A stretch of DNA of 64,000 nucleotides from Bremerella sp. P1. Lineage in GTDB: Bacteria > Planctomycetota > Planctomycetia > Pirellulales > Pirellulaceae. The position numbers and the translations under genes were made by a program. The notes under the pieces are model-generated. The model ran no database searches. It was not told the DNA's origin and saw only the letters and a program-made list of their open reading frames with translations. Below are positions 1-64,000 of the stretch, one piece after another (position 1 is the first letter of the stretch; every line of letters starts with the position of its first letter). The DNA lies in contig NZ_CP118164.1 of NCBI RefSeq assembly GCF_028748185.1, positions 4,117,814 to 4,181,813 of the forward strand, given 5' to 3'.

Positions 1-105
1 CCGCTGCCTCCGAATCCACACCCAGACACACCCTACGTAGTCGTTCTGCTCAAGATGCTGAGCGTGGCCGATGAAGTCTCCGATGGAGACGAGTTCGAGC
101 TCTAG
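1..105 (+). CDS. 3' end of an unidentified gene (partial)
   Basis: Reading frame 1 is open from the window edge to a TAG at 103-105 and encodes 34 residues ending in an acidic tail (GDEFEL). The start and most of the gene lie outside the window, so no family can be named. It converges on the histone-deacetylase-like gene, whose stop is only 6 bases away, which fits a true gene end. Nothing else supports it. Confidence 0.45.
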   Translation, partial: PLPPNPHPDTPYVVVLLKMLSVADEVSDGDEFEL

Positions 106-111
106 AAAACA

Positions 112-1065
112 CTAAGAAGCATTCTCCACCGATGCCTTGGCCAGTTCACGAAGATGCACTTCAATCGAGTCGGCCAGGCGTGGCGGGTTATATCCACCTT
201 CCAGCATGCTGACGATGCGTCCCTCGCACCATGTGTTGGCGATTTGCTGGACAATATTGGTCAGCGTGGCGAAGTCTTCGGTTTCGAGGCCCAAGTCACC
301 GACCGGATCGTCCTTGTGCGCATCGAAGCCGGCGCTGATCATCACCAGGTCTGGTTGAATACGCTCGGCAAACTCTTGCAATTGATACTCAAAGGTAGTG
401 AGCGTAGCCATGCGATCGGTTCCGTACGGGACCGGTAGGTTCCAGGTCGTACCTTTTCCCGGGCCTTCTCCCACGGCATCTCGATCACCAGAGCCTGGGT
501 AGAACGGATAGCGATGCATGGAAAAGAACGCCACGTTCTCGTCACGCCAAAAGATGTCTTGGGTTCCATTCCCGTGATGAACGTCCCAGTCGACGATCAA
601 GACCTTGGGGACGTCCAGCTCTTTGACCGCCAAGGCGGCCGCGATGGCGATGTTGTTCATCAGGCAGAAGCCCATCGCCTTGTCGGTTGTGGCGTGGTGC
701 CCCGGCGGTCGGATCATGCAAAACGCGTTGGAAGCATCCCCCTGAACCACCTTCCGCGTCGCATCAATTGCGGCACCGGCAGCGAGTAGCGCTACCTTGT
801 AAGAGTCGTGTGAAACGACCGTATCGGCATCAAGTTCTCCCCCTCCGTTTTCGGCCAGTTCGCGGGTTCGGGCGATCATATCGCGGTCGTGAACCATCAA
901 AACCTGTTCGAGCGTGGCTGCCTCAAACGTAGGAAGGGTCCATTTTTCCCAGATTTTTTTGTCGCGAAGCTGCGTCGTGCACGTCGTCAGGCGCAACGGA
1001 CATTCCGGATGTTTGCCCGTTTGGTGCTGAAGACAACGATCGTGGTAATAAAGCAGGCTGGTCAT
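112..1065 (-). CDS. Histone deacetylase family hydrolase (AcuC/HDAC-like)
   Basis: A 317-residue zinc-dependent deacetylase of the arginase/HDAC fold, probably acting on acetylated proteins, polyamines or other small acyl-amides; the substrate cannot be read from sequence. It has the classic motifs: RPPGHHA at about residues 119-125 (catalytic His pair), DWDVHHGNGT at 159-168 (Asp and His zinc ligands) and SAGFDAHKDDPVGD later (second Asp ligand). The C-terminal LEGGY motif is also present. I chose the ATG at 1065 (MTSLLYYHD) over an upstream in-frame ATG at 1113, because HDAC homology starts here. The gene is monocistronic and convergent with the partial gene at the left edge. Family confidence is high, substrate unknown. 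Confidence 0.93.
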   Translation of the reverse strand: MTSLLYYHDRCLQHQTGKHPECPLRLTTCTTQLRDKKIWEKWTLPTFEAATLEQVLMVHDRDMIARTRELAENGGGELDADTVVSHDSYKVALLAAGAAIDATRKVVQGDASNAFCMIRPPGHHATTDKAMGFCLMNNIAIAAALAVKELDVPKVLIVDWDVHHGNGTQDIFWRDENVAFFSMHRYPFYPGSGDRDAVGEGPGKGTTWNLPVPYGTDRMATLTTFEYQLQEFAERIQPDLVMISAGFDAHKDDPVGDLGLETEDFATLTNIVQQIANTWCEGRIVSMLEGGYNPPRLADSIEVHLRELAKASVENAS

Positions 1066-1277
1066 CGCCGAGGTTGGCTCTTTTGGGGGGATAGTGCGAA
1101 TTCGTTGACACAAAATCGGGCGAGCAACTATTCTTAACCTAACCGATGTCAGAGGGTATGATTAGATTACTCGTCGATTGGGGAAAAGTACTCCCTTAGA
1201 TCCCTCGCTCATCTCATCGAAGCTCTATCTCAGTTTGTCTGAGGTGGGAAGACTCTTACTCATAGGAACATCGTGGC

Positions 1278-3092
1278 ATGAAACGAGTTGCTGTCTCGAC
1301 CCTGGTACTCGCCATCATGGCCTGCTGTGCGCAGACCAGCTGGGCTCAGTACAACGAGATTCCGGTTACCGCCACCGACATCGATCCCGATTCGCGTGAT
1401 ACGCAAACTCGCATCCGTTTCGGTCAGGCTCAAGCTGCCGTTCGCGAATACCTCAGCGGTAAGACGATGGACGAGCAAGGCCGGGCACTCATTCGCAAAT
1501 TCTTCCGCGATGCCTACCTCAAGAGTTGGACTCGCAAAGAGAATTGGACGCAGGCTGGTGCGAAGCGCCAAGAGTTCTTGCGTGCCTATTACGGCCCACT
1601 CTACTCCGAGCCAACTTCTCGAGCCATGGTGAACGAGATCATGGTCGAGTTTATGCGCGAATACATCAAGCCGAATTATCATCCTGTGCTTCGATACAAC
1701 GCAATTTTGCTGCTGGGCGACCTCCGCGCACGGGAAATGGATAACATTAACCAGACACCTGAGGTTCCTTACGCTCCGGCGACCGCTATTCTGCTTTCCG
1801 CGTTGGAAGATCCGAATCAAAGCGACGCCGTGAAGGTGGGTGCCTGGATTGGTTTGATGGAGCAGTGCCAGCTTTATGGGGTGAACCTCGGAGCAATGGC
1901 CGGTGCTGAGAAGACCAAGGTGATGGACCTGGTCGTCAAAACATTGACCGAGAAGGCACCGCCGGAAGGTCGCGGAGCCGATGCCCATACCTGGATGCGA
2001 AAACGCGCGATCGACATCGCACGAAGTATTGGTAACGCTGGCCGTGATGGTGCTTTGGCCAACGCCCTCAACATTATCATTCTCGATGAGAGCTTGCCGA
2101 TTGAAATGCGATGCAATGCGATCGCAGCCAAGGGCTATCTCACTTTCGACGCTCAAACGGCTGCTAAACTGGACGTCGCCAAAGATTCGGCTCAAATTGG
2201 CAAGGTTGCATTGGAAGCCGTTGCGGCAGACGTCGAGTGGTACGACAACGCGATGACGGAGTATTACAAAGCATTGATGGGCCCAGGTGGTTCCGGAATG
2301 ATGGGAAGTGAATTCGGTCCCGGTGCTCCGATGATGCAGCCGATGGGTCGCCCTACGTCGCGACCTCCATCGGGTCGTTCGACGCGTCCTTCCCGTACGT
2401 CGCGCGGTCGCGGTGGCCCAGGTGGTCCTGGCGAGTTTGGTGAATTCGGTGAATTCGGCGACGAGATGGCCGAGCCAGAGATCATTCGCGATCCCCTGGT
2501 CGTTCGTATGGAAACCTTGTTCCGTCGTCGCGTGAAGACGCATCTCGACGATTGCAAGCAAGGTTTGATTGGCTCCACAACGCAAGTCCCTGGCGATGGT
2601 AGCTCGATCCGCGAAGGTCTCATTCGGTATGCCAAGAACGCGGAAGATCGACAGCTGATCGTCAACCTGTCCAAGTCGATGCTCTCGATGTTGGCAACCG
2701 TCGATGACGACGAGCTGTGGGAAGACGATTTGCTGAAGAACTCGAAGACACGTCTCGAGTCGCTGACCGTGTCGGCCCAGAAACTGGCTGCCAAGGCCGC
2801 CGTCGACATCGCAGCACCTGATGCGGAAGGTGCCGCCCCGGCTGACGTACCTGGCGGTGCAGCACCGGCCGACGTTCCTGGTGGTGCCGCTCCCGCAGAT
2901 ATTCCAGGTGGCGCACCGGCTGACATTCCAGGAGCAGCTCCTGCTGATATTCCTGGTGCTGGTGCACCTGCAGACGTACCGGGTGCAGCACCGGCCGATG
3001 TTCCCGGTGCCGCTCCAGCAGACGTTCCTGGGGCTGCGGCTGCTCCGATGGCCGATGGTCCTGGTGCTCCACCAGCCGATGTGCCCAACTAA
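1278..3092 (+). CDS. Secreted protein with helical body and C-terminal PAD(V/I)PG repeats
   Basis: A 604-residue exported protein of unknown function. The first 23 residues form a Sec signal peptide ending near TSWAQ. The following roughly 310 residues are alpha-helical and look HEAT-like. A Gly/Pro/Arg/Ser-rich linker (about residues 340-400) contains GRSTRPSRTSRGRGG and a triple GEFGEF-type repeat. A second helical block follows, and the last 85 residues are a low-complexity Ala-Pro-Asp repeat. It sits 60 bases upstream of another exported HEAT-type gene, suggesting co-expression. The long opposite-strand frame across the same DNA is a shadow caused by codon bias. I infer a cell-envelope structural or scaffolding role only from export and repeats. 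Confidence 0.85.
   Translation: MKRVAVSTLVLAIMACCAQTSWAQYNEIPVTATDIDPDSRDTQTRIRFGQAQAAVREYLSGKTMDEQGRALIRKFFRDAYLKSWTRKENWTQAGAKRQEFLRAYYGPLYSEPTSRAMVNEIMVEFMREYIKPNYHPVLRYNAILLLGDLRAREMDNINQTPEVPYAPATAILLSALEDPNQSDAVKVGAWIGLMEQCQLYGVNLGAMAGAEKTKVMDLVVKTLTEKAPPEGRGADAHTWMRKRAIDIARSIGNAGRDGALANALNIIILDESLPIEMRCNAIAAKGYLTFDAQTAAKLDVAKDSAQIGKVALEAVAADVEWYDNAMTEYYKALMGPGGSGMMGSEFGPGAPMMQPMGRPTSRPPSGRSTRPSRTSRGRGGPGGPGEFGEFGEFGDEMAEPEIIRDPLVVRMETLFRRRVKTHLDDCKQGLIGSTTQVPGDGSSIREGLIRYAKNAEDRQLIVNLSKSMLSMLATVDDDELWEDDLLKNSKTRLESLTVSAQKLAAKAAVDIAAPDAEGAAPADVPGGAAPADVPGGAAPADIPGGAPADIPGAAPADIPGAGAPADVPGAAPADVPGAAPADVPGAAAAPMADGPGAPPADVPN
2830..3089 (+). repeat. Tandem 24-27 bp coding repeat (PAD[V/I]PG)
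   Basis: Eight copies of PADVPG or PADIPG separated by one to three Gly/Ala residues, plus a final PADVPN at the stop codon. Codons vary between copies (gct/gcc/gca for Ala, gtt/gta for Val), so the peptide rather than the DNA seems conserved. It is likely an extended, flexible, Pro-rich tail. Copy-number change by slippage is plausible. Confidence 0.9.
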
Positions 3093-3127
3093 CGGGGCGT
3101 GACGGCTGGAATGCTCTTGTCGTAGCT

Positions 3128-3152
3128 GCCGCTGCCAGCTAAAAGCAGCGGC
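3128..3152 (+). promoter_or_regulatory. Hairpin abutting the start codon of the next gene
   Basis: GCCGCTGC (3128-3135) and GCAGCGGC (3145-3152) are perfect 8-base inverted arms with a 9-base loop, and the ATG at 3153 follows with no gap. No T-run follows, so it does not look like a simple terminator. It occupies the position where a ribosome binding site should be, so it could control translation of the lipoprotein gene. Confidence 0.45.
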
Positions 3153-5456
3153 ATGTTCGTTCATTACCTTCGCAACCATTCGATTCATGCTGCGCTGCTA
3201 GCAGCGATCGTTACCATGGCCCTCGCCACGGGACCCGGCTGTCGTAGTGTTGTCGATGGTTCCCGCGATCTGACCGAGTTGGCTTCGACTCCACCGAAAG
3301 AGAAGCCTGAGAAGCCCCCCCGTTCTTCTGCGAAACTGCCAGCCGAAACCGATCCCGCCGTGGAAGCGGCTGAAGTGGTGCTTGCCGCGAGTGTCGTGCA
3401 AACCTCGGAAACGGCCCTCCGACCTCAGCATGTTCAGTCACGCGGTTGGTATCTCGATCATGGCGTGCCTGTCTACCAGGCCGTCGCTCAACGAAGCACT
3501 CGCTGGCGTCACTCCGCGCTCGAGTCGCTGTTAGATCAGCCAGAATCGCCGCAAGCGACCTTGGAAAACGGAACGAAGTCGAACAATCCCGAGATCGCCG
3601 CAACCGCGCTGATCGGTTTGGTGCGAGGTGGGTACGCCGTCGAATCCCGACGGTTGGCTGAATTGATCGAGGATCCCGAGGTCGCTTTCACCACCAAAGC
3701 AGCGCTCTTGGAAGCTCTCGCGATGACGTCGCCCAAGCAGGCCAAGCCGATCGTGGAGAAGCTCTTCCAAGAGAAGGAAGCAATCATCGGTGTTGCCGAA
3801 GCCACGGACGAAGTCGTAGCGTTAGCCCTGGAGCAACAGTTCTGGATCTCCCTGGCGATGGTTCTCCCGGTAGACCAGCAGGCATCCGTACTGATCGACA
3901 ACTTCTCGCAAGTCGCGCCTCCACTGCAAGGGACGCTGCTCGACCTACTCATGTTTCATCGCTCGACCGAGCCAGACGCAATCACCGAACACTTCGATCA
4001 GTTATCGCCTCAGGCCATCCGTCGCCTTGGGCTGTGGGAGCCTTACCTGCGTAGCGTGGCTTCCTTGGAAACGCTCATCGCCCAGACACGATCCCCGGAG
4101 TTCGCTTCGCGGGCCAACGCCACCATTGGGCTCGGACGTGACGGCTCGGCCGCGGCTCAGGCCATGCTGAAAGAGATCACCGACAAAGATCCTACCTTGG
4201 TTCAAGTTGCCGCGGTGTTTGCCTGGAGCCTGATTCCTGGCCATGAAGAGTGGTCACGATTGTCGGAAGCTTCGTCATGGCGGGTACGCCTGGCGGTTGC
4301 CGAGTTAGTGCCGCTGCAGTCGAAGTATCAAGCCGTCTTTGCTCGCCTGAAGGAAGACAATAGTCGCCAGGTACGCGAGGCGATGATTCAACGTTCGCCG
4401 GAATTGGTGGCCCAGCAGAAGCGGTCGCCGGAAGTATTGCCGCGAGCAGCGAAGCCCAAAGAGATCCCGACGCTTTCAGCGGAAGAGGTTGTGGCCATTC
4501 TCGATCTGATCGAAAAGGCCGAACATGCCTCCGGTGAAACCGAAAGAACCGATGCCCGACGGGCCTTGCTGCTTAAGCCGGAAGCGGTCCTTGCCGCGGT
4601 CGATCAGGCCGCCGAGCCCTTGGTCTCGTACAACAATCCTTACTTGTTCGACGTGCTACTGCCCCAGTGCGATCCCGCCTACCGCCATCTTCAAGAGGCG
4701 ACGTCCGGCGATCCCAAGCTCACGCTTTCCGCACTGCGAAAGTTGGAACAGCAGTCTCGTCAGGCAGACTTGCCGGAACTCGTCGTGTGGCGACTACAAT
4801 CGCACGTCGAGCAGTTCACGCCGATGACATGGCCGGTGCTGATGGAAGTGATTCGCAGTGACCAACGCGAAGCGGCTCAGCAAATCGTCCGACGTGCTTT
4901 AGCACATGACAACCCCCAGGTACGCATTGCTGCCTATCGATACATCGCCGACTTTCCGTTGGAAGACGTTTCTTCGCAGGTCCAAGACGGTCTTCGGCAC
5001 GAGATGCCCAATGTCCGCGTCGCTGCGATCGAAGCACTTGCCAGCGTGAATGGACCAGCCAGCATCGATGACTTTGTGGGTCGATTGACCGATAGTGATA
5101 TCGATGTGCAAATGGCCGCGTGCCGAGCGCTCGATGCTCAAGGCGATCCCCGCGGACTCGATCACTTGAGCCGCATGACTTATTCGTCTTCGAAGTCCAT
5201 TCGTCTGAAAGCGGTACAAGCGATTGCCTCCAGAAAACAGGCAGGCGATATCCCACTTCTTATTCGCGTGATGGATGATGAAACGGCGATCCGCTCGGCC
5301 GCACTTGACGGACTGTCCAGTATTGTCCCGAAAGATCAATGGCCCGGGGCGATTTCTGACGCAATTTCTTTAGAAGCGAAGTGCGCTGCCTGGAAAAACT
5401 GGTTCGACCGGCAAGCAGGTCAAAGCCAGCGCGAAATCTTGTCGCCCTCAGGCTAA
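3153..5456 (+). CDS. HEAT-repeat lipoprotein
   Basis: A 767-residue protein with a signal sequence followed by a lipobox-like TGPGC near residue 30, so it is probably lipid-anchored in the envelope. The rest is rich in HEAT/PBS-lyase type helical repeats, clearest at the C-terminus, where motifs such as VRIAAYRYIADFP, VRVAAIEALASV and IRSAALDGLSSI recur about every 30 residues. Such repeats normally provide protein-binding surfaces. It follows the PADVPG-repeat protein by 60 bases on the same strand. No enzymatic motif is visible. A specific function cannot be assigned; scaffold or assembly factor is an inference. Confidence 0.85.
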   Translation: MFVHYLRNHSIHAALLAAIVTMALATGPGCRSVVDGSRDLTELASTPPKEKPEKPPRSSAKLPAETDPAVEAAEVVLAASVVQTSETALRPQHVQSRGWYLDHGVPVYQAVAQRSTRWRHSALESLLDQPESPQATLENGTKSNNPEIAATALIGLVRGGYAVESRRLAELIEDPEVAFTTKAALLEALAMTSPKQAKPIVEKLFQEKEAIIGVAEATDEVVALALEQQFWISLAMVLPVDQQASVLIDNFSQVAPPLQGTLLDLLMFHRSTEPDAITEHFDQLSPQAIRRLGLWEPYLRSVASLETLIAQTRSPEFASRANATIGLGRDGSAAAQAMLKEITDKDPTLVQVAAVFAWSLIPGHEEWSRLSEASSWRVRLAVAELVPLQSKYQAVFARLKEDNSRQVREAMIQRSPELVAQQKRSPEVLPRAAKPKEIPTLSAEEVVAILDLIEKAEHASGETERTDARRALLLKPEAVLAAVDQAAEPLVSYNNPYLFDVLLPQCDPAYRHLQEATSGDPKLTLSALRKLEQQSRQADLPELVVWRLQSHVEQFTPMTWPVLMEVIRSDQREAAQQIVRRALAHDNPQVRIAAYRYIADFPLEDVSSQVQDGLRHEMPNVRVAAIEALASVNGPASIDDFVGRLTDSDIDVQMAACRALDAQGDPRGLDHLSRMTYSSSKSIRLKAVQAIASRKQAGDIPLLIRVMDDETAIRSAALDGLSSIVPKDQWPGAISDAISLEAKCAAWKNWFDRQAGQSQREILSPSG

Positions 5457-5590
5457 CCCTCTCAACCCTGAGGCGGCTTGCGCGTTATAATTCCAGCGTC
5501 TGGGAGCACCCCACATGTTGCGCTCCCCAAGATTAGTTACGTGGTCAAGCGAGCCGTTCTTGTTTGGCCCGGGACGAAACGGAACCAGAC

Positions 5591-7747
5591 ATGGCCCCTA
5601 ACTGCAGCATCAAGCTTAGCTTCCCCGAACAGGACATTGCCTGCCTGACGTTCGACCTGCCTGACAAGGGGGCGAACATTCTGAGTCGTCCTGTCATGGA
5701 AGAACTCAACGGGCATCTCGACACGCTCGCCGACCGCGACGACATCGTCGGTCTCATTATCGATTCGGCGAAGCCCAGCATCTTCATCGCCGGTGCCGAT
5801 ATCAACGAATTCGCGGCGTCGATGGAAGTCGACGAAACACGAACCTATGAGATGTCCCGCTGGGGACAGGATCTGTTCGGTCGACTGCATGCCTACAAGT
5901 GGGTGACTATCGCGGCGATCAATGGAACCTGCGTCGGCGGTGGAACGGAACTCGCGTTGGGTTGTGATCGCCGGATTGTCTCGACTCACGAGAAAACCGA
6001 AATCGGCCTGCCTGAGGTGAAGCTTGGCATCTATCCCGGATGGGGTGGTACGGTTCGCTTGTCGCGTCTGATTGGCTTGGGCAATGCCGTCAAAATGATT
6101 ACCTCCGGCGAAAGTGTCTCGCCAGCGAAGGCCTTGGAACTGGGACTGGCCGACGACATGGTACCGGCCGATCAGATGGTTGCCGCCGCGATTCGGATGA
6201 TTCGCGAAGAGCAGGAAACCGGTCAGTATCTGAAAGACCGCGCTGAACGCGTCAAGCCGATCTCGATCAACGAAACCGAGCTTGGGTTTCTCGGTGCGAC
6301 CGCTTCGGCCTACATTCAGCAGCAGACCAAGGGGCAATATCCGGCCCCACTCGCGGCTTTGGAAACACTGCTTGGCGGAGCCATGGTCGATGCCCCATCG
6401 GCCCTGGAAGCCGAAGCCCAAGGCATGGCCAAGCTGTTCGGAACACCAGTGAATGCGGCATTGATCAATGTCTTCCTGCTGACCGATCGCAACAAGAAGG
6501 ATAGCGGCGTCCAGGGGGATGGCCCCAAGCCACGCAAGCTTCAATCGGCCAGTGTCATCGGGGCCGGCATCATGGGAAGTGGCATCGCGGCGGCGAATCT
6601 CAAACGAGGCCTGGCCGTCACGCTGAATGACGCCAACCCTGAAGCACTCGAGCGTGGTGCCAGCCTGGTGTTGGATGAAGTATCGTTCGATAAGGAAACT
6701 CGCAGCAAGAGCGTCGAGAGAGCGATTCGCTACTCCGGCAAGTTGCACAGCACGACCAGCGGCGACCAGCTGATCGATTCCGACATCATCATCGAAGCGG
6801 TCGTTGAGAACCTGGAACTCAAACGCAAGATCTTCGCCGGCCTGGAAGAAAAGCTACCTGCCGAGACGATCCTGGCGAGCAATACCTCGACGCTGCCGAT
6901 CACCAAGCTGGCCGAGAACCTGAAGCATCCCGAACGCTTTGTGGGGATTCATTTCTTCAATCCGGTCCGCAAGATGAAGCTTGTCGAAGTGATCCGTGGC
7001 GAGAAGACCTCCGACGAAACGGCTGCGACGGCCGTTGCCTACGCCAAGGGGCTGGGGAAGTTCCCGATTGTCGTCAACGACGGACCTGGCTTCCTGGTCA
7101 ACCGGTTGCTCTTCCCGTACATGAACGAAGCGACGCAGTTGCTGCAAGATGGCGTCGACATGAAACGGATCGACAAGGTTGCGGTGAAGTTCGGCATGCC
7201 GATGGGGCCGATCGCACTGTACGACATGGTGGGGATCGATACGTCTTTCTACGCCGGGCGAACCATGTATGATGCGTTCCCCGAGCGGACGCTCGTTTCA
7301 CCCATTCTGCCGGCACTGATCAAGAATGAGCGGCTCGGTACGAAGAAGGGGTACGGGTTCTATAACCACGAAAAGAAGAAGGGCCGTCCTGAGCCAGATC
7401 CGATGGCCTTGGAATTGATTGCCCGGTATGTCGACGCACCTGAGCGAGAGATCACCGACGAGGAGATCCAGCATCGCTTGATTCTGCCGATGCTGCTCGA
7501 AGCGACCCGGGCCTTGGATGAAGGCATCGTCCGCGACCCGCGTGATGTCGATCTCGGATTGATCTTCGGCATTGGTTTTCCACCGTTCAAGGGAGGCCTG
7601 CTGTTCTGGGCCGATACCGTCGGGGCCAAGACATTGGTCGAGTGGCTCGAGCCGCTTCAGGAACTGGGCAATCGTTTCGCGCCCACCGATATGCTTCTGG
7701 AGATGGCCAAGCAGGACAGCAAGTTTTATGACCGGACCTCGGACTAA
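5591..7747 (+). CDS. fadJ: Fatty acid oxidation multifunctional protein (enoyl-CoA hydratase / 3-hydroxyacyl-CoA dehydrogenase)
   Basis: A 718-residue FadB/FadJ-type enzyme catalysing hydration of 2-enoyl-CoA and NAD-dependent oxidation of 3-hydroxyacyl-CoA. The N-terminal crotonase domain has the oxyanion-hole segment FIAGADINEF, then CVGGGTELALGCD and LPEVKLGIYPGWGG, which supply the two catalytic glutamates. The C-terminal part has a Rossmann motif VIGAGIMGSGIA and the dehydrogenase active-site GIHFFNPVRKM. Length matches the family (about 715-730). The ATG at 5591 is preferred to an upstream TTG at 5564. It heads a run with thiolase, acyl-CoA ligase and acyl-CoA dehydrogenase. FadJ versus FadB cannot be separated by eye. 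Confidence 0.95.
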   Translation: MAPNCSIKLSFPEQDIACLTFDLPDKGANILSRPVMEELNGHLDTLADRDDIVGLIIDSAKPSIFIAGADINEFAASMEVDETRTYEMSRWGQDLFGRLHAYKWVTIAAINGTCVGGGTELALGCDRRIVSTHEKTEIGLPEVKLGIYPGWGGTVRLSRLIGLGNAVKMITSGESVSPAKALELGLADDMVPADQMVAAAIRMIREEQETGQYLKDRAERVKPISINETELGFLGATASAYIQQQTKGQYPAPLAALETLLGGAMVDAPSALEAEAQGMAKLFGTPVNAALINVFLLTDRNKKDSGVQGDGPKPRKLQSASVIGAGIMGSGIAAANLKRGLAVTLNDANPEALERGASLVLDEVSFDKETRSKSVERAIRYSGKLHSTTSGDQLIDSDIIIEAVVENLELKRKIFAGLEEKLPAETILASNTSTLPITKLAENLKHPERFVGIHFFNPVRKMKLVEVIRGEKTSDETAATAVAYAKGLGKFPIVVNDGPGFLVNRLLFPYMNEATQLLQDGVDMKRIDKVAVKFGMPMGPIALYDMVGIDTSFYAGRTMYDAFPERTLVSPILPALIKNERLGTKKGYGFYNHEKKKGRPEPDPMALELIARYVDAPEREITDEEIQHRLILPMLLEATRALDEGIVRDPRDVDLGLIFGIGFPPFKGGLLFWADTVGAKTLVEWLEPLQELGNRFAPTDMLLEMAKQDSKFYDRTSD

Positions 7748-7777
7748 ACGCACGAGGAAGTGAGAGAAAGCATCATC

Positions 7778-8938
7778 ATGAATCAGGCGGTAATCATTGA
7801 CTGTTTGCGAACTCCGATCGGTCGAGCTCACCCCGAGCGTGGCTACTATCGGGACGTCCGCAGCGACGACCTGGCCGTGCACTGCGTCCAGGCCCTGGTC
7901 GAGCGAACCGGGATCGATCCCCACGAGATCGAAGATGTCCTGTTTGGCTGCACCCAGCAAACGCTGGAACAAGGCCTGAACGTCGCTCGAATCATTGGGC
8001 TGACCTCCGTCTTGCCGGTGACGGCGGCTGGGGCGACCATCAACCGGCTTTGTGGCAGTAGCCTGCAAGCACTCAATCAAGCCGCGCACAGCATCATCGC
8101 AGGCGGCGAAGACGTGCAGATCGTGGGTGGCCTGGAACACATGACGCACGTTCCGATGGATCATGCGATCGACGTAAATCCCAAGCTTTACCATCACACG
8201 TCCGAAGCGGCTTTGCACATGGGCATTACCGCGGAGTTTCTCGCTCAGACGCAGGGGATCTCACGCAAGGATCAGGACGAGTTTGCCTTGGCCAGCCATC
8301 AAAAAGCGATCGCTGCGACCGAAGCTGGCAAGTTCAGCCAAGAGATCATCCCCACGCACGGCCGTACTGAAGATGGTAAACGCCAACTGCTCACCAGCGA
8401 TCAGTGCATTCGCGACGACACCAGCATGGAAGCCCTGTCGGCCCTGCGTCCCGCTTTCATGCCGGATGGAGGTACGGTCACCGCTGGGAACGCTTCGCCG
8501 ATCAACGATGGCGCGTGTGCGATGCTCATGATGTCGGACGCGGCTGCCAAGCGGTTAGGGCTGAAGCCAATGGCCAAGGTGGTTGCCACTGCTGTCGCTG
8601 GCGTTGAGCCGTCGGTGATGGGAACCGGCCCCATTCCTGCCACACACAAAGTCCTGAAGCGGGCCGGAATGACGCTCGATCAGATCGACCTCATCGAACT
8701 GAATGAAGCGTTCGCGGCTCAATCGTTGGCATGCCTTCGCGGGCTCGAGTTGGACGCTGAGAAGGTTAACGTCAACGGCGGGGCGATCGCGATCGGGCAT
8801 CCACTGGGATGCTCGGGAGCACGCATCAGTACAACGCTGCTGCACGCGATGCACGATCGTGGTGCTCGCTTCGGCCTGGCGACGATGTGTATCGGTGTCG
8901 GCCAGGGAATCGCGACCATCTTCGAGCGGATCGACTAA
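7778..8938 (+). CDS. Acetyl-CoA C-acyltransferase (thiolase)
   Basis: A 386-residue thiolase that cleaves 3-ketoacyl-CoA with CoA to release acetyl-CoA, the last step of the beta-oxidation spiral. Visible motifs are the nucleophile loop INRLCGSSLQA (active Cys), NEAFAAQSL, GGAIAIGHPLGCSGAR (catalytic His) and the C-terminal CIGVGQG (second Cys). The ATG at 7778 has a purine-rich GAGAAAG upstream; an in-frame GTG at 7760 lies too close to the fadJ stop. The gene lies 30 bases after fadJ and is surely co-transcribed, giving the classical alpha/beta trifunctional partner pair. Confidence 0.95.
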   Translation: MNQAVIIDCLRTPIGRAHPERGYYRDVRSDDLAVHCVQALVERTGIDPHEIEDVLFGCTQQTLEQGLNVARIIGLTSVLPVTAAGATINRLCGSSLQALNQAAHSIIAGGEDVQIVGGLEHMTHVPMDHAIDVNPKLYHHTSEAALHMGITAEFLAQTQGISRKDQDEFALASHQKAIAATEAGKFSQEIIPTHGRTEDGKRQLLTSDQCIRDDTSMEALSALRPAFMPDGGTVTAGNASPINDGACAMLMMSDAAAKRLGLKPMAKVVATAVAGVEPSVMGTGPIPATHKVLKRAGMTLDQIDLIELNEAFAAQSLACLRGLELDAEKVNVNGGAIAIGHPLGCSGARISTTLLHAMHDRGARFGLATMCIGVGQGIATIFERID

Positions 8939-8958
8939 CGCCGGCACGGAGATCTCGG

Positions 8959-10671
8959 ATGGATACGGGGGGAGAGATCCAGCGAACCGATTCAATCGCG
9001 GCTATCTTTCTAGAGCGAGTCCGCGCCGATCTGAAGTCGCCTGCCCTGTGGACGCGATCCGCGGATTCCCAGTACCAGGCCACCACCTGGGAGCAACTTC
9101 TGCTCGAGGTCGCCAGTACGGTGGCGGCGCTTGAGCAACAGGGCGTTACCCACGGCACGCGTGTCGTTCAGCTCAGCGAGAATCGCCGCGAGTGGATCAC
9201 GCTCGACTTGGCTCTGCTGCTTCTTGGTGCCTGGCATGTGCCGATCAGCACGCACGCGTCTCCCAGTCAGATTCGTCAGATCCTGGATCACTGCGATCCT
9301 GCCATCATTGTGGTCGAGTCAACGCTCAAGGACGGATGGATCGCCAAGGATGTCTCCGATTCGGTCATCACCATTGGCTACGATCCAGACGGATCTTCCG
9401 ACGCACTTTTGATGTCTGAACTTACGGGAGCTTTTCCGACGACGGTCGATCGAGCGTTGGCTGATTTGGAGGACCGTTTGCAGCGGATCAATCCGGATGA
9501 GATCTGCTCGCTCGTCTATACCAGCGGCACGACAGGTCCGCCCAAGGGAGTGATGCTGACGCATCGCAATTTGGCCTTCGACGCCATGGCGGTCGTGCAC
9601 GCCTATGAAGAGAAGCCGGCCGACAAACGGTTGAGCTTTCTGCCGTTTAGCCACTTGTATGCCCGAACGTGCGATGTCTATACCTGGATTGCCCGTGGAT
9701 CGCAGTTGGCGCTGGCCCATGCGCGCGAGACCATTCTCGCCGACTGCCAGGCGATCAAGCCTACGCTGATTAACGGCGTGCCCTACTTCTATCAGAAGGT
9801 GGTCGAAGGCCTGAAAGCGAAAGGTAAGCTCGATGCTCCCGGTACACTGCAAACCGCACTGGGGGGCGAGGTCCGCATGTGTGCCAGTGGCGGTGCGCCT
9901 TTGGCCCGCTGGGTGATCGAAGCCTTCGAGAAACAGGGCCTTTCGCTTTTGGAAGGGTACGGCATGACCGAGGCCTCACCGGTGATCTCGGTGTCGACCG
10001 AAGCGGCCCACCGCGCCGGGAGTGTCGGCAAGAAGCTGGAAGGCGTTGAAGTTCGTATCTCCGAGCAAGGCGAACTGGAAACCCGCGGTCCGCACGTGAT
10101 GAGGGGATACTACCAGGACGACCAGGCCACACAGCAAGTGATGGATGGCGACTGGCTACGCACTGGCGACCTTGGCATGATCGACGAGGAAGACTTTTTG
10201 TGGATCACCGGTCGGCAGAAAGAAATGCTCGTCCTTTCGACAGGTCGGAAAGTCATTCCGACAGCCTTGGAACTGGCCATCAGCAGTGATCCTTTGGTCG
10301 CCCAGGTGATCGTATGTGGCGAAGGTCGCAAGTGCCTGTCGGCCCTGGTCGTGCCGGATCCGGATCAGCTGCGTAAGCGCATCAAAGAGGCCCGGCTGTG
10401 GGTGTTCTCCAAGCGACAAGCGTTGCAGCATCCGACCGTCCGAGGATGGTATCGCGACATCCTCGACTGTCATCTGGCCAATCGCGCCGACTACGAACAG
10501 GTCGGACCGTTCACGATCCTGGGGCAAGGCTTCACGCCCGCGACCGGTGAAATGACCGCTAAGCTCAGTTTGCGCCGGGATGCCATCGTGAAAAATTACC
10601 AGGATACGATCGAGCAAATGTACAAGCCCCAGGAAGTGTCGAGACCTTGGTGGAGGTTGTGGTTGTTGTAA
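8959..10671 (+). CDS. Long-chain acyl-CoA synthetase (AMP-forming)
   Basis: A 570-residue ANL-superfamily ligase that activates fatty acids to acyl-CoA through an acyl-adenylate, supplying the beta-oxidation enzymes next door. It carries the P-loop YTSGTTGPPKGVMLTH, the YGMTEASP motif, and WLRTGDLG plus GRQKEMLVLSTGRK toward the C-terminus. The C-terminal extension resembles the eukaryote-like FAA1 class. The ATG at 8959 is preceded by GGAG with seven bases spacing, so the roughly 50 in-frame residues upstream, which overlap the thiolase gene, are not part of it. It lies 20 bases after the thiolase stop. Exact chain-length preference is unknown. Confidence 0.93.
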   Translation: MDTGGEIQRTDSIAAIFLERVRADLKSPALWTRSADSQYQATTWEQLLLEVASTVAALEQQGVTHGTRVVQLSENRREWITLDLALLLLGAWHVPISTHASPSQIRQILDHCDPAIIVVESTLKDGWIAKDVSDSVITIGYDPDGSSDALLMSELTGAFPTTVDRALADLEDRLQRINPDEICSLVYTSGTTGPPKGVMLTHRNLAFDAMAVVHAYEEKPADKRLSFLPFSHLYARTCDVYTWIARGSQLALAHARETILADCQAIKPTLINGVPYFYQKVVEGLKAKGKLDAPGTLQTALGGEVRMCASGGAPLARWVIEAFEKQGLSLLEGYGMTEASPVISVSTEAAHRAGSVGKKLEGVEVRISEQGELETRGPHVMRGYYQDDQATQQVMDGDWLRTGDLGMIDEEDFLWITGRQKEMLVLSTGRKVIPTALELAISSDPLVAQVIVCGEGRKCLSALVVPDPDQLRKRIKEARLWVFSKRQALQHPTVRGWYRDILDCHLANRADYEQVGPFTILGQGFTPATGEMTAKLSLRRDAIVKNYQDTIEQMYKPQEVSRPWWRLWLL

Positions 10672-10824
10672 TTGCTTGATTTGCAATAGGTTATGGTCAA
10701 TTCAGTTGGCCCGCGGGGAGCCAGTTGAGCGAAAATAAGGTAGAGTTAGGTAGCCAGGAAGCATTGCTAACGGGGGTGAGTCCCTCGTTATGCGTACACT
10801 CGAACCTCGGCAGGAGCAGCAACG

Positions 10825-12759
10825 ATGAGCAGTGACACGACCAATCCACAGCCGCCGGAAACGAAGCCGGAAGAGCAGCAAGAGACTTCGTTCGCCGAAA
10901 CCGCGCTGAAGCTCGGCGGTAAGAGCGAGGATGAAGCACGTCGTACCGGGGCGATCGATTCGGCCGACGATCAGGTCGAGAAGCTCTTCCAGCCGCAGTA
11001 TCAAACGGCCAACAGCCCGGCCCATCGCGCGGTGTGGGATCGAGGTATTCCGGTCGAACTGTTTGAAGCCGATCCGGTTGCGACGCCGCCTGAGATTCGC
11101 AAGGTGATGGACGACAGCCTGGAGGTCGTGCGCGGCTTCCGTAAGAGCAAGGCCATTACCGACGACAAAGGGAAGATCCGCGACGAAGTCCTTCAGTCGC
11201 TAGGCGATGCAGGCTACTGGGGTTTGCTCGTCGACAAGAAATACGGCGGTAGCGGTACGCCCTTTCGCGCGTTTGCACCCTTTCTGACCGAAATGGCCAT
11301 GGTCGATCCGACCCTCGCAGGCCTGGCTTCGGTGCACGGCTGTATTGGGGCGGTCGATCCTGTCAGTACGTTTGGTAGCGAAGAACAGAAGCAGCGGTAT
11401 CTCCCCAAGCTGGCCAGCGGCGAGAAGCTCTCGGCGTTCGCACTGACCGAACCGTGTGCTGGTTCCGACCTGACCGCGCTGCGCACACACGCCAAGCTTG
11501 ATGGCGACAGTTACGTGCTCAACGGCGAGAAGCTCTTCATCACCAACGTGGTGCCTGGCCGAACGATCGGCGTGGTGTGTCTCATCGACGACGTGCCGGC
11601 GGTGTTGGTGGTCGATTTGCCTCCCGAAGAGAACGATAACTTTCAACTTCGGAAGTATGGTATCTGGGCCCTCAAGCACACCTACAACCAGGGCATCATC
11701 TTCAAGGACTTCCGCGTCCCGAAAGAGAACCTCTTGGTGCCTGGCAAGGGGAATGGTCTGACCATCGCCTATCATGGGCTCAACCTTGGTCGTATCAGCC
11801 TGTGCGCCAATGCGGCCGGTACGATGCGCCTGATGATGGCCAGCATGATCCCTTGGGTTCACTTCCGCGAAACGTACGGCGAGCCGATCGCCAAGCGGGA
11901 ACTGGTGCAGCGCCGCTTGGGTAAGCTGGCCGGGATGATCGTGGCCTCCGATGCACTGGTAGCCTGGTGTAGCACGCTGATCGATGCCGGTTACCGGGGC
12001 GAGATGGAATGCATCATCGCCAAGATCTTCGGTAGCGAGTCGCAAAAGGAAGCGGCGATCGAACTGTTCATGAAGACGCACGGTGGACGGTCGTTCCTGC
12101 ATGGGCACATGTTCGGCGACAACGTCCACGAGTACCTGGCTCCTTGCATCTATGAAGGGGAAGGGGAGATGCTCGGGATGGCGTTCTTCAAATCGCTAGT
12201 CAAGAAGCACGGTACGCAGTTCTTCGAGCCGATCGGCAAGGCTCTGCACGAAGCCGGCATCAAGAAGCCCAATCCCTTCAACCCGGCCCATGCCTGGGCG
12301 CTCAAGGGGGCATTGGCTCCGTACGCCAGCTGGATGATGAAGGAGTACATGGGCGGCAAGCCGCGTCCGAAGTTCCCGCAGATGCCAGAAGACCTGAAGG
12401 CCCACGCTCAGTTCGCTGCCGACCGTCTGCAAGACATGCCGCTGCATATCTCAGGCACCATGCGAAAGCACCAACTGAAGCTGGCCGACCGTCAGTGCCG
12501 TATGTCGTATTTGTCGGCAAATGTGCAGGACCTGATGACCATTCTGTGCACGGCGCTGTACGCGGCGAAGCAAGAGAACGAAACGGTTCGCGCCGCGGCC
12601 GATATCGCCTGCCGCGACTTGAAGCGGAAGATTCTGCTCACGCGGCCAAGCGATCGCTACTTCCGTCGCGTTTCGGAAGTGGGGGGTATGATCGCCGAAG
12701 GAAACTTCCCCGGCGTTGACGTTCCCCCAGACGAAATCATGATGCGGTATGATAAGTAA
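10825..12759 (+). CDS. Acyl-CoA dehydrogenase (large, FadE/VLCAD-like length)
   Basis: A 644-residue flavoprotein dehydrogenase that introduces the 2,3 double bond in acyl-CoA, the first step of beta-oxidation. It has the substrate/FAD signature [26 protein letters not shown], and YEGEGEMLG in the region where related enzymes carry the catalytic glutamate. It is longer than medium-chain enzymes (about 380) because of an N-terminal charged leader of about 85 residues and a C-terminal helical extension, as in very-long-chain enzymes. GGAG precedes the ATG. It lies 153 bases after the ligase, so it may have its own promoter while still belonging functionally to the cluster. Confidence 0.93.
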
Positions 12760-12795
12760 CGCTTTGTTACTTGATTGTCTGGAAGGACCGCATCG

Positions 12796-13482
12796 GTGAT
12801 CAAATTCAGTGTCATCCTGCCTGCCGCCGGCCGTAGTACGCGTTTCGGCGGCGGCGAACTGAAAAAGGTATACGTTCCGCTGTTGGGACAGCCGGTCTGG
12901 CTGCATAGCGCGAAGCGATTCGCCGCTCGCCCGGATGTGAGCGGCGTCGTGATTGTCATCTCGCAGGATGATGAGTCGTACTTTCGTGAGCAGTTCTCCG
13001 ATGTCTGTAACGAGTTGGGAATTCAAATCGTTCTGGGAGGAGAAACCCGAACCGATTCGATTGCCAACGGTATCGACGCGTTAGACTCCAGAAGCGAGTT
13101 CATCGCCATTCACGATGCGGCCCGGCCTGGGATCGACGATGCGATGATCGATGCCGTGTTCAACTCGGCCGCCGGAAGTGGTGCCGCGATTCTCGCTCTG
13201 CCGGTACCTGGCACGCTCAAGCGAGTCTCGATCGAAGGCAAGATCGTCGAAACGGTTCCCCGCGAAGGAGTTTGGGAAGCGCAAACCCCCCAGGTCTTTC
13301 GACGCCCCTTGATTCTCGAGGCGTATGACAAGTTCCGCAACGAGCCTGCCACCGACGATGCCAGCCTGGTCGAACGTCTGGGGCACCCCGTCTCAGTCGT
13401 TCGCGGCGCGATGAAGAATCTGAAGATCACGACCAAGGACGATCTGGCCGTGGCTGAACGGCTGTTGGCCGACGGAAGTTGA
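12796..13482 (+). CDS. ispD: 2-C-methyl-D-erythritol 4-phosphate cytidylyltransferase
   Basis: A 228-residue IspD that joins CTP to MEP to form CDP-methylerythritol in the non-mevalonate isoprenoid pathway. The N-terminal nucleotide-binding loop is LPAAGRSTRFGGGELKK. The conserved blocks HDAARP, EAQTPQVF and TDDASLVE follow at the usual positions. I use the GTG at 12796, preceded by GGAAGGA with nine bases spacing; an in-frame TTG at 12775 is less likely. It begins 36 bases after the acyl-CoA dehydrogenase, an unusual neighbour that suggests read-through transcription from the fatty-acid genes. Confidence 0.94.
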   Translation: MIKFSVILPAAGRSTRFGGGELKKVYVPLLGQPVWLHSAKRFAARPDVSGVVIVISQDDESYFREQFSDVCNELGIQIVLGGETRTDSIANGIDALDSRSEFIAIHDAARPGIDDAMIDAVFNSAAGSGAAILALPVPGTLKRVSIEGKIVETVPREGVWEAQTPQVFRRPLILEAYDKFRNEPATDDASLVERLGHPVSVVRGAMKNLKITTKDDLAVAERLLADGS

Positions 13483-13590
13483 ACCTGACAAGCGGTTTCG
13501 GTGTCGTCCCGTAGTTCAATGGGGCGATTTTTCTTAGAATGCCGGTTTGAAATTGGCAACAAAACCCTTAACGGTGGCGATCCTGGTCAG

Positions 13591-14880
13591 ATGAACGATA
13601 TTTTCGCAGAACTCTCGTGGCGTGGTCTCATTAATCAAACAACCGGGGACGACTCGTTCGGTACCTGGCTGAATGAGCAGCCGCGGACCGTCTACGCCGG
13701 TTTTGACCCAACCGCCGAGAGTCTGCACGTTGGGCACATGCTGCCGCTGATGCTGCTACGTCGTTTTCAAGCGGCAGGGCACAAACCGATTGCCTTGGTC
13801 GGTGGTGCGACCGGGATGATCGGCGACCCGAGCGGTAAGAGCGCCGAACGTAATCTGCTGTCGGTTGAACAACTGCGCGCCAACGTCGAGGCGATCAAAG
13901 TCCAAATGGGGCAATTCCTCGACTTCGACGAAGCCGGCAGCGGCGCCGTGCTGGTGAACAACTTCGACTGGATGCAGAGCTTCAGCTACCTCGACTTCCT
14001 CCGCGACATCGGGAAGAACTTCCCGGTCAACGTGATGATGGCGAAGGACTCGGTGAAAGGCCGCTTGGAACGCGATGACGCTGGCCTCAGCTACACCGAA
14101 TTCAGCTACATGCTGCTTCAGGCGTACGACTTCGTGCACCTGTTCGACAAGCATGGCTGTACGCTGCAGATCGGTGGAAGCGATCAGTGGGGCAATATCA
14201 CCGCTGGGATAGACCTGGGGCGTCGTATGCGATCGGCTCAGCTTTTCGGCATGACCTGTCCGCTGCTGACCAAGAGCGACGGAACCAAGATGGGTAAAAC
14301 CGAGTCGGGTGCCATTTGGCTTTCGCCAGACCGTACGAGCCCCTACGCGTTCTACCAATACTGGGTCAACGTCGCCGATGAAGATGCCGGTAAGTGCCTA
14401 CGCTTCTTGACCGAGTTGGATCGAGAAGAGATTGAAGCACTCGATAAAGCTCGTGAAGAGGAGCCGCACAAGCGACAGAGCCAGAAGCGATTGGCCGAGG
14501 CGCTGACCGAATTGGTCCATGGGGCCGAAGGGGTTGCGAGTGCGCAGCGTGCCACCGAGATTTTTTTCGGGGGTGAGATCGACAATCTGAGCGACAAGCA
14601 ACTGACCGAAATCTTCGCGGATGTTACCAGCCAGGAGCTAAGCCGTGACCGATTGACCGCCGACGGTGGGTTGAACATTGTCGATGCGTTGGTCGAATCA
14701 GGCCTCTGCAAGAGCAAGGGGGACGCACGCCGAACTATTTCGCAGGGCGGGGCTTACGTGAATAACCGCCGTGTGGAAGAGGTCGAGAAAACCCTGGGAA
14801 CCGAGGACTTGGCCAGTGAAACGGTCATGGTGCTTCGCAGCGGCAAGAAGAAGTATGCCCTGCTGCGATTCGCCAACTAG
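13591..14880 (+). CDS. tyrS: Tyrosyl-tRNA synthetase
   Basis: A 429-residue class I synthetase charging tRNA-Tyr. It has the HIGH-type motif in SLHVGHMLPL, the tyrosine-pocket DQWGNITAG, and KMGKTESG as the KMSKS-type loop (a KxGKT variant seen in bacterial TyrS). A C-terminal S4-like RNA-binding segment (SKGDARRTISQGGAYVNNR) is present, so it is full length. The ATG at 13591 (MNDIFAEL) was chosen; about 30 in-frame residues upstream lack similarity to the family. It is the last gene of the run, followed by an intrinsic terminator at 14921-14956. No T-box or other leader was seen in the 108 bases upstream. Confidence 0.96.
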   Translation: MNDIFAELSWRGLINQTTGDDSFGTWLNEQPRTVYAGFDPTAESLHVGHMLPLMLLRRFQAAGHKPIALVGGATGMIGDPSGKSAERNLLSVEQLRANVEAIKVQMGQFLDFDEAGSGAVLVNNFDWMQSFSYLDFLRDIGKNFPVNVMMAKDSVKGRLERDDAGLSYTEFSYMLLQAYDFVHLFDKHGCTLQIGGSDQWGNITAGIDLGRRMRSAQLFGMTCPLLTKSDGTKMGKTESGAIWLSPDRTSPYAFYQYWVNVADEDAGKCLRFLTELDREEIEALDKAREEEPHKRQSQKRLAEALTELVHGAEGVASAQRATEIFFGGEIDNLSDKQLTEIFADVTSQELSRDRLTADGGLNIVDALVESGLCKSKGDARRTISQGGAYVNNRRVEEVEKTLGTEDLASETVMVLRSGKKKYALLRFAN

Positions 14881-14920
14881 TCCTAGCGGTTTGCTAGCTA
14901 TCCCCCGATTCAAATTGACG

Positions 14921-14965
14921 ACCGCCTGCCAAGTTCCTACTATTCCGGCAGGCGGTTCGCATTTT
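14921..14965 (+). terminator. Intrinsic terminator after tyrS
   Basis: ACCGCCTGCC (14921-14930) pairs perfectly with GGCAGGCGGT (14947-14956), followed by TCGCATTTT. It sits 40 bases after the tyrS stop and probably ends the fatty acid-ispD-tyrS transcripts. Confidence 0.75.
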
Positions 14966-15000
14966 GGGGTGGGGCATTCTCCCTGACAGCTAGGTCGATC

Positions 15001-15759
15001 GTGGCGCGGAAGAAAACGTTTTTGGTGTTGTTTGTTGGTGCGGCCGTGCTGATCGCGGCCGTGGCCGGATCGGTGTACAACGCTACTCAGCACGTGCCAG
15101 ACTTCTACACCGAAGCCCTCTACGTCGAGCCAACCACCGCACATGAGGATGGCGAAGTCCTGGAAGAGCAGGTCTTTGCCTTTTCCAACCAGGTCAAAAA
15201 ACCCCGGCCATGGTCGCTGCGTCTGACCGACAAACAGATCAACAGCTGGCTGGCCGCTGATTTGAAAGAGAAGTTCCCGGAGCTTCTGCCCGAGCATATC
15301 GAAGACCCTCGCATTGCGGTCAAAGGGAAGACGCTTCTGGTCGGGTGCAAATACAACGGGCAATCGCTCCACTCGGTACTGGCCGTCTCACTCGATTGCT
15401 ATCTCGTGGAAGGGGAACCCAACGTCGTCGGGATTCAGCTTCATAACGTAACCGCCGGGGCACTACCGATCCCGATTGGTCAGCTGCTTTCAGAGATCGA
15501 TACCTATGCCGGCAAAGCCGATATCCCGATCCGCTGGCAGCAGCGCGATGGAGACCCGGTAGCGTTGGTCACGATCCCAAGCACCGGCAAAGAGATCGAC
15601 GGCGAGATCCGGATTGATGCCCTTGAGTTCAAAGATGGCGAGATCTTACTTTCCGGCGAAACGATCAAGACCGAGCAGGAACTCAAAGAGGAAGACGCAG
15701 CGACGGAACAAGCCCTGCCTGCTGCTTCTGAGGTTCAAGAGTCAGCAGACGAATCCTGA
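15001..15759 (+). CDS. Membrane-anchored protein of unknown function
   Basis: A 252-residue protein starting at a GTG. Residues 7-27 form a single hydrophobic segment (FLVLFVGAAVLIAAVAG) that is a signal anchor or uncleaved signal peptide, so the rest is probably periplasmic. The soluble part contains SLRLTDKQINSWLAADL, a strand-rich middle and an acidic C-terminal tail (KEEDAATEQ). I recognise no catalytic motif. The 3' end overlaps the convergent phosphoesterase-like gene by 25 bases, so both use the same DNA for their C-termini. The gene follows the tyrS terminator and is probably transcribed separately. Confidence 0.75.
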   Translation: MARKKTFLVLFVGAAVLIAAVAGSVYNATQHVPDFYTEALYVEPTTAHEDGEVLEEQVFAFSNQVKKPRPWSLRLTDKQINSWLAADLKEKFPELLPEHIEDPRIAVKGKTLLVGCKYNGQSLHSVLAVSLDCYLVEGEPNVVGIQLHNVTAGALPIPIGQLLSEIDTYAGKADIPIRWQQRDGDPVALVTIPSTGKEIDGEIRIDALEFKDGEILLSGETIKTEQELKEEDAATEQALPAASEVQESADES

Positions 15760-16079
15760 ATCTTTAGGGTGAGTTGCCCTACAAGCCGCTTGCCTTGCAA
15801 CTGAACCGTGATCTGGTCCGCTTGCCGCGTGATCCAACTGAACGTGCCTGAGTCGGCCTGGGTCACTTCTCCGCGGTTGCCGGAGATGGGGCCTTCGTAG
15901 TCGAGGTAGATCATCCGATGATCAAAGTCGGCGACCGCTTTTGCCGAGGTATCCACGCTTGGAAAGCTCTCGAGCGTGAAGGTCTTCAAGACATCGCCAT
16001 CTTCGAGAAGCAGGTCATAATGATCAGGCTTCTCGGCATCGACCGGCGTGATGTGATGAAGGATGGCAAAGCGAGGCAT
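15735..16079 (-). CDS. Stand-alone LigD-type 3'-phosphoesterase domain protein
   Basis: A 114-residue protein resembling the N-terminal phosphoesterase domain of the NHEJ protein LigD, which trims 3' ends of DNA. It starts MPRFAILHHITP and includes DHYDLLLEDGDVLKTF, comparable with the HYDLRLE metal/phosphate-binding block in LigD, but with Leu in place of the Arg. No ligase or polymerase domain follows and no Ku gene is in the window. The start at 16079 is used; the frame extends upstream to 16241 only by overlapping the neighbouring gene. The C-terminus overlaps the convergent gene by 25 bases. Family call is good; activity is uncertain because of the Arg change. Confidence 0.78.
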   Translation of the reverse strand: MPRFAILHHITPVDAEKPDHYDLLLEDGDVLKTFTLESFPSVDTSAKAVADFDHRMIYLDYEGPISGNRGEVTQADSGTFSWITRQADQITVQLQGKRLVGQLTLKIQDSSADS

Positions 16080-16083
16080 TGCA

Positions 16084-18588
16084 CTAGTATACGGTCGTAT
16101 CTTCCTGGACCGAAACTCCCTGCGGCGATTGTTGGCTGCGAACTTCAGCCTTGACGATCTTCTTGCCTGGGGTGGCGGTCTGGATATCGACTTGGAAACT
16201 GACGGCCTCTCCGGCTCGCAGGAAGCGAAGCGGCTGCACACCCACGGTCAGTCCATCGGGCGACTGCGATACTTGCGGATTCACAGGGCCACTCAGTTTC
16301 AAAAATCGCATGCCCTCGCCTAGCCGCAGCATGATCTGCACGTTCTCGTCGTCGACGTTGCGGGAATTCTTGACGGTCAGGTAGTAGCGAACATTCTGTC
16401 CGGCTGGGATGCCGTCTTGCAGTTCGGTGAGGGTTACTTCCAACTGGCCAGTTACCGGCTGGGCAGCACCGCCGCCCCCATTCTGTCCGACGGCCGGTGG
16501 AGGCTCGGCTGCCGGCTGGCTCGATGGTGTGACCGACGTACACGTCTGGGCGTTCTGCGTGAGCCCTTCATCCGTGCGGGCCGAGATCCGATTGCAGGCC
16601 TGACCGACTGGACGATTGGCCTGGCACTGCACTTCCAGGATCGCTTGTTGATTGGGCAGGATGCGTGGGAACGTCCAGATGACCTTGTTCTGTTCGTCGC
16701 GGGCCGGATCGGTTCGTCCCGTGATTTGGAACTCGGGATCGATCAGCTCTTCGACTACGACATTGGTCAGTGGCGTGGCACCCGTATTGGTAAGCACCGC
16801 ACGGAACAGGATCGGCTGACCCACTTCGCGGCTGGCCGGGGCTCGCAGTTCCAGCGTGAAGGTTGGTTCCGGTGGTGGTGGATTGACCGAGACGCAGGCC
16901 GTGGATGACTTCCCTTGCACCCCGTCGGCCGAGACCGTCAGGCGGTGACAGAAGCGTCCTGGGGTCTGGGTTTGGAAGTTCAAGCGAATCTTCTTGGCCT
17001 GACCGATGCCCAGCGTTCCCAGATCGTTAAAGATCGGGCTCTGCTGATTCGGATAGAGCAAGCCATCGTCGAAGACATCTTCCAGCTTCAAGTTCGTCAG
17101 CGGTCGATCGCCCGTGTTTTGGATCGTCACTTCGTACACGACCGGGTCGCCGACCGTGACGGCTTCCGGGCCGGTCATTTCCAAGTGGATGGCGTCGACC
17201 GAGATCTGCGTGCTCGTGCAGTCTTCGCTTCGCAGTCCTGGCTCGGCGGTGGCAACTACGCAGTTCTCGATCGTGCCGGACTGCTGAACCCGGGTCGTGA
17301 GCGAGATCTGACGGAAGCCGCGGGCCTCCAAGTCACCGATCGACCATTCCAGGCGGTTACCCATTTGCTGGGCCGCAGGAACACTCGATTCGTAAGACAG
17401 GCCAGGCGGAAGGATGACGCTGACCAGCGTGTTACGGGCTGCGACATCGCCGCCGTTCTGGACGTTGATATTGTAAACCGCTTGAGCGTTGAATTCGGCA
17501 ACCTGAGGACCGGTCATGTCGACCGCCAATTGCGGAGCACTCCAGGTCACCGTCGTCACGCCTGAGCCGAGCATGAGGTTCTCGGCGTTACTCTCGGGAT
17601 CCAAGTTAGGTTGGATGATCGTGACACGAACCTGGGCCGTTCCGGCCTGATTGGAGAGCGGTGCCAATTCGACCGTGGCGAAACCGTTGGCATCGCTACG
17701 CGTTTCGATCGGAGCCCCTTGTTCGGCAGGTCGTCCATTGACCAGGAACGCCGAGGCAGGACCGTCGAGGACTTCGTATTGGACCTTCCAACCTTCGACC
17801 GGCTGGCGATTGGTTTGTCGCAGCACGGTGGTCGTTAGAACGGCCTTGTCACCTGCTGGGACAACCACCGGGGCAGGGAACTGCCACTGGGCATCGACCC
17901 AATAGATGGTTGCCGTTTGCTGGCGAGCAGGCCAGTTCTCGAAAGTTGGGGCCAATGCCGTGACACGGCTCACACCGGGAGCGGCGGAACTGATCGACAT
18001 CCAGGTTTGGCCTTTCAATACGCGAACATCGTCACCGGGAAGTTCTGTGCCGCGATCGATCGTTTTATTGCAAAGCAGAGTGCTGCTGGTAGCAAAGTCA
18101 GGGCCTTGCACGCCGTAGTCTCGACTGGAGACCAGGTCGAACATATTGGAATCCCTGCCCACTTCGGTGATATAGCCGACGCTTTCACGCGAAAGGATCC
18201 AGTTGACCGGTCGGCCGGCTTCGTGCAAGTGCTTCTTACGGTTCAGGCCGGCCACCAGGACGACCTCGGTGCCGACCGGAGCCACCACACGCGATGGGGA
18301 AAGCTGCAAGGCTTCGGTATCGACAACGCCCTTGGGCGGAGCAGGAAGGGGAGTCAGCGGCGTGACGCCTGAGGCAGGGCAGGGGGAAAGGGGAGCCGGC
18401 TGCTGGAAGGCTGGCTGCTGATTGAAGCAGCCGAGGTTGCAGTCGACTGGAGTGGTGTCGCGGGCGAAGATCCGCTGTCCGGTAGGATCGATGCGAGGGA
18501 CGCGAAGCGGCGCGCACCCTGAGCTGACGATCGCAAGGCAGAGCGTCGTAAGGAGCAACATTCGCTTCGTGCTAGTTGACCAACGCAT
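16084..18588 (-). CDS. Large DUF11-repeat lipoprotein
   Basis: An 834-residue exported protein with a lipobox-like SSGC near residue 25, so probably a lipoprotein. After a Pro/Gln-rich region it has Ig-like beta-sandwich modules. Three or four C-terminal modules carry DUF11-type signatures (VVYEVTIQNTGDRPLTNL, ILFRAVLTNTGATPLTNV, VRYYLTVKNSRNVDDENV). Such repeats are common in planctomycete and archaeal surface proteins and are thought to be structural. The ATG at 18588 with upstream GGAAA is preferred to the TTG at 18600. It sits 4 bases from the phosphoesterase start on the same strand. No enzymatic motif was seen. Confidence 0.85.
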   Translation of the reverse strand: MRWSTSTKRMLLLTTLCLAIVSSGCAPLRVPRIDPTGQRIFARDTTPVDCNLGCFNQQPAFQQPAPLSPCPASGVTPLTPLPAPPKGVVDTEALQLSPSRVVAPVGTEVVLVAGLNRKKHLHEAGRPVNWILSRESVGYITEVGRDSNMFDLVSSRDYGVQGPDFATSSTLLCNKTIDRGTELPGDDVRVLKGQTWMSISSAAPGVSRVTALAPTFENWPARQQTATIYWVDAQWQFPAPVVVPAGDKAVLTTTVLRQTNRQPVEGWKVQYEVLDGPASAFLVNGRPAEQGAPIETRSDANGFATVELAPLSNQAGTAQVRVTIIQPNLDPESNAENLMLGSGVTTVTWSAPQLAVDMTGPQVAEFNAQAVYNINVQNGGDVAARNTLVSVILPPGLSYESSVPAAQQMGNRLEWSIGDLEARGFRQISLTTRVQQSGTIENCVVATAEPGLRSEDCTSTQISVDAIHLEMTGPEAVTVGDPVVYEVTIQNTGDRPLTNLKLEDVFDDGLLYPNQQSPIFNDLGTLGIGQAKKIRLNFQTQTPGRFCHRLTVSADGVQGKSSTACVSVNPPPPEPTFTLELRAPASREVGQPILFRAVLTNTGATPLTNVVVEELIDPEFQITGRTDPARDEQNKVIWTFPRILPNQQAILEVQCQANRPVGQACNRISARTDEGLTQNAQTCTSVTPSSQPAAEPPPAVGQNGGGGAAQPVTGQLEVTLTELQDGIPAGQNVRYYLTVKNSRNVDDENVQIMLRLGEGMRFLKLSGPVNPQVSQSPDGLTVGVQPLRFLRAGEAVSFQVDIQTATPGKKIVKAEVRSQQSPQGVSVQEDTTVY

Positions 18589-18705
18589 GACTGTTTCCAA
18601 AACTCGGACGTGGAGTTCCCGACGTAGCTTGCCCAGAATGACAAGCCGTGAAAACTTAGCACGCGGTTAGGCAACATGCGGCTTTTTTTCATCATGCGAT
18701 GTTGA

Positions 18706-18750
18706 GAAAAAACAACGCGACCCGTGCGGTTACGCGAACTGCACGGGTCG
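18706..18750 (-). terminator. Intrinsic terminator of the thioredoxin-like gene
   Basis: CGACCCGTGC (18718-18727) and GCACGGGTCG (18741-18750) are perfect 10-base arms. On the minus strand the hairpin is followed by GTTGTTTTTTCTC. It lies about 40 bases beyond the stop of the minus-strand gene at 18791. Confidence 0.85.
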
Positions 18751-18790
18751 TCGTGGTTATTCAGATTGCAGGGCCGAGCGGCCCAATGCC

Positions 18791-19663
18791 CTAGCGGTTA
18801 CGGGCAAAGATGCCGGTGGCGTACCAGATGCCGTTGCGGCCGCGCTTCATGTCGTAGCCGTAATAGACATTGTTATCGCTGACGGCCGACCAATGTCCCG
18901 ACGAATGACGCCAGCTACGAACACATTCGACGGCGGCGTCTTCCAGTTGTTGACCTGGCCAGCTTTCGGCACAGACTTCGGTCGGAACCAATCCACCGGG
19001 AAGCTGAGCCTTGATCTGCTGGAAACGCGATTCCCACTGGTGATGCCCTTGCAACTGCATGTTGGCCTGGTTGCGGCTGTGGCGGAACGTTTCCAGTGCC
19101 AGCAGACGACGGAAGATGCCCTTGGTGCTGCGAGGCTTCTCGGGATGCATCCGCACCGCGTAGATCAGCGTCCGCTGCGTCAGCGAGCCCGGCGGCAGCG
19201 TCAGGATGACTTCCATCTCTTGCACCGAACGACCCTGCGTCGAACGGAAATTGAATTGGCTGACGACCTGGCCGTACTGCGAAGGATCGTTGTTGGTGTA
19301 ATCGACGATCGCAATCCCAGCGTTGCCGTACATGTAGCTGAACGCGCCATGATTCAGAATGCGAGTCGGCTTGCCGTCTACTTTCACGTTGGCATCAACG
19401 GAAAGCTTCGCGACGACGTAGTTATCCAATAACTCTTGGACGCGGCGATTGGTGAGGACTTCGGACTCGAAGCGTGTTGCTGCGTTGGAATCGTCATTGA
19501 AGACGATGAACAACATTTTCTTTTCTGCCGTGGCAGCTTTGACGGCACTCGAGTAATCGTGGTGCCAAGGAGACTCTGAGGTTTCCGCTGTTGCGATGCT
19601 TGTCCAACTTCCTACAAGCAGAAGACAAGACAGCAGGCAAAATGAGCGAAGCGACATGTTCAT
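18791..19663 (-). CDS. Exported thioredoxin-fold-like protein lacking a CxxC
   Basis: A 290-residue protein with a Sec signal peptide (cleavage near SIATAETS). Residues about 35-90 (AATAEKKMLFIVFNDD, then FESEVLTNRRVQELL) resemble the beginning of thioredoxin-like domains, but the position of the redox CxxC holds no cysteines (NDDSNAAT). The C-terminal half (HHQWESRFQQIKAQLP, then SGHWSAVSD and GRNGIWYATGIF) is a separate module of unknown family. The gene is monocistronic with its own terminator. A non-redox structural or binding role is inferred from the missing cysteines. Thioredoxin similarity is by pattern only and moderately certain. Confidence 0.7.
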   Translation of the reverse strand: MNMSLRSFCLLSCLLLVGSWTSIATAETSESPWHHDYSSAVKAATAEKKMLFIVFNDDSNAATRFESEVLTNRRVQELLDNYVVAKLSVDANVKVDGKPTRILNHGAFSYMYGNAGIAIVDYTNNDPSQYGQVVSQFNFRSTQGRSVQEMEVILTLPPGSLTQRTLIYAVRMHPEKPRSTKGIFRRLLALETFRHSRNQANMQLQGHHQWESRFQQIKAQLPGGLVPTEVCAESWPGQQLEDAAVECVRSWRHSSGHWSAVSDNNVYYGYDMKRGRNGIWYATGIFARNR

Positions 19664-20032
19664 GGAGATCGGGGGAGGTTAAAGGGAGACTTATCGATGG
19701 TAAAGGATCCAGCATTTAGGCAGGAAAAGCTGGATATACCGGTCAAGTTGTTTACGTAAAGGTAAGTGGGAGAGTTGTAGCAGTCAATCTACTAGTACCG
19801 TCCTGGGCAGTAGAGAGATGGAATTTCCTGGGATCTTTGCCCTGACGTTAAAGTGGGTTGAGTACGAAGTATAGAAAAAGGATGTGGTCAAGGAATAGTT
19901 TGTGTATTAGGCGGCTTTTCCAAGGAATGCTGGCGATGAAAGCTTCACGAGATCACCTAATCGGTATATCTTGTGGGCTGCCTAAACCTCACAAACCGTA
20001 TTCAGCCCCTTCCCCCACGGATGAGGAACATC
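19664..20032. other. Divergent intergenic region with no gene seen
   Basis: About 370 bases between divergently transcribed secreted-protein genes. It is AT-richer than its surroundings. Short open frames exist, but none has a credible start with ribosome binding site. It presumably holds both promoters. I see no clear repeat or RNA gene. Confidence 0.5.
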
Positions 20033-21922
20033 ATGATTTGGAATCTACGGCGTACGGCGGCGCACAGTTTTGTGATCCTGGCTTCAGGATTTCTTCTCTT
20101 CACAGGCAATGTCCTGGCTCAAGAGCCAGCACCAGCTGGTGATCTGACACAAACCATCGAAGACGCGAAGGCCGGCTTTAAGCCAGTCACGCCAGACGAT
20201 GTTGCCGCTGCAAAATCGACGCTTCAAGCCAAACTCAATTCATTGCAGAGCTTGCTGTCCAATGGTTCGTCCGAAAACGAACAAGCTTGGAAAGACTATC
20301 TGCGATGGGACGACTTGCAGGCTCAACTGTCGGCCGAAAACCCCGACATGCGAACCTTGGAAGAAATCTACCTGAAGTACAAGGGTTCGTATGCGGGCCT
20401 TGACAAGAAGCAGGTTGTGTCTGCCCGACAGGCACTGCGGACGTACATTAATCTGGCCTACTTCGTGCAGGTTGATCAGTACAAGCAGCAGTTCGATATG
20501 CAGCTAAAAACGCTGGCTGACGCGGTAAAACGCTACACCGACATGGCCACCGGGGACGATGCCCGGGCAATTGGTGCCATTCTCGGCTGGCTTGAGCAAG
20601 GCGAACAGGTTCCTGCCGCGCTTAAAACGATCCGAAATAAATTGGATCAACCCAACCTCTACGCTTCGGTTTCCCGAGATTTGATCGCCGGTGGCATCAG
20701 CCGTCCTGTCGATCAAGTGAATCCCGTCCACGAGATCATCCTCGGAACGGACGTCCACGGAACGGCTCATATGGTTGGTGATGTCGACGTGAACCTGGTT
20801 CCCAGCAAGGACAAGGGGCTAATCGAGCTTTCGCTGACCGGCACCGTGACCTCCGACAATGTCGGTGTGAACGGCCCGGCCACGATCTACTCGACCGGAC
20901 ATAGCACCATCGGGGCCAGCAAACTGCTGACCGTCGATAAGGACGGCCTGACGCCCAATCCTGCGGTCGCCCATGCCGACACCTCGACGACCTTCAACGC
21001 CATTTGCGCCAAGCTGCGTTTGGTGCAGAAGATCGCCACCAAGCGTGCCTATCAGCAGAAATCGCAGGCCGAAGCCATTGCTTCCGACCGAACCGAATTC
21101 CGCATTCAAAATCGCTTCGACGACGAAACGAAAGACCTTGTCGCCGACGCCAATACCCGGCTGCAGGAAAAGCTTTACCGACCCCTCATTGGTCGTGATG
21201 AATTTCCGGACGAAGTCAATGTTTCGACGACGACCGAGCATCTGAATCTCGAAGTCATGCAAGCCAGCCAATCGCAGTTGGCCGCCCCTGGTCCTGCTCC
21301 GGCTTCCGAAGACGAAGCAGCTGACCTGACACTGAAACTTCACGAATCGATCGTCAACAACTATGGCGAAACGTTCCTGGCCGGCGTGAAGCTGACCGAC
21401 GAACGCCTGGTCGAGATCTTAACGGAACGCGATGCAGAGGTTCCTGAAGAGCTGCAGATCACGCCTGATACCGATCCTTGGTCGATCACATTTGACTACA
21501 AGAGCCCGATTCAGGTCGTCTTCGACAACGACACCGTCAAGATCGGCATCCGCGGTCGGCAGTTCACCCGTGGCGATAACGAAGTGAACCGCACCATCGC
21601 GATCAGTGCCGACTACAAGATCGAAAAGGGGGAAAGCGGTACGCTGCTGACCCGCACCGGCGACGTCGTGGTCGATTTCCCCACCCAGGAACGCTTGGGT
21701 CCGCTCGATCTGACCGCCAAGACCTTCCTGCGAAAGAAGTTTGAAGCCGTCTTCAAGCCGGAAATCGTCGGCGAAGGCATCAAGCTCGAAGGCGAATGGG
21801 AAAAGGCGGGCACGCTCCGCATCTCGTCCCTGGCCGTCACGCCAGGCTGGTTTGTGGGTAGCTGGAGACTCGAAGCTCCAGAACCCGCCGCTGCGACAGA
21901 AGTGACTTCTGTGGTAGAATAA
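20033..21922 (+). CDS. Exported protein of unknown function
   Basis: A 629-residue protein. The ATG at 20033 has GAGGA five bases upstream, better than the ATGs at 19973 or 20021, and places a clean Sec signal peptide at the N-terminus (cleavage near NVLAQEP). The mature part begins with long helices (residues about 30-210), followed by a beta-rich region with VHGTAHMVGDVDVNL and a C-terminal domain containing DPWSITFDYKSPIQVVF. No catalytic motif or known domain is recognised. The C-terminus ends just before a GTTTTCAG-type repeat at 21935. It is probably a periplasmic or surface protein, and its role is unknown. Confidence 0.8.
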   Translation: MIWNLRRTAAHSFVILASGFLLFTGNVLAQEPAPAGDLTQTIEDAKAGFKPVTPDDVAAAKSTLQAKLNSLQSLLSNGSSENEQAWKDYLRWDDLQAQLSAENPDMRTLEEIYLKYKGSYAGLDKKQVVSARQALRTYINLAYFVQVDQYKQQFDMQLKTLADAVKRYTDMATGDDARAIGAILGWLEQGEQVPAALKTIRNKLDQPNLYASVSRDLIAGGISRPVDQVNPVHEIILGTDVHGTAHMVGDVDVNLVPSKDKGLIELSLTGTVTSDNVGVNGPATIYSTGHSTIGASKLLTVDKDGLTPNPAVAHADTSTTFNAICAKLRLVQKIATKRAYQQKSQAEAIASDRTEFRIQNRFDDETKDLVADANTRLQEKLYRPLIGRDEFPDEVNVSTTTEHLNLEVMQASQSQLAAPGPAPASEDEAADLTLKLHESIVNNYGETFLAGVKLTDERLVEILTERDAEVPEELQITPDTDPWSITFDYKSPIQVVFDNDTVKIGIRGRQFTRGDNEVNRTIAISADYKIEKGESGTLLTRTGDVVVDFPTQERLGPLDLTAKTFLRKKFEAVFKPEIVGEGIKLEGEWEKAGTLRISSLAVTPGWFVGSWRLEAPEPAAATEVTSVVE

Positions 21923-21934
21923 GCCGCTTCGCGA

Positions 21935-21963
21935 GTTTTCAGTGCGAAGTGTTCAGTTTTCAG
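21935..21963 (+). repeat. GTTTTCAGTG/GTTCAGTTTTCAG dispersed repeat, copy 1
   Basis: GTTTTCAGTG, a short spacer, then GTTCAGTTTTCAG. A partner in inverted orientation lies at 22033-22060, and a direct copy lies at 30104-30132, so this is a dispersed intergenic repeat and not a gene-specific signal. Confidence 0.75.
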
Positions 21964-22032
21964 CAAGAGACGCGTTCGATGCGAACCGTCTCTTTGGGTG
22001 CCTTTGTCGTTTGACTTAGAAGCTGATATCTT

Positions 22033-22060
22033 CACTGAAAACGGAAATCTGAAAACTTCA
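22033..22060 (-). repeat. GTTTTCAG dispersed repeat, copy 2 (inverted)
   Basis: CACTGAAAAC, then CTGAAAACTTCA, the reverse complement form of the 21935 copy. The two could fold into a long stem spanning about 125 bases just upstream of the gene at 22085. Confidence 0.7.
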
Positions 22061-22084
22061 AACCTGAGCTCCAAAGGAGCGCCC

Positions 22085-22561
22085 ATGGATCGTTGGGTAG
22101 AAATTCAATTCGACTGTCTTCCGCTGCGTTCGATCGATCGGCTTGATATTCCGATGGATGCTTCGCCGAAGTTTCAGGAGCATTGCCTGCGTGTGAAAGC
22201 GGCCATGGAAAAGCATGGTTCGCACAACACGTACTATCTGCACAACGCCAAGTGCACCTACCATCTGCTGAATCACCCGGTTGACGGGATGATCCAGTTC
22301 AAGTTCCACGGCACCGTCATCACCGATGCCGACGATATGGAAACCCGCGGCAGCGACCTGGAAGTGGAACTGGTCAAAGAAACCTGCACGTGGCTATCCG
22401 AACCGATCGTGCATTGGTTCCAGGAAACGGTCCAGCGCAGCGTGGCGGTCGAGTTCGACCACTACATCCAAGCAGGCGACCTGAAGAAAACCGAAGAACG
22501 AATCGCCAAGATCAAAGAAGAAAGCGAATCGGATGAAGGTTTTCTGGGGATGTATCTGTAA
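22085..22561 (+). CDS. Conserved-looking hypothetical protein
   Basis: A 158-residue soluble protein. The ATG at 22085 follows AAAGGAG with a good spacing, so upstream in-frame residues from 21998, which are encoded by the repeat, are excluded. The sequence starts MDRWVEIQFDCLPLRS, contains the Cys/His-bearing stretch HNAKCTYHLLNHP and an acidic segment (DADDMETRGSDLEVE), and ends in a charged helix (KKTEERIAKIKEE). No signal peptide or membrane segment is present. I do not recognise the family. It is probably co-transcribed with the small gene 5 bases downstream. Confidence 0.75.
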   Translation: MDRWVEIQFDCLPLRSIDRLDIPMDASPKFQEHCLRVKAAMEKHGSHNTYYLHNAKCTYHLLNHPVDGMIQFKFHGTVITDADDMETRGSDLEVELVKETCTWLSEPIVHWFQETVQRSVAVEFDHYIQAGDLKKTEERIAKIKEESESDEGFLGMYL

Positions 22562-22566
22562 GTGCG

Positions 22567-22929
22567 ATGGCCGTCGACGCGAATCTGGTGATGCGGTTTC
22601 GAAAAGCAACTGGGCTATCGCCACCTGTTGCTCGGGAGTGTTTGGAGCAACTTACCGAATTCGACCCTGAAACCTATGTCGCGATGGCAGAAAATGCTGA
22701 CGGGGGCATGATTCATGATCCTATTGAATCAGATCCGGTCACTGGTCCCCTGATTCAATGCGTCCTTCGTGATGTCGAAGCGTCTGTGTCTGCTTCGATA
22801 GCTGAAGGCCAGTCGAAGCGTGGCATATGTCATCGTATATGGCACGAAGTACAGCAGCGACTTATTCTGGAATACGGAATCCGCTGGCGAACACCCCAAG
22901 AGCTGACCCCTTGGCGTCGGATAGATTAA
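22567..22929 (+). CDS. Small hypothetical protein with UBA/L7L12-like helical start
   Basis: A 120-residue protein starting five bases after the previous stop, which suggests translational coupling. Residues 8-30 (VMRFRKATGLSPPVAREC) resemble the start of the L7/L12-like or TS-N-like helical motifs that begin RxxTGLxxxxAK, but the rest does not continue the family. The C-terminal half (CHRIWHEVQQRLILEYGIRW) is helical and basic. It is likely a cytosolic protein of unknown function. Confidence 0.65.
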   Translation: MAVDANLVMRFRKATGLSPPVARECLEQLTEFDPETYVAMAENADGGMIHDPIESDPVTGPLIQCVLRDVEASVSASIAEGQSKRGICHRIWHEVQQRLILEYGIRWRTPQELTPWRRID

Positions 22930-23074
22930 TCGAAACGATACGTCTCTAGTGCCACGTCGGGTCTCCCCCAAAAAAATTTTCCAGGCGCACTATCTTTCTG
23001 AAGCGCTAGCCGTCTAAATTGCACGTACACCCTGCGGATCACTTCGATTCCTGGGTGTCACTGGCCTCCGAATC

Positions 23075-23137
23075 GTAGGGCCCCGCGCGAGCGCGGGTCG
23101 GAAGCCTGGTACCCGCTGCGCGACCCGCGGGCCCTAC
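23075..23137. repeat. GTAGGGCCC...GGGCCCTAC palindromic element
   Basis: GTAGGGCCC (23075-23083) and GGGCCCTAC (23129-23137) are perfect arms, with further GCGCGGGTCG/CGCGACCCGC pairing inside. It is a long GC-rich cruciform in the 250-base gap between two + strand genes. It resembles intergenic REP-type elements and may also slow transcription. Confidence 0.75.
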
Positions 23138-23178
23138 TCTACTCAATCACGAGCAACTTTCTTTTTTCGAGCATCACT

Positions 23179-23838
23179 ATGTCATCATCCCACGAACAAC
23201 CTGAACAGCGCGGCGTAAGAATGCCCGAGGTTGTCGTGCGCGCTGGCAAAACCTATGTGTGCTCCTCGTGCGGGACGTTGGTAGAAATACCGGCAGATGT
23301 CGTCGGGCAGTTGGTAAACGCGGTCGATCCAATGCCGCAGGAGGTCTGTGTTGGGGAACCATCTGCTGAGGAACCGCCTGCCCACGCTGAGCCTGTTTCG
23401 AAGGTATCGACTCACCATGAGCCGCAGCCGCAACCGGTTCTCATCGAAGAGCCTGCGCCGCGATCGACTTTACAGGGGGCCCGGCCTGCCAGGCCGAAGC
23501 GTCCGAGGCAACCCAAACGGGACGCATTCACCAACACGATCATCGACGGGCTGCGGGTTCCATCTGCCAAAGAATTAGATCGAGCACTGACGTGGGTTTC
23601 GTTTCACCTGAAGGTCCTCGACCGGCAAGGGAGCGAAATCACGCGGCTCAAGAAGCTGCTGAAGAAGCAATCAACAGCCCAGGTGTCACGCCCAAGTCTT
23701 CCTGGGCGTGTGAAAGAGGTCATACGCCAAGAACCGACGGTCCCCGGCATTGGTGAGACGCAAAAACACGCCCAAGCGGACTTGGGCGTGGCACCCGCGT
23801 CTTGCCAAGACATACCGAACAAACGCGGCCCACCATAA
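23179..23838 (+). CDS. Hypothetical protein with a CxxC knuckle and repeat-derived tail
   Basis: A 219-residue protein. Near residue 28 it has VCSSCGTLVEIP, a single zinc-knuckle-like CxxC without a second pair. A Pro/Glu-rich linker follows, then a basic helical segment (RPARPKRPRQPKRDAF) and a conserved-looking helix (AKELDRALTWVSFHLKVL) that ends in a Lys-rich coil. From about residue 170 the coding DNA is built of CACGCCCAAG-type palindromes, so the last 50 residues probably come from repeat insertion rather than selection. The original stop may have lain earlier. Function unknown; nucleic-acid or regulator binding is only a guess from the basic region. Confidence 0.65.
   Translation: MSSSHEQPEQRGVRMPEVVVRAGKTYVCSSCGTLVEIPADVVGQLVNAVDPMPQEVCVGEPSAEEPPAHAEPVSKVSTHHEPQPQPVLIEEPAPRSTLQGARPARPKRPRQPKRDAFTNTIIDGLRVPSAKELDRALTWVSFHLKVLDRQGSEITRLKKLLKKQSTAQVSRPSLPGRVKEVIRQEPTVPGIGETQKHAQADLGVAPASCQDIPNKRGPP
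23687..23710. repeat. CACGCCCA palindrome copy 1 (inside CDS)
   Basis: CACGCCCA (23687-23694) and TGGGCGTG (23703-23710) are inverted arms with an 8-base loop. It is read in frame as part of the preceding protein. Confidence 0.8.
23767..23790. repeat. CACGCCCAAG palindrome copy 2 (inside CDS)
   Basis: CACGCCCAAG (23767-23776) and CTTGGGCGTG (23781-23790) are perfect 10-base arms with a 4-base loop, followed by GCACCCG. It too is read in frame near the C-terminus of the gene ending at 23838. Confidence 0.85.
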
Positions 23839-23847
23839 ACCTCTTGT

Positions 23848-23884
23848 CCCCTCTCCCGCGCAGGGAGAGAGCCAGGGTGAGGGG
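23848..23884 (-). repeat. CCCTCACCC/CTCTCCC element, copy A
   Basis: CCCCTCTCCC, CGCGCA, GGGAGAG, then AGGGTGAGGGG. It is a short palindromic intergenic element with a polar AGGGTGAGGGG flank. Five copies occur in this window, in both orientations. Confidence 0.85.
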
Positions 23885-23975
23885 TTTCTTGTGCAACGTT
23901 TACTTGCATCGCCAGACGAGAGTTCCGTATCGATCGAAAACCTCGGCCGCGCATGGGATTCATTTCTGCGAACTG

Positions 23976-24020
23976 CCCCCTCACCCTAACCCTCTCCCCC
24001 GAAGACGGTGGCGAGGGGAC
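23976..24020 (+). repeat. CCCTCACCC/CTCTCCC element, copy B
   Basis: CCCCTCACCCTAACCCTC followed by TCCCCC and, after a spacer, GGCGAGGGGAC. It is in the opposite orientation to copy A, with about 90 bases between, so A and B could pair. Confidence 0.85.
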
Positions 24021-24042
24021 TAGAGAGATAAAGATCGGGTGC

Positions 24043-24066
24043 CACGCCGAAGTCTGCTTGGGTGTG
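24043..24066. repeat. CACGCC palindrome copy 3 (degenerate)
   Basis: CACGCCGAAG (24043-24052) and CTTGGGTGTG (24057-24066) form an imperfect version of the palindrome found twice in the preceding gene. Confidence 0.65.
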
Positions 24067-24085
24067 CGGGTGACGCATGCGCCAA

Positions 24086-24117
24086 CGAAAAAAGCCAGGG
24101 GCGAGTACCTCTGGCTT
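24086..24117 (-). terminator. Intrinsic terminator of pyrC
   Basis: AAGCCAGGGG (24092-24101) pairs with CCTCTGGCTT (24108-24117) with one G-T position. On the minus strand the stem is followed by TTTTTTCG. It lies 46 bases past the pyrC stop. Confidence 0.85.
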
Positions 24118-24162
24118 TGGGATGTTGCCCTTGCGGGGCTGGCACGATTGGAAGAGGGACGA

Positions 24163-25497
24163 TTACTCGTCGACCCCTTCCCAGTACCCGCCGCGATCGT
24201 GGTCGAACATGGCTTCGACGCCCATGCGCGACTCGTCGAACTTGCCGTCGCGGTAGACTTCCTTGCCGCAGACCCAGGTTCGCATGGGCCAACCGGTGAC
24301 TTCGCGGCCCTCGAAAGGTGTCCAGCGGCACTTGGTTTCCATGCTTGGGCCGTGGATGACCTGGGTCTTGTTCATGTCGATCAGCACCAGGTCGGCGTCG
24401 TAGCCGACTTCGATGCGTCCCTTTTCCAGGATGTCCCAAACCAATGCCGGGCCTTCGCACATCCAGTGGACAACGTCCTCGATGGTGCACTTGTCCTTGG
24501 CTACCATGTCCAGCATCAGCGGCAGGGCCGTGTCGACGCCAGGCACACCGCTTGGGGTGTCAGGGTAGCGGCCGCACTTCTCTTCCCACGTGTGCGGGGC
24601 GTGATCGGTCGCGACGATCTGGATCTTGTCGTCCAGCAGGGCCTGGAACAACGCTTCGTTGTCTTCCTTCGTCTTGAGCGAAGGATTCATCTGGGCCAGC
24701 GGGCCCAGGTTCATGTAGTCGTCCACGTTGAGGAACAAGTGATGCGGGGTGACTTCGGCGGTGATCACGTCGGCGTGATCTTCGAAGACATCGACCGAGG
24801 CTCCGGCACTCACGTGGCAGATGTGCAGGCGGTGCTTGTATTCGCGAGCCAGCTCACAGGCACGCTTCACCGACGAGACTTCGGCCTCGACGTTGCGAAT
24901 CTTGGAGTGGTCGACCACGTTTCGCGTGCCGGCCAATTCCTGCTTCATCTTTTCGATGATCGCTTCGTCTTCGGCATGCACGGCGATCGGCAGCTTGGTT
25001 TCCGCGAAGATCGCTTCCAGCAGGCCGGGATCGGTCAGGGCCATATCGCCGGTGCTACTGCCCATGTAGATCTTGATACCAGGCGTGCGGGTGCCCTTTT
25101 TCAGTTCTTCCATGTTCTGCAGCGTGGCACCCAGGAAGAACCCGTAGTTCACGATGCTTTTGTTGGCTGCCAGGGTGAGCTTCTCTTCCAGAAGCTTCTG
25201 CGAGATGGTGGCCGGGTTGGTGTTCGGCATTTCCAGGAAGGTGGTGATTCCCCCCTTCGCACAGGCTCGGCTACCACTGCGAAGGTCTTCCTTGGCGGTC
25301 AGGCCGGGGTCGCGCATGTGCACGTGGGCGTCGATTACGCCAGGGATCAGCGTCATGCCGTACGCATAGACGGTCTCGTCCACTTTCACCGATTCGGCCG
25401 GATCGATATCGGCAATTTGAGCTCCATCGATCAAGACGGACGTCTTTTGCGGGCCATCAGGCAGCACTACGGTGGCGTTCTTAATCAGCGTTTTCAT
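24163..25497 (-). CDS. pyrC: Dihydroorotase (class I type)
   Basis: A 444-residue amidohydrolase that cyclises carbamoyl aspartate to dihydroorotate in pyrimidine synthesis. The metal-binding DAHVHMRDPG block lies near residue 57, with the carbamylated lysine in IKIYMGSSTG. His ligands are in AVHAED and HICHVSAG, and the catalytic Asp is in ATDHAPHT. Length fits class I enzymes (about 420-450). AGGATATTGA precedes the ATG. It is monocistronic with its own terminator. The long + strand frame covering the same DNA (23953-25695) is a shadow. Allantoinase or hydantoinase is the main alternative, but the motif set favours dihydroorotase. Confidence 0.94.
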   Translation of the reverse strand: MKTLIKNATVVLPDGPQKTSVLIDGAQIADIDPAESVKVDETVYAYGMTLIPGVIDAHVHMRDPGLTAKEDLRSGSRACAKGGITTFLEMPNTNPATISQKLLEEKLTLAANKSIVNYGFFLGATLQNMEELKKGTRTPGIKIYMGSSTGDMALTDPGLLEAIFAETKLPIAVHAEDEAIIEKMKQELAGTRNVVDHSKIRNVEAEVSSVKRACELAREYKHRLHICHVSAGASVDVFEDHADVITAEVTPHHLFLNVDDYMNLGPLAQMNPSLKTKEDNEALFQALLDDKIQIVATDHAPHTWEEKCGRYPDTPSGVPGVDTALPLMLDMVAKDKCTIEDVVHWMCEGPALVWDILEKGRIEVGYDADLVLIDMNKTQVIHGPSMETKCRWTPFEGREVTGWPMRTWVCGKEVYRDGKFDESRMGVEAMFDHDRGGYWEGVDE

Positions 25498-25961
25498 TCA
25501 ATATCCTGCGGTCGAAAACGATTAGCCCACGCTTCAGTAGGGATGGCCGAGTGCGAAAGAATCCGTCGGCGAGTGAGCGTGGGGAGCGAGATTGTCTGGA
25601 CTACGGCCTTGGTTCTGGGGTGCACGGTAGATCCCCGAAGCCAGAACGTAAACGATCACTATAAGATGTTTCGCCCCCTCATGAAAGCGGTGTAGATGCG
25701 GACATAAGGGATACGAGGGCCGCTTTATCGCGTGGGAAACCGCACAAACGCCGTTTTTTGGCTTTCCGTCGCCGTGTACCACGCTCAGGGGAGTTACCCT
25801 TTTGGGGTCCTCATATCTAGAATAAGTGAGTCGACTTTACCCACCTTCGCAGGAAGCCGCCGGAAGATGCTCGATCGAGTGAAGCTGGCGGTGAGCCTGG
25901 CCGATCCCCATTACGAGAAGCCCAACCCCTTCCCCCCCACGAAGGTCCATTTAGAACGGTC
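25498..25961. other. Divergent pyrC / hemX-like intergenic region
   Basis: 464 bases with no convincing gene. A + strand frame (25732-25977) has no ribosome binding site and an unnatural composition. It presumably holds the two promoters. No riboswitch fold or repeat was recognised. Confidence 0.5.
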
Positions 25962-26858
25962 ATGCTGTCTGGGATAACCCTGCTTTGTTTTGCATCTTGC
26001 TACGCGATTACGCTCGGGCTTGAGGTTGCGCGAATCTGGGTTCGAGCACGATCCCGGGCTGTCGTCTCGCTCGGGTTTGCCGTCGTGGGGATCATCACCC
26101 ACACGCTCTATCTGATTGGCGAGCAACAAGGTCTCATCCAATCGGGGCCGATTTCTTCGTGGCACCAATGGTGCTTGATGGCGGCCTGGGTATTGATGTC
26201 GCTGTTTGTGATCGCCGCGTTCGCCCAGCCAGGGACCTCGCTCGGATTATTTCTGCTGCCGATGGTCTTGCTGCTGATCGGCGTCGCTTACTTGATGGAC
26301 CAGGTCGCACCCTTTGGCGCCGCCACCTCGGCAGAAACCTGGGGGGTAATTCACGGAACCGCGCTATTGGCCGGAACGGTCGTGGTGATGCTGGGATTCG
26401 TGACCGGGATCATGTACCTCATTCAGTCTTACCGGCTGAAGCACAAGATGCTGACCAGCGAAGGCTTCAAGCTCCCGAGTCTCGAATGGCTGGAAACGAC
26501 CAATCGACGAGCCTTGGTCATTTCGACGTGTCTATTGGCCGGTGGGATGTTCGCTGGCATCCTGTTGAAGATCAGCCATAACAGCTTCCCTTGGACCGAT
26601 CCCGTGATCTGGAGCTCGGCGATCCTGTTTTTGTGGCTCGTCGCGGCGACGATCTTTGAAGTGGTCTATCGCCCGGCCCGGCGTGGTCAAAAGGTCGCCT
26701 ACCTGACAATGGCGAACTTCTTATTCCTGATGATCGTATTGGCGTTGATCCTGTTCGGCCCGTCGCAGCATGCCCGAAACCCGGAAAGCCCAGGCACGAG
26801 CGAGAGCACCAGCCTGCTCGAATTGCCAGCCGACCCGCCAAGGAGCCTCACGCGATGA
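25962..26858 (+). CDS. HemX/CcsA-family cytochrome c assembly-type membrane protein
   Basis: A 298-residue integral membrane protein with about eight hydrophobic helices. The segment SSWHQWCLMAAW lies where relatives carry the tryptophan-rich heme-handling region. TWGVIHGTALLAG and LKISHNSFPWTDP supply His residues typical of CcsA/HemX proteins. HemX-type proteins are often encoded beside hemA and influence glutamyl-tRNA reductase level or heme delivery. The stop overlaps the hemA start (ATGA at 26855-26858), so the two are translationally coupled. HemX-like is favoured over a true cytochrome c synthase subunit because no ccs1/resB partner is present here. Confidence 0.85.
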   Translation: MLSGITLLCFASCYAITLGLEVARIWVRARSRAVVSLGFAVVGIITHTLYLIGEQQGLIQSGPISSWHQWCLMAAWVLMSLFVIAAFAQPGTSLGLFLLPMVLLLIGVAYLMDQVAPFGAATSAETWGVIHGTALLAGTVVVMLGFVTGIMYLIQSYRLKHKMLTSEGFKLPSLEWLETTNRRALVISTCLLAGGMFAGILLKISHNSFPWTDPVIWSSAILFLWLVAATIFEVVYRPARRGQKVAYLTMANFLFLMIVLALILFGPSQHARNPESPGTSESTSLLELPADPPRSLTR

Positions 26859-28129
26859 AGCTCCACATGATCGGCTGTAGCCACCACAACGCGAAGGTCG
26901 AAGTCCGCGAGCAGCTGGCCTTCACGCCAGAGCAGGCCAAGCAAGCCATGCTTCTGCTGCGAGAGCACTACCCCGATACCGAGTCGGTGATCCTCTCGAC
27001 CTGTAACCGAACCGAGTTTTACACCGCGGCGATCGATCCGACCAAGTTCCCCAGTCACCACGACATGGTCGACTTCCTGGCTCAGTTTCATCAACTGAAG
27101 TCGGAAGACATCTTCGACAACGTCCTGGAACGCACCGGCGAAGATGTCGTGCGGCACTTGTTCACGGTCGCGGCCAGTTTAGACAGCATGGTTGTGGGCG
27201 AGGCCCAGATCCTCTCGCAGGTCAAACAGGCCTACGAGATGGCGACCGATGCCGACTGCGCCGGAACGCTCACGCACAGCGTGTTTCAAGCGGCCATCCA
27301 CGTCGCCAAACGCGTCCACAACGAAACGAATATCCACCAGAAGCGGGTCAGCATTCCCAGCGTGGCCGTGGGTGAGTTCGCCTCGAGCATCTTCGACCGC
27401 TTCGACGATAAGAAGGTCCTGATCATCGGTGCCGGTGAGATGGGCGAAGAGACTCTCAATTACCTGCGTGACATGGGCGTGCGCGACTTTACGGTTGTGA
27501 ATCGCAACCTCGAACGGGGGCAGAAGCTGGCCGAAGCGTTCAACGCCGATGCGTTCCCCTGGACGGAACTCACGCGGCAGCTGGTGCGGGCCGACGTCGT
27601 CATCAGCACGACCGGAGCCAGCGAGCCGATCATTACGTACGAGCAATTCCAGGAAGTCGAATCGAAGCGCTATCAGAAGACGCTGTTCGTCCTCGATCTG
27701 GCTATCCCCCGCGACTTCGACTCGAAGATCGGCGACTGCGTAGGGGTCTACCTATTCTCGATCGACGACCTGCAGAAAGCGTGCGAGAAGAACCGCAAGG
27801 CCCGCGAGCTGGAATGGCCAAAGGCCGAGAAGATCGTTGAAAAAGAAACGGCCAAGTTCATGGCCGACCTGCACCACCGCGCGACCGGCCCGACGATCAA
27901 ACGCCTGAAGCAAGCCGCCGACGAACTGAAGCAGGACGAACTGAAGCGGCTGATGAACAAGATGGACGATCTCGATCCGAAGCTGCAAAAAGAGATCGAA
28001 CGCTCCTTCGATCGCCTGGTGAACAAGCTGCTACACCCACCGCTGGAATCGCTTCGCGATGACATCGAAAGCGGCGCCCAAGGTGGGCTGCTGGATGCCC
28101 TGAAGCGGTTGTTCCGTCTGTACGATTAG
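26855..28129 (+). CDS. hemA: Glutamyl-tRNA reductase
   Basis: A 424-residue enzyme reducing glutamyl-tRNA to glutamate-1-semialdehyde with NADPH, the first step of tetrapyrrole synthesis by the C5 route. The N-terminus has GCSHHNAKVEVRE, the catalytic cysteine lies in STCNRTEFY, and the signature GEAQILSQVKQAY follows. The NADPH-binding IIGAGEMGEETL is in the middle, and a helical dimerisation domain forms the end. Length is normal. It overlaps the upstream HemX-like gene by four bases and its 3' end overlaps the convergent membrane-protein gene by four bases. Confidence 0.97.
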   Translation: MKLHMIGCSHHNAKVEVREQLAFTPEQAKQAMLLLREHYPDTESVILSTCNRTEFYTAAIDPTKFPSHHDMVDFLAQFHQLKSEDIFDNVLERTGEDVVRHLFTVAASLDSMVVGEAQILSQVKQAYEMATDADCAGTLTHSVFQAAIHVAKRVHNETNIHQKRVSIPSVAVGEFASSIFDRFDDKKVLIIGAGEMGEETLNYLRDMGVRDFTVVNRNLERGQKLAEAFNADAFPWTELTRQLVRADVVISTTGASEPIITYEQFQEVESKRYQKTLFVLDLAIPRDFDSKIGDCVGVYLFSIDDLQKACEKNRKARELEWPKAEKIVEKETAKFMADLHHRATGPTIKRLKQAADELKQDELKRLMNKMDDLDPKLQKEIERSFDRLVNKLLHPPLESLRDDIESGAQGGLLDALKRLFRLYD

Positions 28130-28671
28130 ACAAAGCGGGCAATCGCGGTCATGAATCCCAGCACCATGGCAAGGTAGGCGATCGCACCCAGCAAGTTTCT
28201 TAAGGTCATCACGGGTGGAATCTCGCGTGGACCTTCCTCTCCGTAAGCATTCCAAAGTCGGTCAAACCAAACGTAGTTCATCTTTATCATGACTATGAAC
28301 AATATTGCGGTCGCAGGCAGGTAGACGAGCGAAGTGTAGAAGAGAACTTGTTCAACTACGCGAAATCTTTGCATGGATCCAGGAAAAGTTATTGCGGCCA
28401 AGAAGAGGTATGCGTGCATTATGGCTGCGGCTCCCAGTAAATAAATTGCACGCTTTGTTGCCCGGGGCGACTTGAAGAAGGTTGCTTCAAACTGAACGCT
28501 AATCAGGAAGAGATATCCAATCAAGAGAGCAAAAGGAAATAGGGGAAAGTCAAAAAGGTGCCACAAGATTGCATGGAGGATCAATGCGATGGGCGGCACG
28601 CACGCGACCATCATGATTAGCACAATGGCCTGAAGCCAGGCAGGTATCTTCAATTCAGATGAGTCAGTCAC
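28126..28671 (-). CDS. Small integral membrane protein of unknown function
   Basis: A 181-residue protein with five hydrophobic stretches: LQAIVLIMMVACVPPIALI, FPLFPFALLIGYLFLI, IYLLGAAAIMHAYLFLAA, LVYLPATAILFIVM and LLGAIAYLAMVLGFM. The N-terminus is short and polar. No motif points to a transporter or enzyme. Its stop overlaps the hemA stop by four bases on the opposite strand. Codon usage is slightly AT-richer than in hemA. I do not recognise the family. Confidence 0.7.
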   Translation of the reverse strand: MTDSSELKIPAWLQAIVLIMMVACVPPIALILHAILWHLFDFPLFPFALLIGYLFLISVQFEATFFKSPRATKRAIYLLGAAAIMHAYLFLAAITFPGSMQRFRVVEQVLFYTSLVYLPATAILFIVMIKMNYVWFDRLWNAYGEEGPREIPPVMTLRNLLGAIAYLAMVLGFMTAIARFV

Positions 28672-28720
28672 GGCGGTGTCTGCAGCGGACCAGGGGTGAT
28701 TAATTCGACTATCGTACCAA

Positions 28721-28753
28721 GAAACAAAAGCGGGCCGAACAAGTTCGGCCCGC
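28721..28753 (-). terminator. Intrinsic terminator downstream of the DUF932-like gene
   Basis: GCGGGCCGAAC (28730-28740) and GTTCGGCCCGC (28743-28753) are perfect 11-base arms with a 2-base loop. On the minus strand a CTTTTGTTTC tract follows. It likely ends transcripts from the gene with its stop at 28988. Confidence 0.7.
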
Positions 28754-28803
28754 CTTCGGGGTCACGGAGGAGAAACGGAATTGGATGGGTGGCGGCAATA
28801 TCA

Positions 28804-28850
28804 TGTCCCCTCTCCACCGTCCTCGGGGGAGAGGGATAGGGTGTGGGGGC
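28804..28850 (-). repeat. CCCTCACCC/CTCTCCC element, copy C (degenerate)
   Basis: GTCCCCTCTCCACCGTCCTC followed by GGGGGAGAGGGATAGGGTG. It has the same polarity as copies A and E. Confidence 0.8.
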
Positions 28851-28940
28851 GTCGCGTTTGTTTGAAGAGATTGCTTAGCTTGAGTTCTGGACAGACCTGG
28901 AAATTCGACGGGCGACTTTGTGCGATCTTTGCTCGATAAA

Positions 28941-28979
28941 CCCTCACCCTAACCCTCTCCCTGCGAGGGAGAGGGGACC
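28941..28979 (+). repeat. CCCTCACCC/CTCTCCC element, copy D
   Basis: CCCTCACCCTAACCCTCTCC, TGCGA, then GGGAGAGGGGACC. It lies 9 bases from the stop of the DUF932-like gene and is inverted relative to copy E on the other side of that gene. Confidence 0.88.
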
Positions 28980-28987
28980 AGATCTGT

Positions 28988-30061
28988 TTAGTTCAACATC
29001 GCGTTGGCGGGCTTCTCGTCCGAGACGAAGAAGTCGGCGAATTCCGAGCCTTCGCCGGCGGTGCCTTCCATGTCGTATTCGTCGGAGATCAAGCTGCCGA
29101 TGTAGGCTTGCAGCGTACGCGAGGCCGCTTCGTCGGCGTGATGCGTCGCGACTTCGCTGGCGAAGTTGACCAGGTCGTACACGCGGCACTTGGCTGGTAA
29201 CACGCGGAGACGCTTCTCGCTTAACGCATCCAGGTTGGTGAGCCCGTACATCTGATTCATGCGGCCGGTCAAGCGGTGGAAGTCGGTCAACACGTTGGGG
29301 CGATCGAACGACTTCGAGCGGTCCCAGCGGAACAGCAGCTTGTACAGCTTGTTGCATTCGTTGAGCGAAGCCCACGAGGTTTGCGAGCTTTCAAACCGTT
29401 GCCGTAGTCCGGCGTACCCTTCACCGTTGTCGTAGCTTTCCAGAGCCCGCGAGATGCAGTGCCCGATGTCCTTGCCCAGGCTGATGTCGCTGCGGAACGC
29501 CCGGCTGTAGCCGATCGCTCCGTTGCTGCACAGCATCCGCAGAAACGAAAGGTAGATCTTCGGTTGGCTGAAACCATCGATCGGGGTCTCCATCACGAAG
29601 CGATGCTTGAAGCGGTCGCCGCCGATTTCAAAGTCGCAGTCGCCGCTGCGAGGACGATGCGTGCTGGTGATGACCCCTTCGGTGTACTTGATGTCTTTCC
29701 CGTCGTACTGGTCGAGCAAGCCGCGAACTTCCTCGTGCGTAATCACGGGGCGTTTCGGATTGCTGACCGAAAGCAGTCGCGGCCCTTTCGCACCGCCCCG
29801 TTCCAGGCAGAAGCGAACCGAATCGTTGGGGGCCTTCTCCGAGATCCGCTGAAAGACTTCGCCATGATCGAAGTAGCGGAAGACGCTTTCCGAGAAGCCG
29901 AACCGCATGAACATCGACTTCCAGAATCGCTTCGTCGGCCGAAGCTTCTCGCCGTGCAGTTCGATGCCGGTCACGTTCACGCGGCCTGACTTCAGGTCTC
30001 GCTCGGCCTCGACACGAAAATCAGAAACGCGAGCATGTCCGTATTCAAAATTCCATCGCAT
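28988..30061 (-). CDS. DUF932-like protein
   Basis: A 357-residue soluble protein. The block LSFLRMLCSNGAIGYSRAF resembles the CSNG signature I associate with DUF932, a family of unknown function frequent on phages and plasmids. Other segments (NDSVRFCLERGG, FDRPNVLTDFHRL, RVYDLVNFASEVATHHAD) are unassigned. It is flanked by inverted CCCTCACCC elements (copies D and E) and lies 162 bases downstream of an SF2 helicase gene on the same strand, suggesting a functional pair. Family assignment is by pattern memory and should be confirmed with a profile search. Confidence 0.7.
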   Translation of the reverse strand: MRWNFEYGHARVSDFRVEAERDLKSGRVNVTGIELHGEKLRPTKRFWKSMFMRFGFSESVFRYFDHGEVFQRISEKAPNDSVRFCLERGGAKGPRLLSVSNPKRPVITHEEVRGLLDQYDGKDIKYTEGVITSTHRPRSGDCDFEIGGDRFKHRFVMETPIDGFSQPKIYLSFLRMLCSNGAIGYSRAFRSDISLGKDIGHCISRALESYDNGEGYAGLRQRFESSQTSWASLNECNKLYKLLFRWDRSKSFDRPNVLTDFHRLTGRMNQMYGLTNLDALSEKRLRVLPAKCRVYDLVNFASEVATHHADEAASRTLQAYIGSLISDEYDMEGTAGEGSEFADFFVSDEKPANAMLN

Positions 30062-30103
30062 GGTTCAGGGCTCCGGATGAGTTTTGACCTGGTTCTTGGG
30101 TCA

Positions 30104-30132
30104 GTGTGAAGTTTTCAGTGTTCAGTTTTCAG
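30104..30132 (+). repeat. GTTTTCAG dispersed repeat, copy 3
   Basis: GTGTGAAGTTTTCAGTG, then TTCAGTTTTCAG. It nearly matches the copy at 21935-21963, about 8 kb away. Confidence 0.75.
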
Positions 30133-30162
30133 TAGAGAGGGATTTGCTTTCAGCAACATCTG

Positions 30163-30202
30163 GTCCCCTCTCCCCTGAGGGGAGAGGGTTAGGGTGAGGG
30201 GC
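30163..30202 (-). repeat. CCCTCACCC/CTCTCCC element, copy E
   Basis: GTCCCCTCTCCCCTGA, then GGGGAGAGGGTTAGGGTGAG. It lies between the helicase and DUF932-like genes and is the inverted partner of copy D. Confidence 0.88.
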
Positions 30203-30223
30203 TAATCGCTTTCTGGTGAACGA

Positions 30224-31438
30224 TTAGAAGCGGTTCCGCCGCTGTTCCCACATCGGCCGCGTCTCTTTGAGTGCCGCGACCAGTTTGGGCAAGCGTACCT
30301 GGGTACCGGCGATCAGGCGTCGCGATCGCTGGCTGATCGCTTCGATCTGGCGGTTCATCTTCAAGCTGTTCCACTGATCGCCGGCCCACACGTACTGCTC
30401 GATGGCCGCGGCCGTTTTCAGAATCGGATGCGGCGTTTGTTGACATTGCACCACTTGCTTGAAGGGGTGACTGACGTGCTTGCGGAAGACTCGCCCGCAC
30501 ATTTGAATCGTGCAGGCCTTGCTCGATGGTCGACAGAAGACCGTCTTCAAATCAGGGCAGTCGAACCCTTCGGTCAAGATGTTCATGTTGATCAACACGG
30601 TGATCTTGCCAGAGATGAAGTCGGCCAGTTGCCGATCGCGGTCACTCTTGGCGGTGACAATCTCGCTGCGAATGCCGCGGAGCGTGAGCTCCTGTTGGCA
30701 TTCGACGCATTGGTCGTGGCGGTGGAAGAAGACGATGGACTTCCCCCACCGCTGGATGTCCGACGCGTAGGTCTCCGCGACGGCTCCCGGGGTATATTCA
30801 GGAATTGTGTAGTGGTGGTACTCGCTGAGGTAACCATCTTGAATCAGTTGATGGATGCCTGCGTCGCGGATGACATGATCGAAGCAAAGCTTGACGCGAT
30901 CGCCACGGAAGGGAGTCGCCGTGAGGCCCAAGATATATTGCGGGCGAATCGTGCAGTGCAGATTGGCCATGCTCATCGCGGCGTCGTGTTGGGCTTCGTC
31001 GACGATCAACATGTCGACCTTCGGTGGGTCCTTGTCGAACATCGAGATCAGCTCCAGCTTCACATCGAAGCCGCGAGCGATGTTCTCGGCCTGGGCTTGC
31101 GACAGAAGATTGCGTCGCATCGAAACCCAGCCGATCGACAGGCCGAAGTGCTTTTGCATCCACTGGGCGATTGCCAGGCCCATGACCGTCTTCCCGCTGC
31201 CCGTGGGACTTTCGATCAGGACCGAAGCACTCGACCCGGCAAATTCGTCAAACGGATCTGCGTCGGCACTCAACAGAGCTTGAATTGCTTTCGTCGCGAT
31301 GCGTACCTGGTACGGACGCGGCTGAGCATCGACACCCTCGAACAAATCTTCCAGTACGGCCAGTTCCGCAAATGCGGTCTTCGTTTCGGTCGACTCTTCG
31401 ATCCAATCACCCAGTTCCAGGCCAATTCCCAAAGCCAT
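30224..31438 (-). CDS. SF2 DEAD/DEAH-type helicase
   Basis: A 404-residue superfamily 2 helicase or translocase. Motif I is ESPTGSGKTVMG near residue 80, motif II is VDEAQHD, motif III-like is LTATPFRGD, and the C-terminal RecA domain has MNILTEGFDCPDL and CTIQMCGRVFRK (motifs V and VI). The Q-motif-like RPYQ precedes motif I. The arrangement is closest to the restriction/XPB-like DEAD groups. The ATG at 31438 with GGAGAGG upstream is preferred to earlier in-frame starts. No nuclease or methyltransferase domain is fused. It is followed by the DUF932-like gene on the same strand. Substrate and pathway are unknown. Confidence 0.85.
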   Translation of the reverse strand: MALGIGLELGDWIEESTETKTAFAELAVLEDLFEGVDAQPRPYQVRIATKAIQALLSADADPFDEFAGSSASVLIESPTGSGKTVMGLAIAQWMQKHFGLSIGWVSMRRNLLSQAQAENIARGFDVKLELISMFDKDPPKVDMLIVDEAQHDAAMSMANLHCTIRPQYILGLTATPFRGDRVKLCFDHVIRDAGIHQLIQDGYLSEYHHYTIPEYTPGAVAETYASDIQRWGKSIVFFHRHDQCVECQQELTLRGIRSEIVTAKSDRDRQLADFISGKITVLINMNILTEGFDCPDLKTVFCRPSSKACTIQMCGRVFRKHVSHPFKQVVQCQQTPHPILKTAAAIEQYVWAGDQWNSLKMNRQIEAISQRSRRLIAGTQVRLPKLVAALKETRPMWEQRRNRF

Positions 31439-31722
31439 GACAGACCTCTCCATATCTCGGCAACGTGATGTGTTTTGTGTCGTGTGCAGCCCGGCGGAAA
31501 ACCCTTTCCATCCGCGACACAAGTACTATCGATTAGGCGGGTGACACGTTGGGTCACCTGAATTTCAGGTGGGAAAAGTTTTTGAAAGAATTTGCCAGAG
31601 AGTGGCGTAACGTGTTAATTGCTTGTAGGTTACGTCGAAGATTCGGTTCGTTCGGAAAACGGACTGGTTCGCTTCTGTATACTGAAGCGAACTCGAAACA
31701 ACTCGACTGCTCGGAAAGCGAT

Positions 31723-32511
31723 ATGCGAAATCAATTTGTTTGGCTGGTGCTGGTAGTGCTCTTCCCGGGAGTTGCTTGGGGAGAAGAAGTTGATCCTGCC
31801 CAGGCTTCCCCCAAGGCCGTCGTCCAGGCAACGTTCAACGCGCTCTACGATTCCGACTTCGATCGGATCATTGCCCTGACGCATCCCAAGTCGAAGGAAG
31901 CGTACTCCAAGTTCTTGATGGAACTGTTCGCGAGCAATCCGCTCGACCCGGTCGTTGCCCATCACAAGCAGCAGCTGCATCCGATCGACACCAAAGAGAA
32001 AGTCAGCCAGGCCGGTCCCGATGCGGTGCTGAAGCAGAAGTATGAAAACACCTTTGGGGTGATTCCCAAGAAGCAGCTCCGTGAAAGTACGCCAGAGCTT
32101 GAGATCCTGGGTGTCATTAACGAGTCACCGGAACGCGCTCATGTCATCACACGTGCGGTGACGCTGCATGTGATCGAAGAGACTTGCCAGAAGGTCGACG
32201 GCAAGTGGTACATGCTGCTCGACGACGAAGTGCCGCGGATGTGGCGACATGCCCAGGCCATTCACGAGAAGCATCTTCCTGATCTCAAGAAGGTCGTTTC
32301 TAAGTTCGAGTCGGCCAAGGTTCTGGGGTATGTGCCGGACGGGAAAGATCACGTTCAAGCGTTGTGCCGGATTCAGGTTCAGGTCGCCGGCATTCCCTTC
32401 GAGGAGCTAAGCTGCTTCTCGGTTTACAAGGGAGAACTGGCCTGGGATCATCTCGACGATAAGGATCAGACCGAGTTGATCGCCGCATTGCGCGAGCGCT
32501 GGGGCATTTAG
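31723..32511 (+). CDS. Exported protein of unknown function
   Basis: A 262-residue protein with a short signal peptide (LVLVVLFPGVAWGEE). The ATG at 31723 was chosen; the frame runs upstream to 31549 but that part is not protein-like. The mature part begins SPKAVVQATFNALYDSDFD, which is typical of NTF2-like or DUF4878-type periplasmic proteins that start with an AV..F..AL..GD helix. ERAHVITRAVTLHVI and VDGKWYMLLDDE agree with that fold. The family call is tentative. It ends 4 bases before the convergent yraN stop. Confidence 0.72.
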   Translation: MRNQFVWLVLVVLFPGVAWGEEVDPAQASPKAVVQATFNALYDSDFDRIIALTHPKSKEAYSKFLMELFASNPLDPVVAHHKQQLHPIDTKEKVSQAGPDAVLKQKYENTFGVIPKKQLRESTPELEILGVINESPERAHVITRAVTLHVIEETCQKVDGKWYMLLDDEVPRMWRHAQAIHEKHLPDLKKVVSKFESAKVLGYVPDGKDHVQALCRIQVQVAGIPFEELSCFSVYKGELAWDHLDDKDQTELIAALRERWGI

Positions 32512-32515
32512 CGAT

Positions 32516-32929
32516 CTACGAAAACATCTGAAACTGCCCGGTCGGTTCGAAGGCGTTTTCGATATGCGTGAGCTTGGGCTTTGCTTTCTCTTCCGGCCAG
32601 ACGATCGCGATCACATCGAATCTCGCGGCACAGTTGCCCAGCAAATCGTGCCGTCGCATGTAGGCCAAGGCCGCACGGGTAAGACGCTGCTCTTTGTCTT
32701 GGTCGATCGCGTCGGTAGGCGTTCCTTTTGCTTCGCCTGACCGGGTTTTGACTTCGACGAAGACGATCGTCCGCTGCTGGACTGCAACGATATCGATCTC
32801 ACCCAGACGCGTTCGATCTTGCCTCGCGACGATCGTGTAGCCTTGGCGGCGAAGGTGACGGCACGCGAGCGATTCCCCTCGCTCGCCCAGTGACTTGGGT
32901 TTCCAGAAACTTCGCATCCAGGTCAGCAT
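32516..32929 (-). CDS. yraN: UPF0102 (YraN) family endonuclease-like protein
   Basis: A 137-residue protein with the restriction-endonuclease-like core typical of YraN: GERGESLACRHLRRQGY, RTRLGEIDIVA and FVEVKTRSG carry the E/D-x-K residues. Length (about 120-140) fits. YraN proteins are widespread and their role is unclear; a Holliday-junction or recombination function has been proposed by fold. The start is 12 bases after the amidase stop, so the two probably share a transcript. Confidence 0.92.
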   Translation of the reverse strand: MLTWMRSFWKPKSLGERGESLACRHLRRQGYTIVARQDRTRLGEIDIVAVQQRTIVFVEVKTRSGEAKGTPTDAIDQDKEQRLTRAALAYMRRHDLLGNCAARFDVIAIVWPEEKAKPKLTHIENAFEPTGQFQMFS

Positions 32930-32941
32930 GGTGCACCGCGG

Positions 32942-34534
32942 TTAGTCATTGCCAAACTGGGGAAGGTGAACGATATCGGGATAGTCCGGCAGCGTCCGGT
33001 AATGCGACTCTAAAGCTTCCATCACGTCCAGCACCTGGTCTTCCCGCCAGAAGCGACCGGCCACTTGCACGCCGATCGGAAGTCCCTCGCTGCCAGCTTC
33101 GATCTTGGCGGCCAGGCGTTCGCTCGCATCGAGCTTGCCGCGGCGATCGGAAGTTTCCCCAGCACGAACACGCGTCGCTGGCACGCTTCCGCAGGGAACG
33201 CCCAACAGATTCATCAAGACGCTGTAGCTGGCCGCCGGCATCATATCGACGGCACAATCGGGAAGCAGAGCCGGGGTGGCATGCGTCGGACAAAGGACCA
33301 CGTCGACGTTCGCTTCGTCCCACGCCTGAAAGACTTCGCGTACCTGTTGGACAGCCTGGTAGGTGATTTGCCACAGCGAGTTGGCCGAGCGAGGCCCCGA
33401 CGCTTGAAACAAAGACGACATCTTTTGCTTACCAAACGGAGCAAGGACCAGCATCGCGATCAGCGGCCGAATCCAACGCGGCAGGGCCGCCAGTCGTACC
33501 AGGCGGGCCACTTCGGGATCGAGCTTGCTTCCCTTGAGCATGCGACGGAAATCACGGCCGCCATCGGCGCTGGCAATCGCAAAGTACGACTTGAGGAGCT
33601 CGAGTGTTTTTGGTGGTTCTAACGTGACGATCGTCGCCCCGCGGGCCTCTAGCCCTTGAATGCCTTCGGCGATGGCTCGCTTCGCGGCAGGGCAGGGAGG
33701 AAAGAAACCATCGTCGGCATAAACGCCAACCCGCAGCGAACGGATGTCGGTGGAGGGCTGCGGATTGAAGCCTGATCGAGCGTCTTCCGCTTTGCTCCAA
33801 CGGGCATTCGGTTCCGTACGACAAAGTACGTGCATCGCCAGTCGCAGATCGGCCACATGACGGGCCATGGGGCCTGGCTGATATTCGAGCCACGCCATGC
33901 CGCGCAGGTTTTCGACGGCACCGCTACGATCCAGCCGCCGCGAGGTGGGTTTCAAACCAGCGACGCCGCAGAAATGGCTCGGCAGGCGAATGCTTCCTCC
34001 CAGGTCGCTTCCCAGGCCTAGCGCCGTACCACCAGCCGCCAGGATCGCGGCTTCGCCACCGCTGCTTCCACCGACGCTACGCCCCAGGTTCCACGGATTG
34101 TTGGTCGTGCCGAAGACCGGATTGCGCGTCTCGTGGATGATCATCATCTGCGGCACGTTGGTCATGCCCAGGACGATCCCGCCAGCATCGCGCAGCCGCG
34201 CGACGTGCAGGCCGTCGTTTGCATGCACGATCGGAGGCAGCGTCATGCCGAGCGTTGTCTTGCCACCAGCGACGAGAAAACACTCTTTGATCGAGATCGG
34301 CACCCCGCGCAGCGGTCGGCCTGCAAGCAGCGAAGGCTCATCATCCAGACGCTTGGCCGTAGTCTTTGCCCTATCGAAGAATGTTTCGGTCATCGCATGG
34401 ATGTGCGGATTGACCGTTTCGATGCGTTCGATATGTGCGTCGATCACCTCCGATGCGGAGACCTCGCGCGAAGCGATCAGGTGGGCCAGCTGAGCGGCGC
34501 CGTGCTGCCAGAGCTTGGGGGACGTTCGTTGCAT
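32942..34534 (-). CDS. Amidase signature family enzyme
   Basis: A 530-residue amidase with the Ser-cisSer-Lys triad: Lys in PISIKECF, the cis-Ser/Ser pair in GGSSGGEAAILAAG, and the nucleophile-region GSDLGGSIRLP. Members hydrolyse a wide range of amides; GatA is unlikely because no gatB or gatC is nearby and the C-terminus differs. Fatty-acid amide or peptide amide hydrolase is possible. No signal peptide is seen. Upstream of yraN on the same strand, it probably leads that operon. Confidence 0.9.
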   Translation of the reverse strand: MQRTSPKLWQHGAAQLAHLIASREVSASEVIDAHIERIETVNPHIHAMTETFFDRAKTTAKRLDDEPSLLAGRPLRGVPISIKECFLVAGGKTTLGMTLPPIVHANDGLHVARLRDAGGIVLGMTNVPQMMIIHETRNPVFGTTNNPWNLGRSVGGSSGGEAAILAAGGTALGLGSDLGGSIRLPSHFCGVAGLKPTSRRLDRSGAVENLRGMAWLEYQPGPMARHVADLRLAMHVLCRTEPNARWSKAEDARSGFNPQPSTDIRSLRVGVYADDGFFPPCPAAKRAIAEGIQGLEARGATIVTLEPPKTLELLKSYFAIASADGGRDFRRMLKGSKLDPEVARLVRLAALPRWIRPLIAMLVLAPFGKQKMSSLFQASGPRSANSLWQITYQAVQQVREVFQAWDEANVDVVLCPTHATPALLPDCAVDMMPAASYSVLMNLLGVPCGSVPATRVRAGETSDRRGKLDASERLAAKIEAGSEGLPIGVQVAGRFWREDQVLDVMEALESHYRTLPDYPDIVHLPQFGND

Positions 34535-34569
34535 GCTGTGATTTTAGCGAGGATGTCCCACCGTGTCTT

Positions 34570-34998
34570 TCACTCTGGCGACAACTTCGTGGGGCTCGCC
34601 CCAAGTTGACGATGGATCACCGCCAGTAGAAGCGTGCCGAGGCTGAATTGAAGCACCAAATAGGCGGTTTCCAGCAGAAACCAAGTCGACAGCGGAGCAA
34701 TCGGATGTTTCGCTGTCGCCGCCAGGACATGCATCGTCCAGTGATAGCCTCCCATCAGCAGGGCAAACGTAACCGCCCCACGAAAGAAAGCCATGCCGGC
34801 GCAAATTTTGGGATATAAGGCTGAGAGGATAATCCCTTGAAGTAGGATCGCGGCAAAACCGAACGCGATGATCGGCTCTTCGCGGTCAATGTAGCCGAGG
34901 TCCTCGTAAGTCTTTTGAAACAGGACCAGGTGCCAGACGTATGCCAGCGGGAACGTAACCATCAAATAGGCAAGCGTTCCCGCGATGATTTTCAGCAT
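34570..34998 (-). CDS. Small membrane protein at the end of the ArsR operon
   Basis: A 142-residue protein with four predicted transmembrane helices (IIAGTLAYLMVTFPLAYVW, IIAFGFAAILLQGIILSA, GAVTFALLMGGYHWTMHVL, LETAYLVLQFSLGTLLLAV). The ATG at 34998 is preferred to the in-frame start at 35118, which would lie inside the DinB gene. It is the last of four genes transcribed together (ArsR, AHSA1, DinB, this one), a combination that recurs around solvent or stress responses. Family not recognised with confidence. Confidence 0.75.
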   Translation of the reverse strand: MLKIIAGTLAYLMVTFPLAYVWHLVLFQKTYEDLGYIDREEPIIAFGFAAILLQGIILSALYPKICAGMAFFRGAVTFALLMGGYHWTMHVLAATAKHPIAPLSTWFLLETAYLVLQFSLGTLLLAVIHRQLGASPTKLSPE

Positions 34999-35015
34999 GA
35001 GTTGTATCCCTCGTT

Positions 35016-35516
35016 TTAGACCAACAGAGGTTCGCGTCCCAAGGCCGTCCGGCAGACGGCTGCCTGGCCGCGGTGGTTGGTCAGATGCAAGGCCATCGCA
35101 CCGAAGCATTGCCGCCACGTTCCGAATACCTCTTCGAAGTTCGGCGGTGGGTTCTTGCTGGGCTGATCCAACTGCTCTTCTGTGAGCGTTTCCAAGAGGG
35201 CGAACGCTTCCTCGTGCAGCGACTTGAACTGGGAGAGGATCTCTTCGTAGGCAGGGTACACCGCACCATCCGATTGAGGCTGCGAACCGCCTTGGAATAG
35301 TTCATTCCAATCGGCCAATGGGTTGGGCTTGCCTTGCATGATTTCCCACACCAGGAGACCAACGCTATGGGCCAGGTGGCCTGCGAGCCAGGTCGGGTGG
35401 TTGCCGCCGTGTGCGGTGGGCGGGGTCATAGGGGCATCTTGCAGGTCTTCCAGCAGCGGCAACGTGATTGAGTATGCCGTGCGCAGGGAATGCATCAGTT
35501 GTTGTTTCGATTCCAC
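35016..35516 (-). CDS. DinB-family protein
   Basis: A 166-residue four-helix bundle protein of the DinB/DfsB superfamily, which includes metal-dependent thiol transferases and damage-inducible proteins. The metal-binding pattern is seen as HPTWLAGHLAHSVGL near residue 40 (His), and HLTNHRGQAAV near the C-terminus (His pair). Located between the AHSA1 and membrane genes in the ArsR-led operon, with 31 and 17 bases spacing. A thiol-dependent detoxification role is an inference. Confidence 0.88.
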   Translation of the reverse strand: MESKQQLMHSLRTAYSITLPLLEDLQDAPMTPPTAHGGNHPTWLAGHLAHSVGLLVWEIMQGKPNPLADWNELFQGGSQPQSDGAVYPAYEEILSQFKSLHEEAFALLETLTEEQLDQPSKNPPPNFEEVFGTWRQCFGAMALHLTNHRGQAAVCRTALGREPLLV

Positions 35517-35547
35517 GAACGTGTTCCTTGGTTGAAGTAGTGAAGAA

Positions 35548-36003
35548 TTAAAGCGTGGCGAGTGCCGTTTCCAAGCGTCCGAGCGTTCCTTGCCAACCCC
35601 AGCTGTGTTCTTCCAACATGGGACCGACGGGCAATCCTTCGTGATTCATGACAAGTTCGGTGCCTTCGTCACACGCGTTGAAGCTGAGTGACACGGTGGT
35701 TTCGTGGTCGCCAAAGCGGTCGTGCTCTTCCCACTTCCAGGTAAACACCAGCTTGTCTGGCTTGGCGATTTCAAGGTACTTGCCGCCGACGATCGACTGC
35801 ACCCCATCCGGCGAGAGAAAGGCGATTCGGTACGTTCCGCCGACACGCAAATCGACTTCAATGAACGGATTGGTATAGCTTTCTGCGGGCGAGAACCAAC
35901 GCAGCATGTGCTCGGGCTGGGTCCAGACATCAAAGACGAGTTCCGGCGGAGCTTTCAGGACGCGGCGAATGGTTAACGTCTGCCGCTCGATTGGTGCAAC
36001 CAT
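35548..36003 (-). CDS. AHSA1/SRPBCC-domain protein
   Basis: A 151-residue START-like hydrophobic-ligand-binding protein of the Aha1-like SRPBCC group. Typical features are IRRVLKAPPELVFDVWTQPE, the WFSP block, DLRVGGTYRIAF and the C-terminal GWQGTLGRLE. Proteins of this group are very often encoded next to an ArsR regulator, as here: the ATG at 36003 lies 2 bases after the ArsR stop. Ligand unknown. Confidence 0.93.
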   Translation of the reverse strand: MVAPIERQTLTIRRVLKAPPELVFDVWTQPEHMLRWFSPAESYTNPFIEVDLRVGGTYRIAFLSPDGVQSIVGGKYLEIAKPDKLVFTWKWEEHDRFGDHETTVSLSFNACDEGTELVMNHEGLPVGPMLEEHSWGWQGTLGRLETALATL

Positions 36004-36005
36004 GG

Positions 36006-36395
36006 TTACGACTTCTTTTTCTTGTTGGGTTTCTTGGTGGTCGATTTCTTCGATGGCTTCTCGGTTGACTGAATCTCAGCCAGGTATTGGTCCAAGCTGT
36101 CGAGGCGGTCTTCCCAGAACTGACGGTACTGCTCGACCCATTGGGCCGCGTCTTTCAAGGGAGCCGCAATGAGCCGACATCGGCGGATGCGTCCGTCTTT
36201 TTGCTGCTCAAGGAGGCCTGCTTTTTCTAACACGCGAAGGTGTTTGGAGATCGCCGGGGCCGACATCTCGAACGGGTCGGCAAGCTGGGCAACGGTCATC
36301 TCGCCGCCTGCCATCCGCGAAAGCATTTCGCGGCGGGTCGGATCGGAGAGTGCGAAAAACGTCTCGTCGAGTTGTTGACTGCGTGAATGAACCAC
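36006..36395 (-). CDS. ArsR-family transcriptional regulator
   Basis: A 129-residue winged-helix regulator beginning at a GTG. The helix-turn-helix is MTVAQLADPFEMSAPAISKH, followed by the wing LEQQKDGRIRRCRL. No cysteine pair for metal sensing is visible (no ELCVCDL-type motif), so it is of the non-metal AHSA1-linked subtype. A perfect 16-base palindrome lies 29 bases upstream of its start and is a strong candidate operator, implying autoregulation of the four-gene operon. A Lys-rich C-terminal tail (KKSTTKKPNKKKK) is unusual for the family. Confidence 0.93.
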   Translation of the reverse strand: MVHSRSQQLDETFFALSDPTRREMLSRMAGGEMTVAQLADPFEMSAPAISKHLRVLEKAGLLEQQKDGRIRRCRLIAAPLKDAAQWVEQYRQFWEDRLDSLDQYLAEIQSTEKPSKKSTTKKPNKKKKS

Positions 36396-36423
36396 CTGGA
36401 CTCACTTTCTGAAAAACAGATAG

Positions 36424-36439
36424 TTAACCATATGGTTAA
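36424..36439. promoter_or_regulatory. Candidate ArsR operator (perfect palindrome)
   Basis: TTAACCATATGGTTAA is perfectly self-complementary over 16 bases. It lies between the ArsR gene and the divergent DUF6940-like gene, where an ArsR/SdpR-type repressor would bind. Confidence 0.75.
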
Positions 36440-36526
36440 ATAATAGCTTTGCGGCAGATGGTGTCAACACCGAAAGTTTGATTCGCTGCGTCTGATATCG
36501 TATGAACACAGCTGAAACACGAAGTG

Positions 36527-36533
36527 AAGGAGG
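36527..36533 (+). promoter_or_regulatory. Ribosome binding site that decides a start
   Basis: AAGGAGG with seven bases spacing to GTG 36541 is the strongest Shine-Dalgarno sequence I noted in the window and argues against the upstream ATG 36502. Confidence 0.7.
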
Positions 36534-36540
36534 GCGGACC

Positions 36541-37128
36541 GTGCAGGTAGATATTCGTGAAATCTCGGAAGGACGAGCCGTATGCATTCAGATCTCGATC
36601 GATGGGAAAACGCTTAGTTTCGAGCAGTTCGCTGTGAAGCTGTCTCTCGATGGGGCGTGTCAGGCGGCGTTCAATCAGACCCTTGCCGAGTCAGCCTACG
36701 AAGCGTTTCGCTGGGAACTGCCAGGCCTGACGACCACAACGTGGACGCAGCCGTTTGAGTGCGTACTGGTCGAAAGCTTAGAACTGCGGCGATCGGCTCG
36801 CTCGTCGGCATTTGAAGAGCACTTCACAGGCGACCAGCAAGTCGTAACATTCGCCAACTTGCGGGGCGATGCGACGCTGGTGGTGCCGTCGCCGATGGCT
36901 GAAAAGGAAGCCTATCCGCACTTGGCCGCGTTTGTGCGTGAGGCCCCGGCTGCCCAGCAACGTTTGCTTTGGCAGGCCGTCGGAGAGACCTTAGCGAAGC
37001 GAATCAGCGAGAAGCCAGTCTGGTTGAGCACGGCCGGGGCTGGCGTGCCGTGGCTACATGTGCGATTGGATGATCGACCGAAGTACTATTCGTATGGGCC
37101 GTATCGGACATTAATTTCAGCCCATTAA
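36541..37128 (+). CDS. DUF6940-like protein
   Basis: A 195-residue soluble protein. The C-terminal half (YPHLAAFVREAPAAQQRLLW, then WLSTAGAGVPWLHVRLDD and RPKYYSYGPYR) matches a family I recall as DUF6940, whose function is unknown. The GTG at 36541 is chosen because AAGGAGG ends seven bases before it; an ATG at 36502 has no ribosome binding site. It is divergent from the ArsR operon and may share its operator region. The family name is from memory. Confidence 0.78.
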   Translation: MQVDIREISEGRAVCIQISIDGKTLSFEQFAVKLSLDGACQAAFNQTLAESAYEAFRWELPGLTTTTWTQPFECVLVESLELRRSARSSAFEEHFTGDQQVVTFANLRGDATLVVPSPMAEKEAYPHLAAFVREAPAAQQRLLWQAVGETLAKRISEKPVWLSTAGAGVPWLHVRLDDRPKYYSYGPYRTLISAH

Positions 37129-37189
37129 TAAAATCGGGAACATCTTCCCCTTGTTATTAAGTCATGTGCCGTTCGGGGACCGTTCAAAT

Positions 37190-37627
37190 ATGCCAAAATC
37201 GCAGAACGCAACCTTTTATGGGGTGGAAGCTCACACGCCTGGAGAGCAGATTCGTGGAATGACGATCGCGCGGTTGTTGTCTGCAGAATTAAGTGAATCG
37301 GTACTCCAAGTATCCCAATCCGAATGTTGGCGCGATTCAGGATGGGTATTTACCGTCCAATCCGATATCTCGAAATTGGAAATCGTCGTCCTGGCAGATC
37401 AGGTTTACGAAAATCGGTGGATACTACAAATATCGCCGAGTTACTTGCCAGGGATCATCTCTCAGTGGTTCGGTGCAACCACTTCGGCGACAGCTCAGGA
37501 AGTGTTTCAAGTTGCGGTTCAATGTCATCAGGCTTTGGCATCGCATGGATTCGTCGACTTCCAGTGGTGCTGGGACGACTTCGCCGACGGAGAGCATTGT
37601 TCAACGGAACCCACACCACCAGCGTGA
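37190..37627 (+). CDS. Hypothetical protein
   Basis: A 145-residue soluble protein from the ATG at 37190 (an in-frame TTG at 37151 is less likely). It contains ATFYGVEAHTPGEQIRGM, SGWVFTVQSDISKLEIVVL, a Trp-rich segment ENRWILQISPSYLPG and a C-terminal acidic FQWCWDDFADGE. No signal peptide or membrane segment is seen. I do not recognise a family. It converges with the MarC-like gene, 12 bases apart. Confidence 0.65.
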   Translation: MPKSQNATFYGVEAHTPGEQIRGMTIARLLSAELSESVLQVSQSECWRDSGWVFTVQSDISKLEIVVLADQVYENRWILQISPSYLPGIISQWFGATTSATAQEVFQVAVQCHQALASHGFVDFQWCWDDFADGEHCSTEPTPPA

Positions 37628-37639
37628 ATCATGGCAAAA

Positions 37640-38263
37640 CTAACTCGCCCCAGTCCCCAGCCAGCGGCCAAGGCCGTTGAGGATCATGTCGACCGCGATG
37701 GTCCCGGTTAGCAGGGCCATGATTCGCCCGATCGTGTCGAGGTAACGTTCCATGATCGCTTCGTAACGCTTGCGGATCATGTCGTGAATCCACTTGAGGA
37801 TGATGATCGAGACGACGCAGACGAATACCGAGAACGCGATCGCCCCCGCCGCTTCCGGGATGCTGACCTTGGCACCTGTCACGATCGACGCACTGATCGT
37901 TCCGGGACCAAGCATGAACGGCAAGGCGGTTCCCTCGGCACCGTGTGGTGCTTCGCCACGAAGCCCCTTCATCGCGCTACTGCCGTTCATCACCAGGCGA
38001 ATCGAAACCAGCAAAAAGACGATACCGCCGAACAGCAGGAACGACTCGTAGCGGACCTTGAAGATGGTGGTGAAGACCGTGTCACCGACCACCGCGAAGC
38101 CGAAGTAGATAGCCGCGCTCATCAGCCCTGCCCGAATCATCGTTCGCGCAAAGCCATTGGTGTCGAGGCCCTGAATCAGGTCCAACAGGTAGATGCATAA
38201 CAGGAAAGGATTAAGAAGAACGAGGAGTAACGTCGTGGAGTCAATCAGCTCTTGGCTAAGCAT
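37640..38263 (-). CDS. MarC-family membrane protein
   Basis: A 207-residue integral membrane protein of the MarC/NAAT family with six hydrophobic helices. The start STTLLLVLLNPFLLCIYLLD and GTALPFMLGPGTISASIV, with its conserved Pro-Gly loop, are typical. MarC proteins were once linked to multiple antibiotic resistance, but their transport role is unproven. The start codon is 7 bases past the ehuA-like stop and no separate promoter space exists, so it belongs to the ectoine-uptake operon, an unusual association. Confidence 0.88.
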   Translation of the reverse strand: MLSQELIDSTTLLLVLLNPFLLCIYLLDLIQGLDTNGFARTMIRAGLMSAAIYFGFAVVGDTVFTTIFKVRYESFLLFGGIVFLLVSIRLVMNGSSAMKGLRGEAPHGAEGTALPFMLGPGTISASIVTGAKVSIPEAAGAIAFSVFVCVVSIIILKWIHDMIRKRYEAIMERYLDTIGRIMALLTGTIAVDMILNGLGRWLGTGAS

Positions 38264-38270
38264 CGTGGGG

Positions 38271-39050
38271 CTAGGCTTCCAATACAGTCTTCAGGAATTC
38301 TTGGGTGCGTTGTTCTTTAGGTTCGGTAAAGATCTGGCTCGGCGGACCTTCTTCCAGGATCACGCCGCCGTCGAAGAACAACACGCGGTCGGCGATCTCG
38401 CGGGCAAAGTTCATCTCGTGCGTGACCAGCAGCATCGTCATGTCTGACTTTTCCGCCAGCTTACGCAGGACATTGAGGACTTCGTGGACCAGTTCGGGAT
38501 CGAGTGCCGAGGTGACCTCGTCGAACAGCATGATCTCTGGCTGCATCGCCAAGGCCCGGGCAATTGCCACCCGCTGCTTCTGACCGCCGGAAAGCTGCGC
38601 CGGGAAGGCATCGGCTTTACCATCCATACCAACCATCTTCAGCAGTTCCATTGCGGTTTCATCGGCAACCGAGCCGGAGACGTTGTTCACCAGTTTCGGT
38701 GCCAGCGTCAGGTTCTGACGAACCGAAAGGTGGGGAAACAGGAAGAAGTGCTGGAAGACCATACCCAGCTTTGACCGCATGCGGTGCATGTGCGCTTCGT
38801 CGGCTTTCTTCTCGTTGCCGTTGACGTTCATCGTCCAGACCGACTCGCCATCGACCTTCACGCTTCCGCCGTTGGGGGCTTCCAGCGTCATCAGGATGCG
38901 CAGCAGGGTGCTCTTGCCGGAGCCGCTGGGACCGATGATCGCGATCTTCTCGCCAGACTGGATGTCGACGTTCAGGCCCTTCAGCACCTGGTTGGTACCG
39001 TACGTCTTTTGAAGGTTACGAACTTGCAGTTGGGGTGTGTTTTCACTCAT
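38271..39050 (-). CDS. ehuA: Polar amino acid/ectoine ABC transporter ATPase (EhuA-like)
   Basis: A 259-residue ABC ATPase of the GlnQ/HisP class. Walker A is [16 protein letters not shown], the Q-loop lies in [15 protein letters not shown], the signature is [17 protein letters not shown], and Walker B is [14 protein letters not shown] with the H-loop in [12 protein letters not shown]. The start at 39050 is fixed by an ATGA overlap with the upstream permease stop, so the residues before it are not used. It powers the two permeases encoded upstream. The Ehu assignment comes from operon context (ectABC divergent) and from the binding protein. Confidence 0.9.
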
Positions 39051-39706
39051 GAGGTCATTGCCGCGGTGCGTTTGCGAAGCCATTCAACCGACAGGCCCGC
39101 CAATAGGCTGAGCAGGATAAACAGCACACCCACGATCGTCAGGGGTTCAAGGTATCGGTAATGTTCGTTGCCGAAGATCTTCGCTTCGTTCAAGATTTCC
39201 AGGACGGTGATCGTCGAAAGGAGCGGGGCTTCCTTGAGCATCGCGATCAAGTAGTTGCCCAGGTTTGGCAGGATGGGCGGAATCGCTTGGGGCAGGATCA
39301 CGTAGCGATACGTTTGATACGGCGTCAGGTTGAGTGCCTTGGCTGCGTTCCATTGGCCGCGGGCGATCCCGTCGAGTCCCGCTCGGTAGACTTCGGCCGT
39401 GTAGCAGCTGTAATGCACGCCGAGAACCAGGATACCGGTCATCAGCGGCGAGAAGCCGCGGCCGACGATGTCGATCATCACGTAGTAGACAAAAAACAAC
39501 TGCACCAGCAGCGGCGTACTTCGGACGAACTCGACAATCGCCCACGCCGGCCAACTGATGTAGTGCGACTTGGAACGACGCATCACAGCCCATAGCAGCC
39601 CAAGCAGCAGCGCCAGGATCATGCCACCAGCCACTGCTTCGAGCGTAACAACTAGACCACTTAAGATGTCTGGCATGACCTGCCAGACGACATCCCACTT
39701 CCACAT
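39047..39706 (-). CDS. ehuD: ABC transporter permease (EhuD-like)
   Basis: A 219-residue polar amino acid family permease. It has about five transmembrane helices and the EAA loop in [19 protein letters not shown], followed by [20 protein letters not shown]. It is overlapped by the ATPase gene (ATGA) and lies 2 bases after the second permease. Forms a heterodimeric membrane channel with that paralogue. EhuC versus EhuD naming of the two permeases is arbitrary without a tree. Confidence 0.88.
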
Positions 39707-39708
39707 GA

Positions 39709-40383
39709 TTAGTTCCCTCCTCCGTAATCGCGGCCTTGGGAATGACGATGTTCCAGCCAGCGGAAGACTCCGGTGATGGTCATCGACAGAAGGAAGTAGA
39801 TCACCAGCAGCAGGCCAAAGATTTCAAACGAGCGATGCGTATCGTCTCGCAGAAACTTGCCTTGCAGCGTGAGATCGGTAACGGTGATCGTCGAGACGAG
39901 GGCCGTCCCTTTGAGCAGTTCGATCATGAGATTGCCAAAGGGTGGAATCATGCTCAGGATCGCTTGCGGAAAGATGATATACCGCATCGTCTGCCAGCGA
40001 CTTAGGTTGAGTGCGGCAGCGGCTTGATACTGACCTTTGGGGACCGCTTCGAGACTTGCCCGGACGACTTCGGCGCCGTAGGCACCCACGTTGGCCCCCA
40101 ATACCAAGATGCCGGTCGTGATCGCGTCTAAGCGGATGTTGGTTAATTCCGGCATGGCGAAATAGAACCAGTACAAGAGGATCAGAGCACTGGCGCCGCG
40201 GAACACGGTAATGTAGATCGCACTCAGCCAACGTAGTATCGGATCGGTCGACTTGCTCCATACACCGAATAGCACCGACAAGACTATCGCCACGACGCAG
40301 CCGCCGAGCGTAATGATGACGGTGATCCAGAGCCCCTGCAGCAGGAAGGGGAGCAGATCGAGAGGAGGAGGGAGATTACTCAC
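39709..40383 (-). CDS. ehuC: ABC transporter permease (EhuC-like)
   Basis: A 224-residue permease with about five transmembrane helices. The EAA loop is AAAALNLSRWQTMRYIIFP and is followed by QAILSMIPPFGNLMIELLKG, the same arrangement as its neighbour, so the two are paralogues. Its start overlaps the stop of the binding-protein gene (40380-40383). Part of the ectoine/hydroxyectoine uptake operon by context. Confidence 0.88.
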   Translation of the reverse strand: MSNLPPPLDLLPFLLQGLWITVIITLGGCVVAIVLSVLFGVWSKSTDPILRWLSAIYITVFRGASALILLYWFYFAMPELTNIRLDAITTGILVLGANVGAYGAEVVRASLEAVPKGQYQAAAALNLSRWQTMRYIIFPQAILSMIPPFGNLMIELLKGTALVSTITVTDLTLQGKFLRDDTHRSFEIFGLLLVIYFLLSMTITGVFRWLEHRHSQGRDYGGGN

Positions 40384-41285
40384 GGTGCTTCCGACAATTC
40401 CTTTGCTGTCACATCGCCTGGCAGGGTCGACTGGTCAAAGCCAAACTTCTTTACCAGCTCTAAGTGTTCAGGCGAGCCAATGAACTTGGCGAGTTCTTCA
40501 TTGAACCGCTCGCGCAGTGCGACGTCTTCCTGGCGAAAACCGAACGCACCGTAACCACGAATCGTTTGGCCATCGATGATGGGGTCTTGAAAGTCCGTTG
40601 CCTTTTCGATCTCGTCACTGTCCTGCTTTTGCAGGAGATCGTTGACCGTCAGGTCGGTCGCTGCGACGGCATCGATCTGGCCACCTTTGAGTCCGAGGAT
40701 CGCGCTGTTGTAGTCGGAAAAGACCAACACCTGGTTATCGTTGACTCCCATGTCTCGGGCATAGCCTTGTTCAACGCTGCCTCCCATGACGCCCAGTTTG
40801 GCGTCGGAGTTATCGCGAACGTCTTCATAGCCGTGCAGATTGAGCGGGTTGCCGGCCTTGACGATGAACGACTCGCCGATCGCATACGAAGGATTCGAGA
40901 ACGAGATTTCTTTGGCTCTTTGAGGCGTGATGTACATACCGGCCGCGATGATGTCGAATCGCTTGGCTTTCAGACCGGGAATAAGTGATCCGAAATCCGC
41001 CACGATGGGTTCGACATGATCAACACCCATTCGCTTTAAGATGGCTTTAGCGATTTCAGGGGCTTCGCCGGTAACTTTTCCGGAGGAAGTGTCGAGGTAC
41101 CCATAGGGGGCTTCGTTGGCAAAACCAATGCGGACGGAATTGGCTTTTTGAATCCGCGCTAAGGTTGTTTCTGCATTGGTATTAGGTCGATTAGCCTGCC
41201 AAAAGATTGCGCCCAAGGCTGCTGCTAGTATTAGCAGTGCTAATATTCCAGTTAATGAAATCTCCGACTTATTTTCATCGAACAT
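40380..41285 (-). CDS. ehuB: Ectoine/hydroxyectoine ABC transporter substrate-binding protein (EhuB-like)
   Basis: A 301-residue family-3 solute-binding protein. An N-terminal hydrophobic segment (LTGILALLILAAALGAIF) is a signal or membrane anchor. The mature start RIGFANEAPYGYLD, GSLIPGLKAKRFDIIAAG and IIDGQTIRGYGAFGF closely follow what I recall of EhuB. It captures solute in the periplasm for the permeases. It is the first gene of the ehu operon, divergent from ectA. No Shine-Dalgarno sequence is visible before the ATG. Plain polar amino acid binding is the alternative, but the ectABC neighbourhood strongly favours ectoines. Confidence 0.88.
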   Translation of the reverse strand: MFDENKSEISLTGILALLILAAALGAIFWQANRPNTNAETTLARIQKANSVRIGFANEAPYGYLDTSSGKVTGEAPEIAKAILKRMGVDHVEPIVADFGSLIPGLKAKRFDIIAAGMYITPQRAKEISFSNPSYAIGESFIVKAGNPLNLHGYEDVRDNSDAKLGVMGGSVEQGYARDMGVNDNQVLVFSDYNSAILGLKGGQIDAVAATDLTVNDLLQKQDSDEIEKATDFQDPIIDGQTIRGYGAFGFRQEDVALRERFNEELAKFIGSPEHLELVKKFGFDQSTLPGDVTAKELSEAP

Positions 41286-41302
41286 TATTTAGTGTGTTTC
41301 GT

Positions 41303-41411
41303 AACTAATTATGTGCAAAGATGTTGTGTCTTTCGTCGGTTCTCCGCGAAACAAGTTGTTTGCACATTGATCTACTAGGTGAGATGTGCTAAATTCTAAA
41401 GCTAATTAGTT
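41303..41411. promoter_or_regulatory. Inverted repeats in the ehu-ect divergent promoter region
   Basis: Two nested inverted pairs lie here: AACTAATTA (41303-41311) with TAATTAGTT (41403-41411), and ATGTGCAAA (41311-41319) with TTTGCACAT (41359-41367), both perfect 9-mers. The 242-base gap is AT-rich and must hold the promoters of both operons. They are candidate binding sites for the nearby MarR-family regulator or another osmotic regulator. Confidence 0.6.
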
Positions 41412-41527
41412 GCGGCAGCAACCATTGCTGCAGTAATTTTCGCGAAACCGAAAGGCTAGGTAATCCCTGGGATTGTGTCGATCTTAGGGACGCGAATAGA
41501 GGACTCTAGAGGAGGTAATCAGCCCGG

Positions 41528-42022
41528 ATGATTATCCGGAAACCGCGCGTCGAAGATGGTGCGCAGCTTCGTCAGTTGGTCGCCAACAGCGAAGAGATAG
41601 ACGACAACTCGTGCTACCTCTACTTGCTGTTGTGTCAAGATTTCGCCGACACATGTGTTGTCGCGGAACTCGATGGATCGATCGTTGGTTTTGTCACCGG
41701 CTACACCCCACCGGCAAGACCAACATCATTATTCGTATGGCAAGTGGTCGTTGCGCCGGAAGCAAGACGCCAGGGTCTCGCCAAGCGAATGTTAGAAGCA
41801 CTGATTGCTCAATTCCCCGGTGAGAAGCTCGAGTGGGTCGAGGCGACGATTACGCCTGACAACCAGCCATCTCGTCGACTCTTTGATGCCCTGGCACGTT
41901 CTATGCACACAGAAATAGGCTTTAGTCCTTATTTCTTAGCAGAACACTTCGGAACTTTTGCCCATGACCCGGAAGAACTTTGCCGGGTCGGCCCAATTGG
42001 CCCCAACCGAAAGAGCTCATGA
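41528..42022 (+). CDS. ectA: L-2,4-diaminobutyrate acetyltransferase
   Basis: A 164-residue GNAT enzyme that acetylates diaminobutyrate at N4, the second step of ectoine synthesis. The opening IIRKPRVEDGAQLRQLV and SCYLYLLLCQDFADTCVVAE are typical of EctA. The acetyl-CoA loop is VVAPEARRQGLAKRML, and TITPDNQPSRRLF follows. A strong AGGAGG precedes the ATG at 41528. The stop overlaps the ectB start (ATGA), giving translational coupling. It is full length for the family (about 160-190). Confidence 0.96.
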   Translation: MIIRKPRVEDGAQLRQLVANSEEIDDNSCYLYLLLCQDFADTCVVAELDGSIVGFVTGYTPPARPTSLFVWQVVVAPEARRQGLAKRMLEALIAQFPGEKLEWVEATITPDNQPSRRLFDALARSMHTEIGFSPYFLAEHFGTFAHDPEELCRVGPIGPNRKSS

Positions 42023-43299
42023 ATATTATCGACCGAATGGAATCAAACGTTCGTAGTTACTGCCGTTCGTTCCCCACGACGTTCAAAACGGCCAAGGATC
42101 ACTTGATCTTCGATGATCGCGGCAAGGCGTACATCGACTTTTTCGCCGGTGCCGGTTCGTTGAACTACGGCCACAATAACGAAACACTCAAGAACGCGCT
42201 GATCGATTACATATCCAACGATGGTATCACCCACGCGTTGGATATGACGACCGTTGCGAAGAAGCGTCTGCTGCAGTCAATGCAGGATGCGCTGTTCGCT
42301 CCGCGTGGCATGGAATACAAGGTGATGTTCCCTGGTCCAACGGGAACCAACGCCGTGGAAAGCGCCTTGAAGTTGGCGCGTAAGGTAACGGGACGTCGTA
42401 ACGTCATCTCGTTTACCAATGGTTTCCACGGGATGACGCTGGGTTCGCTGGCGATCACCGGTAACAGCGGCAAGCGAGCCGGTGCTGGCGTTTCGCTGCA
42501 CGATACCACACACATGCCGTTCTGCGACTACTTCGACGCCGAAACCGATACGATCTCGATGATCGAGAATTACCTGGAAGATAACAGTAGCGGTATCGAT
42601 AAGCCGGCTGCGTTTATTCTGGAAACGGTTCAGGCAGAAGGTGGCGTGAATGTTGCCTCGAAGGAATGGCTGCGTCGTATTGCCGAGCTGGCCAAGGCCT
42701 CAGGTGCCCTGCTGATTCTGGATGATATTCAGGTCGGTTGTGGTCGTACGGGCCCATTCTTCAGCTTTGACTTTGCTGGAATCGAGCCCGACATTATCTG
42801 CTTGTCGAAGTCGCTCTCGGGTTACGGTCTGCCGCTGGCGGTGGATCTGATCAAGCCAGAGTTTGACGCTTTCAAGCCAGGCGAACACAACGGTACGTTC
42901 CGTGGTCATAACCCGGCTTTCGTCACCGCGGCGACGGCGCTTGAAACCTACTGGCGTGACGATCGCCTGTCGAAGGAAGTCCACGAAAAGGCGCGTATCA
43001 TCAAGGATGCGTTCCTGGAAATGGCCGACCGATACGACGGTAGCGTTCGTGGTCGCGGTATGATCCAGGGTATCGAATTCCCCGATAAGTCGTTGGCCGG
43101 AAAGATCTCGAAGTCGGCGTTTGGCCGCGGCCTGATCGTCGAAACGGCTGGACCGAACGACGAAGTGTTGAAGGTCCTGCCGCCACTGACGATCGAGTAC
43201 GACGCGCTGAAGGAAGGTCTGCGGATCATCACCGAAGCGATTCACGAAAACCTGCGGTCGGAAGTTTCGACCAAGACGGTTGTGTCTGCCAAGTCGTAA
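42019..43299 (+). CDS. ectB: Diaminobutyrate-2-oxoglutarate transaminase
   Basis: A 426-residue class III PLP aminotransferase that makes L-2,4-diaminobutyrate from aspartate semialdehyde, the first committed step of ectoine synthesis. PGPTGTNAVESALKLAR, the PLP-stacking SFTNGFHGMTLGSLA, LILDDIQVGCGRTG and the Schiff-base lysine in CLSKSLSGYGLP are present. The start at 42019 is fixed by the overlap with ectA. It is followed by a strong terminator before ectC. No aspartokinase gene is in the cluster, so precursor supply relies on genes elsewhere. Confidence 0.96.
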   Translation: MNIIDRMESNVRSYCRSFPTTFKTAKDHLIFDDRGKAYIDFFAGAGSLNYGHNNETLKNALIDYISNDGITHALDMTTVAKKRLLQSMQDALFAPRGMEYKVMFPGPTGTNAVESALKLARKVTGRRNVISFTNGFHGMTLGSLAITGNSGKRAGAGVSLHDTTHMPFCDYFDAETDTISMIENYLEDNSSGIDKPAAFILETVQAEGGVNVASKEWLRRIAELAKASGALLILDDIQVGCGRTGPFFSFDFAGIEPDIICLSKSLSGYGLPLAVDLIKPEFDAFKPGEHNGTFRGHNPAFVTAATALETYWRDDRLSKEVHEKARIIKDAFLEMADRYDGSVRGRGMIQGIEFPDKSLAGKISKSAFGRGLIVETAGPNDEVLKVLPPLTIEYDALKEGLRIITEAIHENLRSEVSTKTVVSAKS

Positions 43300-43367
43300 C
43301 CGACGCAGACAATCCATACCCCGACCGTATCGTCCCGTATTGGGATGAACCATCGGAAGAAAACAGC

Positions 43368-43407
43368 CCGGGGGCCTCTGCAAGTGTAGAGTGCCCCCGG
43401 TTTTTTT
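43368..43407 (+). terminator. Intrinsic terminator between ectB and ectC
   Basis: CCGGGGGC (43368-43375) and GCCCCCGG (43393-43400) are perfect arms followed at once by seven T. It is 69 bases after ectB and 77 bases before ectC, so it would separate or attenuate ectC expression. Confidence 0.85.
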
Positions 43408-43483
43408 AGTGATCCCCAGGCCCGTTTCAGGGCTCAAAGTTTCAATCAACAAAGATTAAAGAGAGACACAGGAGTCATACCCA

Positions 43484-43873
43484 ATGCTGGTACGAAGTTT
43501 AGAGGAGATCAAGGGAACCGATCGGGATGTTGAAGGTGGCAACTGGAACAGCCGTCGTCTTCTGCTTGCCGGAGACAAGATGGGGTTCTCGCTGCACGAC
43601 ACGATCTTGCGTGAAGGGACCACCACGCCGATCCACTATCAGAATCACCTCGAAGCCGTTTACTGCATCGAAGGGCACGCGACCGTCGAACTGGTGCCCA
43701 GTGGCGAGAAATTCGAGATCAAGCCTGGTACGGTTTACGCATTGGACAAGAACGACAAGCACTTGCTCACTGCCCACGTCGATACCCGCATGGTTTGCGT
43801 CTTCAATCCGGCCGTTGTCGGCAATGAAGTCCACGACGAAAATGGGGTCTATCCTGCTGCTAAGGATGCCTAA
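43484..43873 (+). CDS. ectC: L-ectoine synthase
   Basis: A 129-residue cupin that cyclises N4-acetyl-diaminobutyrate to ectoine. The start MLVRSLEEIKGTDRDV, HYQNHLEAVYCIEG (metal-ligand Glu region) and YALDKNDKHLLTA (Tyr and His ligands) are characteristic, and the length is typical. CAGGAG precedes the ATG. It lies 184 bases after ectB with an intrinsic terminator between, so it may have a second promoter. No ectD (hydroxylase) follows; hydroxyectoine would need a gene elsewhere. Confidence 0.96.
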   Translation: MLVRSLEEIKGTDRDVEGGNWNSRRLLLAGDKMGFSLHDTILREGTTTPIHYQNHLEAVYCIEGHATVELVPSGEKFEIKPGTVYALDKNDKHLLTAHVDTRMVCVFNPAVVGNEVHDENGVYPAAKDA

Positions 43874-43920
43874 GCTTGGCGGCGCAAGGCCAACGCTCTC
43901 GAGCCTTCTAGCTCAAAAAG

Positions 43921-44433
43921 TTAAGCCAACCGAGATCGATCTTCGCGGTGTTCAAACTCCGCGGAGATCACCGGTTCGGCATCCAGATCGGCAGCTTCCA
44001 TCAGTTCGACCACTTGCTCCAGCGAGGCGACCAACCCGCGGAGTTCGTTCTCCTGAAGTGATGTCAGGCGTTTGACGAACTGCTCCTGCAGGGGAGTCGG
44101 AATGCCGGCCAGCTTTTGCTTACCGGTTTCGGTCAAGTGAATCAGAACACGCCGCCGGTCGGGGCTATTGCGAACCCGCTCGATGAATTGTCCGCGTTCC
44201 ATGCGTTCCAAGATGCGGGAAACGGTCGGCGCGGCGAGACCAACTCGGTTGGAAACTTGGGCCGCGGTCACTTCTTCGCTTTCCTCGGCCAGGTCACGAA
44301 TGGCCCGCAGGCAGAGCAGTTGCGGAAGCGTCAATCCCGAGTTTCTGGCCAGCGAACGAGAATACTGGGAAGTCTTCAGAATGACCCGACGAATGGCCCG
44401 CAACATCCGTTCAACTAGGTCAGGTTCTTCCAT
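43921..44433 (-). CDS. MarR-family regulator (EctR candidate)
   Basis: A 170-residue winged-helix regulator. The DNA-binding part is VTAAQVSNRVGLAAPTVSR followed by the wing RNSPDRRRVLIHLTETGK. The N-terminal helix VERMLRAIRRVILKTSQYSR and C-terminal ELMEAADLDAEPVI recall the MarR proteins encoded with ectoine genes (EctR), which repress ect transcription. It is convergent with ectC, 47 bases apart, rather than upstream of ectA as in methylotrophs. Alternatively it could control the efflux genes to its other side, which have their own TetR. Confidence 0.85.
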   Translation of the reverse strand: MEEPDLVERMLRAIRRVILKTSQYSRSLARNSGLTLPQLLCLRAIRDLAEESEEVTAAQVSNRVGLAAPTVSRILERMERGQFIERVRNSPDRRRVLIHLTETGKQKLAGIPTPLQEQFVKRLTSLQENELRGLVASLEQVVELMEAADLDAEPVISAEFEHREDRSRLA

Positions 44434-44733
44434 CGGCCAGAAGTTTTCGCGGGTGATTATCTATGGCAAAACACGTTTTGCTTCAATCTATCTCGCAGCA
44501 GGAAATGTGTCGATACCGCGATAAGGTGTTTCGGTTTATTGGTCCTGTGAGCTCGTTTGTCGAACTAAAAGTAACGAACTCACACGCAGTTGCTCAGCAG
44601 TTGCTGAACACTTGTCGGGCACGATTGTCGATCAACTCCTTGCTTCGAGCTGGCCATTCTGCGTCCCTTGACTCTACTAGACGACTGGTCTAATATTTGC
44701 CAATCACCCCAATGGAACACAGGTAACCGGTAC
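44434..44733. other. Intergenic region between the MarR- and TetR-type genes
   Basis: 300 bases with an AT-rich composition, a CAGTTGCT direct repeat near 44588-44605 and the TetR-type operator candidate at its end. No further gene is seen. Confidence 0.55.
44678..44692. promoter_or_regulatory. TetR operator candidate 1
   Basis: TAGACGACTGGTCTA has matching 5-base arms TAGAC/GTCTA. It lies 41 bases upstream of the regulator's start, and 14 of its bases recur before the efflux adaptor gene. Confidence 0.78.
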
Positions 44734-45321
44734 GTGGGCAGCGAAACAAAAAGCGAAATCATCGAGGCAGGCCGCAAGGCGATGATTGCCAAAAGCTACA
44801 ACGGGGTCGGTTTGAACGAGATTCTGACCGACGCCGGGGTGCCTAAGGGGTCGTTCTACCACTTCTTCAAGTCGAAGGAAGAGCTGGGCGTGGCGGTGAT
44901 CGAGGCTTCGGTGGTCGAGAACACTGAGAAACTTCGCCAAGCCTTAACCGATCCGAAGTTAAGCCCGCTAAATAGGTTGGAGCAATACTTCATTTGGGCT
45001 CGCGACGATATCAATTCGCGGGAATTGCGGCAGGAATGCCTGATTTGTAAGCTAGCTTTAGAATTATCCTCTTTGAGCGAACCTTTACGCCTCGCCGTGC
45101 GTCAGGGGTGGGACGAGTGGCGCGTCATTATGACCGATTGTCTTCGCGAAGCCCAGGAAGCTGGTGAGATTGACTCGGCCCACGATCCCGAAGCTTTGGC
45201 AGAGTTCATGGTTTACTCGTTCGAGGGAGCAATGATTCGCGTTCAAGTCGACAATCACATTCGACCGGTGAACCAGTTCCTGCATTTTGTCTTTCAGGTA
45301 TTACTGAAGCAGGCAGGCTGA
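44734..45321 (+). CDS. TetR/AcrR-family regulator
   Basis: A 195-residue regulator. The N-terminal helix-turn-helix is GVGLNEILTDAGVPKGSFYHFFKSKEELG. The C-terminal half (ECLICKLALELSSLSEPLR, a TetR_C-like helical region with two cysteines) may sense a ligand or thiol. The GTG at 44734 with AGGT upstream is used; the frame extends to a TTG at 44668, but that would put the operator inside the coding region. It heads the efflux genes and probably represses itself and them through the paired operators. Confidence 0.93.
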   Translation: MGSETKSEIIEAGRKAMIAKSYNGVGLNEILTDAGVPKGSFYHFFKSKEELGVAVIEASVVENTEKLRQALTDPKLSPLNRLEQYFIWARDDINSRELRQECLICKLALELSSLSEPLRLAVRQGWDEWRVIMTDCLREAQEAGEIDSAHDPEALAEFMVYSFEGAMIRVQVDNHIRPVNQFLHFVFQVLLKQAG

Positions 45322-45349
45322 ACCCTGATGTATTTACTAGGGATTGTTC

Positions 45350-45364
45350 AAGACGACTGGTCTA
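45350..45364. promoter_or_regulatory. TetR operator candidate 2
   Basis: AAGACGACTGGTCTA, sharing 14 bases (AGACGACTGGTCTA) with the site before the TetR gene, followed by a similar TATTT. It lies 33 bases upstream of the adaptor start, so the pump has its own controlled promoter. Confidence 0.8.
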
Positions 45365-45396
45365 CTATTTAGGCAACAGTGGAGATGGAGAAGGGT

Positions 45397-46551
45397 ATGC
45401 GTTTCATCCTGATGACGCTCGTCGGACTGACGATGGTGGTATCTCCCGCGTTGGCACAAATGCCGCCGACGGCGGTTCGTGCGGTGCCTGCGACCATGCA
45501 GACCGTCGAGCCCCACCATCGCTTCACGGGAAGTTTGAAAGCGGTTGCCCGTGGTGACGTGGCTGCCCTGGAAGACGGTCGCGTGCTCGAGGTAACGGTC
45601 CGCGAAGGAGCGACCGTCAAGAAGGACGACGTCATCGCACGCATCGATGCTCGGCGACTTGAAGCCCAGAAAGGGGAACTCGAAGCCGCGTTCGGAACCG
45701 CAGAAGCGTTGATCGCTCAGCGAGAAGCGGAACTTCGCCAGGCCAACCTCGACATGGACCGCTCGGCAACGCTGATTCGCAACAACGCGATTTCGAAGCA
45801 GCAGCACGAGCGAAGCGAAACCGAACTGACCATTGCCCAGGCCAAGCTGGCCACCGATCGCCGTCGTCTCGATGAGATTCGCCGCCAGTTGGATCTGATT
45901 CAAGTGCGACTGGACGATACCGAAGTTCGTGCTCCGTACGATGGCCAGGTCATTATGCGTCACACCGAACCGGGCGAATGGATTAAAGCGGGCGAACCGT
46001 TTGTCACGCTTGTTTCTACTGGCAAGGTCGAAGCCTGGCTGGAAATTCCCGAACGTTACGCAGGCATCGTCTCGCAATATGCACAACAAGTGGCCGTGCA
46101 CATCGTGGGGACCGATCGCAAGTTCGTTTCCGCATCGGCTAAACGCGTGCACGAAGTTCATCCGCGCACTCGCACGTTTCAGTATGTGCTGACGCTGGAT
46201 GCCAAGGACGCGATCCTGGCTCCTGGTATGTCGGTCGAAGCCTGGCTGCCAACCGGGCCTGCTAAATCATCGTTGACGGTGCCTAAGGATGCCATCATTC
46301 GTTCCGCGGGAATGGCATATGTCTTCAAGGCGGTTGAAAACGAAGGACAGACCATCGCCGCCCGGACTTCGGTGAGTGTGAAATTCGAAACCGGCAGCCT
46401 GGCGGTCGTCGAGTCGCCTCAGCTTACCGAGGGAGACATGGTAGTGGTCGAAGGGAACGAGCGGCTATTCCCCGGCACGCCAATCGCGGTTTCTAAGCAG
46501 CCGCCTATGAACTCGACCACAGCCGTGAACCTGTCGAGCCAGTCTCGCTAA
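45397..46551 (+). CDS. RND efflux periplasmic adaptor (membrane fusion protein)
   Basis: A 384-residue adaptor linking an RND pump to an outer-membrane channel. The first 20 residues are a signal peptide (VVSPALAQ). The biotinyl-lipoyl halves are seen in DGRVLEVTVREGATVKKDDVIARID and VRAPYDGQVIMRHTEPGEWIKAG, separated by a coiled hairpin. Membrane-proximal strands follow. The ATG at 45397 is chosen over an upstream GTG. It lies 46 bases before the pump gene. No outer-membrane factor gene is present in the window, so a shared TolC-like protein must be encoded elsewhere. Confidence 0.93.
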   Translation: MRFILMTLVGLTMVVSPALAQMPPTAVRAVPATMQTVEPHHRFTGSLKAVARGDVAALEDGRVLEVTVREGATVKKDDVIARIDARRLEAQKGELEAAFGTAEALIAQREAELRQANLDMDRSATLIRNNAISKQQHERSETELTIAQAKLATDRRRLDEIRRQLDLIQVRLDDTEVRAPYDGQVIMRHTEPGEWIKAGEPFVTLVSTGKVEAWLEIPERYAGIVSQYAQQVAVHIVGTDRKFVSASAKRVHEVHPRTRTFQYVLTLDAKDAILAPGMSVEAWLPTGPAKSSLTVPKDAIIRSAGMAYVFKAVENEGQTIAARTSVSVKFETGSLAVVESPQLTEGDMVVVEGNERLFPGTPIAVSKQPPMNSTTAVNLSSQSR

Positions 46552-46597
46552 ATCACGGCTGCCTGACCCACTCAAGTAGATACTCCAAGGACATCGT

Positions 46598-49500
46598 ATG
46601 AACTTCATCCAGCTTGCGGTCAGGCAGCCCATCACGGTCGCGGTGGGGGTGATCCTCAGCATCATGGCCGGTGTGCTCGCATTTACGCGTATGCCCATTC
46701 GCATGACGCCGGAGGTGGAGTCGGTCGTTGTCTCGGTGATGACCTACTGGGAGAACGCTTCGGCTCAAGAGATTGAGTCGGACGTTGTCGAAGAGCAAGA
46801 GCAACGGCTCGGCGATCTCTCTGGGCTCGTTTCGATGACTAGCATCAGCCAGCCAGGCTCGGGGCAGATTCGTCTTGAGTTCATGACCGGCACCAACATC
46901 GACGAGGCGATGGCGGAAGTCGATCAGAAGCTGTCGGAAGTCTCCGGCTATCCTGCCGAAGTCGATCAACCGCAGGTCGAAGACTTCGATCCCGAGTCGG
47001 TCGACTACATCGCTTGGATCGGGCTGGCATCGACCGATCCGAACTTCGACGCGACGACGCTGTACGACTTCATGGAGCGTCGGTTACGTCCGCGATTCGA
47101 GCGGATCCCTGGCGTGTCACAGGTGGGCATTCGAGGTGCCCGCGAGAAGGAAGTGCAGATACGGGTCGATCCAGTGGCGTTAGCCCAGCGTGGGATCACC
47201 TACCAGGAGCTGGTCAACGCCCTACAGTACAATAACGGCAATTTCTCTGGCGGCAAACTGCCGGAAGGCAAGAGCGATATTCGCGTACGAAGCGTTGGAC
47301 GCTTCCGCGATGCCCAGTGGGTCGAGAGCCTCGTGATTCGTCGTGAGCAAACTGGCCCCATCTACCTGCGCGATGTCGCAACGGTTCAGGAAGCCCACAA
47401 GGAGATGACCGAATGGGTTCGGGCCCGCGGTCAGACGATGCCGTTCTTCAGCTTCATGCTCGAAAGTGGCGGGAACCTTCTGGAAACGATGGACGGAATC
47501 AAGCAGGAGCTGGAAGAACTGAATAAACCGGGAGGTGTGCTTGAGCAGGAAGCCAAGCGGCTGGGAGTCAACGGCACGCTGGAGTTGGTGCAGACCTATG
47601 ATGCAACGACTTACGTAGTCGACGCGATCGCCCTGGTCGAAAGCAACATCTTGATGGGTAGCTTGCTCGCTGTTCTGACGCTGCTTCTATTCCTGCGATC
47701 GCTTCGCACGATTGGGATCATCGCCATCGCGATTCCCGTTTCGACCGTCGTGGCCGTTGTGGTGATGGTGGCACTGGGACGTTCGATGAATATCATCTCG
47801 CTGGCCGGGATGGCGTTTGCCGTGGGGATGGTGGTCGATAATGCGATCGTGGTGATCGAGAACATCTTCCGCCATATCGAGATGGGCAAGTCGGCTACCA
47901 AGGCTGCTGTCGACGGAACCCAAGAAGTATCTGGGGCGGTGCTGGCCTCGACGTTGACGACGCTGGTCGTCTTCTTTCCGATTCTGATTATCGAAGAACA
48001 AGCCGGGCAGCTCTTCCGAGATATCGCGCTGGCGATCATGGCCGCGGTGGGAGTGAGCTTCATTGTCTCAACGACCGTGATTCCATCAGCTGCCGGGCAG
48101 TGGCTCAAAGCGAAGTCGATTCAGCAGCATGCTCACGAGTCGGCTGTGATGAAGAACCCAACCGCCAAGCCGAAGACCTTTGGGGCCCGGCTGTGGGGCT
48201 TCCTGACTGCGATCACCAACGTGCCGGCGATGGTGGGCAATACGGTCTACGTTTTGATCGGCAATTGGACCTCGCGTCTGCTGGTGGTCGGCGGGTTTGG
48301 TATCGCGACGATCATCGGTATTTGGCTATTGGTGCCGCCGCTCGACTATCTACCGACCGGCAATCGAAACATTGTGCTGGGAATGTTGCTTCCGCCGCCG
48401 GGTTACAACGTCGATCAACTGTCGGAAATCGGTGCCCGGATGGAAGCCAAGATCAAACCGGCTTGGGAAGCGGCAGGGGACAAGTTCGGAGCCGAAGCCG
48501 TCCTTCGCGGCCACGAGTGGGACGGCGAGGACAAACGCGAGCCGGTGCCGATGATGGGCTCGGACGAGATGGTGATGCCACCTCCATTGGATCATTACTT
48601 CCTGGTTGCCTGGGATGGTCGCGTGTTTCAAGTCGCCATCTCGCAAGACAAGGAAAAGGTTGTCGACACGCTTCCGCTCTTCACGTCCGCCGCTGGCGGC
48701 GATCAGGCACCTGGGGTGATCAACTTCGCATTCCAGATGCCGCTGTTTCGTACGGGTGGAACGACGGGGTCAGCGATCAAGATCGACCTGGTTGGCGACG
48801 ACCTGGATCGCGTCAGCGGTGCTGCTGGGGCGCTCTTGGGTTCGCTGATGGAAAAGTATGGCCCTTACAGCGTGACGCCCGAGCCTGTGAACTTCTCGCT
48901 GCCGACGCCTGAGATTCGAATCACCCCGAATGATGAGCGTCTGCAAGATGTGAATATGACGCGACGTGATATTGGTCTGGCCGTGGCGGCAAGTGGGGAT
49001 GGGATCTTGCTGCCACGGTCGTTTGATGTGGGGGGCGAATTGAAGGATTTGAAGATCATCAATATCGAGGCCCTGCAAAGCGATCCGACCAACGCGATGT
49101 TCAATTCGCCGATCGCCACGCCGAGTGGATCGGTCGTTGATCTGGAGAGCCTGGCGACACCAGAACGCGTGGAAGCCGCCGACCAGATCAAGCACGTCGA
49201 TCGTCGTCGCGCGGTGACGCTGCAGTTCACGCCACCTCCAGGGGTGCCACTGCAAGCGGCGATCAACGAAGTCCAAACGACCGTCGCCGGTCTGCGGGAA
49301 GCCGGAGCCATCACCCCAGATGTCGATATGCAATTGGCCGGTTCGGCCGGGCAGCTGGCGCAGATCCGGGAAGCGCTGATGGGGGACGGATCCGTTCGGG
49401 GTACGTTGTTCAGCTCGCTCTTTCTGGCCTTGGCGATTGTTTACCTGTTAATGGCCGTGCTGTTTCAAAGTTGGACCTATCCGCTGGTGATCATGGTGAG

Positions 49501-49975
49501 CGTGCCGCTGGCCCTGCTCGGAGGCTTCGCAGGACTGGCACTGGTGCACCAGTGGAGCGTGGCCGATCGCTACATGCCGATCCAGAACATGGACGTGCTT
49601 ACGATTTTGGGTTTTGTGATCCTGGCTGGCGTGGTGGTGAACAACGCCATCCTCATCGTTTACCAGACGATCAACTTTCTACAAGGACGAAGCGAAGAAG
49701 GGGACGATGTGAGCGATCTGTCCCCGCGTGAGGCGATCGCCAAGAGCGTGGAAAGCCGCGTGCGCCCCATTCTGATGAGCACGCTGACATCGGTCGGCGG
49801 TATGTTGCCGCTGGTGCTGATGCCTGGTTCGGGAAGCGAATTGTATCGCGGCCTGGGAGCCGTGGTGGTGGGCGGCCTGATCGTATCGACCGTGTTCACC
49901 ATGTTCCTGGTGCCGGTGCTTTTAAGTGTGCTGTTCGATATCTGGAAGCCGCAGCAAGTCGAAATGGACGTGTAG
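46598..49975 (+). CDS. RND-family efflux transporter
   Basis: A 1125-residue proton-driven pump of the HAE/AcrB class, longer than the usual 1030-1050. It begins NFIQLAVRQPITVAVGVIL (TM1). Transmembrane block 2-6 starts near residue 350 with NILMGSLLAVLTLLLFLRS and includes GMAFAVGMVVDNAIVVIENI with the proton-relay aspartate pair. A second set follows after the second docking loop (TLFSSLFLALAIVYLLMAVL). AAGGA precedes the ATG. Substrate cannot be predicted; metals are less likely because the CzcA-type motif is absent. Confidence 0.94.
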   Translation: MNFIQLAVRQPITVAVGVILSIMAGVLAFTRMPIRMTPEVESVVVSVMTYWENASAQEIESDVVEEQEQRLGDLSGLVSMTSISQPGSGQIRLEFMTGTNIDEAMAEVDQKLSEVSGYPAEVDQPQVEDFDPESVDYIAWIGLASTDPNFDATTLYDFMERRLRPRFERIPGVSQVGIRGAREKEVQIRVDPVALAQRGITYQELVNALQYNNGNFSGGKLPEGKSDIRVRSVGRFRDAQWVESLVIRREQTGPIYLRDVATVQEAHKEMTEWVRARGQTMPFFSFMLESGGNLLETMDGIKQELEELNKPGGVLEQEAKRLGVNGTLELVQTYDATTYVVDAIALVESNILMGSLLAVLTLLLFLRSLRTIGIIAIAIPVSTVVAVVVMVALGRSMNIISLAGMAFAVGMVVDNAIVVIENIFRHIEMGKSATKAAVDGTQEVSGAVLASTLTTLVVFFPILIIEEQAGQLFRDIALAIMAAVGVSFIVSTTVIPSAAGQWLKAKSIQQHAHESAVMKNPTAKPKTFGARLWGFLTAITNVPAMVGNTVYVLIGNWTSRLLVVGGFGIATIIGIWLLVPPLDYLPTGNRNIVLGMLLPPPGYNVDQLSEIGARMEAKIKPAWEAAGDKFGAEAVLRGHEWDGEDKREPVPMMGSDEMVMPPPLDHYFLVAWDGRVFQVAISQDKEKVVDTLPLFTSAAGGDQAPGVINFAFQMPLFRTGGTTGSAIKIDLVGDDLDRVSGAAGALLGSLMEKYGPYSVTPEPVNFSLPTPEIRITPNDERLQDVNMTRRDIGLAVAASGDGILLPRSFDVGGELKDLKIINIEALQSDPTNAMFNSPIATPSGSVVDLESLATPERVEAADQIKHVDRRRAVTLQFTPPPGVPLQAAINEVQTTVAGLREAGAITPDVDMQLAGSAGQLAQIREALMGDGSVRGTLFSSLFLALAIVYLLMAVLFQSWTYPLVIMVSVPLALLGGFAGLALVHQWSVADRYMPIQNMDVLTILGFVILAGVVVNNAILIVYQTINFLQGRSEEGDDVSDLSPREAIAKSVESRVRPILMSTLTSVGGMLPLVLMPGSGSELYRGLGAVVVGGLIVSTVFTMFLVPVLLSVLFDIWKPQQVEMDV

Positions 49976-49987
49976 CACTTTCGGAAT

Positions 49988-50626
49988 TCACGCCACGTGT
50001 ACCGCCAGAAGCAGTATCCAGCACATCGCCGCACCGAAGAGGGTGCCAGCGACAAGTCCAAGCGACAACGCGACAAATGTTCCGAATATGGCCGTTCCGA
50101 AAAAAGCTCCCATGATCGTCATCGCGATCATCACGTAGGCCAGGGCTCTGGCCAGGGTGCGATGATCTTCACGCGGTGCCGTCGACTCGGCTGCGGAGCC
50201 AATCGTCCAGCGATAAATAAAGCCTGAGCATATCCCAGAGATTGGCACCAGGATAATCCCTTGATCGATGGGCGTTCCTCGCACCATCGCAACACCGCCG
50301 CAAACACATGCCAGGCCCATGCTCCAGTAAAGCGGGTTGACCTTCTCGACGACCGATGGAGGTGCCGTAAGATCGACGTTGTGGTCGACCGAAACGGGAT
50401 GGGTCAGGTCGACATCTTTGTCGATGGCCACCTCTTCTTCATCTTGTCGGGTCCGGACAACCAGGTTGTTGGCCTGACGATTGGTCACGACAACCTCTTG
50501 CCCGTCGTCGATCCATTCCATCTCACTTCGGGCATTGTGCACCTGCCCATAGATCTCGATTTGACCAGCCGGGCGAAGGGGTCCAACGGTCTTTCCGATG
50601 GTGCCTGGGTGAATAGTTTGATCCAT
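49988..50626 (-). CDS. NfeD-like domain membrane protein
   Basis: A 212-residue protein with an N-terminal OB-fold-like segment (GKTVGPLRPAGQIEIYGQ, then GQEVVVTNRQANNLVVR) that resembles the C-terminal domain of NfeD proteins, followed by four transmembrane helices. In canonical NfeD the membrane part comes first, so the order is reversed. NfeD proteins pair with SPFH/flotillin proteins or proteases; none is adjacent. It is convergent with the RND pump, 12 bases apart. Function unknown. Confidence 0.7.
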   Translation of the reverse strand: MDQTIHPGTIGKTVGPLRPAGQIEIYGQVHNARSEMEWIDDGQEVVVTNRQANNLVVRTRQDEEEVAIDKDVDLTHPVSVDHNVDLTAPPSVVEKVNPLYWSMGLACVCGGVAMVRGTPIDQGIILVPISGICSGFIYRWTIGSAAESTAPREDHRTLARALAYVMIAMTIMGAFFGTAIFGTFVALSLGLVAGTLFGAAMCWILLLAVHVA

Positions 50627-50689
50627 AGCAGGGTCTTGACCGGTTGATCGCTATGCGTAGGGACGATGCGTGTGCCACAAAATGGCGAG

Positions 50690-50887
50690 CTAGTCGTAGT
50701 CTTGCTCGGGTTCAGCCCAGGCCGTTGCTTCACCATTCGGGTCGAGCTGGATATGAATCACGTGCGGTCGACAACACACAGGGCAGTCTTCAACGAACTG
50801 TTGCTCGCTCCCTTGAGACGGATCGAGTGGGATGACGATGTCTTCGCCACACGCGTTGCAGATGTAAGTGATTTCCGTTTGCATCAT
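50690..50887 (-). CDS. CPXCG-type cysteine-rich small protein
   Basis: A 65-residue zinc-ribbon-like protein with YICNACGEDI near the start and DCPVCCRPHVI later, matching the small CPXCG cysteine-rich family. The first in-frame ATG overlaps the ribosome binding site AAAGGAG, so the ATG at 50887, six bases downstream, is preferred. It is probably a metal-binding protein of unknown role. Confidence 0.85.
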   Translation of the reverse strand: MMQTEITYICNACGEDIVIPLDPSQGSEQQFVEDCPVCCRPHVIHIQLDPNGEATAWAEPEQDYD

Positions 50888-50917
50888 GGCCATCTCCTTT
50901 AAGTTACAGGCCTCGTA

Positions 50918-52396
50918 TTAACTTCCGCATCCTCCACAGCCACCCCCGCCGCAACCACTGCCACATCCTCCTCCGCCGCCGCATCCGGAATCTCCTCCAC
51001 AGCCACCGCCGAAGCCACCCCAACTGGAACCTTGGGCGGCACGAAATTCATCGGCAAGTGGATAGAGGTCTCCGGATGCGAACGCAGTGATGCCAAATAG
51101 TCCAGCGGCCAGGAAGTAGTCGTCGGCCGTGGTAATCTTCGAGCCTGGGGCCATCGGGTTGAGATGCGCGTTTTCATGTTGCCAATCCGACAGGATGGCG
51201 TTGCCGCGCGAAGTACGCCCGCGACGAACGGCCAGCCAGATACAACTGATCAGCGCCGGAATGACCATCAACGCGAGGAATAGGACTGGTTTGTCACGAG
51301 TGGTACCGATCACGAGCTTGGTGACCCCAAGGCCAAAGATACCCAGCATGATGAGCGAAGGCACCCACCGCCGCGCGATCGGTTCGTAAGGGTTTGGCTC
51401 GAAGAGCCCCATTTCCGTGAGCCTGGCCCCTGCTTCCTTGGCGATGGGAATCGAGTTGGCAATAACTGTTTGGATTCCATCCTTGCCGGAGCGTTTTACC
51501 TCGTTGTAGATATGACGTTCCAAGGTCGACGCACCCGAGGATGGCGGATTGAGGGCCAGCAATTGCTTGACGACGCGTCCGCCTGAGTATCCCCCTTCGA
51601 CCAGTTCGAGTTTGCCGTCTTGAATCAGCTTGGCAATCGTGGCGATCACGAGTCCCTTCGGGCCTTGGGCCAGGTATGCCGCAAGCGTAGGGTCGTCGAC
51701 TTTCGCGGGGATCGGTGGTTCTGGGATGGGGATCAGAAAGCGAATAGCGAGCGCGATCACCAGGAAGATGACCCCGGTAATGGCGTAGAACTTCAGGAAT
51801 GTGGGGCCATCGAAATCCAAGGGTGAGACAGCCGCCACCGGATCGGCCTGACATCCGCCCAGGCTCAACATGGGTAGCAACACCAATAGAATCAGCGCCA
51901 ACCACTTCAACGGATTGCGAGGAATGATGAAGTACTCGCTGAGATTGACCCAGCGGCTGTCGACGACCGACTCCATTTGCTCGCCGACTGTCGGCCAGAT
52001 GTCCTTCGGTGGCTTTTCGCCGAAGTAGTTTTCGTAGCTTGCCAGGGTCTTCGCGTACCAGTCGTCGAACTTCTCGGTCTCTTCCCTGCGTCCCAGTGTG
52101 GGGCAATGGTGCAGAGGGCGAGGTAAGACTTCGCCGCAGAGTTGTTCCCAGTACGACTTCGTATAGGTCAGATGCAGATGCCAGGCCTGGTCGACGGCTT
52201 CCGATGGTGAAACCGCGTGGCCTGCGACCATCGAGAGGAAGAGGAATCGACGATATTCGTCGATCACACGTTGAGCGAAACCCAGTCGCCAGCCGTTTTC
52301 CCGCGCCAGTCTGGCGGCAAAGGTCAGCGTTGCTCCCGGTTGATCAAACGAGAACGCCTCGATCTTGTTCCACAATGCCTTCGCTTCCGCGTCCAT
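50918..52396 (-). CDS. TIGR04222-like membrane protein with Gly/Cys-rich tail
   Basis: A 492-residue protein. The N-terminal half is soluble and holds AVDQAWHLHLTYTKSYWEQL and HHCPTLGRREETEKFDDWY, a pattern I know from glycine-rich-domain (GRDP-like) proteins. The middle contains membrane segments and LDFDGPTFLKFYAITGV, typical of TIGR04222. The last 40 residues are a Gly/Cys array (GCGGGGGCGSGCGGGGCGG). The ATG at 52396 with AGGAACAGG upstream is chosen; in-frame residues from 52552 look spurious. Function unknown; the tail may bind metal. Confidence 0.78.
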   Translation of the reverse strand: MDAEAKALWNKIEAFSFDQPGATLTFAARLARENGWRLGFAQRVIDEYRRFLFLSMVAGHAVSPSEAVDQAWHLHLTYTKSYWEQLCGEVLPRPLHHCPTLGRREETEKFDDWYAKTLASYENYFGEKPPKDIWPTVGEQMESVVDSRWVNLSEYFIIPRNPLKWLALILLVLLPMLSLGGCQADPVAAVSPLDFDGPTFLKFYAITGVIFLVIALAIRFLIPIPEPPIPAKVDDPTLAAYLAQGPKGLVIATIAKLIQDGKLELVEGGYSGGRVVKQLLALNPPSSGASTLERHIYNEVKRSGKDGIQTVIANSIPIAKEAGARLTEMGLFEPNPYEPIARRWVPSLIMLGIFGLGVTKLVIGTTRDKPVLFLALMVIPALISCIWLAVRRGRTSRGNAILSDWQHENAHLNPMAPGSKITTADDYFLAAGLFGITAFASGDLYPLADEFRAAQGSSWGGFGGGCGGDSGCGGGGGCGSGCGGGGCGGCGS

Positions 52397-52606
52397 GGCA
52401 CCTGTTCCTGCGTAGTGCATGATGAGTTCGGCCACCGCGGAATTCCGTGGGCGAAATTTGCGGTCCGGCCTGCCTGACTTTATTCTAGAGAATGTCCTAC
52501 CTGATTTGCGACAAGGAAAGATCGACCATCCGCAGATTGTCAGATCGTTCAAATTTCCCTGCGCAAACTATTGACTTCTCCTCCCTTTTGGCTCCGGAAA
52601 TCCCTC

Positions 52607-54049
52607 ATGCCTGACTTTCTTCCCTTCCATCGACGCCTCTTCCTCAAGTCCACGGTTGCATCGGCTGCCATTGCGGCAGCGGCGGAAGCCAACGAATCGA
52701 CGAGAGTTATGAACCCGGCATACCAAGCGACCGGAATTCGCATCGGAGAAGTCACACCGACGACTGCGATCGTCTGGACACGCTTAACGAAGAACACAGA
52801 ACGCAACAACGACGGGATTGTGTTCAAGAAGCGAGGCAAGTCCGAAGAAGCCCTCAAGACACCGGTCGAGCAAATCGAAGGGGCATGCCCGGGACAACCA
52901 GGCAAGATTCGACTCGTCTACGAAGACCAAGGCACCACGCTGAAAACCGATTGGGTGAGCGTCGACGAGGAGTCGGACTTCATTCACCAATTTCAATTGA
53001 AAGATTTGAAACCTGGCACCGAGTACCACGTACTATGCGAGACCTCGGTGGAAGGTCAGGAACATGGGGCTCGCGTCGGCACGTTCCGCACGGCACCCAA
53101 GCCAGATGAAATCAAACCGGTTCACTTTTGCGTGATGACCTGCCAGGGTTATCCTGACCGCGACCATCCCGACGGGCACCCGATCTATCCTTCGATGACA
53201 GCGAAGGATCCCGACTTCATTTCGATGACCGGCGATTTGATTTACTACGACAACGATGCCCCCAGCGCGATGTCGGTCGATCTGGCGCATTTACATTGGG
53301 AGCGGATGTTCAGTCTGCCGCGCCTGGTCGATACGCTCAGCAAGACTTCTACCTATTGGTTGAAGGATGATCATGACACGCTCAACAACGATTCCTGGCC
53401 CGGGCGGACATATGGCGAGGTCACGTTTGAAGAGGGGCAGAAGATTTTCCGGCAGCAGGCACCGCTGGGCAGTGATTCGTATCGAACGTTTCGATGGGGC
53501 AAGGATCTGCAAATCTGGCTGACGGACGGCCGCGACTTCCGTTCGCCCAATCGGATGCCGGATGGTCCTGACAAGACGATCTGGGGAACTGAGCAGAAGG
53601 CCTGGTTCAAGCGAACCGTGAAAGAGAGCGACGCGACCTGGAAGATTCTGATCAGTCCCACCCCGATTGTGGGCCCAGACCGCAAGGGAAAGAACGACAA
53701 TCACGCCAATGCGGGCTTCTCCCACGAAGGCAACGAGATTCGGCAGTGGATACACGATAACGTCCCGGATAATTTCTTCGTGATCTGTGGCGATCGTCAC
53801 TGGCAATACCACTCGGTCGATCCGGAAACAGGCGTCAAGGAGTTCAGCGTAGGTGCCGCCAGTAATTCGCATGCCGGCGGAACGCCAGGGCGAAATCCGA
53901 AGATCCATCGCTTTCACAAAGTGCAAGGTGGTTTCCTGAATGTGATCGTCGATGGGGATCAGGACGAATCGGAGATCACGTTCCAACTGTGTGATGTCGA
54001 CGGAAATGTGGCGTTCGAGCAGAAGTTCGAGCGAGCTCGGACGATGTGA
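52607..54049 (+). CDS. PhoD-family alkaline phosphatase-like protein
   Basis: A 480-residue exported phosphoesterase. Residues 9-14 (RRLFLK) plus a hydrophobic stretch form a Tat signal. The PhoD domain is seen as GIRIGEVTPTTAIVWTRL, the metal-binding ISMTGDLIYYDND (Asp, Tyr), YWLKDDHDTLNND and ICGDRHWQYHSVD. It probably hydrolyses phosphodiesters or monoesters in the periplasm with Ca and Fe. The ATG at 52607 is chosen over a TTG at 52571. No pho box was identified in the 210 bases upstream, where I see no other gene. Confidence 0.93.
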   Translation: MPDFLPFHRRLFLKSTVASAAIAAAAEANESTRVMNPAYQATGIRIGEVTPTTAIVWTRLTKNTERNNDGIVFKKRGKSEEALKTPVEQIEGACPGQPGKIRLVYEDQGTTLKTDWVSVDEESDFIHQFQLKDLKPGTEYHVLCETSVEGQEHGARVGTFRTAPKPDEIKPVHFCVMTCQGYPDRDHPDGHPIYPSMTAKDPDFISMTGDLIYYDNDAPSAMSVDLAHLHWERMFSLPRLVDTLSKTSTYWLKDDHDTLNNDSWPGRTYGEVTFEEGQKIFRQQAPLGSDSYRTFRWGKDLQIWLTDGRDFRSPNRMPDGPDKTIWGTEQKAWFKRTVKESDATWKILISPTPIVGPDRKGKNDNHANAGFSHEGNEIRQWIHDNVPDNFFVICGDRHWQYHSVDPETGVKEFSVGAASNSHAGGTPGRNPKIHRFHKVQGGFLNVIVDGDQDESEITFQLCDVDGNVAFEQKFERARTM

Positions 54050-54129
54050 CCGTGACGCGGCGTCTTGGCAATGGTAATTTAAACGCGATGTGAGAGTCTC
54101 TGCTTGGTTGCCTTTTGACGGAACCTTCG

Positions 54130-54489
54130 ATGGAACTATTCGCGGTTGAGATACGGACGGCGCAGTGGCAGCCGATGATCCTGTGGTATACGAGTGCCTT
54201 GAACATGAAGGCCGCTGTACGCAGTGTCGAAGAGGGCTATGCACTCTTGGCCGGGCGAGGCTGGCGACTTTCGCTGCTCGAGTTGCAGGAAGATGAGCCA
54301 AGGGACCATTCGGCTTTCAGCTTGGCCATCGAAGTCGAGAATTTAGCGGCTGCCCGAGAACACATTGAGTCGTACTTGATGGAACCTTCGGCACCGATAG
54401 AGACGAGTGACGAGGGCTTTCTGCAGTGGACCACGACCGACCCCGACGGCAATCGCATCAAACTATTTCAATTTGTGGCCGTCGACTGA
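54130..54489 (+). CDS. VOC-superfamily (glyoxalase-like) protein
   Basis: A 119-residue single vicinal-oxygen-chelate domain. MELFAVEIRTAQWQPMILWY starts the first beta-alpha-beta unit, and FLQWTTTDPDGNRIKLFQF closes the second with the typical DPDGNRIKL. Putative metal ligands cannot be assigned. The ATG at 54130 is used in preference to a TTG at 54115. It follows the PhoD gene by 80 bases and is convergent with the thioredoxin gene. Substrate unknown. Confidence 0.9.
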   Translation: MELFAVEIRTAQWQPMILWYTSALNMKAAVRSVEEGYALLAGRGWRLSLLELQEDEPRDHSAFSLAIEVENLAAAREHIESYLMEPSAPIETSDEGFLQWTTTDPDGNRIKLFQFVAVD

Positions 54490-54499
54490 CAGGCAATGC

Positions 54500-55111
54500 T
54501 TATCGGCGCGATCGCTTGTAGCGAATGTTGCAGCCAATCGCGACCGTCTCTTGAACTTCGGGTTTTTTGCCGGCCAGGGTGGCTTTGATTGCTTGATTGA
54601 CGTAGTTCACCGTCGCTTCCGCGGCGTTGGTATCGTCGTCCATGGCCCCCATGTAGACGACTTTCCGCTCGCCGTCGATCACAAAGAATTCTGGCGTCCG
54701 GGTTGCTCCCCAGGCTTTTCCCAATTCCTGTTTCTCATCCTTCAGATAGGGGAAAGTGAACTTCTCGGTCTGGGCCCGTTCCTTCATGGCTTCGAGGGAA
54801 TCTTCATCGATCAGGTTCGAGTTCACGGCGATCACCGCCACCCGGTCGTCGTTTTCCCACTTTTGGGCAAGCGCTTTAATGCGTTCCTGGTAGTCGACCG
54901 CATAGGGGCAAGTGTTGCAGGTAAACGCAACGATGATCGTTTTCTTGTTTTTCAGTTCTTTCCAGCTATGCGGTTCCCCGTCAGTTCCAGGGAGATTCTC
55001 CCATGGCTGGACCGTATCACCGATGTCCAGAACCGGGTTGTACTCTCCAGCATGGATGGCGGTCAGTGGCAAAACGACCGCAAAAATCAGGGCAAAAACA
55101 CGTGACATCAT
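54500..55111 (-). CDS. Exported thioredoxin-family (redoxin) protein
   Basis: A 203-residue periplasmic redox protein. After a signal peptide (VVLPLTAIHAGEY) comes a redoxin domain with TIIVAFTCNTCPYAVDYQER, whose CNTC is the redox motif, and GATRTPEFFVIDGERKVVYMG with the cis-Pro. AhpC/TlpA-like proteins with CxxCPY are common in planctomycetes. The C-terminus carries a further Cys (AIGCNIRY). Probably a thiol-disulfide reductase or peroxidase-like partner; partner unknown. Confidence 0.9.
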   Translation of the reverse strand: MMSRVFALIFAVVLPLTAIHAGEYNPVLDIGDTVQPWENLPGTDGEPHSWKELKNKKTIIVAFTCNTCPYAVDYQERIKALAQKWENDDRVAVIAVNSNLIDEDSLEAMKERAQTEKFTFPYLKDEKQELGKAWGATRTPEFFVIDGERKVVYMGAMDDDTNAAEATVNYVNQAIKATLAGKKPEVQETVAIGCNIRYKRSRR

Positions 55112-55323
55112 TGGTCTCTTGGTTAGTCCGTAGTCGATAGGTAAAGCATGGTTGCTAACTGGCTATTGCTAACTTTCAGCATAGGCGACATTGTCGGCAG
55201 AAGCAAAATGATGCACCATAGGGCGAACGAAATCACTCAGGGGAAATTGTGACCAGTTGGGGCAGGTCAACAGTGGACGGCCGCGCAAATTATCTCAGGC
55301 GCGAGTCCCGAGTCCATTGAGAT

Positions 55324-56910
55324 ATGCCTCCAATCAGGGAGGAATCGGGCAACGTGGTGCAGCTTATTGGAAGTATTCTCAGCAGCATCGGTCTGTTCTT
55401 TCTTCATCTATTTGATACCGAAGGATTTCCCGCACGATGGTATTGCGGGTCGGTCTGGCAGGAAGAGCCTGGCGTTGGCTGGCTGCACATCGTTTCGGAC
55501 CTGGCTATTTTTGGTGCCTATCTGACCATTCCCGTTGTCCTGGCTTACTTTCTGTTTCGGCGACGTGACTTGCCATTTCCAACGCTGATCAGTCTGTTTG
55601 CCCTGTTTATTGTTTCTTGTGGATTTGGGCACTGCATCGAAGCGATCATCTTCTGGGAGCCTGTCTATCGCTTTTCTGGGCTCATTAAAGCGGTAACGGC
55701 AATCGTGTCCTGGGTGACCGTGGTGGCGTTGATTCCCATTATTCCGCGGGTTCTCAATCTGCCAAGCTTGGAAAAGGTCAATGTCCAACTGGAAGAAGAG
55801 ATCACCGAACGCCGACGAGCAGAAGCCCTGTTTCGGACAATTTTCTCTGGAGTTCCCAACGGAATCATCATGGTCGATTCATCTGGCAAACTGAAAATGG
55901 TGAACCAGCGCGTCGCCCAAATGTTTGGTTACACGGAAGAAGAGTTGATTGGCCAGTCAGTCGAGATGCTCATTCCCGCGGACACCCAGGTTCGTCATCG
56001 AGAACTACGGGATTCATTTTTCTCGGCCCCGCGTGTGCGAATGATGGGGGAAGGGCGTGATCTGCACGGTGTGCGAAAGAATCGGACTGAACTGCCTGTC
56101 GAGATTGGCTTGAATCCGATTGAAATCGGCAAAGAACACTTTGTCATTGCTTCGATTGTCGACATCTCGGAACGTAAACGGTCCGAGCAATCGGTGGCAG
56201 AGTATACCCGTCAACTCGAGAAGTCGAACGAAGAGCTCGAAGAGTTTGCCTATGTCGCGTCGCACGACTTGCGTTCGCCACTGCAGGCAGTGAAGAACCT
56301 GGCCAATTGGATTCGCGACGATAACGCAGAGACGTTGTCGGAAGAGTCTGTCAGACACATCGAATTGATGCATCAGCGTATCCAGCGGATGGAGCGTTTG
56401 CTGGATGATCTACTACAGTACTCGAGAGTCGGACGCACGGAGCAGGCCATATCTGAAGTCGACGTCACTGAGATGCTTGACTCAATCATTGACAGCCTGC
56501 CGCGTCCCGAAGCCATGCAGGTTCAGGTCGATCCAGATATGCCGGTCATCCGTACTCTGACGGCCCCGCTGGACTTGACCTTCCGGAATCTCATTCAGAA
56601 TGCCATTAAGCACCACGATCGTGAAGACGGTAATATTGTCGTGTCCTACCGCGATCAGGGGGATTTTATCCAGTTTTCCGTCCAGGATGACGGTCCTGGA
56701 ATCTCACCGGAATTTCACCAACGTATATTTCGGATGTTTGAGACTCTCCGTCCCCGCGATGACGTTGAAGGCAGCGGCATGGGTTTATCGCTCGTCCAAA
56801 AGACCGTAGAGACGATCGGTGGAAGCATTTCGCTTGAGTCGCAACCAGGCCAGGGATCGACTTTTTCGTTTACTTGGCCGAAGAATGCTCCGCTAGGAGA
56901 TCAAGAATGA
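55324..56910 (+). CDS. Ethylene-receptor-like membrane histidine kinase with PAS domain
   Basis: A 528-residue sensor kinase. Residues about 50-145 form three membrane helices. They contain HIVSDLAIFGAYLTIP and FIVSCGFGHCIEA, whose D59, Y66, I69, P70, I96, C99 and H103 align by spacing with ETR1 residues D25, Y32, I35, P36, I62, C65 and H69. A PAS domain (about 166-285) follows, then HisKA with H314 in YVASHDLRSPLQ and a HATPase with RNLIQNAIKHH, DDGPGI and GSGMGLSL. The start is uncertain: ATG 55324 has no ribosome binding site, while GTG 55354 follows a GGGAGGA. It overlaps the downstream receiver gene (ATGA). I infer ligand-controlled autophosphorylation, possibly copper/ethylene-linked. 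Confidence 0.9.
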   Translation: MPPIREESGNVVQLIGSILSSIGLFFLHLFDTEGFPARWYCGSVWQEEPGVGWLHIVSDLAIFGAYLTIPVVLAYFLFRRRDLPFPTLISLFALFIVSCGFGHCIEAIIFWEPVYRFSGLIKAVTAIVSWVTVVALIPIIPRVLNLPSLEKVNVQLEEEITERRRAEALFRTIFSGVPNGIIMVDSSGKLKMVNQRVAQMFGYTEEELIGQSVEMLIPADTQVRHRELRDSFFSAPRVRMMGEGRDLHGVRKNRTELPVEIGLNPIEIGKEHFVIASIVDISERKRSEQSVAEYTRQLEKSNEELEEFAYVASHDLRSPLQAVKNLANWIRDDNAETLSEESVRHIELMHQRIQRMERLLDDLLQYSRVGRTEQAISEVDVTEMLDSIIDSLPRPEAMQVQVDPDMPVIRTLTAPLDLTFRNLIQNAIKHHDREDGNIVVSYRDQGDFIQFSVQDDGPGISPEFHQRIFRMFETLRPRDDVEGSGMGLSLVQKTVETIGGSISLESQPGQGSTFSFTWPKNAPLGDQE

Positions 56911-57338
56911 TCGCACAGAATATTCGAATACTACTGGTAGAGGACGACGACATCGACGCAGAGGCCGTCAAGCGTGGATTCGCCAAAGCAGGGGTGCAAT
57001 GTCCCTTATATCGCGCAACCAATGGTGTCGAGGCGCTCGAGATGCTGCGGGACAAAAAGGGCTATTTCCAAGACGTGCCGTATATCGTGCTGCTTGATTT
57101 GAAATTACCCAAAATGAATGGACGTGAATTCCTCGAGGAAATTCGCAACGATGCTAAGCTACGCAAGAGTGTCGTATTTGTCTTGACAACATCGAACGCT
57201 GAAACGGATAAACTAGCTGCATATTCGCAATGTGTTGCTGGCTACATTACCAAAGCGAACGCCGGTGTTGAGTTTTGTGATCTGGTGCAAATGCTTGGTC
57301 ACTATTCGCAAATCAATGAATTTCCGGTTTGTATCTAG
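56907..57338 (+). CDS. Rcp1-like single-domain response regulator
   Basis: A 143-residue receiver with ILLVEDDDIDAEAVKRGF, phospho-acceptor in LLDLKLPKMNGREFL, the switch threonine in VLTTSNAETD and the conserved Lys in GYITKA. The inserted loop and ending resemble Rcp1-type receivers that partner phytochrome-like kinases. The start at 56907 overlaps the kinase stop (ATGA), so it is surely its cognate partner. It lacks an output domain; it probably relays phosphate to another protein. Confidence 0.93.
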   Translation: MIAQNIRILLVEDDDIDAEAVKRGFAKAGVQCPLYRATNGVEALEMLRDKKGYFQDVPYIVLLDLKLPKMNGREFLEEIRNDAKLRKSVVFVLTTSNAETDKLAAYSQCVAGYITKANAGVEFCDLVQMLGHYSQINEFPVCI

Positions 57339-57350
57339 AAGCGATTGGCG

Positions 57351-58388
57351 ATGAACATTCCCGTAGAAATACCGAAGATACTGCTCATCGAAGATGATTC
57401 GGTGTTTCGAATGCTCATTAAGCGACTTGTGAGCAACGACTTCCATATCGATGAGGCTTCCAGTATCGAGGCCGGGCGAAACCTGATTTCCACCGGCCGA
57501 TACCAGTGCGTCTTGCTCGATTATCGCCTGCCGGATGGGACTGGTTTTCAATTGCTGCCCGATGCGGTTGCGCGAGAACTACCCGTGGTGATGATGACCG
57601 CCATGGGGCATGAGCAACTGGCCATCGATGCGCTCAAACAAGGATGTCAGGATTACCTGGTCAAAGATGATTTGAACCGGGCAACGCTTTGCCGCAGTTT
57701 GGCCAACGCCATGCGGCAGGTTCAAGCCGATCGACAAACGATGCGACATCGTTTGACATTGCAGCGGGTCATTCAAGTCGCCGCTACGAAGTGTCGTCAG
57801 ACAACCTCGGCGATGCGACAGTCGTGCGACGACAGTTCTGATCGAAGTAAGGCCAGAGACCTCTACCTAGATCAACTTGACCACTTGATGGACGATCTGA
57901 CGGCTTATTCGCGACTATCGTCGCCGACCTGGGAAGTTCAGCCAGTTCAGCTGCCCAAGGTTCTTGAAGAGGTCCTTGGTGAGTTGAAGAATCGCACAGT
58001 CGGCTTGGCGATTGAGGTCTCCGATCAGACGGTAGCCACACTGAAGTCCGATCGGGATGCGGTTCAGTCCATTTGCCGAGGACTGCTTGATTGCCTGATT
58101 GAAGATGGTACCGATCAGGCCACGTTTGTATTTAGCTCGGAGCGGGATCAAGGGCATATCCGGGTCAACTTCGTCCCAAAAACTCAGAGCCTCGAGGCGC
58201 TTCAGGCTCAGCTGACGTCCGAAACCGTTTTGACGACGGAAGATTTCGTTGCCACAGGAATCGAGATTATTCGGCTTCTCGTCGAAGAGCTAAAGGGTAC
58301 GATTTGGGCAGAGCTTCAAGAAGATGAAGTTCAGATCCGTGTGGATTTGCCCAACGGCAACCATCTCGACGGAGTGTCAGCCAAGTAG
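57351..58388 (+). CDS. Receiver domain fused to a degenerate histidine-kinase-like module
   Basis: A 345-residue protein. Residues 1-125 are a receiver with LLIEDDSVFRMLIK, phospho-Asp in LLDYRLPDGTG, MMTAMG and DYLVKDD. The rest follows HisKA-HATPase layout (LYLDQLDHLMDDLTAYSRL, then VLEEVLGELKNR) but the phospho-His, the N-box Asn (ICRGLLDCLIEDG) and both glycine boxes are missing. It is 12 bases after the Rcp1-like gene, with start ATG 57351. It probably acts as a phosphorylation-dependent adaptor in the ethylene-receptor-like pathway. Output is unknown. Confidence 0.85.
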   Translation: MNIPVEIPKILLIEDDSVFRMLIKRLVSNDFHIDEASSIEAGRNLISTGRYQCVLLDYRLPDGTGFQLLPDAVARELPVVMMTAMGHEQLAIDALKQGCQDYLVKDDLNRATLCRSLANAMRQVQADRQTMRHRLTLQRVIQVAATKCRQTTSAMRQSCDDSSDRSKARDLYLDQLDHLMDDLTAYSRLSSPTWEVQPVQLPKVLEEVLGELKNRTVGLAIEVSDQTVATLKSDRDAVQSICRGLLDCLIEDGTDQATFVFSSERDQGHIRVNFVPKTQSLEALQAQLTSETVLTTEDFVATGIEIIRLLVEELKGTIWAELQEDEVQIRVDLPNGNHLDGVSAK

Positions 58389-58649
58389 ATTCAGCTCCGT
58401 CCCACATTGCCCCTCAGACTCTTTCTCTCAAGGAGTCTTACTCAATGTCGACCTGCATGAAGCTTCCTGGTTGCCTCGTTCTTCTCGGAGGTTTTTGCTC
58501 AGCCAACTGCAGCAACTCATTTTCCAAAAGAATAAGATGGCCCAGCAGCATTTGGCCGAAGCCCGTCGTCTTCGCAACAGCTTAACCGCGGCGGTAATTG
58601 ATCAGGCTCTCGCCGCGTAGTTACTGAAACGGTGTGTGCCTGGGTGGTA

Positions 58650-59357
58650 TTAGTTCTCAGGCTTGGCTTCCGCCTTTTCAAAGAACATCATGTGTTGCCA
58701 GGGGAGGCCATCAAACTGCCTGGCGAGCTGGAAGCCATTCGCTTCGTACTCGAGCAGCATCTGCTTCTTGCTCATCTTGTGCAGGAGCTTGATCGGGACA
58801 TTGGGGTCTTCCATCCGAAATTCCAACAGCGCGATCTTGCCGTCAGGCTTGAGCGACTTCCGCATCGCGGCCAACATCTCGACCGGGTGAGAGAACTCGT
58901 GATAGACGTCGACACAGAGGATCAGATCGATCTTCCCTTCCGGTAGTTTCGGATTGTCGATATCACCGAGAACCAGCTCGATGTTTTCGATCCCTTTTTC
59001 TTCGGCCCGAGCTTTCAGCAGTCGCAGCATCTCTGGCTGGATATCAACGGCCAGAATCTTACCGTCTTTGCCGACCATTTCGGCCAATTTCAGGCTGTAA
59101 AAACCATTGCCGCATCCCATGTCGCAGATGGTCATGCCTGGCTTGACGCCAAGGTTTTCCAGCATCTTCTGGCAGTCTTCTTCCCGTTGGCGGCTTTCGC
59201 GGATCAACCAAGGGGCACCGTTGTAGTGCATGGTCTGGGCGATTTCGCGTCCCTTGTAGACGGGACGACCAGCGACGGTAGTCACGTCTTCCTGGGCGGA
59301 AGCAAACTGCGTAGCGATAAAGACGAGAGCGAGCGAGAAAGCAGCGGTGCGAAGCAT
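58650..59357 (-). CDS. Class I methyltransferase-like protein with signal peptide
   Basis: A 235-residue protein with a Rossmann methyltransferase core: ICDMGCGNGFYSLKLAEM (SAM-binding motif I), LAVDIQPEML (motif II) and DLILCVDVYHEFSHP. Its first 22 residues (TAAFSLALVFIATQFASAQ) look like a cleavable Sec signal, surprising because SAM is cytosolic. AGGAACCT precedes the ATG at 59357; the in-frame extension to 59435 overlaps lpxI and is not needed. It is the last gene of the rseP-lpxD-lpxI operon, 31 bases after lpxI. Substrate unknown. Confidence 0.88.
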   Translation of the reverse strand: MLRTAAFSLALVFIATQFASAQEDVTTVAGRPVYKGREIAQTMHYNGAPWLIRESRQREEDCQKMLENLGVKPGMTICDMGCGNGFYSLKLAEMVGKDGKILAVDIQPEMLRLLKARAEEKGIENIELVLGDIDNPKLPEGKIDLILCVDVYHEFSHPVEMLAAMRKSLKPDGKIALLEFRMEDPNVPIKLLHKMSKKQMLLEYEANGFQLARQFDGLPWQHMMFFEKAEAKPEN

Positions 59358-59388
59358 AGGTTCCTGGCAGGGCGGCCAGGCAAAGTAC

Positions 59389-60282
59389 CTAGGCCGCTTC
59401 CGAAGAGGGAGCAAATTCGGTGAGGCGATCCTCACTTACAGCGAGAATCGACAAACGATGGTTCTTTGCAAATTCTAACACGGCCGGTTCGTCGAGGAGA
59501 ATTGTTTTTTCTGCCTCGAGTACCAACGTACTGGCACCGGCATCCACCATCGTCTGCAGAGTACCTACACCAATCGTGGGGACATCGAAACGCATGTCTT
59601 GCTGCGGCTTGGCAACTTTCACCACGGTAAAGCCGCCAGCCTTGCAGAGACTGCCTGCCCGCTGAATGCACGCATCGGTACCTTCAATGGCTTCCAGGGC
59701 CAACACGGCCTGGTTCTTGACGGCTACGCTTTGGCCGACATCCAGACGACCGAGTTCCTTCGCCATTTCCCAACCAAACTGAATGTCCCGCAGCAGTTTT
59801 CCACTTGGCTGAGGACCAGCGATAATGCCAAAATTCACGAGCAACTCCGGAGCATAATCGGTCGCAGGTAAGAAAGTAATTCCGTTGTTTGCGAATGCGT
59901 TGACGATTGCCAGCAGCAAGGTGTCGTCCTTGCGATCCTTGGTACCCCATAGGATCTGCGGAGCGAACGTCTTCAGGCAGAACCAGTCGGGACGGTGTTT
60001 CCACAACACACCGCGATCAAACAAGCGAATCTTGTGGATCTTCCCCGCCATGGTGGCTTCGGTCGCGTTGTGCTTCTGATAGTGACGCTTCACTTTGCCG
60101 AGTTGACCGAGCCCGACCCAAACGGTCGCATCGCAAAGTTCTTCCAAGATGGGATCGGCGTGATCCTTAACCGCCGCGCACACGACACCGCGGCCGGAAC
60201 GCTTGATGGCTTGGGCCACCACAATCGGAAGGTTTCCCCAGCCGGCGAGCAGGCCAACCGGAGACAGGTTCGAGGCATTCAT
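59389..60282 (-). CDS. lpxI: UDP-2,3-diacylglucosamine diphosphatase LpxI
   Basis: A 297-residue LpxI (DUF1009) enzyme that hydrolyses UDP-2,3-diacylglucosamine to lipid X in lipid A synthesis. Family blocks are GLLAGWGNLPIVVAQAI, ATMAGKIHKIRLF, KDDTLLLAIVNAF and DMRFDVPTIGVGTLQTM. LpxI replaces LpxH in many alpha-proteobacteria and others. It lies 10 bases after lpxD, so the two pathway steps are co-transcribed. Confidence 0.93.
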   Translation of the reverse strand: MNASNLSPVGLLAGWGNLPIVVAQAIKRSGRGVVCAAVKDHADPILEELCDATVWVGLGQLGKVKRHYQKHNATEATMAGKIHKIRLFDRGVLWKHRPDWFCLKTFAPQILWGTKDRKDDTLLLAIVNAFANNGITFLPATDYAPELLVNFGIIAGPQPSGKLLRDIQFGWEMAKELGRLDVGQSVAVKNQAVLALEAIEGTDACIQRAGSLCKAGGFTVVKVAKPQQDMRFDVPTIGVGTLQTMVDAGASTLVLEAEKTILLDEPAVLEFAKNHRLSILAVSEDRLTEFAPSSEAA

Positions 60283-60292
60283 GACGCGAGAT

Positions 60293-61360
60293 TTACGAAG
60301 CCTTGCGAATGACCGGCTCGGTCACGGCTTCGGCTTCCTTTTCCAGTTGTTCAATTCGTTTGGCCAGTTGTTTGATCGTCTTCCGCATCTCAGGCAACTT
60401 CTTCATTGCCATGTGTTCGCTCAGGACGACTTTGGCCGGACCAGCCGGAACACCCAGAGATTGCTGGCCAGCGGGGATATCGGAACTAACACCCGCTTTG
60501 GCACCAAGCTGAGCTCCTGTGCCTATATGGACGTGATCTCGAACGCCGACTTGCCCTGCCATCACCACGTAGTCACCGGTGGTTGTGCTGCCGGCGATGC
60601 CCACCTGCGAGCACAGAAGATTGTGTTTGCCGATACGGCAGTTGTGGCCGATCTGAACGCTGTTGTCGATCTTGGTTCCTTGGCCAATGACTGTGGCGCC
60701 GTAGGTGCCTCGGTCGATTGTTGTGCAGGCCCCAAGTTCCACGTCGCTTTCGAGCACCACGTTGCCAAGCTGAGCGGAAAGGATGTGCTTACCGCTGGAA
60801 GAGTCGTAACCAAAGCCGTACGCCCCGACTACTGCGTTAGCGTGGACGATGCAGCGATCACCAATCTCGGTTCGATCGTACAGCACCACGCCGGGGAAGA
60901 TGACCACGTCGTCCCCAATCCGGCTGCCGGCCTGGATGGTGACGCCGCTATGAATGACTGTGTTCTTGCCGATTACCACGCCATCACAGATGACGGCGCC
61001 AGCCCCGATGGTTGCGGTGGGGTCGACGACTGCCGCCAGGGACACGACTGCCGAGCGATGGATTCCGACCGACGCGTCCTGTTCCCATGGCTGAAAGAAG
61101 CGGATCGTCTTGCCGAACGCTTCGTGAACGTTTGCGACGACGATGCCATCGATGTTCAGTTTGTCCGATTCCTCGCGAACTAGCACTGCGGATGCCTGGC
61201 AGTCTTCCATCAGAAGCGCTGCTTGGTCTGGTTTATCCATCAGCGTAATTTCGCCGGCAACCGCGTCGCGGATGATATTGGCCCCGGTGATGACGCGATT
61301 CGGATCGCCAAATACCTTGCCATCTACGAGTTCGGCCAGTTGTGCCAGCGTGGTGCCCAT
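60293..61360 (-). CDS. lpxD: UDP-3-O-acylglucosamine N-acyltransferase LpxD
   Basis: A 355-residue hexapeptide-repeat acyltransferase that adds the N-linked acyl chain in lipid A synthesis. The N-terminal LpxD domain (about 1-100) precedes a left-handed beta-helix of isoleucine-rich hexads (AVVDPTATIGAGAVICDG, CTTIDRGTYGATVIG). IDNSVQIGHNCRIG includes the catalytic histidine. A C-terminal coiled helix (KTIKQLAKRIEQLEKE) is typical. The ATG at 61360 is chosen; upstream in-frame residues from 61441 do not match the family. Confidence 0.95.
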   Translation of the reverse strand: MGTTLAQLAELVDGKVFGDPNRVITGANIIRDAVAGEITLMDKPDQAALLMEDCQASAVLVREESDKLNIDGIVVANVHEAFGKTIRFFQPWEQDASVGIHRSAVVSLAAVVDPTATIGAGAVICDGVVIGKNTVIHSGVTIQAGSRIGDDVVIFPGVVLYDRTEIGDRCIVHANAVVGAYGFGYDSSSGKHILSAQLGNVVLESDVELGACTTIDRGTYGATVIGQGTKIDNSVQIGHNCRIGKHNLLCSQVGIAGSTTTGDYVVMAGQVGVRDHVHIGTGAQLGAKAGVSSDIPAGQQSLGVPAGPAKVVLSEHMAMKKLPEMRKTIKQLAKRIEQLEKEAEAVTEPVIRKAS

Positions 61361-61465
61361 GAAGGAATCCTTTCCAATGCGGGTCGGGTCGACAGAGATC
61401 GCACTAATGTAGCCGGTTTCCCCCAAACGAACCAACAGCAATTGTTGTCCACACTTAGCATCATG

Positions 61466-62164
61466 CTAGCGCGCGAGCAGGGCGTCGACGGCTTCACCTA
61501 ACGTCTTATAACTATTAGGGATATTGCCATCGCCAGGCTTGCCCGAGCGGTCCAGGTAAAGGGCCTGCCAGCCGAAAACCTGCGGTGCTTGCACGTCATT
61601 TTCCCAGTCGTCGCCGATCAGTAAAATCTCGTCCGGTCCGCAGTCGAGAGCACGCGTGACGCGTTCGTAGAACGCCGCGGCCGGCTTCACCCAACCCACT
61701 TCCGACGAAATAAAGAGCCGCAGATCAAACGAGCTCAGGTGCTGCTCGGCAATCGGGCGAAGGCGGTGGTCAAAGTTCGATGCTAGCCCCAAGCGAAAGC
61801 CGGCATCCTTCAGACGCGAGAGGGCAGGGGAGACGTCTTCGAAGAGTTGCCAGTTGTCTGCCTGACCGAAGTGATCCCACAACTGCCGGAAGACATCGTC
61901 TTGCTTCTCAGGCTGTGGAGAGAGCACGAAGTTAACGATCGCGCGCCAGCGGGCAATCTCCGTTTTCTCGTCCGTCCTCAGTGGATCGTCCGCGCCTTGC
62001 AGCGTTTGAAACGCGTGAACGCTGTACTTTGAGATGGCCTGGTGAAATCGCTGGCGGATCGTTTCACGATCGAGAGCAATACCGTGAGCTCGGCCAGCCG
62101 TCTGATAGGCATGGGCGACGGAGGGATGCGGCTTGATGACCGTTCCGACCGCGTCCAAAAGCAC
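61466..62164 (-). CDS. HAD-family hydrolase (REG-2-like)
   Basis: A 232-residue haloacid dehalogenase-like phosphatase. The nucleophile Asp is in LLDAVGTVIKP (a DxVGT variant typical of the REG-2 branch), motif II in GLASNFDHRL, motif III Lys in GWVKPAAAFYERV and motif IV in ILLIGDDWENDV. The start is uncertain: GTG 62164 puts the nucleophile at residue 4, and no better ATG or GTG exists in the 43 bases after the rseP stop. Substrate unknown; position between rseP and lpxD suggests housekeeping. Confidence 0.9.
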   Translation of the reverse strand: MLLDAVGTVIKPHPSVAHAYQTAGRAHGIALDRETIRQRFHQAISKYSVHAFQTLQGADDPLRTDEKTEIARWRAIVNFVLSPQPEKQDDVFRQLWDHFGQADNWQLFEDVSPALSRLKDAGFRLGLASNFDHRLRPIAEQHLSSFDLRLFISSEVGWVKPAAAFYERVTRALDCGPDEILLIGDDWENDVQAPQVFGWQALYLDRSGKPGDGNIPNSYKTLGEAVDALLAR

Positions 62165-62207
62165 AACTTTTGGACGCGGAGTGTTTTTCGGTTCGGCAGT
62201 CAGCGCA

Positions 62208-64000
62208 CTATCCCCACGGGAAGAAGCGATTGATGTCGAGGAAAATGACCGTCACCATTAAGGTCAGCACCATGGCCAGACCCAGATAGGTAAGTCGGAG
62301 CATCCACTTCTCGTTCATCGCCTTGCCGCGGATTCCTTCGTACAGCAGGAACATCATGTGTCCGCCGTCGAGAACTGGAATCGGCAGGAAGTTCACCACC
62401 GCCAGGTTGGCACTGATCAGTGTCAGGAACGTCAACAGGCGGGAGATACCACGCGATGATTCCGCCGTAGCGACGTACAGAATGGTACCCGGACCACCGA
62501 GGCCGCTGATCTGCATCTCGCCGGAGAAAATCTTCCGCAGAACGACGATGACTTGATTCATCCCTTCGCCCACTTCACGAACGCCCAGGTAAAGCGAATC
62601 GCCGAGGCTGGTGGCGTATTGAATCTTCTCTTCGACGTCAAAGCGGAGATAACGGCTTTGCAGCATATCGGTCTTCGATGGCGTGCTGCCAACGGAAACG
62701 TTTTCCGGCGAGCCGGTGTCTTTCTTCTTCACCGTCAGCACCATGTCCGTATCGGGATGGGCGACTTGCAGCGTCCATTGAACGGCCTGCCACGCGATCT
62801 CGTCCGTCTTCACTTTGACGTCCTTGACGCCGATCTTCATTTCTTCGTTTACTTCCTTGGCGGCATCAGTGGTGCCTTGGAAGCCGACGATCAGAACTTC
62901 GTCACCTGCGGCCAGACCGGCCTCGGCTGCCGAGCTTTCCGGAAGAACTTCCGCGATCGTTGTGGTCAGATCAAAGGTCAGACCCAAGGTTTGCAGGCCG
63001 ATTTCGTAGCCTGGCATGTATTCCGAAGAGAAGCCTTGCGGAACGACCGTCTCGATCGACTTTGTCTCTTCTTTACCGTCGCGCTCGATGACGACTTCGA
63101 TCGTTTCACCAGCCCACTTGGTTTCGCGGCTTGGAAGCGTGTAGCCATCGCCCAGGGGCTCTCCGTTGAGCGAGACAAGCTTGTCGCCCACTTTGATGCC
63201 AGCCTTTTCGGCCGGCGAGCCCGAACGTATGCCGCGGACAGGGCTGATTTCCATGATCAGACCGGTCTCGCGATAAGGTACGGTGGGGATTTCGACTTCG
63301 ACGTCTTCGGTTGCTTCACTGTCCGTGTCGATCTTCCGCTCAAGCTTGAGCTTCAGCGCGTCGTACGGATGATTGGCAACATACTTCTGATAGTCGAGAA
63401 AGTTGGCGATTGGTTCGTCGTTAATGCCGACGAGATTATCGCCGGGCTTCAGTTTGTCAGCGACTTCACTGCCAAAGATCATGCCCATCAACTTAGGGGC
63501 GACGACCATCTTGGTCGTGTACATGGGGGCCACGCCGATCGTCGGGCGCTGGGCATCCTTGTAGGTATTCTTCGGAACGATATCGATGACTTCCTGCTCG
63601 CCATTGGTACGCTTCACGACAAACGGCATTGCCTTGTCGTCGCCGTTCATGATGATCTGCAGGGTCATGTCCTTGTCGAAACGCAGGTCCTTGCGAACCT
63701 TGCCTTCCGAGTTCAGACCGACGATTTCATCACCAGGATTGAGCCCTGCTTCCCAGGCCGGCGAGCCAGGCTGAACCCAACTGATTTGGGCCGGAATGTA
63801 GGGGACGCCCATGTTGTAGGCGATCGCGGCAAAGATCACACCGAAGATCAGGTTGAAGACCACGCCAGCGGAAATGATGGCCATCCGCTGCGGAACGCTC
63901 TTGGCGGTGTAGCTACGTGGATTGACGACCTCCTTTGCATTCCCTTCTTCGTCGACCGTTTCGATCATGGTCGACGCCGATTCGTCTTCGGCGTTGTTGG
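62208..64000 (-). CDS. rseP: RseP-type site-2 metalloprotease with PDZ domains (partial at window edge)
   Basis: The frame is open through the right edge, giving about 597 residues of a larger protein. The window portion begins before PRSYTAKSVPQRMAIISAG and FNLIFG, which correspond to the segment after the active-site HExxH of RseP, so that motif lies outside the window. Repeated PDZ-like segments (WEAGLNPGDEIVGLN, AEKAGIKVGDKLVSLNGEP, AAEAGLAAGDEVLIVG) and the C-terminal FLPIPVLDGGHMMFLL with the second metal-ligand Asp are present. More PDZ-like repeats than the usual two suggest an extended substrate-gating region. It leads the lpxD-lpxI envelope operon, as in many bacteria. Confidence 0.93.
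   Translation of the reverse strand, partial: NNAEDESASTMIETVDEEGNAKEVVNPRSYTAKSVPQRMAIISAGVVFNLIFGVIFAAIAYNMGVPYIPAQISWVQPGSPAWEAGLNPGDEIVGLNSEGKVRKDLRFDKDMTLQIIMNGDDKAMPFVVKRTNGEQEVIDIVPKNTYKDAQRPTIGVAPMYTTKMVVAPKLMGMIFGSEVADKLKPGDNLVGINDEPIANFLDYQKYVANHPYDALKLKLERKIDTDSEATEDVEVEIPTVPYRETGLIMEISPVRGIRSGSPAEKAGIKVGDKLVSLNGEPLGDGYTLPSRETKWAGETIEVVIERDGKEETKSIETVVPQGFSSEYMPGYEIGLQTLGLTFDLTTTIAEVLPESSAAEAGLAAGDEVLIVGFQGTTDAAKEVNEEMKIGVKDVKVKTDEIAWQAVQWTLQVAHPDTDMVLTVKKKDTGSPENVSVGSTPSKTDMLQSRYLRFDVEEKIQYATSLGDSLYLGVREVGEGMNQVIVVLRKIFSGEMQISGLGGPGTILYVATAESSRGISRLLTFLTLISANLAVVNFLPIPVLDGGHMMFLLYEGIRGKAMNEKWMLRLTYLGLAMVLTLMVTVIFLDINRFFPWG

Follow-up and report, generated by a model that had tools for sequence, protein, structure and literature searches.

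Does a planctomycete possess a receptor for ethylene? Proven bacterial ethylene receptors are few, those of Synechocystis and Azospirillum being the ones treated in the available parts of PMC6682694 and PMC11819568, and putative receptors have been named for proteobacteria and cyanobacteria (PMC7700396) and also for other bacterial phyla (PMC11819568). No planctomycete ethylene receptor appeared among the literature matches listed, which comprised titles and the beginnings of abstracts, and in which the wording "planctomycetes" may miss "Planctomycetota". The question is raised by a sensor kinase gene of Bremerella sp. P1, located in a stretch of 64,000 nucleotides (hereafter, the window). An earlier note on this DNA had claimed that the kinase carries a complete set of the residues required for ethylene and copper binding in Arabidopsis ETR1. 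We found that the front part of the protein matches the ethylene/copper-binding domain of ETR1, and ethylene detection is therefore probable; the kinase is likely to be a bacterial ethylene receptor, of the same kind as ETR1, SynEtr1 and AzoEtr1. By homology with these proteins, we infer that it would bind both ethylene and copper.

Domain layout and predicted copper site of the kinase

The open reading frame claimed in the earlier note exists: it lies on the plus strand at 55324-56910, starts with ATG, encodes 528 amino acids and contains both of the helix segments that had been quoted. Together with its Pfam domains, which occur in the order ETR1_N, PAS, HisKA and HATPase_c, this frame identifies an ETR1-type sensor histidine kinase. 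The claimed coupling to a PAS-HisKA-HATPase module was borne out as well, with all three domains exceeding their Pfam cut-offs on the same strand. The PAS domain (55828-56190, approximately residues 169-289) was matched by PAS_9, PAS and PAS_4, the HisKA dimerization/phosphoacceptor domain (56236-56430, with His314 at 56263) by PF00512 with E=4.7e-13, and the HATPase_c catalytic domain (56569-56883) by PF02518 with E=3.9e-26, so that a histidine kinase output is present in this protein. After the membrane part, no sensor domain other than PAS exceeded the Pfam cut-off. Among solved structures, the kinase core is closest to a chain named just "Histidine kinase", followed by bacteriophytochromes.

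A profile search with the ETR1 membrane domain gave a significant match: PF25487 (ETR1_N), which Pfam describes as "Ethylene receptor 1-like, N-terminal domain", aligned over positions 2-97 of its 97 positions with E=1.3e-34 and 118.8 bits, the curated cut-off being 27 bits. An origin of this likeness by convergence or chance was ruled out by the same E value. The matched domain comprises residues 51-146 (55474-55761, plus strand) and, according to a low-confidence model, three membrane helices. All seven residues that we take to be the ones required in ETR1 were found, in agreement with the earlier note, namely D59 (55498), Y66 (55519), I69 (55528) and P70 (55531) in the first core helix (55498-55533, plus strand), and I96 (55609), C99 (55618) and H103 (55630) in the second (55609-55632, plus strand). 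Their spacing, claimed earlier to be that of ETR1, equals that of AzoEtr1 (D35, C75 and H79), with 40 residues from Asp to Cys and 4 from Cys to His in both proteins. The existence of a set of residues required in ETR1 is described in PMC11819568, in the available part of which D25, C65, H69 and K91 are given. By homology with ETR1, the Cu(I) ion is proposed to be coordinated by C99 and H103. In pairwise alignment, K122 (55687-55689, plus strand) is the counterpart of AzoEtr1 K98 and ETR1 K91, a lysine whose role is treated in PMC11819568. According to the available part of a 2026 review (PMC13012798), the Asp varies naturally but is strongly conserved among receptor-like proteins of plants and bacteria, and replacing it by Asn lowers affinity approximately 100-fold; the window kinase carries the Asp (D59), not Asn.

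In front of the ETR1_N domain, hydropathy delineated an extra N-terminal hydrophobic helix at approximately residues 8-32 (55345-55419, plus strand), with values above 1.4 in 19-residue windows starting at residues 8-14. Cys41 (55444-55446, plus strand) precedes the first core helix and is a Cys in 61 of 66 aligned rows (described below); it is a possible dimer disulfide, and a single Cys is described in the corresponding N-terminal region of cyanobacterial receptors (PMC6682694, in the part available). AlphaFold2 modeling of the membrane domain from two sequences, those of the window and of locus L003, reached a mean pLDDT of 60.3 and a pTM of 0.32, and this low-confidence model contains helices at residues 49-79, 85-109 and 113-136 in addition to an N-terminal helix at 4-29. 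Such a predicted pattern, with the caution due to its low confidence, fits an additional N-terminal helix in front of three core helices, and the hydropathy of the N-terminal part is compatible with membrane helices. In sequence searches of the PDB at E up to 1, neither the single protein nor a profile built from 23 rows gave a chain matching the ETR1_N domain. We also computed helix faces on ideal helices from 63 rows, with L074, L096, L098 and L099 left out. The direction of strongest conservation was 200 degrees for helix 2 (I96 at 240, C99 at 180 and H103 at 220 degrees), 315 degrees for helix 3 (K122 at 320) and 86 degrees for helix 1 (D59 at 140, Y66 at 120, I69 at 60 and P70 at 160). 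The required residues thus appear to sit on the conserved faces, closely in helices 2 and 3 and roughly in helix 1, an agreement that is partly circular because these residues are among the conserved ones that set the direction.

Spread of the ETR1_N domain and conservation of its residues

PF25487 was found in 42 of 392 sampled genomes of the phylum, versus none of 14 control genomes, and in 32 of the 217 phylum genomes with at least 90% completeness and at most 5% contamination. With the kinase protein as query, matches were obtained in 24 of 100 sampled genomes of the family, the own genome included. Fifty-five stretches covering 56 ETR1_N places in phylum genomes were fetched, and the alignment of 66 rows consisted of 55 phylum stretches (including that of the window), L003, and 10 of 19 matching plasmid records; L074, a repeat of the window, was dropped from the rows, and the other nine plasmid records, as well as L110-L128 from the family search with the protein as query, stand outside the alignment. 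All seven residues are kept in 54 of the 66 rows, a proportion favored by the choice of rows with a profile partly trained on the window's own domain, and drawn from rows that are not all independent, since some (L055 with L056, and the three Azospirillum rows) have the same or nearly the same domain sequence. Individually, Asp is retained in 63 rows, Tyr in 65, the Ile at position 69 in 62, Pro in 61, the Ile at position 96 in 62, and Cys and His each in 66, while the third-helix Lys (the position of K122) is retained in 62. At least one of the seven is lacking in 12 rows (L048, L072, L085, L087, L089, L093, L095, L096, L097, L098, L099 and L107), two of which, L096 and L098, are fragments in the motif region. 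The complete seven-residue set is the rule within the ETR1_N family, and the window kinase is therefore less exceptional than the earlier note implied.

The constancy of Cys and His, steadier than Pro or Lys, raises the possibility that the same site reports copper itself, without an ethylene signal. Such a Cu(I) sensor may also be favored by the three Cu-ATPases exceeding the family cut-off in the own genome, but 13 of the 14 controls pass this cut-off too, and these ATPases could equally serve as the copper supply of a receptor. Asp, Tyr, Ile, Pro and Lys are, moreover, kept as in AzoEtr1, a proven ethylene receptor, and no copper- or ethylene-related gene was recognizable among the scanned neighbors of the operon. 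ETR1 was reported to bind one copper per chain with a KD of 1.3e-15 M (available part of PMC6586836), an affinity that would be more in keeping with a permanently bound cofactor than with a signal that comes and goes. Taken with the residues shared with AzoEtr1, this makes copper sensing as such a very unlikely function.

Across the phylum, the ETR1_N domain is joined to many different outputs. That diversity would suit a copper-based sensor of some other small ligand, such as carbon monoxide, oxygen or redox state, or another alkene, and the class can carry second inputs, SynEtr1 sensing light as well (PMC6682694, in the part available). The seven positions and the Lys are, however, all identical to those of AzoEtr1, and no direct evidence for a different ligand was found, so that we regard a ligand other than ethylene as unlikely. 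We are not aware of an ethylene source for Bremerella sp. P1, a point in favor of another ligand. ACC deaminase was not found in the own genome, in a weak test in which none of the 14 controls passed the cut-off either. Ethylene remains the preferred ligand.

The own genome contains two ETR1_N copies, the window kinase and a second one at 2664484. The second copy (L053 4398-6884, approximately 2664 kb) is an 829-aa hybrid kinase with PAS, HisKA, HATPase_c and a C-terminal receiver. Relatives in named genomes were found at 12 loci, of which only L003 has the binding domain; in the other 11, L004-L014, the domain profile found nothing even with E values up to 10 allowed. The tblastn matches of L004 and L014 start within the membrane part (at residues 57 and 75, respectively), yet do not represent the domain, and those of the remaining loci fall in the PAS-kinase part or the linker. 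Among viral contigs, 33 candidate stretches were obtained and none was confirmed. In the Acaryochloris "Moss Beach" plasmid (L106 4025-6507), the annotation splits the ETR1_N kinase region into three successive genes, which suggests decay or sequencing error. The PF07596 (SBP_bac_10) family, which marks planctomycetes, had 142 matches in the own genome, versus none in the 14 control genomes, and so lends indirect support to the planctomycete assignment. Elsewhere in the window, the protein encoded at 50918-52552 on the minus strand has a tail rich in Gly and Cys and matches DUF2207_C below threshold.

The three-gene set and its putative signaling route

Downstream of the kinase, two regulator genes follow on the plus strand. 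RR1 (56907-57338) is an Rcp1-like single-domain response regulator of 143 aa with a match to PF00072 only, and its ATG at 56907 overlaps the kinase stop by 4 bases (ATGA), an overlap common to L003, L066 and L077. The phytochrome regulators RcpB, RcpA and Rcp1 are among the eight best solved relatives of RR1; together with a bacteriophytochrome-regulator fusion they match at 1.1e-16 to 1.7e-14, and they are outscored by two unnamed regulators (2.6e-19 and 5.3e-18). Because RR1 is near RcpB, RcpA and Rcp1 and the kinase core is near bacteriophytochromes, the kinase and RR1 look like a phytochrome-type pair carrying an ethylene-type input. RR2 (57351-58388) is a 345-aa protein in which a receiver, matched by PF00072 only, is followed by a degenerate histidine-kinase-like C-terminal half. 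This half gave no Pfam match to HisKA or HATPase_c at E 0.001, and the RR2 homologue of L003 has a sub-threshold match to the HATPase_c tail (E=0.006); a poor model (pLDDT 49.6) contains long helices and then alpha/beta elements. We hold the assignment of this half as a degenerate kinase with moderate confidence. No Rfam family exceeded its gathering score in window positions 54000-59500.

The kinase, RR1 and RR2 occur together in the window, in L003 (a metagenome-assembled genome, isolate RI_54), in L066 (congener G205) and in L077 (congener G333), RR2 thus being kept in two congeners and one metagenome-assembled genome. A PhoD-like phosphatase, a glyoxalase-fold protein and a redoxin upstream, and a methyltransferase downstream, are common to the flanks of all four loci. 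In a domain tree obtained by quick search, from which L074, L096, L098 and L099 were omitted, these four loci formed one clade with an SH-aLRT of 96. The same flanks in three relatives and this four-locus clade speak against a recent transfer of the operon into the own genome alone, which was rejected. Of the 54 phylum stretches besides that of the window, only L066 and L077 have the strict three-gene set (L003 is not one of the 54), and a looser set consisting of a kinase, an Rcp1-like regulator and a second receiver protein was found in L076, which belongs to another family. Not every member of the genus was found to carry the set: congener G327 gave a single match, a hybrid kinase resembling the second copy of the own genome. 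What is less expected at this locus is the three-gene arrangement with a degenerate kinase as partner.

The PAS domain lies between the membrane domain and the kinase, and solved structures related to this PAS part include FixL PAS domains; it could hence be argued that PAS is the sensor and that the membrane domain is a mere anchor or dimerizer. The congener kinase of L077 (4501-5721), an open frame of 407 codons, bears on this point: it showed no match to PAS, the alignment skipping that part, and it retains the membrane domain, in which neither the Lys nor any of the seven residues is missing, together with the kinase and both regulators. A plain anchor would, in addition, not be expected to retain Asp, Cys, His and Lys within the membrane. 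The role of a mere anchor is therefore highly improbable. Since the form lacking a PAS match keeps all seven residues, the comparison points to the membrane domain, rather than PAS, as the input that presumably matters. The PAS-free form of L077 is also a compact candidate for structural work on a domain without a sequence match in the PDB.

With the ETR1_N domain as the probable ethylene input, the following mechanism may be envisaged. The kinase would form a dimer in which each chain is inserted in the membrane by its three core helices and the additional one. In the second core helix, Cys99 and His103 would hold a Cu(I) ion in a pocket shaped by Asp59, Tyr66, Ile69, Pro70 and Ile96, and Asp59 would pair with Lys122 of the third helix, relaying the signal. 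Ethylene on Cu(I) may shift the helices and change the autophosphorylation of His314; that this change would be a lowering is an analogy only, drawn from AzoEtr1, for which the authors predict that ethylene lowers autophosphorylation (PMC11819568, in the part available). The phosphate may then pass to the adjoining Rcp1-like regulator, and perhaps also to the receiver of RR2, whose kinase-like half, with its catalytic signatures seemingly lost, may serve as a docking or output part. As a tentative extension, ethylene may be a cue for a sizeable part of the phylum, read in this genus via the Rcp1-like regulator and a receiver-pseudokinase branch inherited within the genus. If ethylene perception by the window kinase is true, tested ethylene sensing would reach another phylum, with a complete site in a conserved gene set.

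Comparison with known systems

AzoEtr1 of Azospirillum brasilense, as described in the available part of PMC11819568, is a plasmid-borne receptor of 525 aa in a plant-associated bacterium, with the order binding domain-PAS-kinase. Its first 130 residues were demonstrated to show saturable 14C-ethylene binding, and D35A and C75A mutants gave no biofilm rescue, a result on which the authors themselves caution because of the two-plasmid set-up (PMC11819568). A 135-aa single-domain regulator adjoins AzoEtr1, with its start overlapping the receptor stop (PMC11819568). The A. brasilense plasmid record L102 contains a 525-aa gene with D35, C75, H79 and K98, and a 135-aa regulator that starts inside the end of this AzoEtr1-like gene. 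In another plasmid record, from A. brasilense MTCC4038 (L100 3902-4534), the AzoEtr1-like frame is open for 211 codons, versus 529 in L102 and 570 in L103; the short frame may be a sequencing error.

The window kinase and L102 align over 529 columns with E=2e-48, without gaps from the first through the third core helix, and K122 pairs with K98. AzoEtr1 and the window kinase are alike in domain order, in length (525 versus 528 aa), in the seven residues and the Lys, and in an adjoining, overlapping single-domain regulator. They are unlike in that identity over the whole protein is 29%, the AzoEtr1 kinase core matches that of the window with 39 bits and the AzoEtr1 regulator matches RR1 with approximately 20 bits, and an RR2-like neighbor is present in the window and absent from the fetched AzoEtr1 stretch. 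Given these low scores and the closer relation of the kinase core to bacteriophytochromes, the output half may have another origin. For the planctomycetes considered here, we know of no plant association.

SynEtr1 (Slr1212) of Synechocystis, likened here by description and not by alignment, resembles the window kinase in its ETR1-type membrane domain, its N-terminal extension with one Cys and its two-component output, and differs from it in being also a light receptor (PMC6682694, in the part available). Phytochrome-Rcp1 pairs resemble the window in the kinase core, which is near bacteriophytochromes, and in the affinity of RR1 to RcpB, RcpA and Rcp1; their input is a bilin photosensor, whereas that of the window is the ETR1_N membrane domain. 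Arabidopsis ETR1 shares with the window kinase the seven required residues and, by homology, the Cys/His ligands of Cu(I). ETR1 carries a GAF domain, has its receiver fused to the same chain and acts through CTR1, whereas the window kinase has PAS and separate regulators. The window kinase is a further member of an already known receptor class.
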